64,000 nt of DNA from Synechococcus sp. MVIR-18-1. GTDB taxonomy: Bacteria; Cyanobacteriota; Cyanobacteriia; PCC-6307; Cyanobiaceae. Positions 1-64,000 of this stretch are shown here, piece after piece. The DNA lies in contig NZ_CP047942.1 of assembly GCF_014279835.1 (NCBI RefSeq), forward strand, positions 1,054,001 to 1,118,000. Direction: 5' to 3'. Below the pieces are notes generated by a model. That model had not been told where the DNA came from. It did not search any database and saw only the letters and a list, made by a program, of their open reading frames with translations. The position numbers and the translations under genes were made by a program. Within the stretch, counting starts at the first letter, position 1. Each line of letters starts with the position of its first letter.

Positions 1-261
1 GCGCCGCTCATCGGCATAGAGAAGTGGATTGTGTTTCCAATAGCCGGGATGCTGTGCCTGTTGTCGGTGCTGACCGCTGAGAAGGCCACGGATGCGTCGC
101 ATGCTGTTGGTTGGTTCGCTCCCCAGTGCTGCTTGCGCGCTGAGATCGGGCCCTGCTTCCACCACCAAGACACGTACCCCTGCTTCAGCAAGCGTTTGGG
201 CTGCTACACCACCGGTTGCACCTGAACCGATCACGATGGCTTCGAAGGGTTTCAGCGGCAC
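1..261 (-). CDS. GMC-family oxidoreductase, N-terminal part (runs off the window)
   Basis: The first 87 codons of a flavoprotein are read on the minus strand from a GTG at 261. An in-frame TGA lies two codons upstream, so this is the earliest possible start. Residues 8-18 (AIVIGSGATGG) form the Rossmann dinucleotide-binding loop and VLVVEAGPD follows at the end of the second strand, the usual FAD-binding start of glucose-methanol-choline oxidoreductases. The catalytic C-terminal half lies outside the window, so the substrate cannot be inferred. The family is recognised with fair confidence; another FAD-dependent dehydrogenase is possible. Confidence 0.75.
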   Translation of the reverse strand, partial: MPLKPFEAIVIGSGATGGVAAQTLAEAGVRVLVVEAGPDLSAQAALGSEPTNSMRRIRGLLSGQHRQQAQHPGYWKHNPLLYADERR

Positions 262-764
262 AGCTCAAGCGATGACCTGTACTTAGTGTCCCTCTTCGCC
301 CACTGATCTTTTGATCTGAGTGGATGTCTTTGGCCAGAGGCTTCTAGCAGCTGATTGAAAAGCCTCGGCTTGACAACCTTAACCGACTTGACTATTTATA
401 AGTTTGATCAGGTTGGAGGCTTGCAATCGGTTGATCATGTTGCGCATATCTTGATCCAATTATTCAAAACTCTTTCAGTCTTCACTGTTGATAGTCCTGG
501 TGGTTTGGAGATAAAATTATTGTGTCTAGTCCTAGCTTGAAGAGTATTTGTGTTCTGCTAGCTAGCCTGTTTCATGCCCTTGTGATCAGCGCGTGAAGCA
601 CTTGTGTTGTTAATATTTCAAGGTTATTTTGCTTTGGAGTTGTGTTTTTTCAGAAAGTAATTTGCTTTTGATTCTTTTTTGAAGAGTTGGGAACCGCTGC
701 TGGGCCTGGACCGCTAAGAAGTCTGCGATTCTTCGACTTTCAAAAAAATTGAAATTTCAGCCAA
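262..764. other. Intergenic stretch, no supported gene
   Basis: About 500 AT-rich bases lie between the GMC oxidoreductase start and the tRNA-fMet terminator. Open frames here are short, have no recognisable family features and no convincing ribosome binding site. The promoter of the oxidoreductase must lie at its left end, but no clear -35/-10 pair stands out. Confidence 0.5.
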
Positions 765-793
765 TAAAAAACCCCTCATTAAGAGGGGGTTTT
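765..793 (-). terminator. Terminator downstream of tRNA-fMet
   Basis: The stem ACCCCTC/GAGGGGGT has a short loop and is flanked by A-rich and T-rich runs on both sides, so it could work in both directions. It sits immediately 3' of the minus-strand initiator tRNA and reads as a rho-independent terminator for it. Confidence 0.75.
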
Positions 794-797
794 GATT

Positions 798-874
<77 letters not shown>

Positions 875-927
875 TTGACCTCAAAACTATACAACTTGGG
901 GTTCGCAAGCCAGGGGATTGTGAGCGT

Positions 928-1899
928 TCACGCGCGTAGCTCTCCCTTCACTTCAAGTCGGACTCCTGGACCAATGATCAACATCTTGTCTTCCAGTTCG
1001 TCCAGGCTCCCTTGCGTGATCCAATCAAGTTGCCGCAGTAGATGGAGTGCTACAGCCTGTTTGGCACGGCGAGAGCCATCTTCCACCTTGATCGCCACAC
1101 CTAAGCCATCTCCCGTTCTGCTGAGGCACTGAATGCCCTCGGCGCCACCTTTGCTGATCACCTGTTGATGAGAGCGGGACATGAGCTCGGTATCGAAGCG
1201 GCCTTCTCCAGCAACAAGCTTGGGGTGGGCGAGCATGGCTCTGCTGATTTGCTCCAGCTCAGCATGGGTTGAGGAGCCGAGATGGGCGTAGAGCAAGGCC
1301 ATCTGGGAAAGTTGCAATAGCAGGGTGGGTGCACCGCAGTCATCGCGCTCTGCGACTAATTCCTCTGCGGGGAGCCCGAGAAATTCTCCGACACGTCGAT
1401 TGATCTCTTGCTGCAGTGGATGATCACCCTGGAGATAGCTCTCCAAGGGCCACCCCATTTTTCGTGATGTGGCAAGAAATGCAGCGTGTTTACCGGAGCA
1501 ATTGTGCTCCAGGGGACTGTGACCCCATGCTGGAATTGGGCACTGGAGAGAGTCCGTTTCTAGTTGGGCGTTCCAAAGCAGTCGGAAGGCTTCCCTGGCA
1601 TGCTCAGCCGTTCCGGCATGGGAGGCACAGCTAATGGCCAAACCGCGATCGCCAAAGTCATAGCTTCCAGAGGCGCCGCTGCTGAGGGCAGGCAAGGCTT
1701 GAAAAGGCTTTAGTGCTGATCTAACAAAAGATTCATGATCAGGCCGTCCGGCCTTCATCAGGATTCTTCCTTTTGAATCACAAACAACGGCATGCACCCG
1801 ATGGATGGATTCCACCGATGAACCTCGTTTCAGCACAACCTCAAAAGCAGGAGAGCCTGCATTTCTGGACGATCTGCCGTAGCCAGGAGGAAGTGTCAT
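928..1899 (-). CDS. Asparaginase, thermolabile Rhizobium-type (asparaginase II family)
   Basis: The 323-residue product matches the Rhizobium etli-type L-asparaginase family, which hydrolyses asparagine to aspartate and ammonia and is unrelated to E. coli AnsA/AnsB. Seen directly: the Ser-x-x-Lys motif RSALKPFQALP near residue 60 (catalytic Ser/Lys in the family), CASH near residue 90, HNCSGKHAA, and DDCGAPT, the conserved cysteine segment. The length is typical. ATG at 1899 begins 33 bases after the stop of the CGLD27 gene, so it is probably the last gene of the minus-strand cluster DUF3318-rsfS-CGLD27-asparaginase. Activity on other amides cannot be excluded. Confidence 0.85.
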   Translation of the reverse strand: MTLPPGYGRSSRNAGSPAFEVVLKRGSSVESIHRVHAVVCDSKGRILMKAGRPDHESFVRSALKPFQALPALSSGASGSYDFGDRGLAISCASHAGTAEHAREAFRLLWNAQLETDSLQCPIPAWGHSPLEHNCSGKHAAFLATSRKMGWPLESYLQGDHPLQQEINRRVGEFLGLPAEELVAERDDCGAPTLLLQLSQMALLYAHLGSSTHAELEQISRAMLAHPKLVAGEGRFDTELMSRSHQQVISKGGAEGIQCLSRTGDGLGVAIKVEDGSRRAKQAVALHLLRQLDWITQGSLDELEDKMLIIGPGVRLEVKGELRA

Positions 1900-1932
1900 A
1901 GAGGGAGTACTAGTGAAATAATGTCAGCGAAA

Positions 1933-2427
1933 TTAGAGAGCCTGACAGAGACTGGCTCCACCAAGAATGAGCCCCGTTGTTGTGGCCATGGCTCTGCCGA
2001 GCCGTCCCAGGATTGGGCGTACTTCATGTTGTGCAAGCAGCAGATCGCGCTCGCGCCAGGACAAAGGTTTTTCCCAGACTTGCCCGTCATACCAACCGGA
2101 TTCTTCGTATTCCACCCGCTCAGAAAGAAGACGTTTGTGGACGTAGGTCCAACCCAACCATTGGCGTATCAATAACAACATTGGCAAAATCAGCCCAGAA
2201 ACAGCCCCTGCGAGGACGAGACGGATTGGATCGTGTCTCAAGCTCCAACTACCGCTTGCAATCAGCACAGTGAGAGGAACGATCAGCATCCAACTCAAGA
2301 GCAAAGCCTTGTCTAAATCAATTTGTCGATGACGAGGCCAGGCAAAAAACCACGATTGACTTAGCTGGGTGAACTCTTCCTGAGGACGTTGGTCGGGAGG
2401 AACAGGACAGGAGATAGTCGCAGCCAT
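1933..2427 (-). CDS. CGLD27-like (DUF1230) membrane protein
   Basis: The 164-residue protein matches the CGLD27/DUF1230 family, conserved in cyanobacteria and plastids (conserved in the green lineage and diatoms); its biochemical role is poorly defined. Seen: two hydrophobic segments at about residues 42-60 and 69-88, followed by the family-like run YEESGWYDGQVWEKP and a C-terminal hydrophobic segment. It starts 11 bases after the stop of rsfS and is followed 33 bases later by the asparaginase, so the genes are likely cotranscribed. Family assignment is from recalled sequence pattern. Confidence 0.8.
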   Translation of the reverse strand: MAATISCPVPPDQRPQEEFTQLSQSWFFAWPRHRQIDLDKALLLSWMLIVPLTVLIASGSWSLRHDPIRLVLAGAVSGLILPMLLLIRQWLGWTYVHKRLLSERVEYEESGWYDGQVWEKPLSWRERDLLLAQHEVRPILGRLGRAMATTTGLILGGASLCQAL

Positions 2428-2438
2428 ACGAACAGGTC

Positions 2439-2807
2439 TTAGTGGCCTACGGATGGTTCGGAAGCTTGATGAGAACGGCGTTCACCGTGACTCCAAAACG
2501 CTTCCAGGTCGTAATAGCTGCGTTCTTGAGATTGAAGGATATGCACGATCAATTCGCCGTAATCGAGCAGGGCCCAACGGCCCTCGTTCATCCCTTCTTT
2601 GCGCAAGGGGAGTCGTTTGGCATCTTCTTCCAGACGATCTTCAACCGATCGGGCCATTGCCTTGACCTGAACGTCGCTCTGACCGCCTGCAATCACTAAC
2701 CAATCGGCAAGGCTTGAAACCTCGTCAACCCGAATCAGCTGGATATCTACACCTTTGCGATCGTCGCAAGCTTCCGCTGCCAGCTCAGCCAGCTGTTCAC
2801 TATCCAT
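2439..2807 (-). CDS. rsfS: Ribosome silencing factor RsfS
   Basis: The 122-residue RsfS/Iojap protein binds ribosomal protein L14 and blocks subunit joining when nutrients are scarce. The family core is visible: ACDDRKGVDIQLIRV, the LADWLVIAGGQSDVQVKA segment, and the terminal WALLDYGELIVHI plus YYDLEAFW. A longer frame opens at 2879, but ATG 2807 is preferred because it gives the usual N-terminus and overlaps the upstream DUF3318 stop by 8 bases (ATGGATAG), a typical coupled start. Confidence 0.9.
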   Translation of the reverse strand: MDSEQLAELAAEACDDRKGVDIQLIRVDEVSSLADWLVIAGGQSDVQVKAMARSVEDRLEEDAKRLPLRKEGMNEGRWALLDYGELIVHILQSQERSYYDLEAFWSHGERRSHQASEPSVGH

Positions 2808-3435
2808 AAACGTTCTCGCTGGTAACGGATTGATTGGAGCCCTGTTGCTGAGCCATCTCTGCCCTCGCTTTGCCTGCACTTTTGCGTAGTGCCTCGAGCC
2901 GATCTTCGTAGAAGCTCCTCTTTTTCTTTTTGCGTGTTTGTTCCACCAACTCTTTCAGGGCTCCACCCAAGCTTTTGTAAGAGTTCGGAACGCTGTAGCC
3001 AAAGCGGCAAGCGAGATCAATGGCCCGCTCGTCAGCTGAAATCGCATCACGAAGACGCTTTTCTGCGTTGTTTTTGAGATACAAGCGATAGCCAGCAAAT
3101 CCAGACAAGCCCAGGGCCATAAACAGCAGCAGACCGTCTTGGACCCAAAGCTCACCAATGGCACCACCTAAGCCGATGGCTAGAGCAGCCATTTCCCAAC
3201 CATCTCTAGGAATGGTGTCGTTTTGGATACGACCAACCTCGTGCCAAAACAGCAGGTTTCTGTGATCTAGAGCAAAGCTGTCCCACAGATCAAGATCCAC
3301 CTGAATCTCAACCTCATCTCTGCCGATCTCTTCAAGAGTAATCAAAGCAGGTTCCACAGCAGCAGCAGCTTCTACGAACACCCAGCTCTGCATCTCAGGT
3401 GGCAGCAACCCTTTCAGTCGCTGGAGCTCACTCAT
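2800..3435 (-). CDS. DUF3318 domain protein, two-span membrane protein
   Basis: The 211-residue cyanobacterial protein has a soluble N-terminal half, including LWDSFALDHRNLLFWHEVGRI, and a central hydrophobic pair at about residues 80-118. A highly basic C-terminal tail contains a KKKK run. Pattern and context match DUF3318, a family without known function. It is the first gene of the minus-strand cluster, divergent from carB with 119 bases between the starts, where the promoters of both should lie. The end overlaps the rsfS start by 8 bases. Confidence 0.78.
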   Translation of the reverse strand: MSELQRLKGLLPPEMQSWVFVEAAAAVEPALITLEEIGRDEVEIQVDLDLWDSFALDHRNLLFWHEVGRIQNDTIPRDGWEMAALAIGLGGAIGELWVQDGLLLFMALGLSGFAGYRLYLKNNAEKRLRDAISADERAIDLACRFGYSVPNSYKSLGGALKELVEQTRKKKKRSFYEDRLEALRKSAGKARAEMAQQQGSNQSVTSENVYG

Positions 3436-3554
3436 GGTGGATTAAGCACTCCTTTCACCTAACGCTAGCGACCAACCGACCCGAAAGGTTGCTGATGAAA
3501 TCTTTCAAGGGCTCCACATGGGAGTATTGGCTGGTTTGGCTGTATTGAAGGCCC

Positions 3555-6878
<3,324 letters not shown>

Positions 6879-6904
6879 GGTTTTGAAAGCTTGCTGTTGA
6901 TCTC

Positions 6905-7576
6905 TTGACCACGACCTCCAAGACAGTGATCGCTCCAGGTAGCGATTGCCGGGATGCTTTTCGTGCCGCTTATCAAAACCGTTACACCTGGGATCCAGGA
7001 TTTGCTGGATATTCAGGTCGTTGCATCTGGCTACAAGGTGATCGCTCTGTTGAAGGCACTTTCCGTGTTGGCGCTGATTTAAAGGCCAAGGTTGAAGGGG
7101 TTTCAGATGCTGAAGTTGAAAAAGCATTTGCTTCACAGTTGTGGGAAGTATGCATTCATCGTGTGCGTCGCACATTCGAACAGACCCACTCTGAAAATAC
7201 ATTTACCGCTGGTGATTGCACGAACGAGGGCCTTGAAGTCATTATTGGTGGCAAGGGTCAAGGTGATAAGTACCGCATTAAAAATGATGTTGTCACCATG
7301 GTTCATCGCCACATTCATGGAACGGTTGTAACCATTCACACCGAAAGTACGACCGATACAGGAGATGGCTACCTCAGTCATTCCTACACAAGTCAATACT
7401 CAGATCCAGCCACGGGAGACGTGCGCGGAGGAACGAATCGCTTTACCGACACCTTTGTCCCCGTCTCTGATGGTGGTTCTTGGGTGCTGAGCGAGCGCAC
7501 AATTCGTACGGATGCTTGCGGAGATTCTCCTGCTAGTGAGCAGACTTTTCGCTTTATTGACCTGACAACCGCTTGA
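6905..7576 (+). CDS. DUF3386 domain protein
   Basis: The 223-residue soluble protein has no signal peptide. It starts at a TTG (6905), 26 bases after carB; no in-frame ATG exists before the conserved region. The sequence DAFRAAYQNRYTWDPGFAGYSG and the later IHGTVVTIHTES / DTFVP segments match the cyanobacterial DUF3386 family, whose members are beta-rich proteins of unknown function. The placement suggests read-through transcription from carB. Function cannot be stated. Confidence 0.8.
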   Translation: MTTTSKTVIAPGSDCRDAFRAAYQNRYTWDPGFAGYSGRCIWLQGDRSVEGTFRVGADLKAKVEGVSDAEVEKAFASQLWEVCIHRVRRTFEQTHSENTFTAGDCTNEGLEVIIGGKGQGDKYRIKNDVVTMVHRHIHGTVVTIHTESTTDTGDGYLSHSYTSQYSDPATGDVRGGTNRFTDTFVPVSDGGSWVLSERTIRTDACGDSPASEQTFRFIDLTTA

Positions 7577-7610
7577 AATGTGTCACCATCTGCTGAGTAT
7601 CAGTTGATGG

Positions 7611-8951
7611 ATGGAAACACTTATTTCGGCGATCAACGACCCCATTAATGGGGTCGTTTGGGGTTGGCCAATGGTCATCTTGATCGCAGCGACGGGCATT
7701 CTTTTGATGTTCGGCTTGCGATTGATGCCATTGCAACGCTTGATTTTTGGCGTTCGTGTGCTGGCTACTAGGTCTACGGCTTCTGAAACAGGAGATATTT
7801 CCCCTTTCGCAGCCTTGATGACATCCCTGTCTGCCACGATCGGTACGGGCAATATCGCCGGTGTTGCTGGGGCCATCGCCGTGGGTGGACCAGGGGCTGT
7901 GTTTTGGATGTGGGTGATTGCTGTGTTTGGTATCGCAACCAAATATGGCGAGGCTGTGTTGGCTGTGAAATATCGGGAAGTGGATGCTCTTGGAAATCAC
8001 GTCGGTGGTCCGATGTACTACATCCGCAACGGTCTAGGTAAGAACTGGCAATGGCTTGCGGTGTTGTTTGCCACGTTTGGAATGCTGGCTGGCTTTGGGA
8101 TCGGTAATGGTGTCCAGTGTTTTGAAGTCTCTAGTGCCTTGGAAGCTTTTGGTATCCCCAGGTTGGTGACCGGATTGGTTCTTGGTGTTCTTGTTTTTGC
8201 TGTGATTATTGGTGGTATTGACCGGATATCTCAAGCAGCCTCAGCCCTGGTTCCTGCCATGACGATCCTCTATATCCTCGCTTGCATTCTTGTTTTAGGA
8301 ATAAATATCGTTGATGTCCCTGCTGCCTTTGGAACCATTTTTTCTAATGCTTTTAGTGGTGAAGCTGCTGTTGGTGGAGCGGTAGGACAGGTGGTCTTGA
8401 TGGGATTTAAGCGCGGTATTTTTTCCAACGAAGCCGGTTTAGGCAGTGCACCGATTGCTCATGCGGCTGCCAAAACGAATGATCCAGTCCGTCAAGGCAC
8501 CGTGGCGATGTTGGGCACCGTGATTGATACCTTGATTCTCTGCACGTTGACGGCATTGGTGATCATTACCAGCGGTGTTTATGGCGGGGGTGAGTCCGGG
8601 GCCAACCTCTCGATCTTGGCGTTCAACACGGGCTTGAACGGAGCTGGATGGGTCGTTACTGCTGGTCTCGTTGTGTTTGCGTTCACCACCGTGCTCGGTT
8701 GGAGTTTCTACGGAGAGCGCTGCACTGAATTCTTGTTTGGCGAAAGGGCGATCAAGCCCTTCCGCTTTGTTTGGGTTGCCGTTGTTGTGATCGGCTCAGT
8801 GGCAGGAGATCGTGGTGTTGTTTGGGGTGTCGCTGACACCCTGAATGGCCTGATGGCTCTTCCAAACCTTGTCTCTTTGCTCCTGCTGTCGCCAGTGATT
8901 TTTAAACTCACAAGCGACTACAACTTCAACCGTTCTCAGGAAGAGGGCTAA
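7611..8951 (+). CDS. Sodium:alanine (amino acid) symporter, AGCS family
   Basis: The 446-residue integral membrane protein has about ten or eleven hydrophobic segments and belongs to the alanine/glycine:cation symporter (AgcS/AlsT) family, which couples Na+ entry to small amino-acid uptake. Family signatures are visible: TSLSATIGTGNIAGVAGAI near residue 65, GGPGAVFWMW, KYGEAVLAVKYR, and SNEAGLGSAPIAHAAA near residue 275. Alanine or glycine is the likely substrate; this is family inference. Its 3' end overlaps the convergent DUF6447-like gene by 26 bases. A perfect 18-bp palindrome lies in codons 10-15. Confidence 0.92.
   Translation: METLISAINDPINGVVWGWPMVILIAATGILLMFGLRLMPLQRLIFGVRVLATRSTASETGDISPFAALMTSLSATIGTGNIAGVAGAIAVGGPGAVFWMWVIAVFGIATKYGEAVLAVKYREVDALGNHVGGPMYYIRNGLGKNWQWLAVLFATFGMLAGFGIGNGVQCFEVSSALEAFGIPRLVTGLVLGVLVFAVIIGGIDRISQAASALVPAMTILYILACILVLGINIVDVPAAFGTIFSNAFSGEAAVGGAVGQVVLMGFKRGIFSNEAGLGSAPIAHAAAKTNDPVRQGTVAMLGTVIDTLILCTLTALVIITSGVYGGGESGANLSILAFNTGLNGAGWVVTAGLVVFAFTTVLGWSFYGERCTEFLFGERAIKPFRFVWVAVVVIGSVAGDRGVVWGVADTLNGLMALPNLVSLLLLSPVIFKLTSDYNFNRSQEEG
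7638..7655. repeat. Perfect 18-bp palindrome at the 5' end of the symporter gene
   Basis: GACCCCATTAATGGGGTC reads identically on both strands and lies inside codons 10-15 of the symporter gene, 27 bases after its ATG. In mRNA it can form a GACCCC/GGGGTC hairpin. It encodes DPINGV, common in this family, so codon constraint may explain part of it. Confidence 0.6.
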
Positions 8952-9165
8952 CTTCTTTCAGTCGGTCGTTGAGTTGCATGGCCATGGACTGACGCCCTAC
9001 TGCCAGCACTTTGAGGGTGTCTTCATGCATGCGTAGTTGGGCGTCGGCGACTTGCATTCCTCTAACGAGCTCTTTCAGGTCATCTGGGAGCTTATTGAGG
9101 TCATAGCGTTTTCCTTCAAAGGTCAGAATTGGATTCTGGTCTTGGGAAACGGAAGAACTGGTCAT
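8926..9165 (-). CDS. Small conserved protein, DUF6447-like
   Basis: The 79-residue soluble protein contains PILTFEGKRYDLNKLPDDLKELVRGMQVADAQLR, the pattern of short bacterial DUF6447-type proteins found in cyanobacteria. ATG 9165 is preferred to an upstream TTG at 9168. It is convergent with, and overlaps by 26 bases, the end of the amino-acid symporter. Function is unknown; the C-terminal half is probably helical. Confidence 0.65.
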   Translation of the reverse strand: MTSSSVSQDQNPILTFEGKRYDLNKLPDDLKELVRGMQVADAQLRMHEDTLKVLAVGRQSMAMQLNDRLKEVSPLPENG

Positions 9166-9218
9166 CAATGGAAAGCAATCGCAAAGATCTTATTGGCTGG
9201 TGTGTTGTTTGAAACCAA

Positions 9219-10958
9219 TCATTCGTTGACGCGGATGAATTGTCTTTCGCAGAGTTCTCGATATCTACCGCCCTGACTCATTAGATCGTCGTGGCTGCCT
9301 TGTTGGCTTATACGACCATGTTCGAGAACAACAATGAGATCGGCTTCCTGAACTGTTGCCAAACGATGGGCAATCACAATCACTGTTCGGCCCAGCATGG
9401 CTTGCTTAAGTCCCAGTTGAACGGAGGCCTCCGCTTCTGCATCGAGGGCACTGGTGGCTTCATCCAACAACATCACTGCGGGATTTCCAAGCACAGCCCT
9501 CGCGATGGCGATGCGCTGGAGCTGTCCCCCTGAAACGTTGGTGCCTCGCTCCTGAAGACGCGTGTTGTAGCCGTCTGGGAGACGGATGATGAAGTCGTGG
9601 GCGTTGGCAAGCTTTGCGGCTTGTTGGAGCTGTTCTTGCGTGGCCTGCCGACCAAATCGAATCGCCTCTGCGATCGTTCCAGAAAAGACACTGCTGCGTT
9701 GCGGCACCAGAGCCACTTGCTGTCTCAAGTCGCGCGCGCTGACTTGGCTGAGATCTTTGCCATCAAAAAGAAGCTGACCTTTGTTAACGCGATTAAATCG
9801 CAGGAGCAGAGAAAAAAGCGTGGTCTTGCCAGCCCCTGAAGGTCCCACAAGGGCCACAACTTGTCCTGCCTGGATCGAGAGATTGAAGTCTTGAAGAACG
9901 GGTTGTCCTGGTGTGTAAGCAAACTCGACTTGATCGAAGTTCAAGTCTCCGCGCAGGCGGCCTAGGGGAATCGATGGAACCGGATCTGCCGGTTCCGAGG
10001 GTTCTTTCTCGATTTCACGGAGACGGCGTAGCGAGGATTGTCCCTGCTGAAATTCGTTGTAATTCGCGGTGACATGGGCGATCGGATCGATGAGGAGCAC
10101 CAAGCCGGTGAGGTAGGTAATCAGCTCAGGGACACCTAGATCCCCACTACTGATCCTGATCGCTGCCAAGACCAGGACTGTGGCGAAACCCAGGACCTCA
10201 ATGATCCCGACCACGGGATGTTGAAGAGCAACAAGCCGATAGGTGTTGTAACGAGCTTGCCGGTGTTGATCGATTTCTTGTTCAAATCGGCTCTCTAACC
10301 AGGGTTCTGCGGCAAAGGCGCGTACGAGAGGTAGGCCTTCAATGGCCTCTCCCAGTAAACCTGCCAGCTCACTGACCTTTTTTTGACTGCGTTCTGTGGC
10401 GATCATTACTCTCGCTCCAAACAGGCTGATCAGCCAGGCAACGAAGGGTGCGAGCAGCAGGATTGCGACCGTTAGTTTCCAGTCAAGCCAAAGCATGTAG
10501 CCAAGAACGGCCACCAATTGCAGAGCACTCGGGATGCTGTCGTGGAGGGTTTTATAAATCACCTCACTCACACGGTCAGCATCCTCTGTGAGCCGATAGG
10601 TGAGATCTCCTGACGACATCTTTTCCAAGGCGCCGAGCTGTACCTTTTGAAGCCTCTGAAACAGGTCTCGTCTCAGCGACTGGCTGACTTGTAAAGCAGG
10701 ACCTGCGAGTAGGGAGTCTTGGCCAAATTGAGCAAGTTTTTGGATCGCGAACACCAACAGAACCAGGCCTATGACAGGCAGGATGCGCTTTAGATCGCCT
10801 GATCCCACATCGGGCAACAGTTGGCCCATCAGTCGCATCAACACCAACTGGCTACTGACAAAAACCAGCATGCAAAGTGTGCCGATCGTTAGGAGCCGCC
10901 TGTGAGGTCGCAGCAGTGGAATCAACCTGCGGAATCCCGCTTCTGATGGCTTCAGCAT
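9219..10958 (-). CDS. ABC transporter, fused permease and ATPase (exporter type)
   Basis: The 579-residue half-transporter has an N-terminal six-helix membrane domain (residues about 1-310) and a C-terminal ATPase. The ATPase carries Walker A GPSGAGKTT, Q-loop VALVPQRS, signature NVSGGQLQRIAIARA, Walker B VMLLDEATSALD and the switch histidine in IAHRLATV. Architecture is that of MsbA/multidrug-type exporters working as homodimers. Substrate is unknown; lipids and drugs are typical for the class. The start is ATG 10958; the divergent S4-domain gene begins 42 bases away at 11001. Confidence 0.93.
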   Translation of the reverse strand: MLKPSEAGFRRLIPLLRPHRRLLTIGTLCMLVFVSSQLVLMRLMGQLLPDVGSGDLKRILPVIGLVLLVFAIQKLAQFGQDSLLAGPALQVSQSLRRDLFQRLQKVQLGALEKMSSGDLTYRLTEDADRVSEVIYKTLHDSIPSALQLVAVLGYMLWLDWKLTVAILLLAPFVAWLISLFGARVMIATERSQKKVSELAGLLGEAIEGLPLVRAFAAEPWLESRFEQEIDQHRQARYNTYRLVALQHPVVGIIEVLGFATVLVLAAIRISSGDLGVPELITYLTGLVLLIDPIAHVTANYNEFQQGQSSLRRLREIEKEPSEPADPVPSIPLGRLRGDLNFDQVEFAYTPGQPVLQDFNLSIQAGQVVALVGPSGAGKTTLFSLLLRFNRVNKGQLLFDGKDLSQVSARDLRQQVALVPQRSSVFSGTIAEAIRFGRQATQEQLQQAAKLANAHDFIIRLPDGYNTRLQERGTNVSGGQLQRIAIARAVLGNPAVMLLDEATSALDAEAEASVQLGLKQAMLGRTVIVIAHRLATVQEADLIVVLEHGRISQQGSHDDLMSQGGRYRELCERQFIRVNE

Positions 10959-11000
10959 CGGGTCAGACTATCAATGGTGAATGGACTAATTGGTGCTGCA

Positions 11001-11198
11001 ATGAGACTTGATCAATTCCTTAAATGGATGGGCTGGGTGGCGACGGGTGGAGAAGCCAAGTTGAGGATTCAGGGGGGTGACGTGTTCGTCAATGGCGACC
11101 TGGAGCAACGGCGTGGCCGTCAACTGAAAGCTGGCGATCGCGTCCAAATGGGTGTCGACTCTGCCGAAGTTTCGGATTCTCTTCAGGCTGGGCCTTAA
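11001..11198 (+). CDS. S4-domain RNA-binding protein (YbcJ/YaaA-like)
   Basis: The 65-residue protein consists of a single S4 fold: MRLDQFLKWMGWVATGGEAK followed by IQGGDVFVNGDLEQRRGRQLKAGDRV. This matches small stand-alone S4 proteins thought to bind structured RNA. The frame opens at 10974, but ATG 11001 gives the standard start of the family. It lies 33 bases upstream of tpiA on the same strand. Confidence 0.85.
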   Translation: MRLDQFLKWMGWVATGGEAKLRIQGGDVFVNGDLEQRRGRQLKAGDRVQMGVDSAEVSDSLQAGP

Positions 11199-11231
11199 GT
11201 TGTCAGCTGCTGAGATGCAGAGGACGGAAGC

Positions 11232-11963
11232 GTGCGCAAACCGGTAATTGCTGGCAACTGGAAAATGCACATGACCTGTGCGCAAGCCAGGGCCTGGATG
11301 GGCACGTTTCTTCCTCTTATTGCAGAACTGCCCGATGACCGACATTTGGTGGTGGCGCCACCGTTCACGGCTATCAGCACGCTTGCTGAGCTGAGCCATG
11401 GCACCCGCCTTGAACTGTCCAGCCAGAACGTGCACTGGGAGGGAGAGGGCGCTTACACCGCTGAGATTTCTCCGAGCATGCTCAAGGAACACAACGTTGA
11501 GTACGCGATCGTTGGCCATAGCGAGCCTCGCAAGTACTTCAGCGAGAGTGATGAACAGATCAATCACCGGGCGCGATCAGCCCAAACCAATGGATTGATT
11601 CCCATTGTTTGCGTTGGTGAAAGCGACGAGCAGCGCAGCCGGGGTGAGGCTGAGCGGGTCATCCGTCGTCAGGTTGAACAGGGCTTAGAAGGTCTTGATC
11701 CCAGCCAGCTGGTTGTGGCCTATGAGCCGATCTGGGCAATTGGTACCGGTAAAACGTGTGAAGCGAGTGAAGCCAATCGAATCTGTGGATTGATTCGCAG
11801 CTGGGTTGGCTCACCAGATTTGATCATTCAGTACGGGGGCTCGGTGAAGCCCGCCAATATCGATCAGTTGATGGGAATGAGCGATATTGATGGGGTGCTG
11901 GTTGGTGGTGCCTCCCTGGACCCTGAAGGCTTTGGGCGAATCGCGAATTACATCAAGAGCTGA
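11232..11963 (+). CDS. tpiA: Triosephosphate isomerase
   Basis: The 243-residue TIM interconverts dihydroxyacetone phosphate and glyceraldehyde 3-phosphate in glycolysis and the Calvin cycle. Seen: AGNWKMH (substrate lysine, residues 6-12), [14 protein letters not shown] with the catalytic histidine near residue 95, [11 protein letters not shown] with the catalytic glutamate and flexible loop, and the phosphate-gripper GGSVKP. The start is GTG 11232. folP follows after 6 bases. Confidence 0.97.
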
Positions 11964-11969
11964 CTCTTG

Positions 11970-12803
11970 ATGCGTTGGCCAAAGGATTGGGGCACGCGTA
12001 CGGCAGTGATGGGAGTGATCAACCTCACTCCCGATTCCTTTAGCGATGGTGGTCAGTTCAACCAACTCGATCGTGCCTTGGCCGAGGCATCGCGTCAGAT
12101 TGCCTCTGGGGCTGATTGTTTGGATTTGGGAGCCCAAAGCACCAGGCCAAATGCCGTTGAAGTGGGAAAGGATGAGGAGCTTAAGCGCCTTTTGCCAACG
12201 CTCAGAGCCATTCGTGCCGCTCACCCCAAGGTTCTGATCTCAGTTGATACCTTTCTGGCTTCAGTTGCCAACAAGGCTCTTGAGGCTGGTGCTGATTGGA
12301 TTAATGACGTCAGCGGTGGCCGACGGGACTCAGAGATGTTGCCGTTGATCGCACAGGCTGGCTGCCCATTTGTGCTGATGCACAGTCGTGGGACCAGCCG
12401 AACGATGGATCTCTGTACGGATTACGGGGAACAGGGTGTTGTGCAGGGGGTTCTGGAGGAATTACGTGCAGCAACAGATCGAGCTTTAAAAGTCGGCGTG
12501 CATCGTGACCAGTTGCTCTGGGATCCAGGCCTTGGCTTTGCCAAAACAACAGCCCAAAATCTCACCCTTCTGCAGCAGCTCAACACCCTCGTAGATGAAG
12601 GGATTCCTCTGTTGTTGGGACCCTCGCGCAAACGTTTTATTGGTGCTGTTTTGGATGAACCAAGGGCTCGTGCTCGTCTTTGGGGAACGGCAGCGGTATG
12701 CGCTCGGGCCGTTGATGCTGGCGTAGCTGTCTTACGAGTGCACGACGTAGGACCTATTCATCAAGTGGTGACGATGGCCTCAGCTATTGGTTCAAATCGC
12801 TAG
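11970..12803 (+). CDS. folP: Dihydropteroate synthase
   Basis: The 277-residue DHPS condenses p-aminobenzoate with dihydropterin pyrophosphate in folate synthesis. Motifs in order: GVINLTPDSFSDGG near the N-terminus, GADCLDLGAQSTRP, SVDTF, WINDVSGG, and GPSRKRFIG near the C-terminus, all part of the pterin or pABA sites. A TTG three bases upstream is possible, but ATG 11970 is preferred. It begins 6 bases after tpiA and is very likely cotranscribed with it. Confidence 0.95.
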   Translation: MRWPKDWGTRTAVMGVINLTPDSFSDGGQFNQLDRALAEASRQIASGADCLDLGAQSTRPNAVEVGKDEELKRLLPTLRAIRAAHPKVLISVDTFLASVANKALEAGADWINDVSGGRRDSEMLPLIAQAGCPFVLMHSRGTSRTMDLCTDYGEQGVVQGVLEELRAATDRALKVGVHRDQLLWDPGLGFAKTTAQNLTLLQQLNTLVDEGIPLLLGPSRKRFIGAVLDEPRARARLWGTAAVCARAVDAGVAVLRVHDVGPIHQVVTMASAIGSNR

Positions 12804-12828
12804 AACTGATCTCTATTTCTAAGTGTTG

Positions 12829-13245
12829 ATGATGAGTGAAACAAGTCTCACTCTTTTGTATGACGGAGCTTGTCCGCTTTGCCTTCGTGAAGTCAAGTTT
12901 TTGAAACGCCGAGATCTTCATGGAAGGCTTGCTTTTGTCGACATCGATCAGGACACATATGACCCAGCCCAATGGAAGGGAATTGGTTATAGAGAGGCGA
13001 TGGCACGCATTCATGCCATTCGAGCTGACGGAGAGGTTCTCCAAGATGTAGCTGTATTCCGAGAGGCTTATCGCTGCGTTGGCCTTGGTTGGATCTATGC
13101 CCCGACTCAATGGCCTTTGATTGGAACGTTGATCAATCGGATCTATGCACTTTGGGCCTCGCAGCGTCTGCGAATGACTGGACGTGCAAGTCTCAATGAA
13201 CTGTGCAATTGCAAGCAGATTGTATCGGAATCAGAGCGTTATTAG
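12829..13245 (+). CDS. DCC-family thiol-disulfide oxidoreductase-like protein (DUF393)
   Basis: The product of about 138 residues begins LLYDGACPLCLREVKFLKRRD, with the D-G-x-C-P-x-C motif that defines the DCC (DUF393) family. Later segments WKGIGYREAMARIHAI and DVAVFREAYRCVGLGW match the rest of the family. Members resemble thioredoxin-fold redox proteins, but few have a known role. Two adjacent ATG codons (12829, 12832) are possible starts. It follows folP by about 25 bases. Confidence 0.85.
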   Translation: MMSETSLTLLYDGACPLCLREVKFLKRRDLHGRLAFVDIDQDTYDPAQWKGIGYREAMARIHAIRADGEVLQDVAVFREAYRCVGLGWIYAPTQWPLIGTLINRIYALWASQRLRMTGRASLNELCNCKQIVSESERY

Positions 13246-13489
13246 ATGCCACGACAAGGCTTAAAAGTTTTATTATTTGAATATCTATCATCGCTATGTA
13301 GATGTTTTCTAATTGAATGATTGACATTGAAAATTAGTGTTTTGGCAATGCGCTATTGATGATTGCTTTAGACATTGCTTTGATTATTCAAAAAACTATG
13401 CGTGTACTTAGGTAGATTGAGTTAATGATTTAAGGTCTATTCTCCATCTCCAGGGTTCATCGATGATGCGTAATGTGCATTGATTATTC

Positions 13490-16400
13490 TTATGTTGAGA
13501 CCCCTTCAATCCGATCTTCAACCTCTTGATAGAGTTCTTGTAATTGCTGGATATTTTCGTCAGAGGTATCCCAATATCCACGTCCATTGACTTCAAGTAA
13601 GGTGCCAACAATGCGCCTGAAGCTGTGAGGATTTAGCTCTAGTAAGCGTTTGCGCATCTCTGGATCATTGATGAATGTTTCATTGGCTTCTTCGTAAACA
13701 AAGTTGTCGACAGAACCGCTAGTCGCACTCCATCCCAAGGTGAAGTTCAAGCGTTTCGCTACTTCACGCACACCTTCATAACCCGAATCAAGCATGCCCT
13801 CGTACCACTTTGGATTGAGGAGTTTGGTGCGTGAGTCTAGGCGAATCGTTTCACTTAAAGAGCGAACTTGAGCATTCGCCGTTGTCGTGTCTGCGATGTA
13901 GCTCGTTGGAGATTTTCCATCTTCGCGAAGTCCCTGAATCAGCTTGGTGGGGTCGCTGTCGAAATAATGACTAACATCGGTTAGTGAAATTTCAGCGGAG
14001 TCGAGATTTTGGAACGTTACGTCAGCTGTCTTCATGACTGACTCGAAGACGTCACGCTTTTGATCCATTTCACCAGGGTTATCAGCATTAAAGGCAAATG
14101 TTTTACGGGAGAGATACATCTCTTGAAGTTCTCCCTCTTCTTCCCAACTACTGTTTTCAACGGCGAGGTTTACATTAGAGCTGTAGCTACCGCTTGCATT
14201 GGAGAACACTCGACAAGCAGCATCACGAAGACTTGTTCCTTCTTTTTCTGCTTGTTCGAGAGAATGTTTTCGAACAAAGTTCTGTTCAATGGCTTCCTCG
14301 GATTCGGCGGCCATTTTTACACCTTGATCAATCAGGGCCATCTGATTGATAAATAAATCTCGGAACACACCCGAACAATTCACAACAACATCGATTCTTG
14401 GTCTTCCTAATTCTTCAAGCGGAATGAGCTCTAGTTTGTTGACCCTGCCTAAGGAGTCGGGAACGGGGCGAACTCCAATGAACCAAAGGATCTGTGCGAG
14501 TGACTCTCCGTAGGTTTTGATGTTGTCTGTTCCCCAGAGCACGCAAGCAATGGTTTCAGGCCAATCGCCCTGTTCTTCTCTCTGTCGTTCGATCAATTTG
14601 TCGACAACAATTTTTGCTGCAGCCACGGCTGCCCTCGTAGGAATCGCTTGAGGATCAAGGGCATGGATGTTTTTGCCACTCGGCAGTACGCCTGGATTCC
14701 TGATTGGGTCTCCTCCGGGGCCGGGAAGAATGTATTCACCATCCAGAGCCCTTAAGAGGCTCTCCATTTCCATATCTGCGCAGATTTGTTGGAGGCAAAA
14801 ACGCAAATAGGTAAAGAGGGTGTCAAGCGCAGTGCTGTCGACGCTTGTGAAACCACCAGCCGAACAGGCTCGGAACCAAGGCATTGGCAGTTTGAATCCA
14901 AAGCGTGAGATCAGATCCAGGAACCATCCAAAGTTTTCGCGCATATTGACGCGACCATCGCCCCCTGTAAGAGATCGCACCATGGATCCCACAGCCGCCC
15001 GCGAAACTTCCGTGATCGTGCGATTGAGTTCCACATCTTCAAGAACACCATCGTCATTTCCCTTATAGATGTCTTCAATCTTGCGGCCGAGAGATTCAGC
15101 GAGTAGTCCGGGTAACGAACGTAGGCCCTCTTCTTCACGCTCCAAAGCAGCAATACTCACCAGAGTTGCAATGGCTTCTTCTGCTGTGGGCGGCTTGCCA
15201 ATGGTATGAAGGCCGCAAGGAAGAAGTCGACTTTCAATTTCCATCAATTGGCGATAAATAGCCCCAACAACCGCGTCGCGATCTTCGAGGGTTAAATTAG
15301 AGGAATCATCGTCGGGAAGAGTGACGTCTTTATCAAGATTGCACAAACGCGCGGTTTCTACGATTGCATTCACGATTTGAATGCCCCGACCACTTTCTCT
15401 CAGTTGTTGATAGGAACCCACCAACTCACCAAGTTCTTTAAGTCCTTTGTAGAGGCCAGCATTTTCCGCTGGTGGTGTGAGGTAGCTAATCGTGGATGCA
15501 TACCCCCGTCGTTTTGCGATCGTTGCTTCAGATGGATTATTGGCTGCGTAGTAATAGAGGTTTGGCAAGGCTCCGATGAGGGAGTCTGGGTAACATGTTT
15601 CACTCATACCCATTTGCTTGCCGGGCATAAATTCAAGAGAACCATGCGTGCCGAAGTGGAGCACGGCATCTGCTCCCCAAACTTTCTCTACATAGGTGTA
15701 GTAAGCGGCAAACCCATGGTGTGGACTTGCACTGCGTGAGTAGAGAAGGCGCATAGGATCGCCTTCGTAACCAAAGGTTGGTTGAATTCCTACAAAGATA
15801 TTTCCAAAATGACGCCCATAAATCAATAAATTTTGCCCATCACTGTTCAAATTGCCAGGTGGTTTTCCCCAGTTTTCTTCTAAGCGTTCGGAATAGGGTG
15901 TTAGCCGTTCATATTCTTCAATGCTCATTCGATGGGCGATCGAGAGTTCTGGTGATCCTTGAAGGGCTTCGGGATCGTTGATCACTGTTTCCATCAGTGC
16001 CTTGGCATCACGTGGCATGTTCTGCACGTCGTACCCCTTGGCCTTCATCTCTTGAAGCACCCTGTGAATGGAATCGAAAACATTCAGATAGGCCGCTGTT
16101 CCCACGTTGCCCTTGTCTGGGGGAAAGCTGAAAACGGTAATCGCAAGCTTTTTGTCTGCTCGTGGTTTCAGTCGTAATGATGACCAGCGGATTGCTCTCT
16201 CAGCAATTGCGTCGACGCGATCTTGAAGAGTGTGGGCTTTGCCAGTGGCGTCATCACGACCAGACAAAACGATCGGTTCGATTGCGCCGTCTAATTCGGG
16301 AATCGCGATTTGTAGTGCTACTTGCACTGGATGAAGGCCTAAATCACTTTTCTCCCATTCCTGCGTGGTTTGAAAGACCAATGGAAGGGCAACCATGTAA

Positions 16401-17497
16401 GGCCTATTGAGCTTTTTCAGCGATTCAACGGCCTTGGGATGGTCCTGACGCGCTGGACCGCCAACCAAGGCAAAACCGGTAAGAGACACAATGCTGTCCA
16501 CCAGAGGCTGCTCTGAATTGAGCGGGTCGTAGAAAAACGCATTGACTGGTTTTGAGAAATCAAGGCCTCCGCAGAAGATCGGAATAACGCGTGCGCCTCT
16601 GAATTCAAGTTCTTGGATGGTTGCCACGTAATGGGCGTCGTCTCCCGTCACGATGTGGCTGCGCTGAAGGACGAGACCAACCACTGGACCCTTGCGGGCT
16701 TTGTCGTTGAGATCTGGACGACTTGCCGTCCAGTTCAAATATTCCTTTAAATCCTCAAACATTTGAGGTGCTAGTGGATGCCAAATTCCTAAATCAGGAA
16801 AGACTTCTGGATCTGCAACTACAAGATCAGGACGATCATTACCTTCTGATGCGGGAAATACATATTTATCGGCCAGCATCAACAGAAAATTTCGAAGATT
16901 ATCTGGTGTGCCACCCAACCAATATTGAAAACTCAGCATAAAGCTGCGAGCATCTTGAGCTTTCTCGACAGGCAAATACTTGAGCACGGTTGGAAGCGTG
17001 TTCAAGAGTTTGAGCATGGCGTCTTGAAAACCTGCGCCACCTGCTTCTTTTCGCTTTTTCATGAAGCCAGCGATCGCGCTTTTGCTCTGGCCGAGTTGAG
17101 CCATCGAGAAGCTGCCTAACTTATTGAGTCGCATCACCTCTGGCATTGAGGGGAAAACCACTGCGGCCTTCAGGCGATCGCGGTGAGGACTAACTGCATC
17201 AACAACTTTTTGGGCGAGATCTTCAATAAAAATAAGGGACCCAATAAAGACGTCGGTTTCAGCAATGTCTTTTTGAAAATCTGCATAATTATTTTCGTCA
17301 CGAAGTTCCTCAATGAGATAGCCACAGAGTTCGATCCCAATCGGACCATTTTGCGCATTAAGGGTGATCGCTGCCTGGGTTAACGCACTCTGATATTGCG
17401 GTTCAAGAACGACGTAGACGGCCTTCATGACCGATTGATGATTGTTGTTCTCAGCAGGAACAATCCGACGATCAGCGGAACGGACCTGCGTAAACAT
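13490..17497 (-). CDS. chlH: Magnesium chelatase H subunit
   Basis: The 1335-residue ChlH is the porphyrin-binding subunit of Mg-chelatase, which with ChlI and ChlD inserts Mg2+ into protoporphyrin IX, the first committed chlorophyll step. The N-terminus ([14 protein letters not shown], then [14 protein letters not shown]) and the core blocks ([19 protein letters not shown] near residue 620, [17 protein letters not shown] near 950, [14 protein letters not shown] near 1045) are family-typical, as is the length. ATG 17497 is chosen over GTG 17503 because cyanobacterial ChlH proteins begin MFTxV. It is divergent from dapB; a site matching the NtcA consensus lies 18 bases upstream of the start codon. 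Confidence 0.97.
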
Positions 17498-17514
17498 CAG
17501 CACTTATGAGCAAT

Positions 17515-17528
17515 GTAAAGAAGCTTAC
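17515..17528. promoter_or_regulatory. Possible NtcA binding site between chlH and dapB
   Basis: GTAAAGAAGCTTAC fits the NtcA consensus GTA-N8-TAC exactly. It lies in the 118-base divergent spacer between chlH and dapB. No TAN3T -10 element lies at the usual 22-23 base distance on either side, so classical NtcA activation is not supported; repression or chance remain possible. Confidence 0.35.
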
Positions 17529-17615
17529 GGGTGTGAGTGTCGCTCTGCATGAGATCTGCATTTCGTGTTACATCCGCGCCTGGCCCCATAGGCTGAGTCC
17601 ATCTGCAGCACGTTC

Positions 17616-18467
17616 ATGAGCGACATCCAGACCGGCTCGATCCCCGTTGTGGTGACTGGTGCGCTGGGTCGAATGGGTGCAGAAGTGATTCGGGCTGTGC
17701 AAATGGCTCCTGATTGCCATTTGGTGGGTGCAGTGGACAACACGCCTGGCAAAGAAGGCCAAGACGTAGGCGAATTACTTGGGCTTCATGCTCTTGAAGT
17801 GGCTGTGACTGCTGACCTAGAGGGCTGCTTGTGCTCTGCGAGTCAGGCGGTTCGTGATGCAGGGCCTGGGAAAGGAGCCGTCATGGTGGATTTCACCCAT
17901 CCATCTGTGGTGTATGCCAACACCAGAGCTGCGATTGCCTACGGAGTTCATCCCGTGATCGGGACTACGGGGCTATCGCCCGCCCAACTCGATGACCTCC
18001 AATCCTTTTCTGATAAGGCATCTATTGGTGGGGCTGTGATTCCCAATTTTTCAGTGGGGATGGTGTTGCTTCAACAGGCGGCTGCCGCTGCTGCTCGTTT
18101 TTATGACCATGCCGAGCTGACGGAGCTCCATCACAACCGTAAGGCCGATGCTCCAAGTGGAACCTGTATCAAAACTGCCGAACTGATGGAGGAGCTAGGC
18201 AAACAATTCAATGAATCAGAAGTGGATGAGCATGAATCGCTTGCTGGAAGTCGGGGAGGACAGCGGCCAAGTGGCCTGCGCTTGCATTCCTTGAGATTGC
18301 CTGGTCTCGTGGCGCATCAGGAAGTGATGTTTGGCTCCCCTGGAGAGACCTATACCCTGCGCCACGACACGATTGACCGGGCTGCCTATATGCCAGGCGT
18401 TTTGCTCTGCGTCCGTAAGGTCAGACAGTTACCGACGCTCGTGTACGGCCTCGAGCGTCTTCTTTAA
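17616..18467 (+). CDS. dapB: 4-hydroxy-tetrahydrodipicolinate reductase
   Basis: The 283-residue DapB reduces dihydrodipicolinate with NAD(P)H on the way to diaminopimelate and lysine. Seen: the nucleotide-binding [14 protein letters not shown] near residue 15, [15 protein letters not shown], the catalytic-site segment [15 protein letters not shown] near residue 170, and the C-terminal [12 protein letters not shown]. The length is normal. ATG 17616 is the first start of the frame. The next gene begins 12 bases downstream. Confidence 0.97.
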
Positions 18468-18479
18468 GGGGTTGGCACG

Positions 18480-19154
18480 ATGTTGATTCCGCTTCGACCT
18501 GGAGAATTGCATCGGTTGATTCCCGCTGTGGCAACAGGCCAGCAATTCAGATCGTCCCTTGGTAACCCCCGAAAAATTCTTCAGCGACTCTTGATTGCCA
18601 CGATTGGGGGGGTGATCACTCTCTTAATTAGTCAGAGCCAGTTATCTAGTCGATGGGGTTCGATTTTGTTGATCATTGGCGTCGTTTTTTTTCTCTACAT
18701 CTTGTGGGGGCCGATTGTGGAAGCCGGTCGAAAAAATGCAGTGTTGCGCCGTTACCCCGCGGCGGCTCTTTTTGAAGGGGAGGTTGTTAAGGCTTCTCGG
18801 CAGGAGCGCGTTGAAAATCAACGGGAGCAGGCTGATGCGAGCGGTCGGCTCGAATTGATTGAAAACCGAAGGACGTGGTTAGTGCTTGAGCTGGCTGATG
18901 AAGACGGCTATCTCGGACGGATCTCTTTCCCAATGACCAAGCAGCATGCATCGATACGCTCTGGAGCGTTGATCCGTTGTGTAGTGCTGAGCGACCGCAA
19001 CGATTTTTCGAGATTGGGAGCCCTAACCGATGCTTGGCTTCCAGGTCTTCGGATCTGGATTGGAGAGTACCCATATCTGCTCCGACCTGCCTTCGAAGAC
19101 CTCTGTCGGATGCGTTTGCGCAAAGTTTCTTCACAAATGGGTTACACTTCTTAA
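18480..19154 (+). CDS. Conserved cyanobacterial membrane protein of unknown function
   Basis: The 224-residue protein has two adjacent hydrophobic segments at about residues 36-55 and 62-80, followed by a soluble C-terminal domain of about 140 residues. I recall related sequences only as cyanobacterial hypotheticals. It starts 12 bases after dapB, and the high-light-inducible gene starts 17 bases after it, so the three are probably cotranscribed. The double-span anchor could place the C-terminal domain at the thylakoid or plasma membrane; this is inference. Confidence 0.75.
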   Translation: MLIPLRPGELHRLIPAVATGQQFRSSLGNPRKILQRLLIATIGGVITLLISQSQLSSRWGSILLIIGVVFFLYILWGPIVEAGRKNAVLRRYPAAALFEGEVVKASRQERVENQREQADASGRLELIENRRTWLVLELADEDGYLGRISFPMTKQHASIRSGALIRCVVLSDRNDFSRLGALTDAWLPGLRIWIGEYPYLLRPAFEDLCRMRLRKVSSQMGYTS

Positions 19155-19171
19155 ACACCGGCAGGTTCCCC

Positions 19172-19423
19172 ATGACTCAAGCCTCTACAAACGCAGCAAC
19201 CATCCGCGGCGCAACCGTGACCACGGAAGATGGTGGGCGTCTCAATGCATTCGCAACTGAGCCACGCATGGAAGTTGTAGACGTGGAAAGCGGCTGGGGC
19301 TTTCACGAGCGCGCAGAAAAGTTGAATGGCCGCATGGCCATGCTCGGATTCATTGCCTTACTTGCAACTGAATTGGCCATGGGTGGTGAAGCCTTCACCC
19401 GTGGACTTCTTGGCATCGGCTAA
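19172..19423 (+). CDS. High-light-inducible protein (Hli/SCP)
   Basis: The 83-residue one-helix protein of the chlorophyll a/b-binding superfamily has the motif EKLNGRMAMLGFIALLATELAMG near residues 50-72, including the chlorophyll-ligating E-x-x-N-G-R-x-A-M-x-G-F. The N-terminal 45 residues form a polar stroma-facing tail. Family members bind chlorophyll and carotenoid and protect newly made photosystem II under light stress. ATG 19172 lies 17 bases after the preceding membrane protein gene. Confidence 0.93.
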   Translation: MTQASTNAATIRGATVTTEDGGRLNAFATEPRMEVVDVESGWGFHERAEKLNGRMAMLGFIALLATELAMGGEAFTRGLLGIG

Positions 19424-19431
19424 ACACAGTG

Positions 19432-20601
19432 ATGACCGGCTACCTGGCTCCGATTCGGATCAATGGTGCCGGTCCAACTGGAAGTTTGCTTGCCCTCGGG
19501 CTTGCAAACTTCGGGTATAAGGTTCATCTGTATGACCCTCTGAGTTCCGATCAAATTTGTTCTCGTAGTCGGGCGTACGCGCTAACTCATTCCTCTAGAC
19601 GTCTTTTAACGCGATTAGGACTTTGGGGTGAGTTATCTCCTTTTTTATCACCCTTTAAGACCTTGGGTCTCGAGGATCGTGGTATCAACCAATCGGTGAA
19701 TTTTACTGAGCTAGATCTCAAAAAAGCAAACAGATCATCCCAAGCGGTTGGTTGGATTTTGGATCATTGCTCTTTGATGACGCTCTTAATAAGCCGATTA
19801 GAGAAATCTGGCAATGTCAATCTTTTTTTTGGCGAATCGGCCAACCAATCTCTGCTTCTTAGTCATGATTTTGGTTTGGTGATCGCAGCAGATGGTCCAC
19901 GTTCACCGACCCGCACATATTTCAAATTTCCTTGGTGGACACACTCGTATTCTCAGGGTTGTTTAACAGCGAAAATTCGTTTTCGTAATGTTGATTCAGA
20001 AAAAGCCTTCGAATGTTTCAGGCCAGAAGGTCCTTTAGCCATCCTTCCATTGGGTAAAACTGATTTTCAGGTGGTATGGAGTGCTCCTCTTCATCGATGT
20101 CGTCAGTTAGCTGGTCTTGAAACATCGGCCTTTCTTGACCAGCTTTGCACGATCCTTCCGAACGGTCTCGAACCTGATGCGTTGCTCGATTCACCTGCTG
20201 CTTTCCCCTTAGAGATTAGTTTTGCTCCAAAACTGCATCAACAGAATGTAGTTCTCGTTGGTGAATCTGGTCATCGTTGTCATCCTGTAGGTGGGCAGGG
20301 GCTCAATCTTTGTTGGCGAGATGTTGAAACTCTCCTTCAACTGATGACGTCTGCTTCCTGTGCTCGGCGTGGGCTAAAAGCTGTTCCTGGTCGCTACACC
20401 AGGCTCCGTTTTTTCGATCTCTTAACCGTTGGGCTTGCCACAGATCTTCTTGTTCGTTTGTTCTCCAACCGCCAGTCAGCAGTTCTGTTCGTACGACGTC
20501 TCGGTCTTTTCATGCTCAAGCACTCACCCTTGTTTCGGAGGGTTTCACTTCAGGCGATGTCAGATGGACCAAGCACCCTTCTGCATAACTTGCCAAAGTG
20601 A
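19432..20601 (+). CDS. FAD-dependent monooxygenase, UbiH/Coq6-like
   Basis: The 389-residue flavoprotein has the FAD-binding loop INGAGPTGSLLALGLANFG at its N-terminus and RSRAYALTHSSRRLL in place of the family R-x-x-A-L segment. The second FAD motif is VGESGHRCHPVGGQGLNLC near residue 280. The pattern is that of class A aromatic hydroxylases of the UbiH/VisC/Coq6 branch; in cyanobacteria a quinone or carotenoid substrate is possible but not shown. The usual GDAAH aspartate is replaced (GESGH). ATG 19432 is preferred over GTG 19429. It begins 8 bases after hli. Confidence 0.8.
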   Translation: MTGYLAPIRINGAGPTGSLLALGLANFGYKVHLYDPLSSDQICSRSRAYALTHSSRRLLTRLGLWGELSPFLSPFKTLGLEDRGINQSVNFTELDLKKANRSSQAVGWILDHCSLMTLLISRLEKSGNVNLFFGESANQSLLLSHDFGLVIAADGPRSPTRTYFKFPWWTHSYSQGCLTAKIRFRNVDSEKAFECFRPEGPLAILPLGKTDFQVVWSAPLHRCRQLAGLETSAFLDQLCTILPNGLEPDALLDSPAAFPLEISFAPKLHQQNVVLVGESGHRCHPVGGQGLNLCWRDVETLLQLMTSASCARRGLKAVPGRYTRLRFFDLLTVGLATDLLVRLFSNRQSAVLFVRRLGLFMLKHSPLFRRVSLQAMSDGPSTLLHNLPK

Positions 20602-20620
20602 GTGGAATTGATTGCTTTTA

Positions 20621-20833
20621 ATGGTCATTAGTAGTGACCCGCAACCCAAGCCGTCTGCTGCTTTGCTTGCCTACTTGCAGGGCAAGCTTGGATTGAGTGC
20701 CAGTGCCATCAATCTTGGCCTGCGGCAAGCTGAATTAGAACAGGCTCCCCTGCCAGTGGTGCTCTGGAGTTTTGGACTGCTCAGCTTGCAAGGTTACCAA
20801 GATGTTTTGGACTGGCAGCAAGCTCAGGAGTAG
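20621..20833 (+). CDS. DUF2949 family small protein
   Basis: The 70-residue soluble protein reads [48 protein letters not shown], matching the cyanobacterial DUF2949 family of unknown function. ATG 20621 is preferred over the TTG at 20612. The 3' end overlaps the convergent apt gene by 10 bases. Confidence 0.78.
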
Positions 20834-21348
20834 TGAATCAGAGATTCAACCTGGATGTCATCGGGAAGACGCCCTCGTCCACCTAAAGCTGTGAGTTCCA
20901 CGATGAAGGCGCAGCCCACCAGTTGACCGCCAGCCTTCTTGACTAAATCGGTTGTGGCCGAGGCAGTCCCGCCTGTTGCTAGCAGGTCATCAACAATCAA
21001 AATTCTTGGTTCGTCTCTCATGGCATCGGCATGAATCTCGAGGCGATCCGTCCCGTATTCCAGGGCGTAATCAATTCCGTAGACCTGCCCGGGGAGTTTT
21101 CCTGGTTTGCGTACTGGAACAAATCCCAGCTTCTTCTGCGTTGCCAAACCCATTCCCACAATGAAACCCCTGGCTTCAATTCCCACAATCAGGTCTGGAT
21201 TCAACGAATCGCATAGCGTTCCAAGACGATCCATGACCTCTGCCCAGCCCACGGGATCACGCAACATCGGGGATATGTCTCGGAAGAGAATTCCTGGTTT
21301 TGGAAAGTCTGGAATATCTTGAATGTAATGACGAAGATCCAAGGACAT
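20824..21348 (-). CDS. apt: Adenine phosphoribosyltransferase
   Basis: The 174-residue Apt salvages adenine to AMP using PRPP. Seen: [20 protein letters not shown] at the N-terminus, [20 protein letters not shown], the acidic [10 protein letters not shown], and the PRPP loop [17 protein letters not shown] near residue 120. The length is typical. The ATG at 21348 is the only early start. It is convergent with the DUF2949 gene. Confidence 0.97.
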
Positions 21349-21967
21349 GTTCTAGTGAGACTTACACGCAATTATCGCAGATACGACTGTGGATGAGCTT
21401 GATTACGTGTGTCCTCTAAGCAGCTCGTTCCTGCTGATTCTCTCAGATTGAATTGATCCATGAGAGGAGAAGATCTACCCCATTCCAAAAGTTTATTTTT
21501 TCGCTGGCGCAATAGCGCCTTTAAGCTTCGAAAATTAGTTTCAATCGATAAAGTAATCTTTTGTATCATGCCAGATTAAGTGGTTGTCTTGCTGAGCGGA
21601 GGAGAATTTTCGTTGTCTTCTCAGTGAATTAGAGTTGGTTTGTTGCTACTTTGTGCCCATTTTATAGGTTTATTTGTGCAGCCCGTCTGCGCATCGTAGA
21701 TCCGATTGATGAGTGAGAATCTTATTCTGCTTTGTTCTCTCGTCTCTTGTTTGGCAGGGATCTTGTGTCAATTCCAGCTGTTGCTGCCGTTCCCTTGAAA
21801 GAATTGTTTAAAGCCTTAGGGTTGGATTGTTTTGAATAAGGTCAAACATTTTGGTTGCTGATCAGGAGGCCGTGTCCAGGCTTTTCTGATCGTGTGTTAG
21901 CACTGCATCCAAGCCTGTCTTGATTGAACTCGAAGCTGTATGACTCGAATCGGTACGCCACCCAGCC
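21349..21967. other. Intergenic stretch upstream of apt and DUF3038 gene
   Basis: About 620 AT-rich bases lie between divergent genes. A small hairpin GGCGC-AATA-GCGCC lies at 21506-21519 with T-rich flanks. A 29-codon frame at 21709-21798 encodes a mostly hydrophobic peptide (MSENLILLCSLVSCLAG and on) that could be a tiny membrane protein, but nothing else supports it. Confidence 0.4.
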
Positions 21968-22525
21968 ATGACTGAAGCAACAGTCACTCCTCTTCCAGCA
22001 ACGTCTTTGCCAATAGCTGTGCTTGGTCGTCGTGGGATGGAGCGTCTCGATCTCCTTTTGCTCACAGTGGAGTCCTTGGATTTCAACGGTGGGGAGGCCA
22101 TGCTTTGGGCCACCCAACAACTCGGCTTCGAAAGTCTGTTCCCAAACCGGGTAGAGCTTTGGAAGCGTCGATGCCATAACCCGCTTCGTCGTTCTACGCG
22201 TCGTGGAAGACTTGGTTCGGCTGAAACAGAGGCCCTTATCAGGCTTCTCTGTGCCATGGCTGATCGGCTTTATCCGATGCTTCACCAGCTTCTCTCGAGT
22301 CGTGAACCCGCTGACCTCAGCAAGCAGCGTTGGGCTTTAGTTGACCAACGCTTGAGGGATTTGATCGCTGAGCGCTTCAATCTCCGCCGGGGGGCTGTTC
22401 AACGTTTGCTCAGCACCGATCACTCTTCGTCGATTCAACGACAGCTTGTTTTGATTCTGGCGCTGGCCGCAGGTCCCGGTGGAGTGGATCGCCTTCGGGC
22501 CAGTCTTCTTGACCCAACACCCTGA
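21968..22525 (+). CDS. DUF3038 family protein
   Basis: The 185-residue soluble protein contains ERLDLLLLTVESLDFNGGEAM, RNPLRR-like CHNPLRRSTRRG and RDLIAERFNLRRGAVQRLL, matching DUF3038, a cyanobacterial family of unknown function. The stop overlaps the following DUF4335 start by one base (TGATG), so the two are translationally coupled. The pairing of these two DUFs is common in cyanobacteria and suggests a shared role. Confidence 0.8.
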   Translation: MTEATVTPLPATSLPIAVLGRRGMERLDLLLLTVESLDFNGGEAMLWATQQLGFESLFPNRVELWKRRCHNPLRRSTRRGRLGSAETEALIRLLCAMADRLYPMLHQLLSSREPADLSKQRWALVDQRLRDLIAERFNLRRGAVQRLLSTDHSSSIQRQLVLILALAAGPGGVDRLRASLLDPTP

Positions 22526-23169
22526 TGATTTCGATGCTCAAACTCTCTTACCGCTACGACCAAACGGCGGCCAGGCTTGAGGTGGATGGCCTCCCTGACT
22601 TTTCGTCCGGCCATGGTGACAGCGTGATTGGGATCTTGTCTGCTTGGCGTCTTCAATTGGTTGGTGCTCCTGAGCTGGAGGGGAAACGCGATCACCTTGA
22701 AGCGTTGATGGCTGTTGTTTTTCCCTATGCACGCCATCAAATCTCCGGTGTTTCCAGGCCTGAAGGCTGGTCGCATCATCCAGTGAGTATCCGCCCTGTT
22801 GATGGTGGCCATCAGCTTGGCCTAACCAGTAGTCAGCCTGATGTTCCCCCGTTGGAAATCAAGTTGGATGATGCTGATCTTGCTGATCTTTTGCGCTGCC
22901 TAGATGCGCTTCGTGCTGACGAACGCGTGGCTATTTCTTGGCCCGTGATCATCAATCACCCCTTGAGTCGTCGTGAATTAGTGGAGCGGGTTCCTTTGGT
23001 TCGTCGTTTGGCTGCACCTGTGTTTGGTGGTGTAGCTCTTGTTGTCGTTGGGGTCATGGCCATGGTTGTTCCATTGCCCAGCCAAGACACCAAGGCTCCT
23101 ACTGACTCCATAGAGGCTCCCCGTCCAGATCCTGTGAGCGATCCTTCACAAGCTGATCCATCACGTTGA
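22525..23169 (+). CDS. DUF4335 family protein, C-terminal membrane anchor
   Basis: The 214-residue protein has a soluble N-terminal domain (LKLSYRYDQTAARLEVDGL; VIGILSAWRLQLVGAPELEG), a single hydrophobic segment at about residues 165-185 (VFGGVALVVVGVMAMVV) and a proline-rich tail. It matches the DUF4335 family, which usually sits next to DUF3038. ATG 22525 overlaps the preceding stop; ATG 22534 is an alternative start giving MLKLSY. Function is unknown. Confidence 0.8.
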   Translation: MISMLKLSYRYDQTAARLEVDGLPDFSSGHGDSVIGILSAWRLQLVGAPELEGKRDHLEALMAVVFPYARHQISGVSRPEGWSHHPVSIRPVDGGHQLGLTSSQPDVPPLEIKLDDADLADLLRCLDALRADERVAISWPVIINHPLSRRELVERVPLVRRLAAPVFGGVALVVVGVMAMVVPLPSQDTKAPTDSIEAPRPDPVSDPSQADPSR

Positions 23170-23217
23170 GCTTCTTCTGGTTTTCGCCCATATATTGGCT
23201 TTTATTGCTTGCGTTCT

Positions 23218-23463
23218 ATGTCCTCCAGTTGGTCTGATCTGAGACGTCGTGTCGCAAGGATTGGAGCTTCACTGGATGTCGTTGTGCGAAGCGATCCGGA
23301 GGTTTGTGGCTTGAGTGGTGCTGATTATCAACTGACCCTTCATCACAGCGGTTACGGAGATTGCACGGTTGGTGATCTCAGTTTGATCGAGTGCCCGAAT
23401 GAGTTGGTTCTCATTGAATTTGAGCGCTGGATGCGTCGAGCCAAGTTGTCATTAGTGTCATGA
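23218..23463 (+). CDS. Small conserved hypothetical protein
   Basis: The 81-residue soluble protein (SSSWSDLRRRVARIGASLDV, YGDCTVGDLSLIECPNELVL, RWMRRAKLSLVS) has no family that I recognise. ATG 23218 is chosen over TTG 23209. Its stop overlaps the ATG of the next gene (ATGA), and it lies about 50 bases after the DUF4335 gene, so it belongs to the same likely operon. Confidence 0.65.
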   Translation: MSSSWSDLRRRVARIGASLDVVVRSDPEVCGLSGADYQLTLHHSGYGDCTVGDLSLIECPNELVLIEFERWMRRAKLSLVS

Positions 23464-23909
23464 CCTCGAAGAACATCCCCCGTCTGCCTAGAACTCGAAG
23501 AGAACGTCGCGTTTTTAGCAAAAACAAACGTAACTCCATGCGCGTTCCTGTTTGGAGGATGTTTTTGGAGTCGGTCCTTTTATTAATGCTTGGAACCGGC
23601 TTGCTTGCAGGTTTGAGCTGGTTACCGACCAAGGTTGATGCAATCGTTGTTGTCAGTGAAGCGATTGCTGATTTGATTCGCGGCCTCAGTCAACTGTTGG
23701 AAGCGTTTCTTGGTTTGTCTGCAGCCATTCTGATTGCTGCACTTCTTGTATTGGGTCTGCTGGCTCTTCTCTCAGGCTTGATTCGACTCGTGCGCACGTT
23801 CTCTGTTGTTTTTAAATCGTCAGAACGTCGGCAATCGCTTCAAGCTTCCAAAACTCCTCGACGAAGCTCTCGTTCGGGTCGCCGCCGCCGACTACGAAAA
23901 ATGCGCTAA
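23460..23909 (+). CDS. Two-span membrane protein with highly basic C-terminus
   Basis: The 149-residue protein has a basic N-terminal 30 residues (RTRRERRVFSKNKRN), hydrophobic segments at about residues 36-56 and 86-113, and a C-terminal 30-residue tail very rich in Arg and Ser (RSSRSGRRRRLRKMR). I do not recognise a family. The ATGA overlap with the preceding gene shows coupling. Such basic tails can bind nucleic acid or acidic lipids, which is only a guess. Confidence 0.6.
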   Translation: MTSKNIPRLPRTRRERRVFSKNKRNSMRVPVWRMFLESVLLLMLGTGLLAGLSWLPTKVDAIVVVSEAIADLIRGLSQLLEAFLGLSAAILIAALLVLGLLALLSGLIRLVRTFSVVFKSSERRQSLQASKTPRRSSRSGRRRRLRKMR

Positions 23910-23935
23910 TTCAGACCTTTCTACCTTTCTCAACG

Positions 23936-24385
23936 TTATCTCGATCGAGGAGCGAGTGAACGTTGCATCATCCAAAGTTCATTCAAGGTCAGACCTCCGT
24001 CTCCATTGCGGTCCAGACTTTCGAAATTTCGTTGCAGCCAGGGAAGGGATGCCACCTCCTTACGATCAAGTTTTCCATCAAAATTCCGATCGGCTTGTTG
24101 AAATCGTCTTTGCAATCGCAGACCACTTGGGTGGGAAGCGGAGGGCCTGATGTCTTCAATCAACAAATAGTTTCGGGTTGTGTGTCGCTGTAATCTCCGT
24201 TCGAGGTAGGGCTGGCCACTGACTTCTCTTCTCTCCAAGCGTCCATCACGATTGGAATCCATCCGAACGAATAAGGCCTCCATCCTGGTGCCGTAATGAC
24301 GCACAGGGTTGGCTTGAGCACCTTGGTCTGGCAGCAGGAGGCTTGCCCCCAGTGCAACGAGTGTGAAAGGTACCCATTTCTCCAT
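23936..24385 (-). CDS. Secreted EF-hand calcium-binding protein
   Basis: The 149-residue protein has an N-terminal signal peptide (WVPFTLVALGASLLL, cleavage probably after AQA) and three canonical EF-hand loops: DSNRDGRLERRE near residue 43, DRNFDGKLDRKE near 98 and DRNGDGGLTLNE near 122. Each has Asp/Asn at positions 1, 3 and 5, Gly at 6 and Glu at 12. Ca2+ binding outside the plasma membrane is likely. ATG 24385 is preferred to GTG 24388. It is divergent from the OmpR-like regulator, sharing a promoter spacer of about 137 bases. Confidence 0.85.
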   Translation of the reverse strand: MEKWVPFTLVALGASLLLPDQGAQANPVRHYGTRMEALFVRMDSNRDGRLERREVSGQPYLERRLQRHTTRNYLLIEDIRPSASHPSGLRLQRRFQQADRNFDGKLDRKEVASLPWLQRNFESLDRNGDGGLTLNELWMMQRSLAPRSR

Positions 24386-24486
24386 CACAGAAGACTATGC
24401 AGTGTGATTGCTGAAGAGATGTCTGAGTGATGACAGATCGTCAATTAACTGTGACATGGTCCGCCTCAGCGAGACAGTTTGCTTGA

Positions 24487-24506
24487 TGCTCCATACGATC
24501 GGAGCA
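24487..24506. repeat. Inverted repeat upstream of the OmpR-like regulator gene
   Basis: TGCTCC and GGAGCA arms separated by 8 bases lie 16 bases upstream of ATG 24523. The site could be an operator in the shared spacer with the EF-hand gene or a hairpin in the leader. No partner site is known. Confidence 0.35.
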
Positions 24507-24522
24507 TTCAATTGAAGTGGCG

Positions 24523-25284
24523 ATGACCCAACCTTCCGGCACCGCTTCGCACTCCCCGGCCAAAAAAGCTTCGATGATTTGGGTCGTGGATGACGATCCG
24601 GAACTTCGTCAGATGGTAGGTACCTACTTGATTGATCAGGGCTATGACGTTCGCTGTCTTAGTGATGTCAAGCAGCTAGAGGCAAGGCTGGACTTTCAGC
24701 GCCCAGACTTGATCGTGCTCGACTTGATGATGCCTGGCGATGATGGCCTGTCAGCTTTACGTCGCTTGCGAGATGCTGGCGACGATCTACCCGTGGTCAT
24801 GTTGACGGCCAGAGGAGATGGAGTTGATCGCATTATTGGCTTGGAGCAGGGGGCTGATGACTATCTCGCTAAGCCATTTCTTCCCCGTGAGTTGTCAGCA
24901 CGCATCGAAGCAGTGCTTAGAAGGCGTAGCTCGATTCCTGCCGGAACTCCCCTGGCTGAAGGCGGTGATGTGACGTTCGGAGAAAATCAATTTGATCTTT
25001 CTGCCAGGACCCTGTTTCGCGAGGGCGAGCCTGTTGTTATTACCAGTGGTGAGTTCAGCTTGTTGGCGGCTTTCGTGCAGCACCCCCATCGACCTCTGTC
25101 TAGAGAACGACTCATCGAGCTGGCTCGCGGACCAGGGTCTGATACGGATAGTCGCAGCATGGACGTGCAAGTTTCGAGGGTACGCAAGCTGGTTGAACCA
25201 GATCCTGCGCGTCCTCGCTATATCCAAACGGTATGGGGATACGGTTATGTCTTCGTTCCTGATGGACAACCTCGTTCGCGTTGA
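24523..25284 (+). CDS. OmpR-family response regulator
   Basis: The 253-residue regulator has an N-terminal receiver domain (IWVVDDDPELRQMVG; phospho-acceptor Asp in DLIVLDLMMPGDDG; Thr/Lys switch in VMLTARG and YLAKPF) and a C-terminal winged-helix DNA-binding domain. The end of the latter, RYIQTVWGYGYVFVPDG, is nearly identical to E. coli OmpR as I recall it. The paired kinase gene starts 8 bases after the stop, so this is a complete two-component system. ATG 24523 or GTG 24517 may be the start. The stimulus is unknown; osmotic or salt stress is the family precedent. Confidence 0.9.
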   Translation: MTQPSGTASHSPAKKASMIWVVDDDPELRQMVGTYLIDQGYDVRCLSDVKQLEARLDFQRPDLIVLDLMMPGDDGLSALRRLRDAGDDLPVVMLTARGDGVDRIIGLEQGADDYLAKPFLPRELSARIEAVLRRRSSIPAGTPLAEGGDVTFGENQFDLSARTLFREGEPVVITSGEFSLLAAFVQHPHRPLSRERLIELARGPGSDTDSRSMDVQVSRVRKLVEPDPARPRYIQTVWGYGYVFVPDGQPRSR

Positions 25285-25292
25285 GGGATGGA

Positions 25293-26636
25293 ATGACCCC
25301 ACGGGTGTGGCAAGTTCGACTGCGATCTTTATTCGGTTGGAGTGGCCTTGCTCTCGGCAGCTGGGCGTTTTGCTTGTTGGTTTTACAGGTGTTGTTTGGA
25401 CAGCAGCTTGAGCAGCTTCAGACGGTGCAGCTCGGCCGTGATTTGGCCCTCAATGTAAGGCTCACTGAGTTGGCTCTAGAGCGCTACCCCCCCCATCTGG
25501 TGACTGAACTCACCGGTCTTGACCTCACAGTTGCGATCCACCCCAAATCGGTTCAAAAGATTCCTTCCGCAGGATTTCAACGCCAGGCGAAAGCGCTTCA
25601 GACGCAGCTTTGTGAGCGGCTCTCCCATTGTCCGATGGTTGTGGCGGATCAAGATCACGAGGGCGAACGCGGAATTTGGATTGAGCTGATTTCACCGTTG
25701 GAACCGATTTGGCTGCGCGTGAATGTGCGTGCTCCGATGAGCTGGCCGCCTGAGCCCACTCTGTTGGGGTTATCACTGGTTGGGGCGGGCATGATTTGTG
25801 GCGGCCTGTTTCTGCTCGTGGAGGTGGAGGCACCGTTACGTGGATTGGAAAAGGCCTTATCCCGGGTTGGGGACGGAATTGATCCTGATGCTGTTCCGGC
25901 TCGTGGTGCTCCTGAGGTTCAGCGCCTTACGCGCCGTTTCAATGCAATGGTCCGACGTTTGGCTGCCAATCGAAATGAAAGAGCCACCATGCTCGCTGGA
26001 ATCGCCCATGACTTACGCGCGCCCATCACTCGGCTGCAGTTTCGATTGTCTTTACCTCAACTCAGTGCAAAAGAACGCGAACGTTGTGCTGGAGATTTGC
26101 AATCTTTAGAACGCATCACAGGTCAGTTCCTTCTGTTTGCAGGAGGCGGTGATGAAGAACTCTCTGTGCCTGTTCCTTTGGATCAACTGCTGGCAGAGGT
26201 GGCGAGCAGTCATCCTGCCGATCAATTGCAGCTTCAGTTGGACACATTTGAGGTCATGGTGAAGCCAGTGGCCTTGAGTCGAGCTGTTGCCAACTTGATT
26301 GATAACGCTTTCACCTATGGCCAAGCCCCTGTGGTGTTGAGGTTGTTGCGCACTGCAGATCAATGTTCGATTGAAGTTTGGGATCAGGGAGATGGCATGC
26401 CTCAGCATTTGTTTGAGCAGGCTCTTCAACCGTTTCACCGCCTCGATTCCTCGCGTGGAGGACAGGGCCACTGTGGATTGGGGTTGGCCATTGTTGTGCA
26501 TGTGGCACGTCTGCATGGTGGCTACCTCGACTGCCGTTATGCCGATGGTTTGAATGACTCGAAGGTTCCAGGGCGCTTCGCTATTCGTTTGTCACTGCCA
26601 ATAGACCTCATGGTGCAGAACGTTGCGAAAAGCTGA
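25293..26636 (+). CDS. EnvZ-like sensor histidine kinase
   Basis: The 447-residue kinase has a transmembrane segment at about residues 10-35, a periplasmic domain of about 130 residues, a second segment near residues 160-180 and a HAMP region. The H-box is MLAGIAHDLRAPITRLQFRL near residue 240. The N-box RAVANLIDNAFTYG and G-box GHCGLGLAIV complete the ATPase domain. The architecture and the neighbouring OmpR-like gene support an EnvZ/OmpR-type pair. ATG 25293 sits 8 bases after the regulator stop with AGG just upstream. Confidence 0.9.
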   Translation: MTPRVWQVRLRSLFGWSGLALGSWAFCLLVLQVLFGQQLEQLQTVQLGRDLALNVRLTELALERYPPHLVTELTGLDLTVAIHPKSVQKIPSAGFQRQAKALQTQLCERLSHCPMVVADQDHEGERGIWIELISPLEPIWLRVNVRAPMSWPPEPTLLGLSLVGAGMICGGLFLLVEVEAPLRGLEKALSRVGDGIDPDAVPARGAPEVQRLTRRFNAMVRRLAANRNERATMLAGIAHDLRAPITRLQFRLSLPQLSAKERERCAGDLQSLERITGQFLLFAGGGDEELSVPVPLDQLLAEVASSHPADQLQLQLDTFEVMVKPVALSRAVANLIDNAFTYGQAPVVLRLLRTADQCSIEVWDQGDGMPQHLFEQALQPFHRLDSSRGGQGHCGLGLAIVVHVARLHGGYLDCRYADGLNDSKVPGRFAIRLSLPIDLMVQNVAKS

Positions 26637-26695
26637 AGTCCTGTTCCTTTTGTTGATTTGGAAGGCACCAATGGGAGGGTGCTGATTGCTTCGTT

Positions 26696-27673
26696 ATGGG
26701 CCACAAGGAAAACAAAAAGTCAAAACACAACAGCAAAAGCAAAGAAACGGCATTACCGAATGGGTCTAAGCCCCTATCTGCTGCGGAGATGGGTGGGCTT
26801 GATGGACGTGAGCTCAGCAGCGCGGCCCTGGCCGACCGGAAGGGTGATGGACTCCAACGACCTAGTTACGACGGAGAACGACTCAAGAAAAAGATTTACG
26901 AGTCTGAACTGGAACAGCTTCAGACTCAACTCGTCAAAATGCAATATTGGATCAAGGAAAAGGGCTTCCGCATGATCATCCTGTTTGAGGGACGGGATGC
27001 AGCTGGTAAGGGAGGCACGATTAAACGCTTAACTGAACCTTTAAACCCCCGTGGCGCCAGAGTTGTTGCTTTGGGAACCCCTTCCGATCAGCAGAAAACG
27101 CAGTGGTATTTCCAGCGATATGTGGAACATTTTCCAGCTGCTGGCGAAATTGTGGTGTTTGATCGCAGCTGGTATAACCGCGCTGGTGTGGAGCGGGTGA
27201 TGGGGTTTTGTACCCCTAATGAGGTTGAGGGTTTTCTTGAAGATTGTCCTCAGTTTGAGCGAATGTTGGTTCGTAGTGGTGTGTTGTTGTTGAAGTATTG
27301 GTTCTCTGTGAGTGATACGGAACAAGAGGTACGATTTCAATCACGCATTGATGATCCAACCAGGCGTTGGAAGCTCAGTCCGATGGATCTTGAAGCACGT
27401 AATCGTTGGGTGGAGTTTTCAGAGGCAAAGGATATAATGTTTGCCAGCACCAATATCCCTGAGGCACCTTGGTTCACCGTAGAAGCCGACGATAAGCGAC
27501 GGGCAAGGCTTAATTGTCTCAGGCATGTTCTTAGCAAGGTTCCATGGGAAGATATGACTCCGCCAGCGATTGAATTACCACCAAGGCCAAAACAGGGCTC
27601 CTATGATAGGCCACCTATTAATGAACAGTTTTTTGTTCCTAATCATTATCCTTATGATCAAACCAGTGAATAA
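26696..27673 (+). CDS. ppk2: Polyphosphate kinase 2 (PPK2 class I)
   Basis: The 325-residue enzyme transfers phosphate between polyphosphate and nucleotides. The core is clear: Walker A in FEGRDAAGKGGTIKRL near residue 97, TQWYFQRYVEHFPAAGEIVVFDRSWYNRAGVERVMGF-type Walker B region around 130-165, and DPTRRWKLSPMDLEARNRW near 220. A charged, lysine-rich N-terminal tail of about 65 residues precedes it. Class I members mostly use polyphosphate to make ATP or GTP from the diphosphate. Possible role: phosphate and energy storage. Confidence 0.93.
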   Translation: MGHKENKKSKHNSKSKETALPNGSKPLSAAEMGGLDGRELSSAALADRKGDGLQRPSYDGERLKKKIYESELEQLQTQLVKMQYWIKEKGFRMIILFEGRDAAGKGGTIKRLTEPLNPRGARVVALGTPSDQQKTQWYFQRYVEHFPAAGEIVVFDRSWYNRAGVERVMGFCTPNEVEGFLEDCPQFERMLVRSGVLLLKYWFSVSDTEQEVRFQSRIDDPTRRWKLSPMDLEARNRWVEFSEAKDIMFASTNIPEAPWFTVEADDKRRARLNCLRHVLSKVPWEDMTPPAIELPPRPKQGSYDRPPINEQFFVPNHYPYDQTSE

Positions 27674-27934
27674 TTCTTTTGGCTATTTCAGCCTAGTTTC
27701 TATTGTTTAATCCGTTAATTCTTTTCTGGCTAGGTAGGTAGATGAAAACCATCGTCACGTTAAGGTTTCTAAGCTATGGAGCATAGATTGCTGGGGACCT
27801 CGATAACTTTTTAAGACTAAGATTCTAATTGTCTCGGTAAATGTCTCATTTTGTTCCCTCTAATTCGTAACAATTGACGCTTCGTTATAGTTTATGCATC
27901 TACTCTCAGCTAAGATGAATATCGTCAGGAATGT

Positions 27935-28405
27935 ATGGCAATGAGTTTTTTAAAAATTCTCACGTTATCTTTTTTGATGGTTGGCTTGTCAGGTTTTGAC
28001 TACGATAAAGGTATAGGTTTGTACTCCTCAAAAGCAGAAGCCTTTGAGGAGTGCGAAGACTGGAAGGATAGCGGGAATGTTGTTGTTTACGCGACAAATA
28101 TTAATATAGCGGAGGTGGCTTCAAGGTTTGGTCTTGAGAATCCAGCTCCTATATCAAACTCTTCTCGTTCGACAATAGACCAATTAAAATATGCAGATAG
28201 GCTCTATGAATGGAATCAATTAGTGGAGAATTTTCTTGCCAAGCACCCCACAAAAGCAATGAAAATGTATTCCCGCATGTGTGAGTATGAGCCAAGTGAA
28301 AAATTATTTGTAGGTTATGAAAACAAGAAGATTCAAGAGGGTGTTTGGAAAGACGAAGATGGAATGAGAGGAAGAATGGTAAAAGTGAAATATTTTCGAT
28401 ATTGA
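27935..28405 (+). CDS. Secreted or membrane-anchored hypothetical protein
   Basis: The 156-residue protein has an N-terminal hydrophobic signal (FLKILTLSFLMVGLSGF) and a polar remainder with several cysteines (ECEDW, RMCEYEP). Base composition is more AT-rich than the neighbours. An AGGA lies just upstream of the two possible ATG codons (27935, 27941). No family is recognised; it is probably exported to the periplasm. Confidence 0.6.
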   Translation: MAMSFLKILTLSFLMVGLSGFDYDKGIGLYSSKAEAFEECEDWKDSGNVVVYATNINIAEVASRFGLENPAPISNSSRSTIDQLKYADRLYEWNQLVENFLAKHPTKAMKMYSRMCEYEPSEKLFVGYENKKIQEGVWKDEDGMRGRMVKVKYFRY

Positions 28406-28643
28406 GTAATGACTCTTCTGCCAGCAAGAGAGAGTCAGTAGGGGGCAAGGTGCCATTTTTGTTTTTCATGCATCTGATCGATTGTTGAAATGATCTGGGA
28501 TCCTAAGCCTATGGATCTCTACATTCCTGGCCTTTTTCTTAGATACAGGCTTTGATTTCATATATCACCATTGATTGTGATTGTTTTTCAAGTGCATTAC
28601 GTCTCAGCATCTAATATTTCAATGTTAAATTTAATGCTTACAG

Positions 28644-28796
28644 ATGGATCTTCGTCTTGTTGCGTTGCTTGGGAAGTACCAGGAAGAAGAGCTTGAAGCG
28701 ATAGAGCGATGGTTCAACCATACCCAACCATTGGCTCTTGAAATCATGGGAAGCATGAAGATTGCGCGTGGCACTATTAAAAGGGAGAGTAAATAA
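28644..28796 (+). CDS. Small hypothetical protein, 50 residues
   Basis: A 51-codon frame with an in-frame stop four codons upstream encodes MDLRLVALLGKYQEEELEAI and then ERWFNHTQPLALEIMGSMKI. The sequence looks like an amphipathic helical protein and has higher GC than the surrounding AT-rich spacer. No ribosome binding site is obvious and no family is recognised. Confidence 0.45.
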   Translation: MDLRLVALLGKYQEEELEAIERWFNHTQPLALEIMGSMKIARGTIKRESK

Positions 28797-29119
28797 TAAG
28801 TTTTGTGCAAATGCAACGAGACTCTTTTTTGATTTGTTGTTGTATTTGCTTTTTAATCTGATACCATGCTGCATCCCTGGCTATACAATTTAAATTATCT
28901 ATTTCTAAATTCCTTCTTTATCTGATTCGCTTGTGAATTTAATACGTGATGCTTATATTTTGTGTTTATGCTGCGTGCTTATCTTGTCAGTTTAAGCTTG
29001 CTTAAGGCTGCGAAAATAGTTTTGTATTAATAAATTTTTTTCATATATTCAACGGGTTGATCTTTGATTGTGCTTATTGTTTCTTGGACTTTCCTTGTGG
29101 GAAGCGTGCAGTCGCGTCG
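28797..29119. other. AT-rich spacer, nothing supported
   Basis: Very AT-rich stretch between the 50-residue ORF and the small membrane protein gene. I see no frame, hairpin with T-run or repeat that I can support. Confidence 0.5.
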
Positions 29120-29230
29120 TTAGCCATGAAGCTGCTGAAACCAGTATCCGGCGAGTTGCCACGAGCTGAACAGGAAGATCGCAAGAAATAGCCAGTTCAC
29201 CCATGCGGGGCGATCACGGTTCTCAAACAT
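29120..29230 (-). CDS. Very small single-span membrane protein, 36 residues
   Basis: A 37-codon frame on the minus strand encodes MFENRDRPAWVNWLFLAIFL followed by FSSWQLAGYWFQQLHG. It has a charged N-terminus, one clear transmembrane helix at about residues 10-27 and an aromatic-rich tail. Amino-acid composition and size resemble the low-molecular-mass subunits of thylakoid complexes, but I do not recognise the sequence. No Shine-Dalgarno sequence is obvious, which is common for cyanobacterial genes. Confidence 0.5.
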   Translation of the reverse strand: MFENRDRPAWVNWLFLAIFLFSSWQLAGYWFQQLHG

Positions 29231-29310
29231 GCAATGCGGGGGAAGTGACCCTTCAATTCTGCCTGATCAGCGTTTTAAAACCATGAAATCTTTTGAACGC
29301 TCTTGCTGGG

Positions 29311-29538
29311 TCATGTTCGAACGGATTCTGAATACCAATCTGCATTTTGAAGAGACACCTGAGATCCTCCGGCACGTTTGAGATCATGCATTCCTTCAAG
29401 CTGTCGATAGACGGCTTTCAATTGTCTTTGAATGTGATCTGTGTGTGGCATGGCGTATAGGGTCAACAGCGCTTCCTCGAGATGGTGCTTTGCATCAATC
29501 AACAGGCGGCAATCGGTACTTCCAGGTTCGTAGCCCAT
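29311..29538 (-). CDS. Small conserved hypothetical protein, 75 residues
   Basis: The soluble helical protein (DCRLLIDAKHHLEEALLTLYAMPHTDHIQRQLKAVYRQLEGMHDL) has GC content similar to core genes and reads from ATG 29538. The pattern of a helical hairpin is visible, but no named family is recognised. It lies about 80 bases downstream of the degenerate nuclease gene on the same strand. Confidence 0.6.
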   Translation of the reverse strand: MGYEPGSTDCRLLIDAKHHLEEALLTLYAMPHTDHIQRQLKAVYRQLEGMHDLKRAGGSQVSLQNADWYSESVRT

Positions 29539-29616
29539 GAAAAATCTGAAACTTTTTCTAATTCAGCATGATTGTTTCCAACCAGGTTGTGGCCATTTTT
29601 ACCAAGCGGCGTATTT

Positions 29617-30153
29617 CTAGGGCTCTTGTTGCTCTCCACTTGCCTCGATCAAATCCCATGGTCTTGCAATTCCGCCTTGCACGGCCCATAGGCCTGCTTT
29701 CCTGAGTTGTGCCTCACTCTGCAATTTTTGATAGTTCAGGTCGTCGCATCGGCCGAGATAACCGTCGTAGGCAAAGACTTGACCACTGCTAATGAGAGGG
29801 GAGGCAATGTCCGTTTTCCCCTTCAGGAGCCTTGCTACAACACGCCCATAGACATCCCGGGCCCTTAATTCCATCTGTACGGCTGAGCCTTGCGGCAGTG
29901 CTTTGCTCAGCGCTGATTTCGCTTGAGCCGACCAGGGTTGTTGCTGTTGCAAGGGAGCTTGAATGCAGGCCAGTCGAACCGCTCTTCCTTCTCCATTGAT
30001 GTCAACCAGCACCTCTTGGCCATTGTTGACCTTGAGTACGGTCACAACTTGGCTGGGATGGGTCGTTTCGCCCACAACAGCAATCGGTAATGCTGAACCC
30101 ATCAGTAGGCCTAAGAGCATGCTGTGACCTACTGCCTTCCTGGTTGATGCCAT
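29617..30153 (-). CDS. Secreted SNase-fold protein, probably catalytically inactive
   Basis: The 178-residue protein has a signal peptide (MLLGLLMGSALPIAVVG) and a staphylococcal-nuclease (OB) fold: EVLVDINGEGRAVRLACIQAP, then RARDVYGRVVARLLKG and a C-terminal RCDDLNYQKLQSEAQLRKAGLW. In active SNases the DGDT loop and the VDTPE segment supply the Ca2+ ligands and general base; here they read NNGQ and IQAPL, while both arginines (VRL, YGR) persist. It may bind rather than cut nucleic acid. ATG 30153 is chosen because it begins 14 bases after the glnN stop. Confidence 0.75.
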   Translation of the reverse strand: MASTRKAVGHSMLLGLLMGSALPIAVVGETTHPSQVVTVLKVNNGQEVLVDINGEGRAVRLACIQAPLQQQQPWSAQAKSALSKALPQGSAVQMELRARDVYGRVVARLLKGKTDIASPLISSGQVFAYDGYLGRCDDLNYQKLQSEAQLRKAGLWAVQGGIARPWDLIEASGEQQEP

Positions 30154-30167
30154 GACGGGATCTTTGC

Positions 30168-32339
30168 TCAACTGACGAATAGCATCTCCCGATAGGAAGG
30201 AAGAGGCCAACGATCGTCATCGACGAGTCCTTCAAGCCCATCCACAACATCCCGCAGCTGCAGGAGACGCGGTAGAAGAACGTTTGCTGCGTGGTTCATT
30301 GATGCAGTGGTGTCGCCGTGATGCAGCTGGTGCAATTCATCATCGAGAGCATTGATTTGATCCTGCATTCGTTGCTGTAGCTCTGCCGCATATTGCAGGG
30401 TCCGTTGATCAGGGTTTAGGCCTACGGCTTGTTGTTGGCTGATACTGCGTGCCAATGAGCCCAGATGTTTCTGAACAGCAGGGCTTATTTGTGTCCGAAC
30501 AATGGACAGTGCAACTTTGGCTTCAACCTCTACGGCCAGCGAGTATTGCTCGCTGTACACCTCGTAGCGGCTCTCTAATTCCACTGGTGAGATCACAGCT
30601 TGACGCTGAAACAGTTCCTTGACGTCGTCCCGGCGCAGCACTGGAAGGGCGTTGGCGGTGTTGCGTAGGTTTTCCAATCCCCGTTGCTCGGTGGCTTCCT
30701 GATGCCATGCATCGGAATATCCATCACCTCCAAAGACAGCTGCACCGTGTTGGTCCATCACTTGCTTTAGGACGTCTGCCGCACAGGCTTCCAAGGATTG
30801 GCCTCCGGAAATGTGTGCCTCAATTTGATCGCTAATCCATTCCAGTGAATCCGCGAGGACGGTATTCATCGCCACCAGTGGACCAGCAACGGATTGTCCA
30901 GATCCCACAGCTCTGAATTCGAACCTGTTGCCTGTAAATGCAAACGGGGATGTTCGGTTGCGATCACCAGCATCCTTCTTGAACTCAGGCAGGCTGTCGA
31001 CACCCAGACGCATCACATCGCCTGTGCTGCTTCCGGTCACCTCGCCACGCTGGAACTGCTGGAAGACTTCTTCTAGCTGTTTGCCCAGGTACATCGAGAT
31101 GATCGCTGGTGGAGCCTCATTGGCTCCTAATCGATGGTCATTTCCTGCTGTCGCAACGACTGCTCTTAAGAGTGGGCCGTAGCGATGCACACCACGGATC
31201 ACGGCGGCGCAGAACAAGAGAAATTGCAGATTGTCGTGGGGCGTTGAGCCAGGATCTAGAAGATTGCCCTGCGTGCTGTTGCCCACAGACCAGTTCACAT
31301 GCTTGCCAGAGCCATTGATGCCAGCAAATGGCTTTTCATGCATGAGACACGTAAATCCATGGCGTTTTGCCGTGCTGCGCAACACAGTCATGATCATTTG
31401 TTGATGATCCGTCGCCACGTTGGCGGCTTCATGAACAGGGGCGATTTCGAATTGTCCAGGAGCAACTTCGTTGTGGCGAGTTTTTGCCGGAATTCCGAGC
31501 CTGTACAGCTGGTGTTCTACGTCTTGCATATAGACCTGAACGCGTTCAGGAATTGCACCGAAGTAATGATCATCAAATTGCTGCCCCTTGGGCGAGGGAG
31601 CGCCGAACAGGGTTCTACCTGCGAGAAGGAGGTCGGGTCGAAGCGTTGCAAATTGACTATCGATCAGGAAATATTCTTGTTCAGCGCCGCAAGAGCTGTT
31701 CACTGCAGCTACGTCCTTGTTGCCAAGCAAATGAAGCAACCGTTGCGCTTGGCGATTCATTGCTGCGTTTGAGCGCAGGAGTGGGGTTTTTTTGTCGAGA
31801 GCTTCGCCTGTCCAACTCACGAACACAGTGGGGATGCATAGGGTGACGCCATTAGGCGTTCGCATCAAATACGCGGGACTTGTGATATCCCAGGCTGTGT
31901 ATCCACGGGCTTCGAATGTGGAGCGAATCCCACCATTGGGGAAGGAACTCCCATCCGGCTCTCCCTGGATGAGGAGTTTGCCCGAAAATTCATGAATGGC
32001 TTGGCCATCTCTTTGTGGGCTAATAAAACCGTCGTGTTTCTCAGCCGTTGAATTTGTGAGGGGGTAAAAGACGTGCGCGTAATAGTGAGCACCATTGCTG
32101 ACGGCCCAATCCCTCATCGCCTGAGCAACCGCGTCAGCTACTTCTAAGTTCAGCTTGCCTCCATCACGGATCACGCGACGAACCACCTTGAATGCTTCCT
32201 TGGGGAGTGCATTTTTCATGCGCGCCAGTGTGAAGACATCACTGGCCCAGATCTCTTCCAGAGAAGGAGTTGTCTCGCAAGCCATTGGCTTGCGTTGTTG
32301 AATGGCCTGTAGAGCTGCCAGTCGTGATGGATGGGGCAT
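30168..32339 (-). CDS. glnN: Glutamine synthetase type III
   Basis: The 723-residue GSIII condenses glutamate and ammonia with ATP. It is far longer than GlnA (about 470) and carries GSIII blocks: [10 protein letters not shown]-type region near 205, [34 protein letters not shown] near 345, and [20 protein letters not shown] near 465 with catalytic residues. In cyanobacteria glnN is often induced under nitrogen starvation by NtcA; I looked for GTA-N8-TAC upstream and did not find it. The nuclease-fold gene follows after 14 bases. Confidence 0.95.
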
Positions 32340-32839
32340 CGCTTCTAGGCCCCTCAGGGCATATTTTGATCAACTAAGTTAAGCCCTCGCATGGGGGCCA
32401 AAGCTTCGCTGCTTGAGTTCCATGACATCAGCTCATGACATAAACAGCGTCGTTGCAGAGCATGGGAACCGTCGAGAAGCTTTTTAGGCTGTTCTCAATC
32501 TCAAGTCTTGCGCTCAGCATCGATGTGTTCCCTACTTATAGCGTTGCTGATCAGGACTGTCTCTAAAAATCAAGAGCTGATTATTGATTAGGATTCTGCA
32601 CGATCTGCTTGATACATTCTTGACAATGTTTGTGTCGGTAAAGGCTCAATTTCTGATTTTAATAGCATATTCGATGCGAATAGAGTTGATCAACTTCAGG
32701 AGGCGCCTGGTTCCTTTTTGTTGCTGATGTATTTGTATCGCATTGGGATGAGCTAATATGGAGCGGGTGATTTGTATTTTAATTCTTAGCTTCCTTGTTC
32801 GTTTTGATTACAGATTGATTTCTCAGCTTATTTTTAGTG
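32340..32839. other. Divergent spacer between glnN and a methyltransferase gene
   Basis: About 500 bases that must hold the promoters of glnN (minus) and of the DUF938 gene (plus). No exact NtcA site was found. No open frame is convincing. Confidence 0.5.
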
Positions 32840-33487
32840 ATGGTTTCACCCACTGATCAAGATCGTCTTTATTTCCCAGCAACAGAGCGGAATCGTGGCC
32901 CAATCGGAGATGCTCTTGTTGAAATTCTGCCGCAACAGGGCTCTGTCCTTGAAATTGCAAGCGGAAGTGGTGAACATGCTGTAACTTTTCAGCGGCGGTT
33001 TCCCGGTGTTTTGTGGCAAGCCAGTGATCCTGATGCGGATCATTGCAAAAGTATTAACGCTTGGATTGAACATGAATGTCTGAGTGCTCAGATGCCACAA
33101 GCCTTACAACTCGATGTTCTTGAACGACCTTGGCCGCTTCCTGAGCCGGTAAGGGTTGAATTAAAAGCTATAGTTGCGATCAATCTTGTTCATATCGCCC
33201 CTTGGATTTGTTCTCAATCATTAGTTAAACAGGCCTCTGAATCTCTTCCAATTGGAGGTCGCTTAATTCTTTATGGACCTTATCGCCGAAATGGTTTTCA
33301 TACGAGCTTGAGCAATGAGGCCTTTGATCAATCGCTGCGTGAGCGCAATACATTATGGGGGGTACGTGATCTTGAAGATGTGGAGAAAATTTGTTTTGAT
33401 GTTAACCTTAAAAGCATGCATGTCCAAGACTTGCCTGCCAATAATCTCATGATCAGTTTTTCAAAGTCTGTTAGTTCCAATCGATAG
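32840..33487 (+). CDS. DUF938 family SAM-dependent methyltransferase
   Basis: The 215-residue protein contains YFPATERNRGPIGDALVEIL, the SAM loop VLEIASGSGEHAVTFQ near residue 37, and GGRLILYGPYRRNG near 145, the pattern of DUF938 class I methyltransferases. The substrate is unknown. ATG 32840 is preferred over GTG 32837. The gene stands alone. Confidence 0.85.
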   Translation: MVSPTDQDRLYFPATERNRGPIGDALVEILPQQGSVLEIASGSGEHAVTFQRRFPGVLWQASDPDADHCKSINAWIEHECLSAQMPQALQLDVLERPWPLPEPVRVELKAIVAINLVHIAPWICSQSLVKQASESLPIGGRLILYGPYRRNGFHTSLSNEAFDQSLRERNTLWGVRDLEDVEKICFDVNLKSMHVQDLPANNLMISFSKSVSSNR

Positions 33488-33897
33488 ATGTTCTGCATTT
33501 CTGGTTTGTTACAAGATGGGCTTTATTGAATTTAAATGCTACTAATTTATAATGTCTTTAAGTCGCTTGACTTTGGCAAGAGGGGTTTATTCATATTCTG
33601 TTGAATTTATCTTAAGTCTTGCTTGTTCATAAGTGTGTGGCATCGAAATACTGAAAGGCCAATTTTTTCGCTAGTTACTTGCTTGTGATGAGCAATTAAG
33701 GCACTATATACTAGCGAATAAGATTATTATTTGGCGTCAACTTTTTAATCTCTATCCGTTTTAGACAGATATTCCCCCTTGAGGAACGATATCATTCTGC
33801 TAAACACTATTAATTCCTTGTCAACAACAAATGGTGCCGGTCTTACTTCTTCTGCTTTGGCAATTGAAAGGCTTTATAGAGTGTTAGGTTCCATCAC
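33488..33897. other. AT-rich spacer
   Basis: No frame or structure that I can support in about 400 bases downstream of the DUF938 gene. The stretch marks the left edge of the gene-poor region that extends to about 38.7 kb. Confidence 0.5.
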
Positions 33898-34089
33898 CTA
33901 CTCAGGTTGATGACATCCTTCTAGCTCACGAATAAGAATTCCCTCGAGAGGGAGGGAGAGTTCACTGGAATGATCCCCATCACCCAGCCCATCGAATAAT
34001 AGATCGATTCCCACCGTGTGGATCAGCAGTTCTCCACGACTTTTGGCTGGCGCTCCACAGATCGGTTGGACACCCAGCGGTTTTCCCAC
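33898..34089 (-). CDS. Small hypothetical protein, 63 residues
   Basis: The minus-strand frame from GTG 34089 encodes GKPLGVQPICGAPAKSRGEL and then a run ending ELSLPLEGILIRELEGCHQP. Codon use and GC content are like core genes and clearly higher than the flanks, which argues it is translated. No family is recognised. The start lies 5 bases from a DnaA-box-like site. Confidence 0.45.
   Translation of the reverse strand: MGKPLGVQPICGAPAKSRGELLIHTVGIDLLFDGLGDGDHSSELSLPLEGILIRELEGCHQPE
34017..34025 (-). promoter_or_regulatory. DnaA-box-like site
   Basis: TGTGGATCA (TGATCCACA on the minus strand) differs from the TTATCCACA consensus at one position. It lies inside the 63-residue ORF and has the same orientation as the two sites at 34094 and 34134. 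Confidence 0.35.
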
Positions 34090-34093
34090 ACGT

Positions 34094-34102
34094 TGTGGAT
34101 AA
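34094..34102 (-). promoter_or_regulatory. Perfect DnaA box
   Basis: TGTGGATAA is the exact complement of TTATCCACA, the canonical DnaA 9-mer, here on the minus strand. Confidence 0.5.
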
Positions 34103-34133
34103 AGCTGGCAATAGGGTGCTGAATGGCTGATTT

Positions 34134-34142
34134 TGTGGAAAA
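34134..34142 (-). promoter_or_regulatory. DnaA box, cyanobacterial form
   Basis: TGTGGAAAA is the complement of TTTTCCACA, the form described as preferred in cyanobacterial origins. It lies exactly 40 bases from the perfect box at 34094 in the same orientation. Confidence 0.5.
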
Positions 34143-34182
34143 CTGACCAAAGTATGTCATGCTAATGGTTCCCCATCACCCG

Positions 34183-34213
34183 CCCCGCCTAGCTCAGCTA
34201 AGCGGGGCTTTTT
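34183..34213 (+). terminator. Strong rho-independent terminator without an obvious gene
   Basis: The stem pairs CCCCGC with GCGGGG and TAGCT with AGCTA, with a single C/A mismatch between the two helices, and is followed by CTTTTT on the plus strand. No plus-strand gene lies within about 690 bases upstream, so it may end a small RNA. Confidence 0.75.
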
Positions 34214-34663
34214 GCTGTATGCAATACAAGTAAAGAAGCGATTTAATAGTACGAATGAGCCACTTCTTTTAGGCCTTGCGCCGCCCTTCGGCTGGTTTTA
34301 TGGATTATTTCATGCTGGACATATGGATTTTAATATTTTTAGCTTGAAGTTGTAACTCTAGAGATGAGATCTCTCGTCAATCTCTGATGTAGATAAGGTT
34401 TGCGATGAGATCTTGCGTTGTATGGAAATACTGTGATTGAAGCATTTGTGGATGGAGTAATGCCTTATAGGTGATCTGTCTCGTTGGAATGTTAATGAAT
34501 GAATTTATCGTTAGGCGATAATGTTGAATAATAAGATTTTTTGACCCTTTCGCGTTTAATAGTCAGTTATCGTATCAGACATCTGTTTGTGTTGTTTAGT
34601 AGTATTAAAGGAAGAAGAACGTGTTGATCTAGTGGTGTGGGTCAGAATGTTCAGCTATTGCTA
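34214..34663. other. AT-rich spacer downstream of the orphan terminator
   Basis: About 450 bases without a supported gene. A weak hairpin GCCG-CCCTT-CGGC followed by TGGTTTT is near 34277-34300. No other structure was found. Confidence 0.4.
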
Positions 34664-34897
34664 TCAAACTGAGACGGTTTCTTCAATCTGGGTTTCCCCC
34701 ATGACCTCTGAGCTGGCATTGATCCAGATGATCCCCTGTTGTCTTACTAAACAGATCAAATCGCTGTTGCGAAGAACTCTGTATGTGGAAGGTTCCTCCA
34801 TGCACAGCGCTTTGGCATAGGTGACCGCCGAATGAATATCGTCCTTGCTGGCACTCGGTTTCCAGCCATCAGGAGTGAGCTGTTCAATATTGACCAT
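34664..34897 (-). CDS. Small hypothetical protein, 77 residues
   Basis: The minus-strand protein begins MVNIEQLTPDGWKPSASKDD and continues with AVTYAKALCMEEPSTYRVLR and LICLVRQQGIIWINASSEVM. Composition is that of a folded small protein. The opposite-strand frame has poor composition and is rejected. ATG 34897 is the first start. Unknown function. Confidence 0.6.
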   Translation of the reverse strand: MVNIEQLTPDGWKPSASKDDIHSAVTYAKALCMEEPSTYRVLRNSDLICLVRQQGIIWINASSEVMGETQIEETVSV

Positions 34898-35538
34898 GAG
34901 TAATTTTACTTATTGACCTAATGATCTCGCACTCTGGTTCCCAATAGCAAGCAAAGTGTTCACATCCAAACCAAGGGCTGAATAGTTGTGTTCAACTAAT
35001 CTGTCCATCTGTTTGATCTGATACATAAAATTAAGAATAGATGTGAAAGTTTTTAATTGTCGGGCTACGTGTTCTCTTATTCTTTAAAGGAATAGCAACT
35101 GCAATCTGTGATCTCACTTGTAATTAATTTGTTGAATGCGTGTATAGCTCGCCGAACTATCTTTTCTGGTTAATCTTGATTCAACCTGGCACTATTATTA
35201 AGTGTCATTTATGGCTCTGATGAGTAGGCCTATGATCCAAAGTTCGAAATATTCCTCTAAGAGGTAGGTTGAGACTTTCAACTTGATCTGGGTTTGGAGT
35301 TGGCTACCGGACTCTTTGCAATGACTCATTTTGCTGAGGCCGATAGAGCTAGGTTCTAACCTTTTGATTGTCAAGATGAGGGGTACTCGCATGGACTTCT
35401 TCGGTTCGTAGTAGAAAGATATTTATGTTTTGGATTAACTCAACTCTTTTAGGCATGATTGCTTCCATAGACACCCCAGCAGAACGTTAATGGTCGATGC
35501 GTATCTCCGAACGTTTTTTGTTGACTTGATTTGAACGT
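34898..35538. other. AT-rich spacer, 640 bases
   Basis: No gene is supported. A 64-codon minus-strand frame (35198-35392) has unconvincing composition and no start signal. Confidence 0.45.
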
Positions 35539-35745
35539 TTAGTCTAGATCCGTGGCGATGTAGCAACGTCTGCGGAGCTGGTCCACAAAGGCTCTTGCTT
35601 CTGTACCTCTGTACTTTTCCTTGAGCTGATCAACGATTCCGCCTTGTTCAAGGTTCTTGCCGTAAGCATCAACCACCAGGTCTAGTGCAAAGTCGATTAG
35701 TTCAGCCTCTTCTGCGCTGAGTCGTACATCGACAAAATTTTCCAT
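35539..35745 (-). CDS. Small hypothetical protein, 68 residues
   Basis: The acidic helical protein begins MENFVDVRLSAEEAELIDFA and contains YGKNLEQGGIVDQLKEKYRG. AAGGA sits 11 bases upstream of ATG 35745, a good ribosome binding site. No named family is recognised. Confidence 0.65.
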   Translation of the reverse strand: MENFVDVRLSAEEAELIDFALDLVVDAYGKNLEQGGIVDQLKEKYRGTEARAFVDQLRRRCYIATDLD

Positions 35746-36437
35746 TCGATCCAGGTTCCTTCAAATCGTTTCATCAGAATTCTGGAGCACTGTCTTCGAT
35801 TATGCCTTGGGTGTGAAGTAAAGTTATTTCTTACAAGCTTTTGCTTGTGCAGCTTTCTTCGCTTTATTTTGAATATGTTTGCTTTTTGATGGTTTAAATG
35901 CCTGCATTTGTATGATAATGCCCAAAATCTATTGTTATTCTTTTGAGGAGGCCAGGCTTCGATCTGTTTGTTTGCAATACCAGACTGGCAATAGTTTGAT
36001 TGCTAACGCTGAGACTATTGATATGTGTGCCATTCGGTTAGGACCTGAATGAGTCTTCTGGCCTGCTCAGGGTTGATAAGTATTGATACCAACCCTCTTT
36101 GATTCTTAAAAGTTTCCAAGGATCGCAATTTTGTGTCGTTTAATGCTTGCATGACGCATTCGATCGAGCTATTAAAGTTTTAGTTCGTATCAAACCCTGC
36201 TATGGCGGTTCTTTTTGTTCTCCCCAAAAAACAATCGATCTACCGCCGCTACTGGGCTTCGTCTGCTAAGTAAGCGACGTCGACATGTGCTCAACTCCCT
36301 AAGATCTTTACCCTCGTTATGGTCGGGGGACTAGCTGTTCTTTCAGCAACTCTCGATTGTGTTGAGACATCATATGCATGGCATTTTTTCCCACCTAAAC
36401 CATTGAGATCATCCATCTCAATGGCAAAAATTGCTTC
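35746..36437. other. AT-rich spacer, 690 bases, with tiny ORFs
   Basis: Two tiny frames were noted but are not supported by family or start signals. One is a minus-strand 27-codon frame (35824-35907), very Lys/Ala-rich with a C-terminal ACKK. The other is a plus-strand 23-codon frame (36202-36273). Confidence 0.4.
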
Positions 36438-36872
36438 ATGCTGAAGTTTGCCTTGGTCACACTCATGTTGCTAGCTCCAGCCACTGTGGCAAGAGCTAGT
36501 GATCAACGTCTTCCTCTCGTCCGATTTCAGGGGTGTTATGACGGGGATACATGTACGACAACTGACGCTGAAAAAGTGAGGTTGGCTTGTATCAATGCGC
36601 CTGATATTGCCAAACGTCAACGTTTTAGGGCTACCAGGATGAGTTCCACTTCGTATGACAACAGCGCCTTCGAACGTTCTGCTGACAACTTGAGGGCCTT
36701 GGTTTCAGGTCGACTGGTGGGTATTCGCCGAATCACAACAGATCGCTATGGACGTACTGTTGCCGAGCTTTTCATTGACGACAAGAACGTTGGGTAGCAG
36801 CAGGTGCTGAATGGGTTCGCGGTGATTGTTCGGGAAGATGCTTGGCAATGTGCGTGGTCATCACGCTCATGA
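36438..36872 (+). pseudogene. Secreted thermonuclease-like gene interrupted by one in-frame TAG
   Basis: The frame begins with a signal peptide (FALVTLMLLAPATVARA) and the SNase core FQGCYDGDTC, VRLACINAPD, ITTDRYGRTVAELF. TAG occurs at 36795-36797, then the same frame continues QQVLNGFAVIVREDAWQCAW and ends at TGA 36870. The continued segment matches the C-terminal part of cyanobacterial SNase-like proteins (conserved V-x-x-G-x-A and Q-C-x-W), and the TAG aligns with a Gln in the usual N-V-N-Q-E-M-V run. A single CAG-to-TAG change is the simplest reading. The shortened 119-residue product lacks the last helix and is probably inactive. Confidence 0.7.
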
Positions 36873-36916
36873 CCGTCAGGTGGCTCGTTCAACTGATGCA
36901 ATTGTTGGTTGGCCAC

Positions 36917-36960
36917 GTTGACAATCCATTGCTGTGACACTTGGCTAAGTGTTGACAATC
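36917..36960. repeat. Direct repeats flanking a small hairpin
   Basis: GTTGACAATC occurs at 36917-36926 and again at 36951-36960. Between them lies the inverted repeat ACACTT-GGCT-AAGTGT (36937-36952). The arrangement resembles an operator, but no regulator is known. Confidence 0.45.
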
Positions 36961-37054
36961 ACTTGCACAGTGCTCGCCGGAAGACAGAATTGCCGTGTGA
37001 GGAGGGCTTCTTCACGGAGTGGAAACAAGGCAACACGCCCAAAGAGAAGCCGAG

Positions 37055-37084
37055 AAACCCTGCCTTTGGCGGGGTTTTCTTTTG
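37055..37084 (+). terminator. Rho-independent terminator
   Basis: AACCCTGCC and GGCGGGGTT pair with one T-G wobble around a TTT loop, followed by TTCTTTT on the plus strand. It lies about 180 bases after the interrupted nuclease gene and could end that transcript or a separate small RNA. Confidence 0.7.
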
Positions 37085-37231
37085 TCTGGTGCTTCCTTTG
37101 ATTGCGTGTTTGGCTTGCGTCGTTTGCTCGGCAAATGTTGAGTGTGTCGTATGTGCCCTATGGCTCGGCATTGACCACTGACTTTTGTTTGGAGCAATGG
37201 TTGAGAATGGTCGTACTCGAAACATCCAGTC

Positions 37232-37498
37232 ATGTCCCAAGCCCGCGAGATGATCAATGCTCACTTGTTTCCAATTCTGGCAGTTGTAGCCACTGTGAGT
37301 TCAGTTTCTGTTGCGATTTCGCTGCGTCCGATTGCTCAGCATTCGACTCGTTGGAACCTCTGCTATGACGACAGCATTGCTTGGTATCAGGCCAATAAAC
37401 CTGATTGGACGGTTCAAGACAAAGAAGTTTTTGCCTCCAACTTCTGCAATGGTGGTACTCCTGTCATGCCAGGACCTGGTTTTAAGCCTGCAACCTGA
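37232..37498 (+). CDS. Small membrane-anchored hypothetical protein, 88 residues
   Basis: The protein has an N-terminal hydrophobic segment (LFPILAVVATVSSVSVAISL) that may be a signal anchor, then a polar part with two cysteines (WNLCYDDSIAWYQ, FASNFCNGGTPV). Size and pattern resemble small picocyanobacterial hypotheticals. ATG 37232 is the likely start. Function is unknown. Confidence 0.6.
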   Translation: MSQAREMINAHLFPILAVVATVSSVSVAISLRPIAQHSTRWNLCYDDSIAWYQANKPDWTVQDKEVFASNFCNGGTPVMPGPGFKPAT

Positions 37499-37770
37499 TT
37501 TTGATCAGGGAGTGGCTTCTTGCATCCATATGGAATGCGTTTGTGGGTGTCCAATCAGATTCCAGCTGAGTCTGTCTTTAGAGGGCCTTGTTAACTTCTA
37601 GATGCAGTCAAAGTTCTTGACAATCTGCATGATGCTTCTCTCTATATATAGCTCATATCAAAGATGGTAGCTTTCTATGAGCTCGTTGTTTGCCGCTTGA
37701 GTGTCAAGATTGTATTTTTTACAGGTTAATCAGCATAAGTTTTAAGTATTTCTATGCTGTTTTGTAGGTA

Positions 37771-38064
37771 CTATTTTGTTGTTGCGAGCTTTTCGTGGGG
37801 GATTTCACCAATTAAAAGGACAGCGGTGCCACTGAGTGAAACCATCATCATTCCTCCTTCACCGAATACCTCGTAGTCAATGTCAACCCCGATTACCGCA
37901 TTGGCTTTCATTGCAGTCGCTCTAACCACCATTTCTTCGGTGGCTACTTGCCGCGCTTTTTCCAGCGCTTGCTCGTATGCACGCGAGCGACCGCCGATGA
38001 TGTCTCTCATACTTGCAAGCATGTCACGGAAAATGTTGGCACCGATGATGTTGTTGAAATCAGC
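37771..38064 (-). pseudogene. 5'-truncated YbjQ-family (DUF74) gene
   Basis: The frame contains the YbjQ/DUF74 core: [48 protein letters not shown] and [13 protein letters not shown]. Complete members are about 105 residues and begin with a beta-strand segment before the GANIFRD part. Here recognisable homology starts 14 codons before the first ATG (38022), but the frame is closed by TAA at 38083-38085 with no ATG, GTG or TTG in between. An 83-residue protein from ATG 38022 may be made, but it would lack the N-terminal part of the fold. Confidence 0.65.
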
Positions 38065-38171
38065 ACGTGAATTGATTAAGTATTAGGTACTTGTGATTCA
38101 TGAGTTTACTGGAGAGGGGAATTGGCTTGCTCAACTGGTTGGTTGTACTATTTCATCTACAAATCAGATCC

Positions 38172-38309
38172 TTAATTCTGTTTCATGGCCAACAAATGGT
38201 CGGAAGGGGGATCGATCCCCCGCAACCATCCCTGAGGCCAGACCAAGGCCCAGATGAGTGAGCCCATGACAAGGGCGGTTGATTCCAGATCAAAGTCCAA
38301 TTTGAACAT
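38172..38309 (-). CDS. Very small single-span membrane protein, 45 residues
   Basis: The minus-strand frame encodes MFKLDFDLESTALVMGSLIW and then ALVWPQGWLRGIDPPSDHLL. It has a charged N-terminus and one hydrophobic helix (about residues 11-25). The start overlaps the last 20 bases of the interrupted basic-protein gene. The GGGGGATCGATCCCCC palindrome in this stretch is part of its coding sequence. No family is recognised. Confidence 0.5.
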   Translation of the reverse strand: MFKLDFDLESTALVMGSLIWALVWPQGWLRGIDPPSDHLLAMKQN

Positions 38310-38661
38310 TCAAGCCTGAAGGACGGTAATACCTTGATCCATTCCTGTATCCCTATCCATAGGCGTAGGCAGGACGAAGAGGCCTATAACCGCCAAACCT
38401 TCCATTGCTATAGCCGTTACGGCGATATCGATTCCAATCCCGTCGGTCATGACGCACGACACGACGTAGTTGCCTGTTCTAACGGCGTATCTGCCTGTTG
38501 CGCTGCTTTGCTTCAGCTGACGGAGCTACGGCCAATGTTGTGGCTCCGATTATTCCGAAGCAAATAACAGAAGTTACCACATTTTTCCAGATGGTGACTG
38601 AGAAAACTCTTGAGTTGTAGTCATCGCTTTCCGTGTGATCTTCTGACAATGACGCAAACAC
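38290..38661 (-). pseudogene. Secreted Arg-rich protein gene interrupted by two in-frame TAG codons
   Basis: The frame starts at ATG 38661 with a hydrophobic export signal (ICFGIIGATTLAVAPSAEA) and a basic region (KQRNRQIRR). It is cut by TAG at 38479-38481, continues NRQLRRVVRHDRRDWNRYRR and RPLRPAYAYG, is cut again by TAG at 38353-38355, continues GYRNGSRYYRPSGLNVQIGL and ends at TGA 38290-38292. The coding character (Arg/Tyr/Gly-rich, unbroken frame of 124 codons) is preserved across both stops. Recent mutation is the simplest explanation; read-through is a less likely alternative. Confidence 0.6.
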
Positions 38662-38877
38662 AGCACTCAGTTGCTCCTTCAGAGGTAGTCCTTAAGTCAG
38701 ACCTGTATCTCAGCTTCTTCCACACCAGTTCCTATGGCGTTTTCACTCAACAGCGATAAGCTCCGCCACATTCGTGGGCTGTTTCTGATTCGCTGGTTTT
38801 TCTGAAGGTGGTGGATTTAACAGCCACGAAAGGCGATGCACGCGACGATGCAATCTGTCGAACTTCTTCTGAACTGA

Positions 38878-39726
38878 ATGCCATTTCTTGTCAACGGAAA
38901 CATTGATCAGTTCCTAGCCGAGATGGGGCGGATTCCACTGCTCACGCCAGCTGAAGAAATCACGCTTGGAACCGCTGTACAGCGCGGTCAATTGCCAGAG
39001 GCGACACAACGTCAACAAAGGGCTGGCAAACGGGCCAAGGACCGGATGATCAAAGCCAACCTTAGGCTTGTAATCAACGTAAGCCGCAAATACATGCACC
39101 GCCAGATGGGCCAATTGGAATCTGGTGATCTGATTCAAGAAGGATGCATTGGTCTGACTCGCGCAGTTGAGAAATTCGATCCAGAGCTGGGCTATAAATT
39201 CAGTACCTATGCCTATTGGTGGATTCGTCAAGCAATCAGCAGGGCAATTGACCAAACTGCATCAACGATCAGGGTGCCAACCTCTATGCACAACATGCTT
39301 CTCAAATTGAATCATTTGCCTCCTGGATTGAATGAGCAGCAGATTTGTGAGCATCTAGAGATTAGCGTTGTGCAGCTACGAAACCTTCGCCTCGCTCTAG
39401 TTGCAAAAAGAACCACCTCGTTAGATATGAAACTTGGCAGCGATGGTGATGGTTCTACCCTCAACGAACTGCTGTGTGATGAGCAGTCAACACTCGATAT
39501 TGATAAGTTCCAGTGGGAGATTGTTAGGGATATGTTAGAAATACAAACTGAATTTGCTATTAATCATGACCAAGTGCTTCTCCGCCGTAATGTTATTGAT
39601 GATGAAAGCCTTCAATCGATAGCTAATGAAATTGGGATTAGCCGTGAGCGCGTACGTCAGAGGGTTGAACGCGCAAAAAAACAACTTGCATCTAAGTTGA
39701 TCGAGCACCGTGAGTTAGTAGCTTGA
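38878..39726 (+). CDS. RNA polymerase sigma factor, group 2 (sigma-70 family)
   Basis: The 282-residue sigma factor lacks region 1.1. Region 1.2 reads DQFLAEMGRIPLLTPAEE, region 2 LRLVINVSRKY, DLIQEGCIGLTRAVEKFD and KFSTYAYWWIRQAI, and region 4.2 LQSIANEIGISRERVRQRVE near the C-terminus. Group 2 factors in cyanobacteria act in stress, night or nutrient responses; which one this is cannot be told. ATG 38878 begins directly at the usual N-terminus. A tRNA-Ser follows on the other strand. Confidence 0.93.
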   Translation: MPFLVNGNIDQFLAEMGRIPLLTPAEEITLGTAVQRGQLPEATQRQQRAGKRAKDRMIKANLRLVINVSRKYMHRQMGQLESGDLIQEGCIGLTRAVEKFDPELGYKFSTYAYWWIRQAISRAIDQTASTIRVPTSMHNMLLKLNHLPPGLNEQQICEHLEISVVQLRNLRLALVAKRTTSLDMKLGSDGDGSTLNELLCDEQSTLDIDKFQWEIVRDMLEIQTEFAINHDQVLLRRNVIDDESLQSIANEIGISRERVRQRVERAKKQLASKLIEHRELVA

Positions 39727-39780
39727 ATGCAGATGTCTCTTCTCTGCCTTTAGCAGTGATTTTTTAGGCACTTAGGCAAT

Positions 39781-39806
39781 AAAAAACCCAGTGAGTGACT
39801 GGGCTT
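39781..39806 (-). terminator. Terminator of tRNA-Ser
   Basis: The 6-bp stem CCCAGT/ACTGGG (5-base loop) is flanked by AAAAAA on the plus strand, giving a T-run on the minus strand. It lies directly downstream of the minus-strand tRNA-Ser and also near the 3' end of the sigma gene. Confidence 0.7.
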
Positions 39807-39821
39807 TAGCTACTTATTGAA

Positions 39822-39908
39822 CGGAGAGGGTCGGATTCGAACCGACGGTGGGCTTGCACCCACGCTGGTTTTCAAGACCAGAGCCATAAACCACTCGACC
39901 ACCTCTCC
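39822..39908 (-). tRNA. tRNA-Ser (TGA)
   Basis: An 87-nt minus-strand class II tRNA with acceptor GGAGAGG, anticodon stem-loop CTGGT-CTTGAAA-ACCAG (anticodon TGA) and a long variable arm (GTGGG..CCCAC) as in serine tRNAs. The 3' CCA is not encoded. Confidence 0.93.
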
Positions 39909-40228
39909 TGGAGGCTTTGATATCTTATCATCTCGCCAACATTAATGCTAGGGCTTTATTTGCCTCTGTTTTGAACTCTTAATGGTATAACTTTTCTCGA
40001 AAGTGAGTTCTTGTTGCTCCAAGAAGGTTTGTAGATGTCATCAGTTTCGTTGTCTGGCTGAAATAATCCTGAAAGGATTCTCCTGCTTTTTGTATGCCTT
40101 GGTTGGTAATTGTTCGCGTTTCTAATGCTAGAGTCTGCTCCTGTGTAGTTTTTAGTTCAGCTGTTGGATTGTGATAATCTCTGTGCCATATTCTCTTGCC
40201 TTAGGCTTATCGAAGTTGACTCTGGGCA
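39909..40228. other. Spacer between tRNA-Ser and nrdJ
   Basis: About 320 AT-rich bases with no supported gene. The tRNA-Ser promoter must lie at its left end. Confidence 0.5.
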
Positions 40229-40261
40229 TAAAAAAGGCTCAAACTAAGTGCTTGAGCCCTT
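40229..40261 (-). terminator. Terminator of nrdJ
   Basis: GGCTCAA/TTGAGCC is a 7-bp stem with A-run and T-run on either side. On the minus strand it is followed by TTTTTT, 10 bases after the nrdJ stop. Confidence 0.75.
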
Positions 40262-40270
40262 TCTTCTATT

Positions 40271-42613
40271 TTAGCTGTTTGGCTTTGCTAAGGGTAATAG
40301 GCATTTATCAGAATCACATCCAGCCGGACCTGCTTCCGTAAGCTCACCATTGTCATACCTTTGCAAGGCATCAAAAAAGTCATCATTGACTCGGCGTTCA
40401 ATGACTTCCTTCTGCATGCGCTCATAGGTTTGTGCATCGATGGGTTCAAATGGCAGGCGTGGAAACGTTGCATTGGCATCGAATCGTGCAAGGAGTGCCG
40501 CAGAAATGTATCCACCACCCTGTTGAATGGTTTGATGAAGAGCATCAGTTAAAGGTTCGATCTCATGCTCACGAAATTCGATCGTTGCCGATGTGTTGTG
40601 AGCGGTGAAGTTCGATTGGACTTGCATGTAGAAGTCAAATTGTGCCAATGCTGAAAAAGCATTGATATCAACAGTGTCTGCTCCTGGCAGATTGGCCCAG
40701 CTCACCTCTGTTGGGATTTCTACTAACCATTCCGTGCAGCGGGTATCAAATGGATCGTTCAAAAGACGACCTTGATCATCCTTATCCGACTGGGATGGAA
40801 CCACGGTGTAGCCATAATCCATGCAGGCCATCGCTACAGGATCATTTTTGCGGAATGTGATCCTGCGGATGAATCGTTGAGCTTTGGGCGGATGCCATCC
40901 TGGTGCAGCACCTGTGAGAAGGCTTTTTGTCCCGGCTGGTTGAACTGTGGTGCAGCGGTTTGGACGTCGTAAATCATGTCGATCGCAATAATCCCAGACG
41001 GTTTCATTCACGATGGACTTCCACCGTTTTAAGTACTCAGCCTCTTGCTTCTTGTAGTTGAGTCCCTCCTCGGTTTCAGGCCTACCAGCCTCCCACCACT
41101 TCAACCATGGTGTACCAAAAGCATGGACGAAGAAGTCAAATAAGCCAGTAAAGCTCACACCCACAATTGGATCCCAGGCGCGACTCTGGCGGTAGCGATC
41201 CACCTCAAAGTTGTGATTGAGTAGACACGCAACTGAAAGTGCTCCTGCTCTGAAAGCGTCACGTTGTGAATCTTCATCCTTGGGGTCAATCTGGTTGAGA
41301 TGCACTTCCGCAAGGTTGCAATGAAAATCTGCGCCAAGGATTTCACCACATGGATTTAAGCCGTAACGGCTCAGTCGATGCTCAAGTTCTTCTTCAGAGA
41401 TAGGACCATGATTTTGTTGAAGCCAGAGACCAGCTTCCTGACGACCTTGGTCACAATAAATCTCGATAAATTCGCTTCTTAATTCTTGAGTTGATAGCAA
41501 ATCAGCGTTAGAGCGAGCGAGTGCTTCTGGGGCGAATTGGATGGCGCCTTCTCCGCTGTGGAATTGACGCGTTACAGCTTCCAGCAGCACGTCTCTGCTT
41601 GGGCGAGTGTGATAAACACGCGTGTGGTTGGCCATTCGCAGAGCATCACGCTCAGGATTAATTCTCCAGTTCCCTTCCGAATCCTGTTGCCACAAGTTCT
41701 CCTTGGCTCCGGCTGCTGATGTGTCATCGGAAGCGAATTGACGCATTCCTGCGCTGCGGCGGATGTTGCCAGCCACAATTGTGACGGCTGCTTCATCAAT
41801 TAATAGACAACATTCAATCGAAGTGAGCTTTCTGCCAATCGATTTACCAAGCAATTTTGCGACTCGTCCATATAGATCTTTCAGTTTCACTGGATTCGCC
41901 ATGCCTCCGAAACCCTTGAGGGTTTCGCCGACGGGACGTACATCAGATAGGTCTATGTCGACCTTGACGTTTCTTCCTTCGAAACGAGGATCGCTACTTA
42001 GTTCTAAAAGCAATTGGTAGCTATCAACCCAACCTCGTCTGGTATCTCCGACCTTGATGGAAACGTTGTGATCGGTGATGTTATAAGTCGTTTTTTCTTG
42101 ACGCAGCTCTGCAGGTGTGATTCCAATATTTGAAACGCTTAAGACTTCGATCGGGTTCGTGACGACTGGAAGCTGATCAATGAAGTGGGGCTCAATGATG
42201 GCTCCTGTTCCACATCCCATCATTGCTAAATCCATCATCAGCCCGAACGCTTCCCAATCCACAAGATTTGTGGAAGTGCAGTTGTAAGCCCCTGAAAAAT
42301 TTTCAGGCTTTTCGATCCAAGGAGTGCCACCAATCCATTGCCAGCGACCTGAGGGAAGTGCTTTCTTCTCAGCTTGCATCCTTGCCAACAGATCCATTTC
42401 CTCAGCATTAAGGGAGCCAAGTTTTAGGAGTCCTGATCGATTTCTTTCCCCAACTTCGTGCCAGCTTTCTCGACCCTTGGGCAATCGACGGCTGTAAGTG
42501 CGATAAAACACAGGGTTGGCTGCGGGCGCACTGACAGGGAAATCACCGTTTGTTGGGGCGGTCCCAGTGGTTTGCGTATCTAGCTTTTCAGTGCGGCTTG
42601 GTGTGAGTGTCAC
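40271..42613 (-). CDS. nrdJ: Adenosylcobalamin-dependent ribonucleoside-triphosphate reductase (class II)
   Basis: The 780-residue monomeric reductase makes dNTPs from NTPs with a cobalamin-generated thiyl radical. Seen: SWHEVGERNRSGLLKLG near residue 50, the active-site YGLNPCGEILG near residue 420 (radical Cys), a glutamate two residues later, RPNRCTTVQPAGTKSLLTG near 560 and a C-terminal C-x4-C pair (GCDSDKCLLPLA) for reduction. Length fits the Lactobacillus-type family, with no intein. It implies dependence on cobalamin or pseudocobalamin. The start is GTG 42613; no B12 riboswitch is visible upstream. Confidence 0.94.
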   Translation of the reverse strand: MTLTPSRTEKLDTQTTGTAPTNGDFPVSAPAANPVFYRTYSRRLPKGRESWHEVGERNRSGLLKLGSLNAEEMDLLARMQAEKKALPSGRWQWIGGTPWIEKPENFSGAYNCTSTNLVDWEAFGLMMDLAMMGCGTGAIIEPHFIDQLPVVTNPIEVLSVSNIGITPAELRQEKTTYNITDHNVSIKVGDTRRGWVDSYQLLLELSSDPRFEGRNVKVDIDLSDVRPVGETLKGFGGMANPVKLKDLYGRVAKLLGKSIGRKLTSIECCLLIDEAAVTIVAGNIRRSAGMRQFASDDTSAAGAKENLWQQDSEGNWRINPERDALRMANHTRVYHTRPSRDVLLEAVTRQFHSGEGAIQFAPEALARSNADLLSTQELRSEFIEIYCDQGRQEAGLWLQQNHGPISEEELEHRLSRYGLNPCGEILGADFHCNLAEVHLNQIDPKDEDSQRDAFRAGALSVACLLNHNFEVDRYRQSRAWDPIVGVSFTGLFDFFVHAFGTPWLKWWEAGRPETEEGLNYKKQEAEYLKRWKSIVNETVWDYCDRHDLRRPNRCTTVQPAGTKSLLTGAAPGWHPPKAQRFIRRITFRKNDPVAMACMDYGYTVVPSQSDKDDQGRLLNDPFDTRCTEWLVEIPTEVSWANLPGADTVDINAFSALAQFDFYMQVQSNFTAHNTSATIEFREHEIEPLTDALHQTIQQGGGYISAALLARFDANATFPRLPFEPIDAQTYERMQKEVIERRVNDDFFDALQRYDNGELTEAGPAGCDSDKCLLPLAKPNS

Positions 42614-42772
42614 TAGCGATAAACGATTTCTTGCCGGAATCTTAACGCCACCAATGGGGTTTGTATGTCTTTCTAGGCACCATCAACAGTGTTTGGCCTC
42701 TGGTGGCGGCGTTTTTTATGCCCAAATCTCGCTCCCTGCCACGATGGAAGTCTCCATACAGCAACAATCACC

Positions 42773-44974
42773 ATGGTTGAGCGCCGCAGAAGCTTGCACC
42801 CATGGATAAAGCGTGCATTGGTTTGCGCGCTTGCCGTTGTGGTTTCGTTGCTTCCAACGCTGGGGCTCAGGTCAGCGCACGCTCGATCTGCTGATGTCGT
42901 TGCCGCTCCACCGAATGCAATTCCACTCCAAGAGCAGCCTTTTTATCCTTCCCTGCAAGAAATTTCGTCGTCTTGGACTGACATCGTTCTGGGTCAAGTT
43001 GTTGGAGAGAGTCCAAAAGTCACATTGCTGAACTTTTATGCCGTGATGGCAAAGGTTGGTCACCGTGCTGATTCGCTCGGACAACAGGCAACACTTGATA
43101 AGGGACTATTTTCTTCTAAAGAGCGGCGAGAGCAAATTGAAGATACAAATTTGTTGTTTGCTTTGGCTGTGAAGTCTCTTGACTCTTCACATTTTCCGGA
43201 GAGTGTTCGTAGCGATATGGCTGATGAGGCAGCGATACAACTTAAAACTGTTCTTGATTATGTCTTTTCGCACAGTCATCAGCCAATCCTAATTCCAAGC
43301 ATTGCTGACTTGAAATCATCTGGTGATCAAGGCTCTGATCCAGTTGCTTCTTGGAGACTTCCAGGCACGGCAATTGAGCTGACGACTGTGCTTGACAGTG
43401 ATACTAATAATCAAAATTTTTATTTTTCAAGTTATACGGTCTCATCTATCCATGAAATGTATGAAGAAATTCAAAATCAACCGTCAGTTAATCAACCTTT
43501 TGCAACACCTTATTTTTATAAAGACTTTATTTTTACTCCAGGATATCTAGTTCCTCCGAAATGGTATTTGATGCTTCCTGCCGGAATAAGGCGTGTTATT
43601 GAGATTCCTATTGAAGGACAAACACTCTTTCAGGTTGGATGTGCGTTCGTGGTTTTTACTCTCTATCTCTTGGTAATCTTTTGGCTTATTGGTCAATTGA
43701 TTACAACCTATAGAGATTCTGAATCTCTTCAAATCCCTGTTTCTGATTGGCTTCAGGATAATATTGCTTGGACAAGAGTTCTTGTGATTTTACCTATAGT
43801 TTTACTGACTTACTTGACGGATCAATTCATAGATAATGTGATTAATTTCACCGGCCTTCCTTTGGTTCTTGCGATATACTTTTTTTACATCGTTTTTTAT
43901 TTAACGGCAAGCATTTTCGTTTTTTATCTTTTAGAAGCGATTGGTCGTAGTGGTGCTGAGCTTTTGACGCGTCTGCGAGGTGGTCGTTCAACGCTTCAAT
44001 TGCAACGGATCAGCAACCTGGTGATGCCTCTGAGTAGGGCTGGTGGTCTTCTCGTTGCGATAGTTCTCATTTATCGATTGTTGCTGTTATTGGGCTTGCC
44101 TGCTAGTACTGTTCTCGCTTTTTCAGCTGTTCCAGGCCTTGCTATTGGTCTTGGAGCATCAAAATTACTTGGAAATTTATTCGCTGGGTTGTCAATTCAG
44201 ACGGATCGCCCGCTTCGTGTGGGTGAATTTTGCCAAATTGGTGACAATCTTGGCTTCGTGACGAAAATTGGTCTTCGTTCATTAGAACTTCAAACGCTTG
44301 AAAGTACCGTCAAGATTCCAAATTCCGTAGCTGATGAAGCTACTATTATTAACTACTCCAGGAGAGATAGTTTTCTGACGCCTAATCCACGGCAGGGTAT
44401 GGAATTGCGCTTGCAATTGCCTTCTCACTTTTCACCCTTTCAGTTGGAAGAGTTGCTTCGTCAATCGCGTCTTCTTATCGAGGATCCTGAACGCCTCCAC
44501 GGTTTGAAGCCAGAGTCATCTCTCGTGAGCTTGGATAATGATTCTGGAGATGGCAAGACATTAATTGTTTTCGTTTTGGTTGAACTTCATGGTTGGCCAG
44601 CTTATCTGAATATGAGAGAGACCTTATTGGTCCAACTTGAGGAATTGCTTGAGAGGATCGACTTGTATGAAATTACGATAGGTGTTTCCTATTCCACAAC
44701 CTCTGAGAAGTTATTGCGTGTCCCCGATCTGCTGCGCTCCGCTGTCAATTACGACCCTGACCTTCATTGTGTTGCTTGTCGTTTATTGAAAATCTCTGCT
44801 TGTAGCTATGACCATGAGATTGAAATATCATCCACACATCGTATGCAGAACGATTTCGAAGACAGTATTCATAGGCTTCATCAGCGCTTCATTAAAGTGC
44901 TTGGTGATAATGATATTGAAATTCCCTTCCCCTCTCAGACTCTTTTTGTCGAGTCTCTACGTTCTGAAGTCTGA
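42773..44974 (+). CDS. MscS-type mechanosensitive channel family protein
   Basis: The 733-residue protein has a signal sequence (ALVCALAVVVSLLPTLG), a long periplasmic region (about residues 40-280), several membrane helices at about 300-490, and the MscS pore and beta domain around residues 480-560 (VPGLAIGLGASKLLGNLFAGLSIQ; GEFCQIGDNLGFVTKIGLRS; VKIPNSVADEATIINYSRR). A cytosolic C-terminal domain follows. It may release solutes on hypo-osmotic shock. ATG 42773 is preferred; the longer frame from 42689 has no signal character. The next gene overlaps its stop (TGATG). Confidence 0.88.
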   Translation: MVERRRSLHPWIKRALVCALAVVVSLLPTLGLRSAHARSADVVAAPPNAIPLQEQPFYPSLQEISSSWTDIVLGQVVGESPKVTLLNFYAVMAKVGHRADSLGQQATLDKGLFSSKERREQIEDTNLLFALAVKSLDSSHFPESVRSDMADEAAIQLKTVLDYVFSHSHQPILIPSIADLKSSGDQGSDPVASWRLPGTAIELTTVLDSDTNNQNFYFSSYTVSSIHEMYEEIQNQPSVNQPFATPYFYKDFIFTPGYLVPPKWYLMLPAGIRRVIEIPIEGQTLFQVGCAFVVFTLYLLVIFWLIGQLITTYRDSESLQIPVSDWLQDNIAWTRVLVILPIVLLTYLTDQFIDNVINFTGLPLVLAIYFFYIVFYLTASIFVFYLLEAIGRSGAELLTRLRGGRSTLQLQRISNLVMPLSRAGGLLVAIVLIYRLLLLLGLPASTVLAFSAVPGLAIGLGASKLLGNLFAGLSIQTDRPLRVGEFCQIGDNLGFVTKIGLRSLELQTLESTVKIPNSVADEATIINYSRRDSFLTPNPRQGMELRLQLPSHFSPFQLEELLRQSRLLIEDPERLHGLKPESSLVSLDNDSGDGKTLIVFVLVELHGWPAYLNMRETLLVQLEELLERIDLYEITIGVSYSTTSEKLLRVPDLLRSAVNYDPDLHCVACRLLKISACSYDHEIEISSTHRMQNDFEDSIHRLHQRFIKVLGDNDIEIPFPSQTLFVESLRSEV

Positions 44975-45669
44975 TGCAACGTTGTCCCGAACCAGAATTG
45001 ATGAATGCTTCTGATCAGGTGCTTGCCTATGCCGAAGCAGACTTTAGTGCTGGAGATCAAACTGTTTTGGAAGGTTTACTTGCATTGATTGATCATTCTT
45101 GTGTCACCCTTCCTCCAGGTAGTTTGATTCTGGATTTAGGTTGTGGACCTGGAAATATTTCTGAGCGGCTTGCTTCTTGTTGGCCCTTGTCTGATGTGAT
45201 CGGTATTGATGGGGCCTCCGCCATGATCAGCGTGGCCAATCAAAGACGTTTCACTCGAAAGCCTGCTATTCAGAATTTGAAGTATCAACATATTGACTTG
45301 AGTCGTTGTTGTCTTGATGATCTGGAGCCGATAAGAGGTGCCTCTGTAATCGTTAGCAACAGCCTTCTTCATCATCTTCATAACCCTCATACGCTTTGGG
45401 ATGCTGTCAAGCAGCTTGCTGCACCCAACGCTTTTATCTTGCATCGCGATCTACGTCGACCCTCCACTGTGCAGGAGGTCGATGCGCTTTGTGATCGCTA
45501 TGTCAGTGGGGCTCCTGCCGTCTTGCAACGTGACTTTCGAGCATCCCTGATGGCTGCCTTCACGGCTGTTGAGGTCTGTGAACAGCTTGTCCTGGCTGGA
45601 TTGAGCCAATTCACGGTGAAGGAGATTGGTGATAGATACCTCGAGGTGTCTGGTCGGTGGAGATCTTGA
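44974..45669 (+). CDS. Class I SAM-dependent methyltransferase
   Basis: The 231-residue protein has the SAM-binding loop [17 protein letters not shown] near residue 50, [12 protein letters not shown] (acidic residue at the end of strand 2) and [15 protein letters not shown], a type 11-like methyltransferase core. The substrate is unknown. ATG 44974 overlaps the stop of the channel gene, so translation is coupled. The prfC start lies 49 bases after its stop. Confidence 0.85.
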
Positions 45670-45718
45670 TGCTTCCTTGCCCATTGACTGTCAGGCTGGT
45701 GGTGTCAACAGCGAGATC

Positions 45719-47383
45719 ATGAGCACGCGTTTGGGAACTGAGAGCAGCGAGTCGTTGGACGCACTAAGTGGTGAGGATGGTCTGGCTGAAGCTGTGGCTC
45801 GACGTCGCAATTTTGCGATTATCTCCCACCCAGATGCAGGAAAAACCACGCTTACGGAGAAACTGTTGCTGTACGGAGGTGCGATTCAGCAAGCTGGTGC
45901 TGTGAAGGCTCGAGGCGAGCAACGCAAAGTTACCTCTGACTGGATGGAACTGGAAAAACAGCGCGGCATTTCGATTACTTCGACCGTGCTGCAATTTGAC
46001 TACTCCGGTAGCACTATTAATTTATTGGATACGCCTGGTCACCAGGATTTTTCTGAAGATACCTACCGCACTCTCGCTGCTGCTGATAACGCGGTGATGC
46101 TTGAAGATGCTGCGAAGGGCCTCGAACCTCAAACACGCAAGCTGTTTGAGGTTTGCAGGATGCGTGAGATTCCTATTTTTACGTTCATCAACAAGATGGA
46201 CCGTCCTGGAAGAGAGCCCTTAGCTCTGCTGGATGAAATCGAGGCTGAATTAGGTCTTACTCCATGGGCTGTGAATTGGCCGATTGGTAGCGGTGAACTG
46301 TTTCGTGGAGTGATCGATCGTCGGACGCGTCAGGTTGTTCTGTTTAGTCGTGCTGAGCGTGGTCGCCAGTCTGAGGAAAAGCTGTTGGATTTGGATGATC
46401 CGCAATTGAAAGATTTGGTGGAACCAGAGTTGCTCGCTCAGGCGGTTGAAGATCTTGAACTTCTTGAAGCAGCTGGCGCTGAACTTGATCTTGAATTGGT
46501 TCATGCCGGTGAACTCACCCCGGTCTTTTTCGGATCGGCCATGACTAATTTTGGTGTGCGTCCATTTCTCGATGCGTTTATGGATATGGCGCAAAAGCCT
46601 GTTGCACGGATTGGTACTGACGGTCCAGTGGATCCTTTACGTCCAGATTTCAGTGGGTTTGTTTTCAAACTGCAGGCGAATATGGATCCTCGTCATCGTG
46701 ATCGTGTGGCGTTTGTCCGTGTTTGTAGTGGGCGTTTCGAAAAAGATATGTCCGTACGTCATGCCCGTACAGGCCGTACCATTCGTCTTTCGCGCCCTCA
46801 GAAATTATTTGGTCAAGATAGGGCTGTTGTTGAAGATGCTTATCCCGGAGATGTGATTGGCTTAAATAATCCTGGGATGTTCTCTATTGGAGATACTCTG
46901 TACACCGGGACAAAGGTTGAATATGAAGGGATTCCTTGCTTTAGTCCGGAAATTTTCAGTTGGTTGCGCAATCCAAATCCTTCTGCGTTTAAAAGTTTTC
47001 GCAAAGGAGTGAATGAGCTACGTGAGGAGGGTGCTGTTCAGATTCTCTATGACACAGACGAGAGTAAGCGCGATCCCATCCTTGCTGCCGTTGGTCAGTT
47101 GCAGTTGGAAGTGGTGCAGTATCGCCTTGAAAGTGAGTATGGCGTTGACACGCGTCTCGAACCTCTTGGTTTTCAGGTTGCACGCTGGGTGACGGGTGGT
47201 TGGTCTTCTTTAGAAGACGTTGGTCGTATCTTCAATTGCAAGACCGTGCGTGATGCATGGAATCGACCCGTGTTGTTGTTCAAAAATGAGTGGAATTTAA
47301 ACCAACTTGTTGAGGAGCACCCTGAGCTTGAACTTAATACCGTTGCGCCTGTGGTCAGTGGTGTTGAGCCAATCAGTCTTTGA
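45719..47383 (+). CDS. prfC: Peptide chain release factor 3
   Basis: The 554-residue RF3 GTPase removes RF1/RF2 from the ribosome after peptide release. G1 [17 protein letters not shown]2/switch [11 protein letters not shown]3 [11 protein letters not shown] and G4 NKMDR are intact. The later [20 protein letters not shown] and [18 protein letters not shown] are RF3-typical and distinguish it from EF-G. A frame opens at 45626, but ATG 45719 gives the usual N-terminus. Confidence 0.96.
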
Positions 47384-47442
47384 GTCGTGATTGTGGCTCT
47401 TGGCCACTCACAGCAACGCTTCGTGCTCGCCAGACTGGTCCA

Positions 47443-47679
47443 ATGGATCTGCTTGTGTTGCGTCACGTCTGGCTTCTACGTCCGTGTCCCGACGGCGGAA
47501 CCGAGTATGTATGTTTTCGTCCTGGGCAGGATCGTGTCGAGGTGGTTGAGGGCTATCACCTCCCTCCTCAGATGCCTTTAATCAAACGCCGAAAATGGCT
47601 CGATAGTGCTGAAGTACCCCATTGCAGACGGCAACTTGAAAAGAATCAAGGTTACAAACATGGTCAGCCTCTGTTTTGA
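47443..47679 (+). CDS. Small hypothetical protein, 78 residues
   Basis: The soluble protein (MDLLVLRHVWLLRPCPDGGT, YHLPPQMPLIKRRKW) is basic and Trp/Pro-rich, with GC content like core genes. No family is recognised. ATG 47443 is chosen; the frame itself opens at 47380 immediately after prfC, suggesting cotranscription with it. Confidence 0.6.
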   Translation: MDLLVLRHVWLLRPCPDGGTEYVCFRPGQDRVEVVEGYHLPPQMPLIKRRKWLDSAEVPHCRRQLEKNQGYKHGQPLF

Positions 47680-47743
47680 TTCAATTCAGCTCTCCCGATT
47701 GCGTGCTCCGCTCGATACGCTCATTAAAGAGTGAAGTGAATTA

Positions 47744-48433
47744 ATGGCATCAGGGGTTGATCTCGGCTCGAGCTCAGAGTCCCAGGATCCTTATGAAAGG
47801 CTTGGAATCTCTGCTGATGCGGGGTTTGAAGAGGTGCAGAGGGCGCGTGAAACGTCCTTGAAAGCCGCTGGTGATGATCCAATGGCAAGGGCTCGTATTG
47901 AGACGGCCTATGACGCTGTCTTAATGGGTCGATTGCGCGAACGACAGTCGGGAACGATTAGCTCTGCTGCCGTTACGGCTTCTCGACTTGAGGATCAAAG
48001 CGCATCGAAGCCTTCAACGTCGCCAGTTAACACCTCTGCCCTTTTAACCAGAATTCGTAACCTCTCCTTACCTAGCCCCAAGTTGAACTCAGCAGGTTTT
48101 CTTCCGAGCTTGAGTTTGGTGGAGGGTCAAGGTCTGCTGGTAAGACTCATCGCTGGAGGGATCGGTTTACTGCTACTTCTCGCGGCTCCAACAGCTGTCG
48201 ATTTAGTTCTAGCCCTCTCCACGATTGGCTTGTTTATTTCTCAGGTCAAGCGTGGTCGCAGACCACTGGGTGCTTTGGGTTGGAGTTTGGCTCTAGTGGC
48301 CTTGGGTTTGGTTTTGGGTGCGGTGATTGGTGCCGTATTCGCGACCCAGGCGGGTTTGCCCTTGAATCCGATTCTCCTAGAAGCATTACCAGCATATCTA
48401 GTTGTTCTTGCAGGAATATTGTTGTTGGTTTGA
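47744..48433 (+). CDS. CPP1-like (DUF3353) chaperone-like membrane protein
   Basis: The 229-residue protein begins with a J-domain-like segment (DPYERLGISADAGFEEVQRARETSL, without the HPD motif), a flexible Ser/Pro-rich linker and a C-terminal region with four hydrophobic segments (about residues 130-225). This is the CPP1-like/DUF3353 architecture; the plant homologue CPP1 stabilises protochlorophyllide oxidoreductase, so a role in pigment enzyme stability is plausible. It is convergent with hslO, 9 bases apart. Confidence 0.83.
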   Translation: MASGVDLGSSSESQDPYERLGISADAGFEEVQRARETSLKAAGDDPMARARIETAYDAVLMGRLRERQSGTISSAAVTASRLEDQSASKPSTSPVNTSALLTRIRNLSLPSPKLNSAGFLPSLSLVEGQGLLVRLIAGGIGLLLLLAAPTAVDLVLALSTIGLFISQVKRGRRPLGALGWSLALVALGLVLGAVIGAVFATQAGLPLNPILLEALPAYLVVLAGILLLV

Positions 48434-48442
48434 GTTAGATAT

Positions 48443-49357
<915 letters not shown>

Positions 49358-50002
49358 TCATCGCAGGGGCAATGGTGACAGAGCGTGGAGTCGTCCCTCT
49401 CTCAAGGTCCAATGGTTTCCGCTCCACTCCTCAAAGAGATCCGGTTCATGGGTCACCACGATCAGCAGTCGATCTTGGCCGAGATCTTGAAGTAACTCGA
49501 GCACTTCGGAGCGCACAGACCAATCAAGACCAGCGGTTGGTTCATCCAACAGCAACACTTGTGGGCGGCGTAGCAACTGCACCGCTAAGGCAAGGCGTCG
49601 TTGTTGCCCTCCGCTCAGGCGTTCTGGGGCCTGTCTCAGATCCACATCACCGAGACCTACGCGCCTCAGCACATTGCTTCTCTCCTCACTCCCAAGCCGT
49701 TTGTGACCAAGCTTTAATTCCTGAGACACATTCAATCCGAGAAAGTGGCGTTCAGGAAACTGAAACACCACGCCACACAGCCAGCGCCTTTGCCGTCGCG
49801 TGAGCGCTTCCTGATTCCAGTGGATTGAGCCTTTCTGCGCTCCTGCTAAGCCACTGATCACCTCGAGCAGGCTTGTTTTTCCACTGCCGCTATTGCCTGA
49901 GATCAACACCGGCTCGCCTGGCGATGCTTTGAGGTTGATGTCGTTCAGGACCACGCGTTCTGACGTCGCCGGCCGGAATCGAATGTTGTTCAGCTCCAGC
50001 AT
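49358..50002 (-). CDS. Stand-alone ABC transporter ATPase (ECF/NAP14-like)
   Basis: The 214-residue ATPase has Walker A ISGNSGSGKTSLLEVI near residue 37, Q-loop GVVFQFPERHFLG, signature ERLSGGQQRRLALAVQLL, Walker B VLLLDEPTAGLDWS and H-loop VTHEPDLF. The FPE after the Q is typical of energy-coupling-factor ATPases for vitamins or metals; plastid ABCI11/NAP14-type proteins look similar. No permease is adjacent, so the partner and substrate are unknown. hslO follows after 9 bases. Confidence 0.85.
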   Translation of the reverse strand: MLELNNIRFRPATSERVVLNDINLKASPGEPVLISGNSGSGKTSLLEVISGLAGAQKGSIHWNQEALTRRQRRWLCGVVFQFPERHFLGLNVSQELKLGHKRLGSEERSNVLRRVGLGDVDLRQAPERLSGGQQRRLALAVQLLRRPQVLLLDEPTAGLDWSVRSEVLELLQDLGQDRLLIVVTHEPDLFEEWSGNHWTLREGRLHALSPLPLR

Positions 50003-50109
50003 TGGGCTTCGATGATTCTGTTGATTGCAGTGCTGTGTTCAGCATGATTGATCATGATCGTGGCCGTTCTCTTTTGAGGCAGCGATGATGAGAAGGTCTC
50101 AGATAGGCC

Positions 50110-50559
50110 ATGGACGTTCGTTTTCGAGAGGTTGATCCGTTTAATTGCTGGGTGTGGCTTCGGTTTAGTGAAATCCCTAGTCAAGGGGAGCGAAATTATG
50201 TGGATGGCATCTTTGACAGCTGGTATGTGATCGGTCGGCTTGGTGGCTTCAATGCCGAAAACCTTCAGGTGCATGAAGAAGCAGAAGATCTGAGCTTCAT
50301 GCGTTACGACAACGACGATGCCTCCTCAGCGATGCCGGCCTTGATGCACAACATGGGTCAACTCGAGTACCACGAGGAGTGGGCTCGCTGCTGGTTGGAT
50401 TTGGGTACCAGTGATGGAATTGGCCTAGACGTCTTAATCAATGCGTTGAGGCAACTCAACTCTGATGTTGTGCAGCTGGATCAATTGCTGATCGGTGGCG
50501 TCAATGAAGATTGGCCTGTTGAGGATCACCCCGACAGCGTGTTTCCAAACATGAACTGA
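50110..50559 (+). CDS. DUF3531 family protein
   Basis: The 149-residue acidic soluble protein (MDVRFREVDPFNCWVWLRF, QGERNYVDGIFDSWYVIGRL, YHEEWARCWLDLGTSDGIGL) matches the DUF3531 family, found in cyanobacteria and plastids, with no known function. ATG 50110. It is upstream of rpsB on the same strand by 135 bases. Confidence 0.83.
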   Translation: MDVRFREVDPFNCWVWLRFSEIPSQGERNYVDGIFDSWYVIGRLGGFNAENLQVHEEAEDLSFMRYDNDDASSAMPALMHNMGQLEYHEEWARCWLDLGTSDGIGLDVLINALRQLNSDVVQLDQLLIGGVNEDWPVEDHPDSVFPNMN

Positions 50560-50595
50560 CTCTTTGTTAAATTGAGACGTCCTATTCACCCCGCA

Positions 50596-50682
50596 CACCT
50601 GTCCGTTTCGGGTGCTGGACGTTGTGCTCTGAGTTTTTGCTCACCACACGCCATACCTGACAGGTGGAGGCGAACCCGAAAC
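50596..50682 (+). promoter_or_regulatory. Structured rpsB leader with interleaved helices (pseudoknot)
   Basis: In the leader before rpsB, CACCTGTC (50596-50603) is fully complementary to GACAGGTG (50659-50666), and GTTTCGGGT (50605-50613) to ACCCGAAAC (50674-50682). The order A-B-A'-B' gives two crossing helices of 8 and 9 perfect base pairs. S2 autoregulates rpsB-tsf through a leader in gamma-proteobacteria (t44). A comparable control here is inference. Confidence 0.7.
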
Positions 50683-50694
50683 CCCTAAACAAAC

Positions 50695-51411
50695 ATGGCT
50701 GTTGTCACTCTCGCCGAGATGATGGAGGCTGGTGCCCACTTTGGTCACCAGACCCGTCGTTGGAACCCCAAGATGTCGCGCTACATCTACTGCGCGCGCA
50801 ATGGAGTTCACATTATTGATTTAGTGCAGACAGCTGTCTGCATGAATAACGCCTACAAGTGGGTGCGCACAGCTGCGCGGAGCGGCAAGCGTTTCCTCTT
50901 TGTTGGTACCAAGAAGCAAGCGTCTGAAGTTGTGGCTCAAGAAGCCCTTCGCTGCGGATCGTCGTATGTGAATCAGCGCTGGTTGGGCGGAATGCTCACC
51001 AACTGGACCACGATGAAGGCCAGGATTGATCGACTTAAAGATCTTGAGCGGATGGAATCGAGTGGTGCCATCGCTATGCGCCCTAAGAAAGAAGGTGCGG
51101 TTTTGCGTCGTGAACTCGAGCGACTTCAGAAGTACTTGGGTGGTCTTAAGAACATGCGTCGGATTCCCGACGTCGTGGTGCTTGTAGATCAGCGCCGTGA
51201 AACCAACGCAGTCCTCGAGGCTCGCAAGCTCGATATCTCTTTGGTTTCGATGTTGGACACCAACTGCGACCCCGACTTGTGTGAGGTTCCTATTCCTTGC
51301 AACGATGATGCGGTCCGTTCGATTCAGTTGGTGTTGAGCCGTTTGGCTGACGCGATCAACGAAGGACGCCATGGCGGTCAGGACGGCCGTGGCGATGATG
51401 GCCAGGGCTGA
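50695..51411 (+). CDS. rpsB: 30S ribosomal protein S2
   Basis: The 238-residue S2 has the canonical [20 protein letters not shown] start, [22 protein letters not shown] and [19 protein letters not shown]. Length is normal with a short glycine-rich tail. It precedes tsf by 85 bases in the conserved rpsB-tsf order. The structured leader ends 12 bases before the ATG; GGAGG lies at 50666-50670, too far (24 bases) for a normal ribosome binding site. Confidence 0.99.
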
Positions 51412-51437
51412 CATCAGCCTCTAAAGCCTTAGCTTTC

Positions 51438-51465
51438 GCCGCTGCGTGTTCATAGCCGTAGCGGC
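51438..51465 (+). promoter_or_regulatory. Hairpin between rpsB and tsf
   Basis: GCCGCTGCG (51438-51446) pairs with CGTAGCGGC (51457-51465), 9 bp with one G-T wobble and a 10-base loop. There is no T-run, so it is more likely an RNA-processing or stabilising element than a terminator. Confidence 0.5.
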
Positions 51466-51496
51466 ATTCACATAGACCCCCCACTTAATTCACCTC

Positions 51497-52153
51497 ATGG
51501 CGGCCGTTTCAGCCAAGCTGGTTAAAGAACTGCGCGACAAAACCGGCGCAGGGATGATGGATTGTAAGAAAGCCCTGGGAGAAACCAGTGGTGATACGAC
51601 GAAAGCGATCGAATGGCTTCGTCAGAAAGGCATCGCAAGTGCCGAAAAGAAATCAAGTCGTGCAGCTGCAGAAGGAGCGATTGGCAGTTACATCCACACG
51701 GGTGCTCGCGTGGGAGTACTGCTAGAGCTCAACTGTGAGACTGATTTCGTCGCCCGTGGTGATCTCTTTCAGGGATTGCTTCGCGACGTTTCGATGCAAG
51801 TTGCAGCCTGTCCAAACGTGGAATACGTCAGCACCGACGAGATTCCTCAAGACATTATTGATCGTGAGAAATCGATCGAAATGGGTCGCGATGATCTGGA
51901 TGGCAAGCCAGATCAGATGAAGACCAAAATTGTCGAAGGACGTATCGGCAAACGCTTGAAGGAATTGTCCTTGTTGGATCAACCTTTCATTCGTGACAGC
52001 TCAATGTCTGTGGCCGATTTGGTCAAGGAAGTGGCTGGAAAAATTGGTGAGAATGTCAGGGTTCGCCGCTTTACTCGATACACCCTTGGTGAAGGCATTG
52101 AAATCGAGCAAGTCGACTTTGCTACGGAAGTGGCATCGATGACAAACAGCTGA
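51497..52153 (+). CDS. tsf: Elongation factor Ts
   Basis: The 218-residue EF-Ts recharges EF-Tu with GTP. Seen: [19 protein letters not shown] with the TDF motif later in [13 protein letters not shown], and the C-terminal domain ([16 protein letters not shown]). The length is that of the short cyanobacterial form with an internally reduced coiled-coil domain. The next gene starts 2 bases after its stop. Confidence 0.98.
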
Positions 52154-52155
52154 TT

Positions 52156-53334
52156 TTGACGGCTGAGACTCACGCCACGAGGGGCTACGAGCCCAAGGAA
52201 CAGCTGCGTCGGCTTCAACAACGATGCCGACGCCTAGTTCCTTTGCTCTATCGAGAGCAAGCGCTTTATTTACAACTAATGCGCAACCTCTTGTTGTCGA
52301 GCGTACGCAATGCGGTTGGTCATCTCTTGTGTGAACGGGGTGAACGATTATCGCGAATGTCCTCGGAGCAACAGGCTGAACTTCAGCTGACCTTTGATGG
52401 ACTTATTCAGCGCTGTTCCTGCCTGCTGACTGTTGAGCAGCTCATGGATCTCGACAGGCGTCTTCAGAAAGAAGCATCGGAGTTTCGCCAGCAAGCCCAA
52501 CGCGAGGTGAACCAGTCTCTTCAGGCTGATGCTGAGAGTGAACCGCAAGAGATCCATCGTGGCGGGATTGAGTTGAGCCTTAGCCCTCCCATTGAGCATC
52601 CTGATCTTCTCGAGGGATTGCTTCCACGAATGGATGCTGAGGTTGATGTTGATCTTCCATCTGTGGAGCCAGTGGATGAGCAGCCGCAGCCTGTTCAGGA
52701 TTCGATTGATTCTGAGGCTGCTTCCGACGGCACGACAGCTGACTTTGATCTGTTGCGCTCCCTGTTTTTGATGGCTGGTGAGGCCATGCAGCAGGGTGAT
52801 TCGGCTAGCGGGCCAGCGAGTTTTGAATCCGATGCCTCCGGACTTGGTGCATCCGTTGTCCCATCAGATCAGCTGGAGGAGGAATTGCTCCCCTCGATGC
52901 CAGTGGAGTTGGTGAACTGGCTCGATGGACAGGACGCCGCCTTAAGCCGCAGGATTCGAAATTTGTCCCACGCGCTCAATGTTGAGTTGCTGAGAGCAGG
53001 TTTGGTTAGCAGCCTTCTTCCAACCACGCTTCTGGATGCAGCGATCGCTGGACAGCTGCAGGCGCTTCCTTCGCCATCGAATCTTTTAAGGCTCAAGCTT
53101 CCCTTGCCGATTCCCTCTCAAGACCAGCAGTTGGAAATCCTCAGCGTTTTGGTGAGGCCCGCTGATCTGGAATATGACAATGGTTCGCTGCGGCAGAGCC
53201 GCTACCGATTGCGACAACATCGCAGCAATTTGCTCACAATGGTGCAGCAGCAGCGGCATTGGCAAAGCCGTCTTACTAGTCAGGAGGTGCAGAGTCAGTG
53301 GTGGCCCAATCCGCCGACGACAGCTCAGGACTGA
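52156..53334 (+). CDS. Conserved hypothetical protein between tsf and recG
   Basis: The 392-residue, acidic soluble protein starts at TTG 52156, two bases after tsf. The N-terminal part is helical and basic (EQLRRLQQRCRRLVPLLYRE). A low-complexity acidic linker follows, and a basic Gln/Arg-rich C-terminus. No family is recognised. Its stop overlaps recG by 37 bases. The arrangement tsf-hypothetical-recG suggests a picocyanobacterial operon; the role is unknown. Confidence 0.7.
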   Translation: MTAETHATRGYEPKEQLRRLQQRCRRLVPLLYREQALYLQLMRNLLLSSVRNAVGHLLCERGERLSRMSSEQQAELQLTFDGLIQRCSCLLTVEQLMDLDRRLQKEASEFRQQAQREVNQSLQADAESEPQEIHRGGIELSLSPPIEHPDLLEGLLPRMDAEVDVDLPSVEPVDEQPQPVQDSIDSEAASDGTTADFDLLRSLFLMAGEAMQQGDSASGPASFESDASGLGASVVPSDQLEEELLPSMPVELVNWLDGQDAALSRRIRNLSHALNVELLRAGLVSSLLPTTLLDAAIAGQLQALPSPSNLLRLKLPLPIPSQDQQLEILSVLVRPADLEYDNGSLRQSRYRLRQHRSNLLTMVQQQRHWQSRLTSQEVQSQWWPNPPTTAQD

Positions 53335-55832
53335 CCCCGCCGCTGGATCGTCAGGGCTTGGAATGTTTTCTTGCCTGGCTTCGGCCGCTTCAGCAGTCGC
53401 TCTCCTTAGAAGCTGATAAGGGATTTCTCGATCTTCAAGGTCGTCATGAACGGTTTCATGCCTTCTTGAGCCGCCAATTGGCAACGCCACCCCCGGTGAC
53501 TTTGCCTAAAGACAGCTTGATGCGTCTGCAGTCTTTAGCGACTGATTTTGCTGCGTATCCCGAACTTGGTGATGCCGGTCGCCGCCGGCTCGTCACTGGC
53601 ACCCGGCAATGGCTTCACGGTTTGCGCGCTCGTCTTGAGCCATCGGCACCGATGGCACCCCCGCGGATCAGGGTGTCGTCGTCTCCACAGACTTCTGGGC
53701 GATCAACGAACCAACCTTTTACGCTCGATTTGGAGTCGCCGCTTGCCAGGGTTCATGGGATTGGTCCCAAGTTGGCGGAACGATTAGCAAGCCTTGGTCT
53801 GCTTGTCGTTCGGGATTTGATTCAGCATTACCCACGCGACTACGTCGATTACTCCGCCTTACGCAGAATTGAGGCGTTGGAGGCTGGAGAAACCGCAACG
53901 ATTGTGGCCACGGTGCGTCGATCCCATGGCTTCACCAGTCCTCGCAACCCAAATCTTTCGATTATTGAGTTGCAGCTTCAAGACCCCACCGGTCGGATCA
54001 AGGTGACGCGATTTTTGGCAGGAAAACGATTTAGTAATCCTGCATACCTGCATGGCCAGACCCGTCAGTACCCTGCCGGCGCCACCGTGGCGGTGAGTGG
54101 TTTGGTAAAAAGCGGGCCGTATGGCATCAGCTTTCAAGATCCGATCATTGAGGTAATGGAGAGCGCCAATGCACCGTTGCGTTCTCGCCAGATCGGCCGG
54201 TTGTTGCCTGTGTATCCGCTCACTGAAGGACTCACTGCCGATCGTTTTCGAAGCTTGGTGGAAGCGGTTTTGCCCGCTGTTCGTCTTTGGCCTGACCCCC
54301 TGCCAGCGCCGCGCCGTGAAGCCCTTGGCTTGCTAGCTCGCGATCAAGCGCTGGTTGCCATCCATCGACCAGAAACCAGTGAGCAACTGCAGCAAGCACG
54401 TCATCGTTTGGTGTTTGACGAATTTCTTCTCCTTCAGCTCAGCTTGATGCAACGCAGAGCCGCCCTGCGTCAGCGTTCAGCGCCTGTGCTGCATGGGGGG
54501 GGAGAGCACCAAGGATTGGTCGGCCGTTTTTTGTCTCTGCTTCCGTTTGAACTCACGGGTGCTCAGAAGCGGGTGCTCGCGGAAATTGAACAGGATCTGG
54601 TGCGCCCCGAACCGATGGCGAGGCTCGTGCAAGGGGATGTGGGAAGTGGAAAAACCGTTGTGGCGATTGCCGCGCTGCTGCGTGCTGTGGAAGCTGGGTG
54701 CCAAGGAGCCTTGATGGCGCCAACAGAAGTGTTGGCGGCGCAGCACTACCGCAATTTGTGCAGTTGGTTGCCTCCACTGCACGTCAGCGTGGAGCTGCTC
54801 ACTGGCTCCACTCCACGACGCAGCCGACGACAAATTTTGAGCGATCTCTCCGGCGGAACGTTGCGCATCCTTGTGGGAACCCATGCCCTCTTGGAGGATC
54901 CAGTTGCCTTCGATCGTCTGGGATTGGTGGTGGTTGATGAGCAACATCGCTTTGGAGTGCGTCAACGCAACCGTCTTCTCGACAAGGGCTTGCAACCCCA
55001 TTTGCTCACGATGACCGCTACACCGATTCCGCGAACCCTGGCGCTTTCGCTCCATGGTGATCTCGACGTGAGTCAGATCGATGAACTCCCTCCAGGTCGA
55101 ACACCGATTCGCACCAAGGTTGTGAAGAGCTCTGAGCGTGAGGAGGCCTATGAACTCATCCGGGAACAGGTGCTTCAGGGCCAGCGCATTTATGTGGTGC
55201 TTCCCTTGGTGGAGGAATCAGAAAAAGTGGATCTTCGCTCAGCGGTTGATGTGCATCGTCAGCTTTCGGAGGAGGTATTTCCAGAGTTCAACGTCGGACT
55301 GCTCCATGGCCGATTAGCCAGTGCTGACAAGCAGGCCGTGATTGCTGATTTTGCTGGCGGTGCCACACAGATTTTGGTTTCTACCACCGTGGTGGAAGTG
55401 GGGGTGGATGTTCCTGAAGCCAGTGTGATGGTGATTGATCATGCCGATCGGTTTGGCTTGGCTCAGTTGCACCAGTTGCGGGGACGGGTGGGTCGTGGAG
55501 CGGCCGCTTCCTACTGCTTACTCGTGAACGACAGCCGTAATCCTTTGGCCAAACAACGGCTTGAAGTTTTAGTCCGTTCCAATGATGGATTTGAGATTGC
55601 TGAAATGGACCTGCGCTTTCGAGGTCCTGGTCAGGTGCTAGGCACCCGTCAATCGGGTTTGCCTGATTTAGCGCTCGCGAGCCTCGCAGACGATGGCTCT
55701 GTCTTGGAGGAAGCCCGGGATGAGGCGGCAAGCATCCTCAAGGAGGATCCCGACCTCAAATGTTATGAGCACATGCGTGTGCTGTTGGAACAGCAACGCA
55801 AGCGTTCAGCCGCCGCTGTACAACTCAATTAG
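53298..55832 (+). CDS. recG: ATP-dependent DNA helicase RecG
   Basis: The 844-residue RecG remodels stalled forks and branched DNA. After a cyanobacterial N-terminal extension of about 130 residues come the wedge/OB domain (LARVHGIGPKLAERLASLGL; RDLIQHYPRDYVDYS), Walker A VQGDVGSGKTVVAIAAL near residue 440, the DEQH box (VVVDEQHRFGVRQR), TATPIPRTLALS, and the RecG-typical C-terminal QLRGRVGRG and MDLRFRGPGQVLGTRQSG. Start is GTG 53298 or 53301, with GGAGG 11-14 bases upstream. Confidence 0.97.
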   Translation: MVAQSADDSSGLTPPLDRQGLECFLAWLRPLQQSLSLEADKGFLDLQGRHERFHAFLSRQLATPPPVTLPKDSLMRLQSLATDFAAYPELGDAGRRRLVTGTRQWLHGLRARLEPSAPMAPPRIRVSSSPQTSGRSTNQPFTLDLESPLARVHGIGPKLAERLASLGLLVVRDLIQHYPRDYVDYSALRRIEALEAGETATIVATVRRSHGFTSPRNPNLSIIELQLQDPTGRIKVTRFLAGKRFSNPAYLHGQTRQYPAGATVAVSGLVKSGPYGISFQDPIIEVMESANAPLRSRQIGRLLPVYPLTEGLTADRFRSLVEAVLPAVRLWPDPLPAPRREALGLLARDQALVAIHRPETSEQLQQARHRLVFDEFLLLQLSLMQRRAALRQRSAPVLHGGGEHQGLVGRFLSLLPFELTGAQKRVLAEIEQDLVRPEPMARLVQGDVGSGKTVVAIAALLRAVEAGCQGALMAPTEVLAAQHYRNLCSWLPPLHVSVELLTGSTPRRSRRQILSDLSGGTLRILVGTHALLEDPVAFDRLGLVVVDEQHRFGVRQRNRLLDKGLQPHLLTMTATPIPRTLALSLHGDLDVSQIDELPPGRTPIRTKVVKSSEREEAYELIREQVLQGQRIYVVLPLVEESEKVDLRSAVDVHRQLSEEVFPEFNVGLLHGRLASADKQAVIADFAGGATQILVSTTVVEVGVDVPEASVMVIDHADRFGLAQLHQLRGRVGRGAAASYCLLVNDSRNPLAKQRLEVLVRSNDGFEIAEMDLRFRGPGQVLGTRQSGLPDLALASLADDGSVLEEARDEAASILKEDPDLKCYEHMRVLLEQQRKRSAAAVQLN

Positions 55833-55919
55833 TCCTTCACTCGTTCGAGATCGCATCCGGGATGCGTTGTGATCAAGAACCTGGCAATCTGCTGACAGCG
55901 TTTTTAGTGTCGCGTCATC

Positions 55920-56663
55920 ATGCTGCGTCCATGGCATTCGATCTTGATTGACGATTGCGGTGAATTCCTGCGACCGCTGCGCTCTGTTGTGATCTGCATG
56001 GAGCCACACCCCTATGTGTCATTGGGGGCGCCCTATGGGAATGCAGCAGATCCCTTTTGTCTTCGCCAAGGAGTGAGAAGTCGTTTGCTGGCTGCTCAAG
56101 TTCATCTCCAAGGAATCACAAGCGGGGTTGGACTCCAACCACTTCGGTTTGGAATCTTCGATGCCTGGCGTCCCGTGTCAGTTCAATCCTTCATGGTGAG
56201 CCACGCCATTGAGCAGGAGTGCGCACGCCAAGGCATTGATCCAGAGGATTCAGAACAGCTGAATCGTTTGGAAAGCGTTCGCTCTGAGGTGGCACGTTTT
56301 TGGGCTCCACCGAGTTCTGATTTTTCGATACCGCCTCCCCACAGCACTGGAGCTGCTGTGGATCTCACTCTCATTGATGCAAAGGGGAACCCCTTGGATA
56401 TGGGGGGGGAAATTGATGCGATCGGCCCCGAGTCTTTACCGCTTCACCATGCTGATGCAGCGCTGAATCATCCTGATGGGACCGCTGCTTTATTCCATAG
56501 CCGTCGTTGTTTACTGCATCGTGTGATGACTCAGGCGGGATTTGTGCGTCACCCGAATGAGTGGTGGCACTTCAGTTTTGGTGATCAGCTTTGGGCTTGG
56601 ACTGTTCAAGCGGATCGTGCCATTTATGGACGGGATCCAGACTTGTTCAGTTTGAAATCTTGA
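55920..56663 (+). CDS. D-alanyl-D-alanine dipeptidase, VanX/DdpX-like (peptidase M15)
   Basis: The 247-residue zinc peptidase has the S-x-H-x-x-G-x-A-x-D motif (PHSTGAAVDLT near residue 145) and the ExWH motif (NEWWHFSFGD near residue 215), the catalytic and zinc-binding residues of M15D enzymes. DAWRP near residue 80 is also family-typical. It cleaves D-Ala-D-Ala, probably for peptidoglycan recycling; resistance is not implied. Its 3' end overlaps the convergent sir by 17 bases. Confidence 0.88.
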   Translation: MLRPWHSILIDDCGEFLRPLRSVVICMEPHPYVSLGAPYGNAADPFCLRQGVRSRLLAAQVHLQGITSGVGLQPLRFGIFDAWRPVSVQSFMVSHAIEQECARQGIDPEDSEQLNRLESVRSEVARFWAPPSSDFSIPPPHSTGAAVDLTLIDAKGNPLDMGGEIDAIGPESLPLHHADAALNHPDGTAALFHSRRCLLHRVMTQAGFVRHPNEWWHFSFGDQLWAWTVQADRAIYGRDPDLFSLKS

Positions 56664-58512
56664 GCATCTCTTGAACGGTGGCATCACCAAGTTTACTGAT
56701 GTGTTCGCCAAAGCCCCGCCGCCCGCCAGCTTCTTTCCAACTTTGAAGCAAGGGTTCGATCGTTGCTTCAAGGTCCTCAAGAGGCATCTTCTGTAGGAAC
56801 GGACGGGCTAACTGCTGCAAATTGGCGCTCCCACCAAGCCAGAGCTGATATTGATTGACACCGCTTCCTACAAGGCCAAGTTCAGCCATATATGGACGGG
56901 CGCACCCATTCGGGCATCCGGTCATACGAACAAGAATGGATTTTTTAATCTCTAGCTGCTTGAGCTGGGAATCCAGTCTTTCGAGAACATCGGGAAGAAC
57001 TCTTTCCGATTCAGTAACGGCTAGTCCGCAGGTGGGTAGGGCTGGACAGGCGAGGGCATGCCGTACGAGGGGAGAAACCTCTGCTGGAAGTTCAAACCCT
57101 AATTCGGACAACTCACTTTTGATGGATGATTTTTGACTAGAACCAATATTGCAGAGGAGTAAGTCTTGATTTGGGGTGAGTCGTATTTCTAGTTGATATC
57201 TATCAACAATGGAGCGAATCCCTTCCTTAACAGTTCCTTCCAGCCGGCCACACATGAAAGGGAGTCCCACAAACCATAGACCTGGCTTTTGGCGATGCCA
57301 GCCTAGATAATCCATTAATTTTGCAGGCGGTTCCTGAATTAAACTTTTGATATCCTTTTTAAAATAGTCCTTGATCAAGGTTTCGCGGAACCATTGAATC
57401 CCACGATTGTGCAAAAGATATTTCATGCGAGCATGTTTTCTTACTTCGCGATCTCCATGATCTCTTTGCAACGCCATGATTGATTGCAGGAGGTCAAATA
57501 TATTCTCAGCCTCTACATAACCCAAGGGATCTGCAATTCGTGCAAACGTATCTTCTTGATTATGCGTTCTTCCTAGGCCTCCACCCACATAAACATTGCA
57601 CCCGCGCATACTTCCGTTCTTGTTTGTGAATAGAACGAGCCCGATGTCTTGTGTGAGTAGGTCAACTGAGTTGTCTCCGGGTACGGTGACAGCAACTTTA
57701 AATTTCCTAGGAAGGTAAGTATCACCATAAATTGGTTCATCCTGGCTTCCGGAAAATATCCCTTCTTCGAATTGCCTTTCTCGGGCTTGCTTGACAAGTT
57801 TTGCAGGTTTAAATCGGTAACTAAGGTCACCATCAACCCACATGTCTAAGTAAGAACCTTCAGCCGCTTTGGGGCTTAGCAGGTCAGCAATCTCGTCAGC
57901 AAGTTTTCTGGCAGCTGGGTATCCATTGTTTTCAAATGGTGCTGCTGGTGCCATAACGTTTCTATTGATATCACCACAGGCGGCTAAAGTAGAACCCAAA
58001 TTTTTAATGATCGTGCCAATGACTGTTTTAAGGTCGGATTTCGGGATGCCATGCATTTGAAAGGCTTGGCGTGTAGTGATGCGTAGTGTTCCGTTTCCGT
58101 ATTGATTAGAAAGGTCGTCCAGAGCCGAAAAAAGTTGTGCCGGAACTCTTCCGCCTGGATTTCTAAGGCGAAGCATCATCTGCCAACACTTAATTTTATC
58201 CGTTTTTCTTAATTCTCGATGATTCTGTTGGTAACTCCCATGAAACTTCAGTAGCTGAACTGCATCTTCACTAAAGCGAATCTCTTCATTGCTCAGCTCT
58301 GTCAATAACGGTTCTCGAAGATGCCCGCTGTAGAGCTTCCGCTTTTCAGCCTTAGACAGAGCTGTGTCAATCGATTCTGTAGGTATTGAAGGGCCATCAA
58401 GCTTCCGATCGCGCCCAGCTTCTTGCGTCCCTGAGGTTGTCGTCAAACCTTCGTTCACGGATTCAAGGGATAGGTCTTTTGAAACTAGCGAAGCGGCTTC
58501 CAATACAGTCAA
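56647..58512 (-). CDS. sir: Ferredoxin-sulfite reductase
   Basis: The 621-residue enzyme reduces sulfite to sulfide with six electrons from ferredoxin, using siroheme and a 4Fe-4S cluster. The cluster ligands lie in CPALPTCGLAVTESER and RMTGCPNGCARPYMAELGLV near residues 480-530. Siroheme-contact segments (GTLRITTRQAFQMHGI, RNVMAPAAPFEN) are present. No ATG precedes the conserved part; TTG 58512 or a start further in must be used. glyS starts only 20 bases away on the other strand. Confidence 0.95.
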   Translation of the reverse strand: MTVLEAASLVSKDLSLESVNEGLTTTSGTQEAGRDRKLDGPSIPTESIDTALSKAEKRKLYSGHLREPLLTELSNEEIRFSEDAVQLLKFHGSYQQNHRELRKTDKIKCWQMMLRLRNPGGRVPAQLFSALDDLSNQYGNGTLRITTRQAFQMHGIPKSDLKTVIGTIIKNLGSTLAACGDINRNVMAPAAPFENNGYPAARKLADEIADLLSPKAAEGSYLDMWVDGDLSYRFKPAKLVKQARERQFEEGIFSGSQDEPIYGDTYLPRKFKVAVTVPGDNSVDLLTQDIGLVLFTNKNGSMRGCNVYVGGGLGRTHNQEDTFARIADPLGYVEAENIFDLLQSIMALQRDHGDREVRKHARMKYLLHNRGIQWFRETLIKDYFKKDIKSLIQEPPAKLMDYLGWHRQKPGLWFVGLPFMCGRLEGTVKEGIRSIVDRYQLEIRLTPNQDLLLCNIGSSQKSSIKSELSELGFELPAEVSPLVRHALACPALPTCGLAVTESERVLPDVLERLDSQLKQLEIKKSILVRMTGCPNGCARPYMAELGLVGSGVNQYQLWLGGSANLQQLARPFLQKMPLEDLEATIEPLLQSWKEAGGRRGFGEHISKLGDATVQEMLKISN

Positions 58513-58532
58513 TTCCTACATATCCAATCGGC

Positions 58533-60692
58533 GTGTCCTCAACATTCCTGCTTGAAATCGGTACCGAGGAACTGCCCGCAGAGTTTGTGCACTCGGCATT
58601 GCAGCAGCTTCAGCAAATGGTGGCGTCCGACCTGAAGGACCTTCGCTTAAGCCATGGCCAAGTCAGGGTGTCGGGGACACCTAGACGCCTTGCTGTGGTG
58701 GTGGACTCGTTGATTGATCAACAGCCTGATTTAGAGGAAGAACGCAAGGGACCTCCCGTGAAGCAGGCCCTGGTGGATGGGAAACCCGGTCCTGCCGCTT
58801 TGGGTTTTGCGAAGCGTTGCGGTGTGGATCCTTCAGAACTCCAAGCGCGTGACACGCCGAAGGGGCCTTGTCTATTTGCTCGGGTTTGTACCCCAGGTGA
58901 CACCACCACAACCCTTCTCAATGAGCGCATTCCTGCCTGGATCAATGGCTTGCAAGGCAGGCGATTCATGCGTTGGGGCAATGGCGATCAACGCTTTAGC
59001 CGTCCTGTTCGTTGGCTCGTATCGCTGTATGGATCTGAGCTGATTCCGGTCACTCTTTCTGCGGCGCAACCACCTGTTCAAAGCGGTCGATTGAGTCGAT
59101 CCCATCGTCTTCGCAACAGCACATTGGAGATCGAGCACGCGGATGAATATTTCGATGCCTTAAAGAAGGCTGGTGTGATGGTGGATCGATCCCAACGCGA
59201 GCAATTGATTCGCTCAGCTTTGGACACAGAGGCCGCAGCATGCTCTGCCTCTGTTGACTGTCCCGAAGGTTTATTTGAAGAGTTGGTTGATCTTGTGGAG
59301 GCACCCAGAGTGCTGAGTGGGGAGATTGCTGATTGTTATCTCGATCTGCCACCTGAGGTGATTGTCACGGTGATGCAATCCCACCAGCGCTATGTCCCGT
59401 TGAAACGCGAGAACGCGCATCACGATCCTTTGGCACTTCAGGCACGCGACGTCCTGCTGTCGAAGTTTTTGCTGGTGAGCAATGGCCTCGAGCCTGCGGA
59501 CGCAACCATCGTGCGGGGCAATGAGCGGGTGTTGGGTGCCCGCTTGGCCGATGCGGAATTTTTCCTCAATGTGGATCGGAAAAGTCCGAGCGAGTCGCGC
59601 CGGGATGCCCTGGATCGCGTCACCTTCGCGAAGGGGCTCGGAAGTTTGCGCGATCGATGTGAGCGGATGTCTTGGATGACAGAGCAGTTGATCGAATCGC
59701 TTTCGATTCCTTCAGACATCGCCATGCATGCCAAGCGAGCAGCTCACTTCTGCAAGCATGATTTGGTGAGCCAGATGGTGGGCGAGTTCCCTGAGCTGCA
59801 GGGTTTGATCGGCGGTAAATACTTGCTCGAGGAGGGGGAAGATCGTCAGGTCGCTCTTGCAGTGGCTGAGCACTACCAGCCCCGTGGTGCTGGAGATGCT
59901 CTTCCCTCTAGTGATGCAGGAGCGTTGTTGGCCCTTGCGGAACGCTTGGAACTGCTACTAAGCATCTACTCCAAGGGCGACCGCCCCAGTGGTTCATCCG
60001 ATCCTTATGCCCTGCGTCGGGCTGGAAATGGCATTGTTCAGATTCTTTGGGATCGCGGTTGGCGTCTTTCTTTGCAGAGCTTGCTTTCGGATGCAGCCTG
60101 TTATTGGGCGGAACGATTCCCCTCCTTTGCGGTGCAACCTGAGGCTTTAGTGGCCGATCTGTCGCTTTTACTGCGGCAGCGAATGGTCTCTCAGTTCGAG
60201 GAGGATGGCTTTCCAGCTGATTTGGTTCAATCCGTAGCAGGAGAGGCCGTCGGCGATGCGCGTTTGCTTCGTGATCCAGTGGATGCTCGCGAACGTCTTG
60301 TTTTGCTGCATCAGCTTCGTCGCGATCAGCGGCTACAGGCGGTCCAGGCTGTGGTGCAGCGCGCTGCAAAACTTGCCGAGAAAGGTGATCTTGGGGCCGA
60401 TCAGCTCACAACTTCGGGAGTGGTTGCCTCCGATTTGTTCGAATCAGCAAGCGAAGCGGCTCTATTGCAATCGCTCAATGAGCTGTCTCCCCTTGCTCAA
60501 TCAGGCAATTACAACCAGCTTGCGGAAGGGTTGCAGGGTGCTGCGAAAGCGCTGGAGGCCTTTTTTGATGGTCCGCAAAGCGTGATGGTGATGGCGGACA
60601 ATCTCGATGTCCGCCGCAATCGCCTCAATCTTCTTGGTGTCTTGAAAAATCAGGCATCAGTCCTGGCGCAATTTGATTGCATCCAGTCCTGA
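58533..60692 (+). CDS. glyS: Glycyl-tRNA synthetase beta subunit
   Basis: The 719-residue beta subunit of the alpha2beta2 bacterial GlyRS binds tRNA-Gly. Seen: FLLEIGTEELPAEFV at the N-terminus, VSGTPRRLAVVV, GNGDQRFSRPVRWL, an HD-like domain segment (LVSQMVGEFPELQGLIGGKY) and the C-terminal anticodon-binding region. GTG 58533 gives the standard start SSTFLLEIGTE; the frame continues upstream into sir but without homology. The alpha subunit gene is not in the window. Confidence 0.96.
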   Translation: MSSTFLLEIGTEELPAEFVHSALQQLQQMVASDLKDLRLSHGQVRVSGTPRRLAVVVDSLIDQQPDLEEERKGPPVKQALVDGKPGPAALGFAKRCGVDPSELQARDTPKGPCLFARVCTPGDTTTTLLNERIPAWINGLQGRRFMRWGNGDQRFSRPVRWLVSLYGSELIPVTLSAAQPPVQSGRLSRSHRLRNSTLEIEHADEYFDALKKAGVMVDRSQREQLIRSALDTEAAACSASVDCPEGLFEELVDLVEAPRVLSGEIADCYLDLPPEVIVTVMQSHQRYVPLKRENAHHDPLALQARDVLLSKFLLVSNGLEPADATIVRGNERVLGARLADAEFFLNVDRKSPSESRRDALDRVTFAKGLGSLRDRCERMSWMTEQLIESLSIPSDIAMHAKRAAHFCKHDLVSQMVGEFPELQGLIGGKYLLEEGEDRQVALAVAEHYQPRGAGDALPSSDAGALLALAERLELLLSIYSKGDRPSGSSDPYALRRAGNGIVQILWDRGWRLSLQSLLSDAACYWAERFPSFAVQPEALVADLSLLLRQRMVSQFEEDGFPADLVQSVAGEAVGDARLLRDPVDARERLVLLHQLRRDQRLQAVQAVVQRAAKLAEKGDLGADQLTTSGVVASDLFESASEAALLQSLNELSPLAQSGNYNQLAEGLQGAAKALEAFFDGPQSVMVMADNLDVRRNRLNLLGVLKNQASVLAQFDCIQS

Positions 60693-60707
60693 TGCCTCAC
60701 CAGGGTT

Positions 60708-62096
60708 TCAGCTTGCTGTGACCTTGGAGCGCTCTTCCTCGATCTCCGCTTCACCTTTTTTGACTGCATGACCAGAGGTCTGCGCTTTGATGGCTTGGGC
60801 CGCTTCATCGGCAAGGAAGTCACCATCGGATCGCCCCACCGCTGAAGGTACGCAGTCGTAGCTCGAAGGGGCTAAGGCTTGACCGCGCAGAAGACTCCCA
60901 AGGGTGCGAGCTGTGAGTTTCACCTGCTGCCAGGGATTCATCATCACCACTTTTTTGTACAGATAGCTGTCGAAGGTCAGCTTCTGGACATCTTGGTCAT
61001 CGCACATTTCGACGAATGCTTCACGGGCAGCATCGGTGCGATAAAAGATCCGTTGAAGAATATCGAGCACGATGTACGTTGCTCCGTACTTGCGGTCCCA
61101 ACGTTTCAGGTAGGTGTTCTTGATCTCCTTTTCAGTAGGCATTTGGGTGCCGTTTTTGGAGATTTCCACGATCGCTTCCGCACACATGCGACCACTTTTT
61201 GCGGCGAAGTAGATGCCTTCACCGGAACTTTTGGTCACGTAGCCAGCTGCATCTCCAACCAACGCCATGCGACCCACCACTCGGCGAGGACGGGGATGCT
61301 CTGGGATCGGATGCGCTTCCACCTTGATGACTTCGCCCTTGAACAGGCGCTTACGGGCGCGTTCGCGAATGCCTTTTTGAAGACCTTTAATCAGGGACTG
61401 ATTTTCTTGCATGGTCCCTGTGCCCACGGCGACGTGGTCGTATTTAGGGAACACCCAGGCATAGAAGTCAGGTGAGACATCTGTTCCTACGTACATCTCG
61501 GCGAGATCTTCGTAGTAGGCCATTTCTTCTGCTGGCAGCTTGATGCGCTCTTGGAAGGCAATCGCCACTTTGTAATCACCGGCATCCATCGCTTTCGCGA
61601 CGCGGGAGTTAGCTCCATCGGCGCCAATGATTAAATCCACATCCAGGCTTTTCATCTCGCCGGTGGGACCGCCTGCGCTGTAGTCGGCGTAGTGAATGGT
61701 GTAAGGACCTTGGCGTTTGTCACCTGTGTCGATCTTTTGCACCAACCCATTGATCAGAGTGGTGCCTAAGTCGGCAGCGCGATTGCGCAGGAAAGAGTCG
61801 AACACCTCGCGTCGACACATACCTATATAGGCATTGTCGTCGTAACCGAGTGGGTCCAACTTGATATCAACCTCCCGATTGGAGGGTGAAATCATCTTCA
61901 TGTTCCGAACTTTGCGGTCGATGATCGAATCCGGAAGATCGAATTCCTCAACCATGCAAAGCGGAATCGCTCCCCCGCAAGGCTTGGCGTTATCGAGTTT
62001 TCTCTCGAATAACCAAGTCTTGATGCCGGCCCGTGCAAGCACTTCTGCGGCACAGGATCCGCTCGGTCCACCACCGACAACGGCAACTCTCAGCAT
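60708..62096 (-). CDS. chlP: Geranylgeranyl reductase (chlorophyll/tocopherol)
   Basis: The 462-residue flavoprotein reduces geranylgeranyl to phytyl for chlorophyll a and tocopherol. Seen: the FAD loop VAVVGGGPSGSCAAEVLARAG, KPCGGAIP near residue 39, LIIGADGANSRVA near 160, and VGDAAGYVTKSSGEGIYFAA near 295. These are typical of ChlP. A C-terminal extension of about 40 residues is charged. It is convergent with glyS. Confidence 0.95.
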   Translation of the reverse strand: MLRVAVVGGGPSGSCAAEVLARAGIKTWLFERKLDNAKPCGGAIPLCMVEEFDLPDSIIDRKVRNMKMISPSNREVDIKLDPLGYDDNAYIGMCRREVFDSFLRNRAADLGTTLINGLVQKIDTGDKRQGPYTIHYADYSAGGPTGEMKSLDVDLIIGADGANSRVAKAMDAGDYKVAIAFQERIKLPAEEMAYYEDLAEMYVGTDVSPDFYAWVFPKYDHVAVGTGTMQENQSLIKGLQKGIRERARKRLFKGEVIKVEAHPIPEHPRPRRVVGRMALVGDAAGYVTKSSGEGIYFAAKSGRMCAEAIVEISKNGTQMPTEKEIKNTYLKRWDRKYGATYIVLDILQRIFYRTDAAREAFVEMCDDQDVQKLTFDSYLYKKVVMMNPWQQVKLTARTLGSLLRGQALAPSSYDCVPSAVGRSDGDFLADEAAQAIKAQTSGHAVKKGEAEIEEERSKVTAS

Positions 62097-62196
62097 CTCA
62101 GCAAACTCCGCCGGGTCATTGATTTCAAACTAATCACGCATCTTGAAAAGGGCTACTAGGCCCTAGCCGACCCCCTTACGATTGAAACAACACTGC

Positions 62197-62964
62197 ATGA
62201 TTCCTCTGGGAAGGGTCGCCGCCACTCGCCGAAGCACCCGGGATGACATTCCTGTCGCCCGACGCTCGAAACCTGCTCCTCGCAAGCGTGGCAGCGGGTT
62301 TGGTGTGTTTTTCGCGTGTCTCTTTGTGGGTGGAGGCAGTTTGGCTGCTGTTTGGTTTGGCCCTGGATTGCTGGCAAGTCGTTCTTTTTTGTTTCCATCG
62401 GCTCCAGTTCCAGTGGTGGATGGGATTGAAGCGCCGCCAGATCAAGACGGTCGTCTGCTTGGACACTTTCCTTATGAGGAGGCGATTGTCAGCCAACTTG
62501 TGCCCGTTGAGGCAGGAATTGAGCTGCATCAAGATGCAGCACTCGCACTGGACTCGATGCGCCGTGCCGCAGCCTCAGATGGAATCGATCTGAGGCTGAT
62601 CAGTGGCTATCGCTCTCATAACTTGCAGCAGGGGATTTTTTTTGATGTGAAATCAGAAAGAAATCAAACGGCCGAAGAACGGGCCAAGGTTTCTGCTCCG
62701 CCCGGCTATTCCGAACACAGCACTGGCTATGCGATTGATCTTGGTGATGGCAGTCGCCCAGATACCAATCTTTCGGTTTCCTTTGAAACGACTCCGGCAT
62801 TTCGTTGGTTGCAGGATTACGCCGCCAGCTATCACTTCACGCTGTCTTTTCCAGAAGTGAACCCTCAAGGTGTGAGCTATGAGCCATGGCATTGGCGTTT
62901 TGAAGGGTCAGCCGATGCATTGCGTCAATTTGAACCGGCACGTCAGCTAGCTCTTGGACGTTGA
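62197..62964 (+). CDS. D-alanyl-D-alanine carboxypeptidase, VanY-like (peptidase M15B)
   Basis: The 255-residue membrane-anchored peptidase has a basic N-terminus, a single transmembrane segment (GVFFACLFVGGGSLAAVWFG near residue 40) and a periplasmic M15B domain: ISGYRSHNLQQGIF, SEHSTGYAIDLGD (zinc His/Asp) and YEPWHWRFEG (catalytic and zinc His). It trims the terminal D-Ala of peptidoglycan stem peptides. ATG 62197 is preferred over TTG 62182. It is divergent from chlP. Confidence 0.87.
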   Translation: MIPLGRVAATRRSTRDDIPVARRSKPAPRKRGSGFGVFFACLFVGGGSLAAVWFGPGLLASRSFLFPSAPVPVVDGIEAPPDQDGRLLGHFPYEEAIVSQLVPVEAGIELHQDAALALDSMRRAAASDGIDLRLISGYRSHNLQQGIFFDVKSERNQTAEERAKVSAPPGYSEHSTGYAIDLGDGSRPDTNLSVSFETTPAFRWLQDYAASYHFTLSFPEVNPQGVSYEPWHWRFEGSADALRQFEPARQLALGR

Positions 62965-63018
62965 ACACATCATCTTTCCCAGCGTTGCTTTCCCCAGCTC
63001 CAAGAGCGTTCCCTTGCC

Positions 63019-63288
63019 ATGCCCTTAGAGGTGTTTGTGCGAGGGGCCTTATGCGTGGCCTATTCCTATCAGTGCCTCAGCAGTGATCCGAAATGGCAAA
63101 GCACCTGTCTGTGTCGATCAGAACATGTGGTGACTCCGCTGGATCTGGGGCTTCAGCCCGTTTTGGCTGATGGAGAGCGCGGTAACACCATGAGTCAGGC
63201 CGTTTTGGAGATAACCCGGGATCACGGTTTAGGTCGTGAGCGTTTGGGCGGTACGGGCTGGTCTCTTGCGCTTGTGACGTCTCGTTGA
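63019..63288 (+). pseudogene. Fragment of a U32-family peptidase gene
   Basis: The frame begins PLEVFVRGALCVAYSYQCLSS, which matches the highly conserved interior P-L-E-V-F-V-x-G-A-L-C-x-x-Y-S-G-Q-C-x-x-S of U32 peptidases (RlhA/YhbU type). The rest of the frame no longer resembles the family (the usual GGRSANRGxCAQxCR is absent), and no upstream N-terminal half is found. I read it as a decayed remnant of a gene once about 400-800 codons long. Confidence 0.6.
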
Positions 63289-63790
63289 ATCTTGCGAATC
63301 CGCTGAGCTTGCTTTGGTTCCTCGAGTTCTGGGGGCTCGATCGTCTAACAGCCAGTTGTGATTTGAATCTCAGCTAATTGCTTGACTTGGTGGAGGATTC
63401 TCCACCGGAACGGATCGAGGTTTTGTGGAGCACCCGCTGAAAACAGATCATGGCTGTCGCAATACTCTCTTCAACGGCAAGCCATAAACAGGAGTCGAGG
63501 ATCTATGTGCCCTGCTTCATGCGGGAATCAAACGCTATTGCCTGAATCTTTTCGATGAAGACGCCTAGGCAACTCGACTCAGGATTCAGCCTTAGAGCGA
63601 TGCTCTTTTGGGTCACCCCCTCTCAGCGGACGTATGGAAGAGGGAGCAAATCGATCAAGGGCTTGGCGTTACGCGTGGCAGTTTGCGCATCGGAAGCGAA
63701 AATCAAGCGTTACAAGTCTCACTTTGAGATAGCATGTCGCGGCTGCGCCTGCTGGCGTTCCCAAGTTTCCCTTATAACGTTACGGACCTC
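63289..63790. other. Spacer upstream of typA
   Basis: About 500 bases without a supported gene; a 31-codon frame at 63450-63545 (MAVAILSSTASHKQESR...) and a 79-codon frame at 63555-63794 were judged unsupported. The typA promoter should lie near its right end. Confidence 0.45.
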
Positions 63791-64000
63791 ATGAGCGCCC
63801 AGAATAAGGCGATTCGCAACATAGCGATCATCGCCCATGTGGATCATGGCAAAACCACTCTTGTGGATGCTCTGCTCAGCCAGTCCGGAATCTTTCGCGA
63901 CAACGAGGCCGTTCCAACCTGCGTTCTTGACTCCAATGATTTAGAGCGGGAACGCGGAATCACCATCCTTTCGAAGAACACGGCGGTTACTTATAACGAC
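63791..64000 (+). CDS. typA: Translational GTPase TypA/BipA, N-terminal part (runs off the window)
   Basis: The first 70 codons read [20 protein letters not shown], then [15 protein letters not shown] and [16 protein letters not shown]. The G1 P-loop AHVDHGKTT and the G2 switch I RGITI are those of TypA/BipA, a ribosome-associated EF-G-like GTPase used in stress and cold growth. The C-terminal domains lie beyond the window. LepA is excluded by LSKNTAV, typical of TypA. Confidence 0.93.

Follow-up and report, generated by a model that had tools for sequence, protein, structure and literature searches.

A predicted crossing-helix leader of rpsB in Synechococcus sp. MVIR-18-1, a cyanobacterial form of the rpsB motif related to the E. 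coli t44 leader

The analysis covers a stretch of 64,000 nucleotides from Synechococcus sp. MVIR-18-1, referred to as the window, in which an open reading frame for ribosomal protein S2 was identified as rpsB and is preceded by a promoter-like element and by a leader containing two crossing helices. The genes and the promoter-like element are as follows.

50695-51411, + strand: rpsB, 30S ribosomal protein S2 (TIGR01011, E 4.3e-98)
51497-52153, + strand: tsf, elongation factor Ts (TIGR00116, E 2.5e-64), the next gene on the same strand and presumed to form an operon with rpsB
50565-50573, + strand: extended -10-like promoter element TGTTAAATT (pattern TGnTAnnnT), with a predicted transcription start near 50580

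All 112 leaders of the window's group (defined below) carry the pattern TGnTAnnnT in their upstream 60 nt, as do 48 of 54 leaders from other cyanobacteria; it mostly ends 19-26 nt ahead of helix A, and its frequency in shuffled sequences was 0.05-0.08. The extended -10 element is thus conserved upstream of strand A, and therefore the whole structure should be transcribed. The predicted promoter lies before all helices; the start site itself, near 50580, we infer from this element, and a literature search for a mapped rpsB transcription start returned nothing. Between the promoter-like element and the start codon, the leader comprises the following parts.

50592-50595, + strand: flank CGCA, unpaired and conserved; relatives mostly have CRCA, and the proteobacteria examined CACA
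50596-50603, + strand: strand A of helix P1, CACCUGUC, pairing with 50659-50666 at 8 of 8 positions, with compensatory events on the 157-leader tree
50605-50613, + strand: strand B of the predicted pseudoknot helix, GUUUCGGGU, pairing with 50674-50682 at 9 of 9 positions, its inner pairs GGGU/ACCC being invariant in 157 of 157 leaders
50616-50653, + strand: hairpin P3, variable, within the loop that joins B to A' (predicted fold of -13.9 kcal/mol for 50614-50658)
50659-50666, + strand: strand A' of helix P1, GACAGGUG, the complement of A, supported by covariation
50666-50670, + strand: GGAGG, a conserved element of the A'-B' linker and not a Shine-Dalgarno sequence, 24 nt from the AUG and at the same place in other bacteria
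50674-50682, + strand: strand B' of the predicted pseudoknot helix, ACCCGAAAC, the complement of B, supported by conservation

The two helices of the original prediction, A-A' of 8 bp and B-B' of 9 bp in the order A-B-A'-B', are perfect at these positions, and B' ends 12 nt before the rpsB ATG at 50695, as had been read from the window. The accompanying argument that such pairing is unlikely to arise by chance holds in part. When the 135-nt leader was dinucleotide-shuffled 3000 times, two crossing perfect helices, each of 8 or more pairs, arose in only 3 shuffles; across the 64 kb they were found in 5 of 2556 segments of 135 nt (both strands), at three sites, and are unusual yet not unique. 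The two further sites, at about 20701-20850 and about 58251-58385, carry crossing perfect 8-pair helices. Rarity in a single sequence being short of unique, comparative evidence therefore decides. Folding energy was dropped as evidence for the structure, the nested minimum-energy fold of the leader being no better than those of shuffles (z -0.76). B-B' was absent from the nested minimum-energy folds, which come from a program that can neither draw nor score pseudoknots; the P1 and P3 scaffold plus helix B sums to -41.2 kcal/mol, with no pseudoknot penalty, as against -36.3 for the nested fold. In the latter, the GGGUG of strand B pairs with UACCU at 50652-50656, just before A', a site at which most leaders of the window's group carry CCCUG or ACCUG, and this segment may act as a competitor of B'.

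Leaders of relatives were fetched via S2, which was found in 366 of 400 genomes of the window's family. The window's group denotes this family together with 80 named loci whose S2 is 91-100% identical and whose titles are mostly Synechococcus, Prochlorococcus, Cyanobium or unnamed cyanobacteria; leaders were read at 110 loci and parsed at 106, the other four being cut by contig ends. One contig titled as a gammaproteobacterial MAG (L005, NYVG01000013.1) encodes an S2 98% identical to that of the window and is probably a mis-binned Synechococcus contig. A further 60 regions were added, 59 from outside the window's family, and 59 of the 60 were readable. Read by eye, these added leaders share a common order of a CRCA-like flank, A, B, P3, A', a GAGG-like linker and B', with degenerate leaders among them at L183, L204, L205, L206, L212 and L218. 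In the anchored rows examined, A is separated from an 8-nt B by 0-4 nt (L204 has an insert) and the segment from B to A' measures 11-138 nt. In the window's group, every one of the 25 distinct block types allows all nine B-B' pairs, and the ninth and outermost pair is G-C in each; outside this group the ninth pair forms in 13 of 53 leaders and the next one in 34 of 53.

A first covariance model, R1, built from the window's group only, matched 101 of 291 phylum genomes at E up to 1, with only 7 matches at E below 1e-4 outside the window's family, and was replaced by R2, built class-wide from 44 cyanobacterial leaders. R2 matched 167 of 175 genomes of the window's class, which we take to be Cyanobacteriia (E up to 0.1), and its ten best matches in the class all lie directly upstream of the S2 gene. 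Eight class genomes gave no match, of which three (G667, G686 and G708) show the element by eye; G721, likewise without an R2 match, had no S2 match either. Searches of other classes of the phylum gave no confident match (best E 0.0088). Within the window's own genome, a single second match was returned at E up to 10 (20.6 bits, E 0.031); it lies inside a 361-codon reading frame and was taken as chance.

Covariation was assessed on a tree built from 157 distinct leaders, of which 7 had their anchors moved and 5 were typed by hand. Branches on which both partners change yet stay paired were counted as compensatory events, with 500 simulations as the null. Helix A gave 40 such events, where the simulations averaged 4.5 and never exceeded 12, and slid registers gave 0-1. 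Seven of its eight pairs show changes on both sides among the 44 class-wide leaders, as do four of the five basal pairs of P3; among 43 aligned leaders of the window's group, helix A is compensated in 4 of 8 pairs and helix B is invariant. Examples of compensation in helix A include CACUUG/CAAGUG in L035 and CAUCUGAC/GUCAGAUG in the small-genome group g18. On the same tree helix B gave 5 events, where the null averaged 1.9 and peaked at 6, with 3 events when its register was slid by one, and its inner four pairs (GGGU/ACCC) never vary in the 157 leaders. Of the covariation anticipated for both helices, that of helix A is strong, while helix B is conserved within cyanobacteria and weakly covarying, short of proof by covariation. 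Because compensation in helix B is weak within the class, the case for it is made by its invariance and by the different sequences, read by eye, that stand there in other phyla.

Invariant inner pairs and a count of compensatory events not above the null maximum would also be expected if function lay in helix A, P3 and the conserved unpaired stretches alone, B and B' being protein-binding sequences complementary by accident. We regard this as quite unlikely, given that B and B' stay complementary where their sequences differ: in the deviant cyanobacterial leaders L205, L212 and L218 (CUACGGGU/ACCCGUAG), in L175 (AUCGGGU/ACCCGAU), and in other bacteria. The core is CGGGU/ACCCG in cyanobacteria and, by eye, GGGGU/ACCCC in three gammaproteobacteria (E. 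coli, Aeromonas and Catenovulum) and CCGGU/ACCGG in four of five alphaproteobacterial leaders (Sinorhizobium, Shinella, Methylobacterium and Paracoccus). In Sphingomonas the core is unclear by eye, and Bacillus and Acetoanaerobium show only GGU/ACC. The full complement of nine possible pairs throughout the window's group likewise argues for a true B-B' helix.

The likeness to the t44 leader of E. coli noted in the original prediction, which had left open whether the two elements were independent or shared, was borne out. The Rfam t44 model aligns to the window in the same register, at 16.7 bits and thus under its cut-off of 44. In the reverse direction R2, built from cyanobacteria only, picks up the E. 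coli leader where t44 lies, with 26.7 bits (E 2.1e-7 in 1.2 kb), corresponding to an E of about 8e-4 when scaled to the whole genome by our own scaling with its rough calibration. Among 13 rpsB regions from outside the cyanobacteria, R2 matches five, in each case at the leader, namely those of three gammaproteobacteria (E. coli, Aeromonas and Catenovulum) and two alphaproteobacteria (Sinorhizobium and Shinella); no match was obtained in the other eight (Bacillus, Acetoanaerobium, Sulfurovum, Sphingomonas, Methylobacterium, Paracoccus, Arthrobacter and Phocaeicola). The five matched regions are the same as those above the Rfam cut-offs, the gammaproteobacterial ones for t44 and the alphaproteobacterial ones for RF01815; below the cut-offs, Bacillus scored 29.3 bits with t44 and Methylobacterium 29.7 bits with RF01815. 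The R2 matches across phyla include letters outside the helices, namely CACA, GAGG and the A before ACC, and GGAGG stands with the same letters at the same place in the leaders of E. coli, Aeromonas, Catenovulum, Sinorhizobium, Shinella and Bacillus. Since matching unpaired letters would not be needed for convergence on a fold, this comparison of sequences argues that the cyanobacterial S2 leader is homologous to the E. coli t44/rpsB leader, as one ancient shared element. An independent origin in cyanobacteria was rejected on the basis of the shared unpaired sequences and the R2 matches in gamma- and alphaproteobacteria.

Alongside the register, the window and the E. coli leader (RF00127) share the unpaired CACA before A and the GAGGC and AACCC after A'. 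They also share the gene pair rpsB-tsf, rpsB being presumably followed by tsf in E. coli. They differ in the core, GGGGU/ACCCC in E. coli, and in a Shine-Dalgarno-like GAGG located further downstream there; furthermore, S2 repression has been shown in E. coli, according to a review, whereas for the window it is proposed by homology and position. The rpsB motif (RF01815) was described by Meyer et al. 2009 (PMC2704228) with P1, P2, P3 and a pseudoknot, with Cyanobacteria listed among its carriers, P2 absent or very short in Cyanobacteria, and five pseudoknot pairs predicted outside Firmicutes. The window agrees with this motif in its position directly upstream of rpsB (often rpsB-tsf), in a long stem P1 backed by covariation, and in a variable P3 with no P2. 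It also agrees in a pseudoknot between J2-3 and the strand after P1, which here is a predicted fold whose complementarity is kept, with weak in-class covariation; it differs in having nine perfect pairs instead of the five predicted. These comparisons identify the element as the cyanobacterial form of the published rpsB motif, already known apart from lineage-specific details.

By their own cut-offs, the element of the window is outside both Rfam families. RF01815 had no match on the window and no match above its curated 40 bits in 78 class genomes (best 28.5 bits), its best score among nine cyanobacterial loci being 32 bits; 13 sub-threshold matches were found in the class, 8 of them on rpsB leaders. 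RF00127 gave no match above its curated 44 bits in 59 phylum genomes, with E. coli as control at 83.5 bits. Two other RNA elements scored above their cut-offs: a Cyano-1 RNA (RF01701) at 36991-37055 (+ strand) of the window, with 57.7 bits, and a glutamine riboswitch (RF01739) at 2473-2529 (+ strand) of L159, with 43.3 bits, in the same 3-kb locus as the rpsB of that distant cyanobacterium.

The suggestion that the structure covers the only GGAGG as a Shine-Dalgarno sequence did not hold. GGAGG at 50666-50670 overlaps A' by a single base, the rest of it being part of the A'-B' linker; it was ruled out as a Shine-Dalgarno sequence by its distance of 24 nt to the AUG, by its conservation as a linker and by the situation in the group. 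A Shine-Dalgarno match was defined as at least 4 nt of AAGGAGGU at 3-14 nt from the AUG. All 54 cyanobacterial leaders from beyond the window's group have one, which begins 5-11 nt downstream of the base that opens B', whereas none of the 112 leaders within the group does. Another recruiting feature would be needed at these start codons, and the leader could mainly be a translation enhancer or standby site at which the pseudoknot or GGAGG recruits S1 or the 30S subunit, control by S2 being absent or secondary in cyanobacteria. A review describes pseudoknots as high-affinity targets of S1, and both GGAGG and the CRCA flank are conserved though unpaired. This role is nonetheless unlikely, as the homologous element precedes E. 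coli rpsB, where repression by S2 is reported, and as the element is tied to rpsB, the sole other R2 match in the genome being attributed to chance.

Autorepression by S2 is instead considered the best explanation, because of the homology and the position of the element: the cyanobacterial rpsB leader motif would probably allow S2 to limit its own synthesis and that of EF-Ts through the folded pseudoknot. In this model, S2 present in excess over 30S subunits would bind the folded pseudoknot, probably aided by S1 as happens in E. coli, and the S2-bound form would block 30S loading, leading to less S2 and EF-Ts. In cyanobacteria beyond the window's group, a Shine-Dalgarno sequence begins where B' ends and would be hidden by the block; within the group, where this sequence is absent, the block would consist of a stable 9-pair helix held 12 nt before the AUG, a region occupied by the initiating 30S subunit. 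When little free S2 is present, the leader would open, possibly into an alternative A-B hairpin, and be translated. In a review, E. coli S2 is described as repressing rpsB-tsf with the help of S1, and the ribosome binding site as lying outside the operator; direct occlusion would thus not be the general mechanism. Several points count against autorepression, namely the weak covariation of helix B, a nested fold without B-B', the missed Rfam cut-offs and the failure of R2 in 8 of 13 regions. The leader could also act by transcription attenuation or by RNA processing or stability and not by a block of initiation, in keeping with one terminator-like site at 50610-50629 and with the annotation of the E. 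coli element as a small RNA (tff, T44). We judge this very unlikely: 0.5 terminator-like sites are expected in shuffles of the region, the site spans the end of B and the variable P3, its U run is changed in near relatives such as L003 and L088, and B' stays within 7-15 nt of the AUG throughout the window's group, which points to initiation.

The open state of the autorepression model may correspond to the following predicted structure, which excludes both pseudoknot helices.

50596-50614, + strand: alternative hairpin of 50596-50601 with 50609-50614, 6 pairs and a 7-nt loop, the minimum-energy fold of 50580-50616 (-7.8 kcal/mol)

At least 5 of the 6 pairs between positions 1-6 of A and the last five bases of B with the following G are possible in 155 of 157 leaders, and of 166 isolated 5' segments, 163 fold as this hairpin with 4 or more pairs. 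Positions A3-A5 are always pyrimidines, and all 30 changes there on the tree are transitions, compared with 33 transitions and 24 transversions at A6-A8 (Fisher p 6e-6). The transition bias and the A-B pairing suggest a leader able to form either hairpin or pseudoknot, in two states. The pyrimidine bias in A could also come from a purine requirement in A'; by eye, that purine pattern is broken in A' of E. coli, Aeromonas, Catenovulum and Sinorhizobium, which favours the hairpin without proving it. We tentatively propose, as a possible though doubtful extension, a two-state switch in which the A-B hairpin would come first, forming once B is transcribed, and would be displaced by A' and B' together into the pseudoknot that S2 would stabilise. 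The picocyanobacterial group would then have lost the Shine-Dalgarno sequence and fixed the pseudoknot helix at nine pairs, with control no longer acting via Shine-Dalgarno hiding. The two-state pairing of strand A may be a new feature.

For the genomes searched, annotation by RF00127 and RF01815 at their cut-offs would leave out the cyanobacterial element. A 2024 review still calls the mechanism of S2 repression unclear, and the lack of a Shine-Dalgarno sequence beside an intact predicted pseudoknot in the window's group constitutes a natural experiment on that mechanism.
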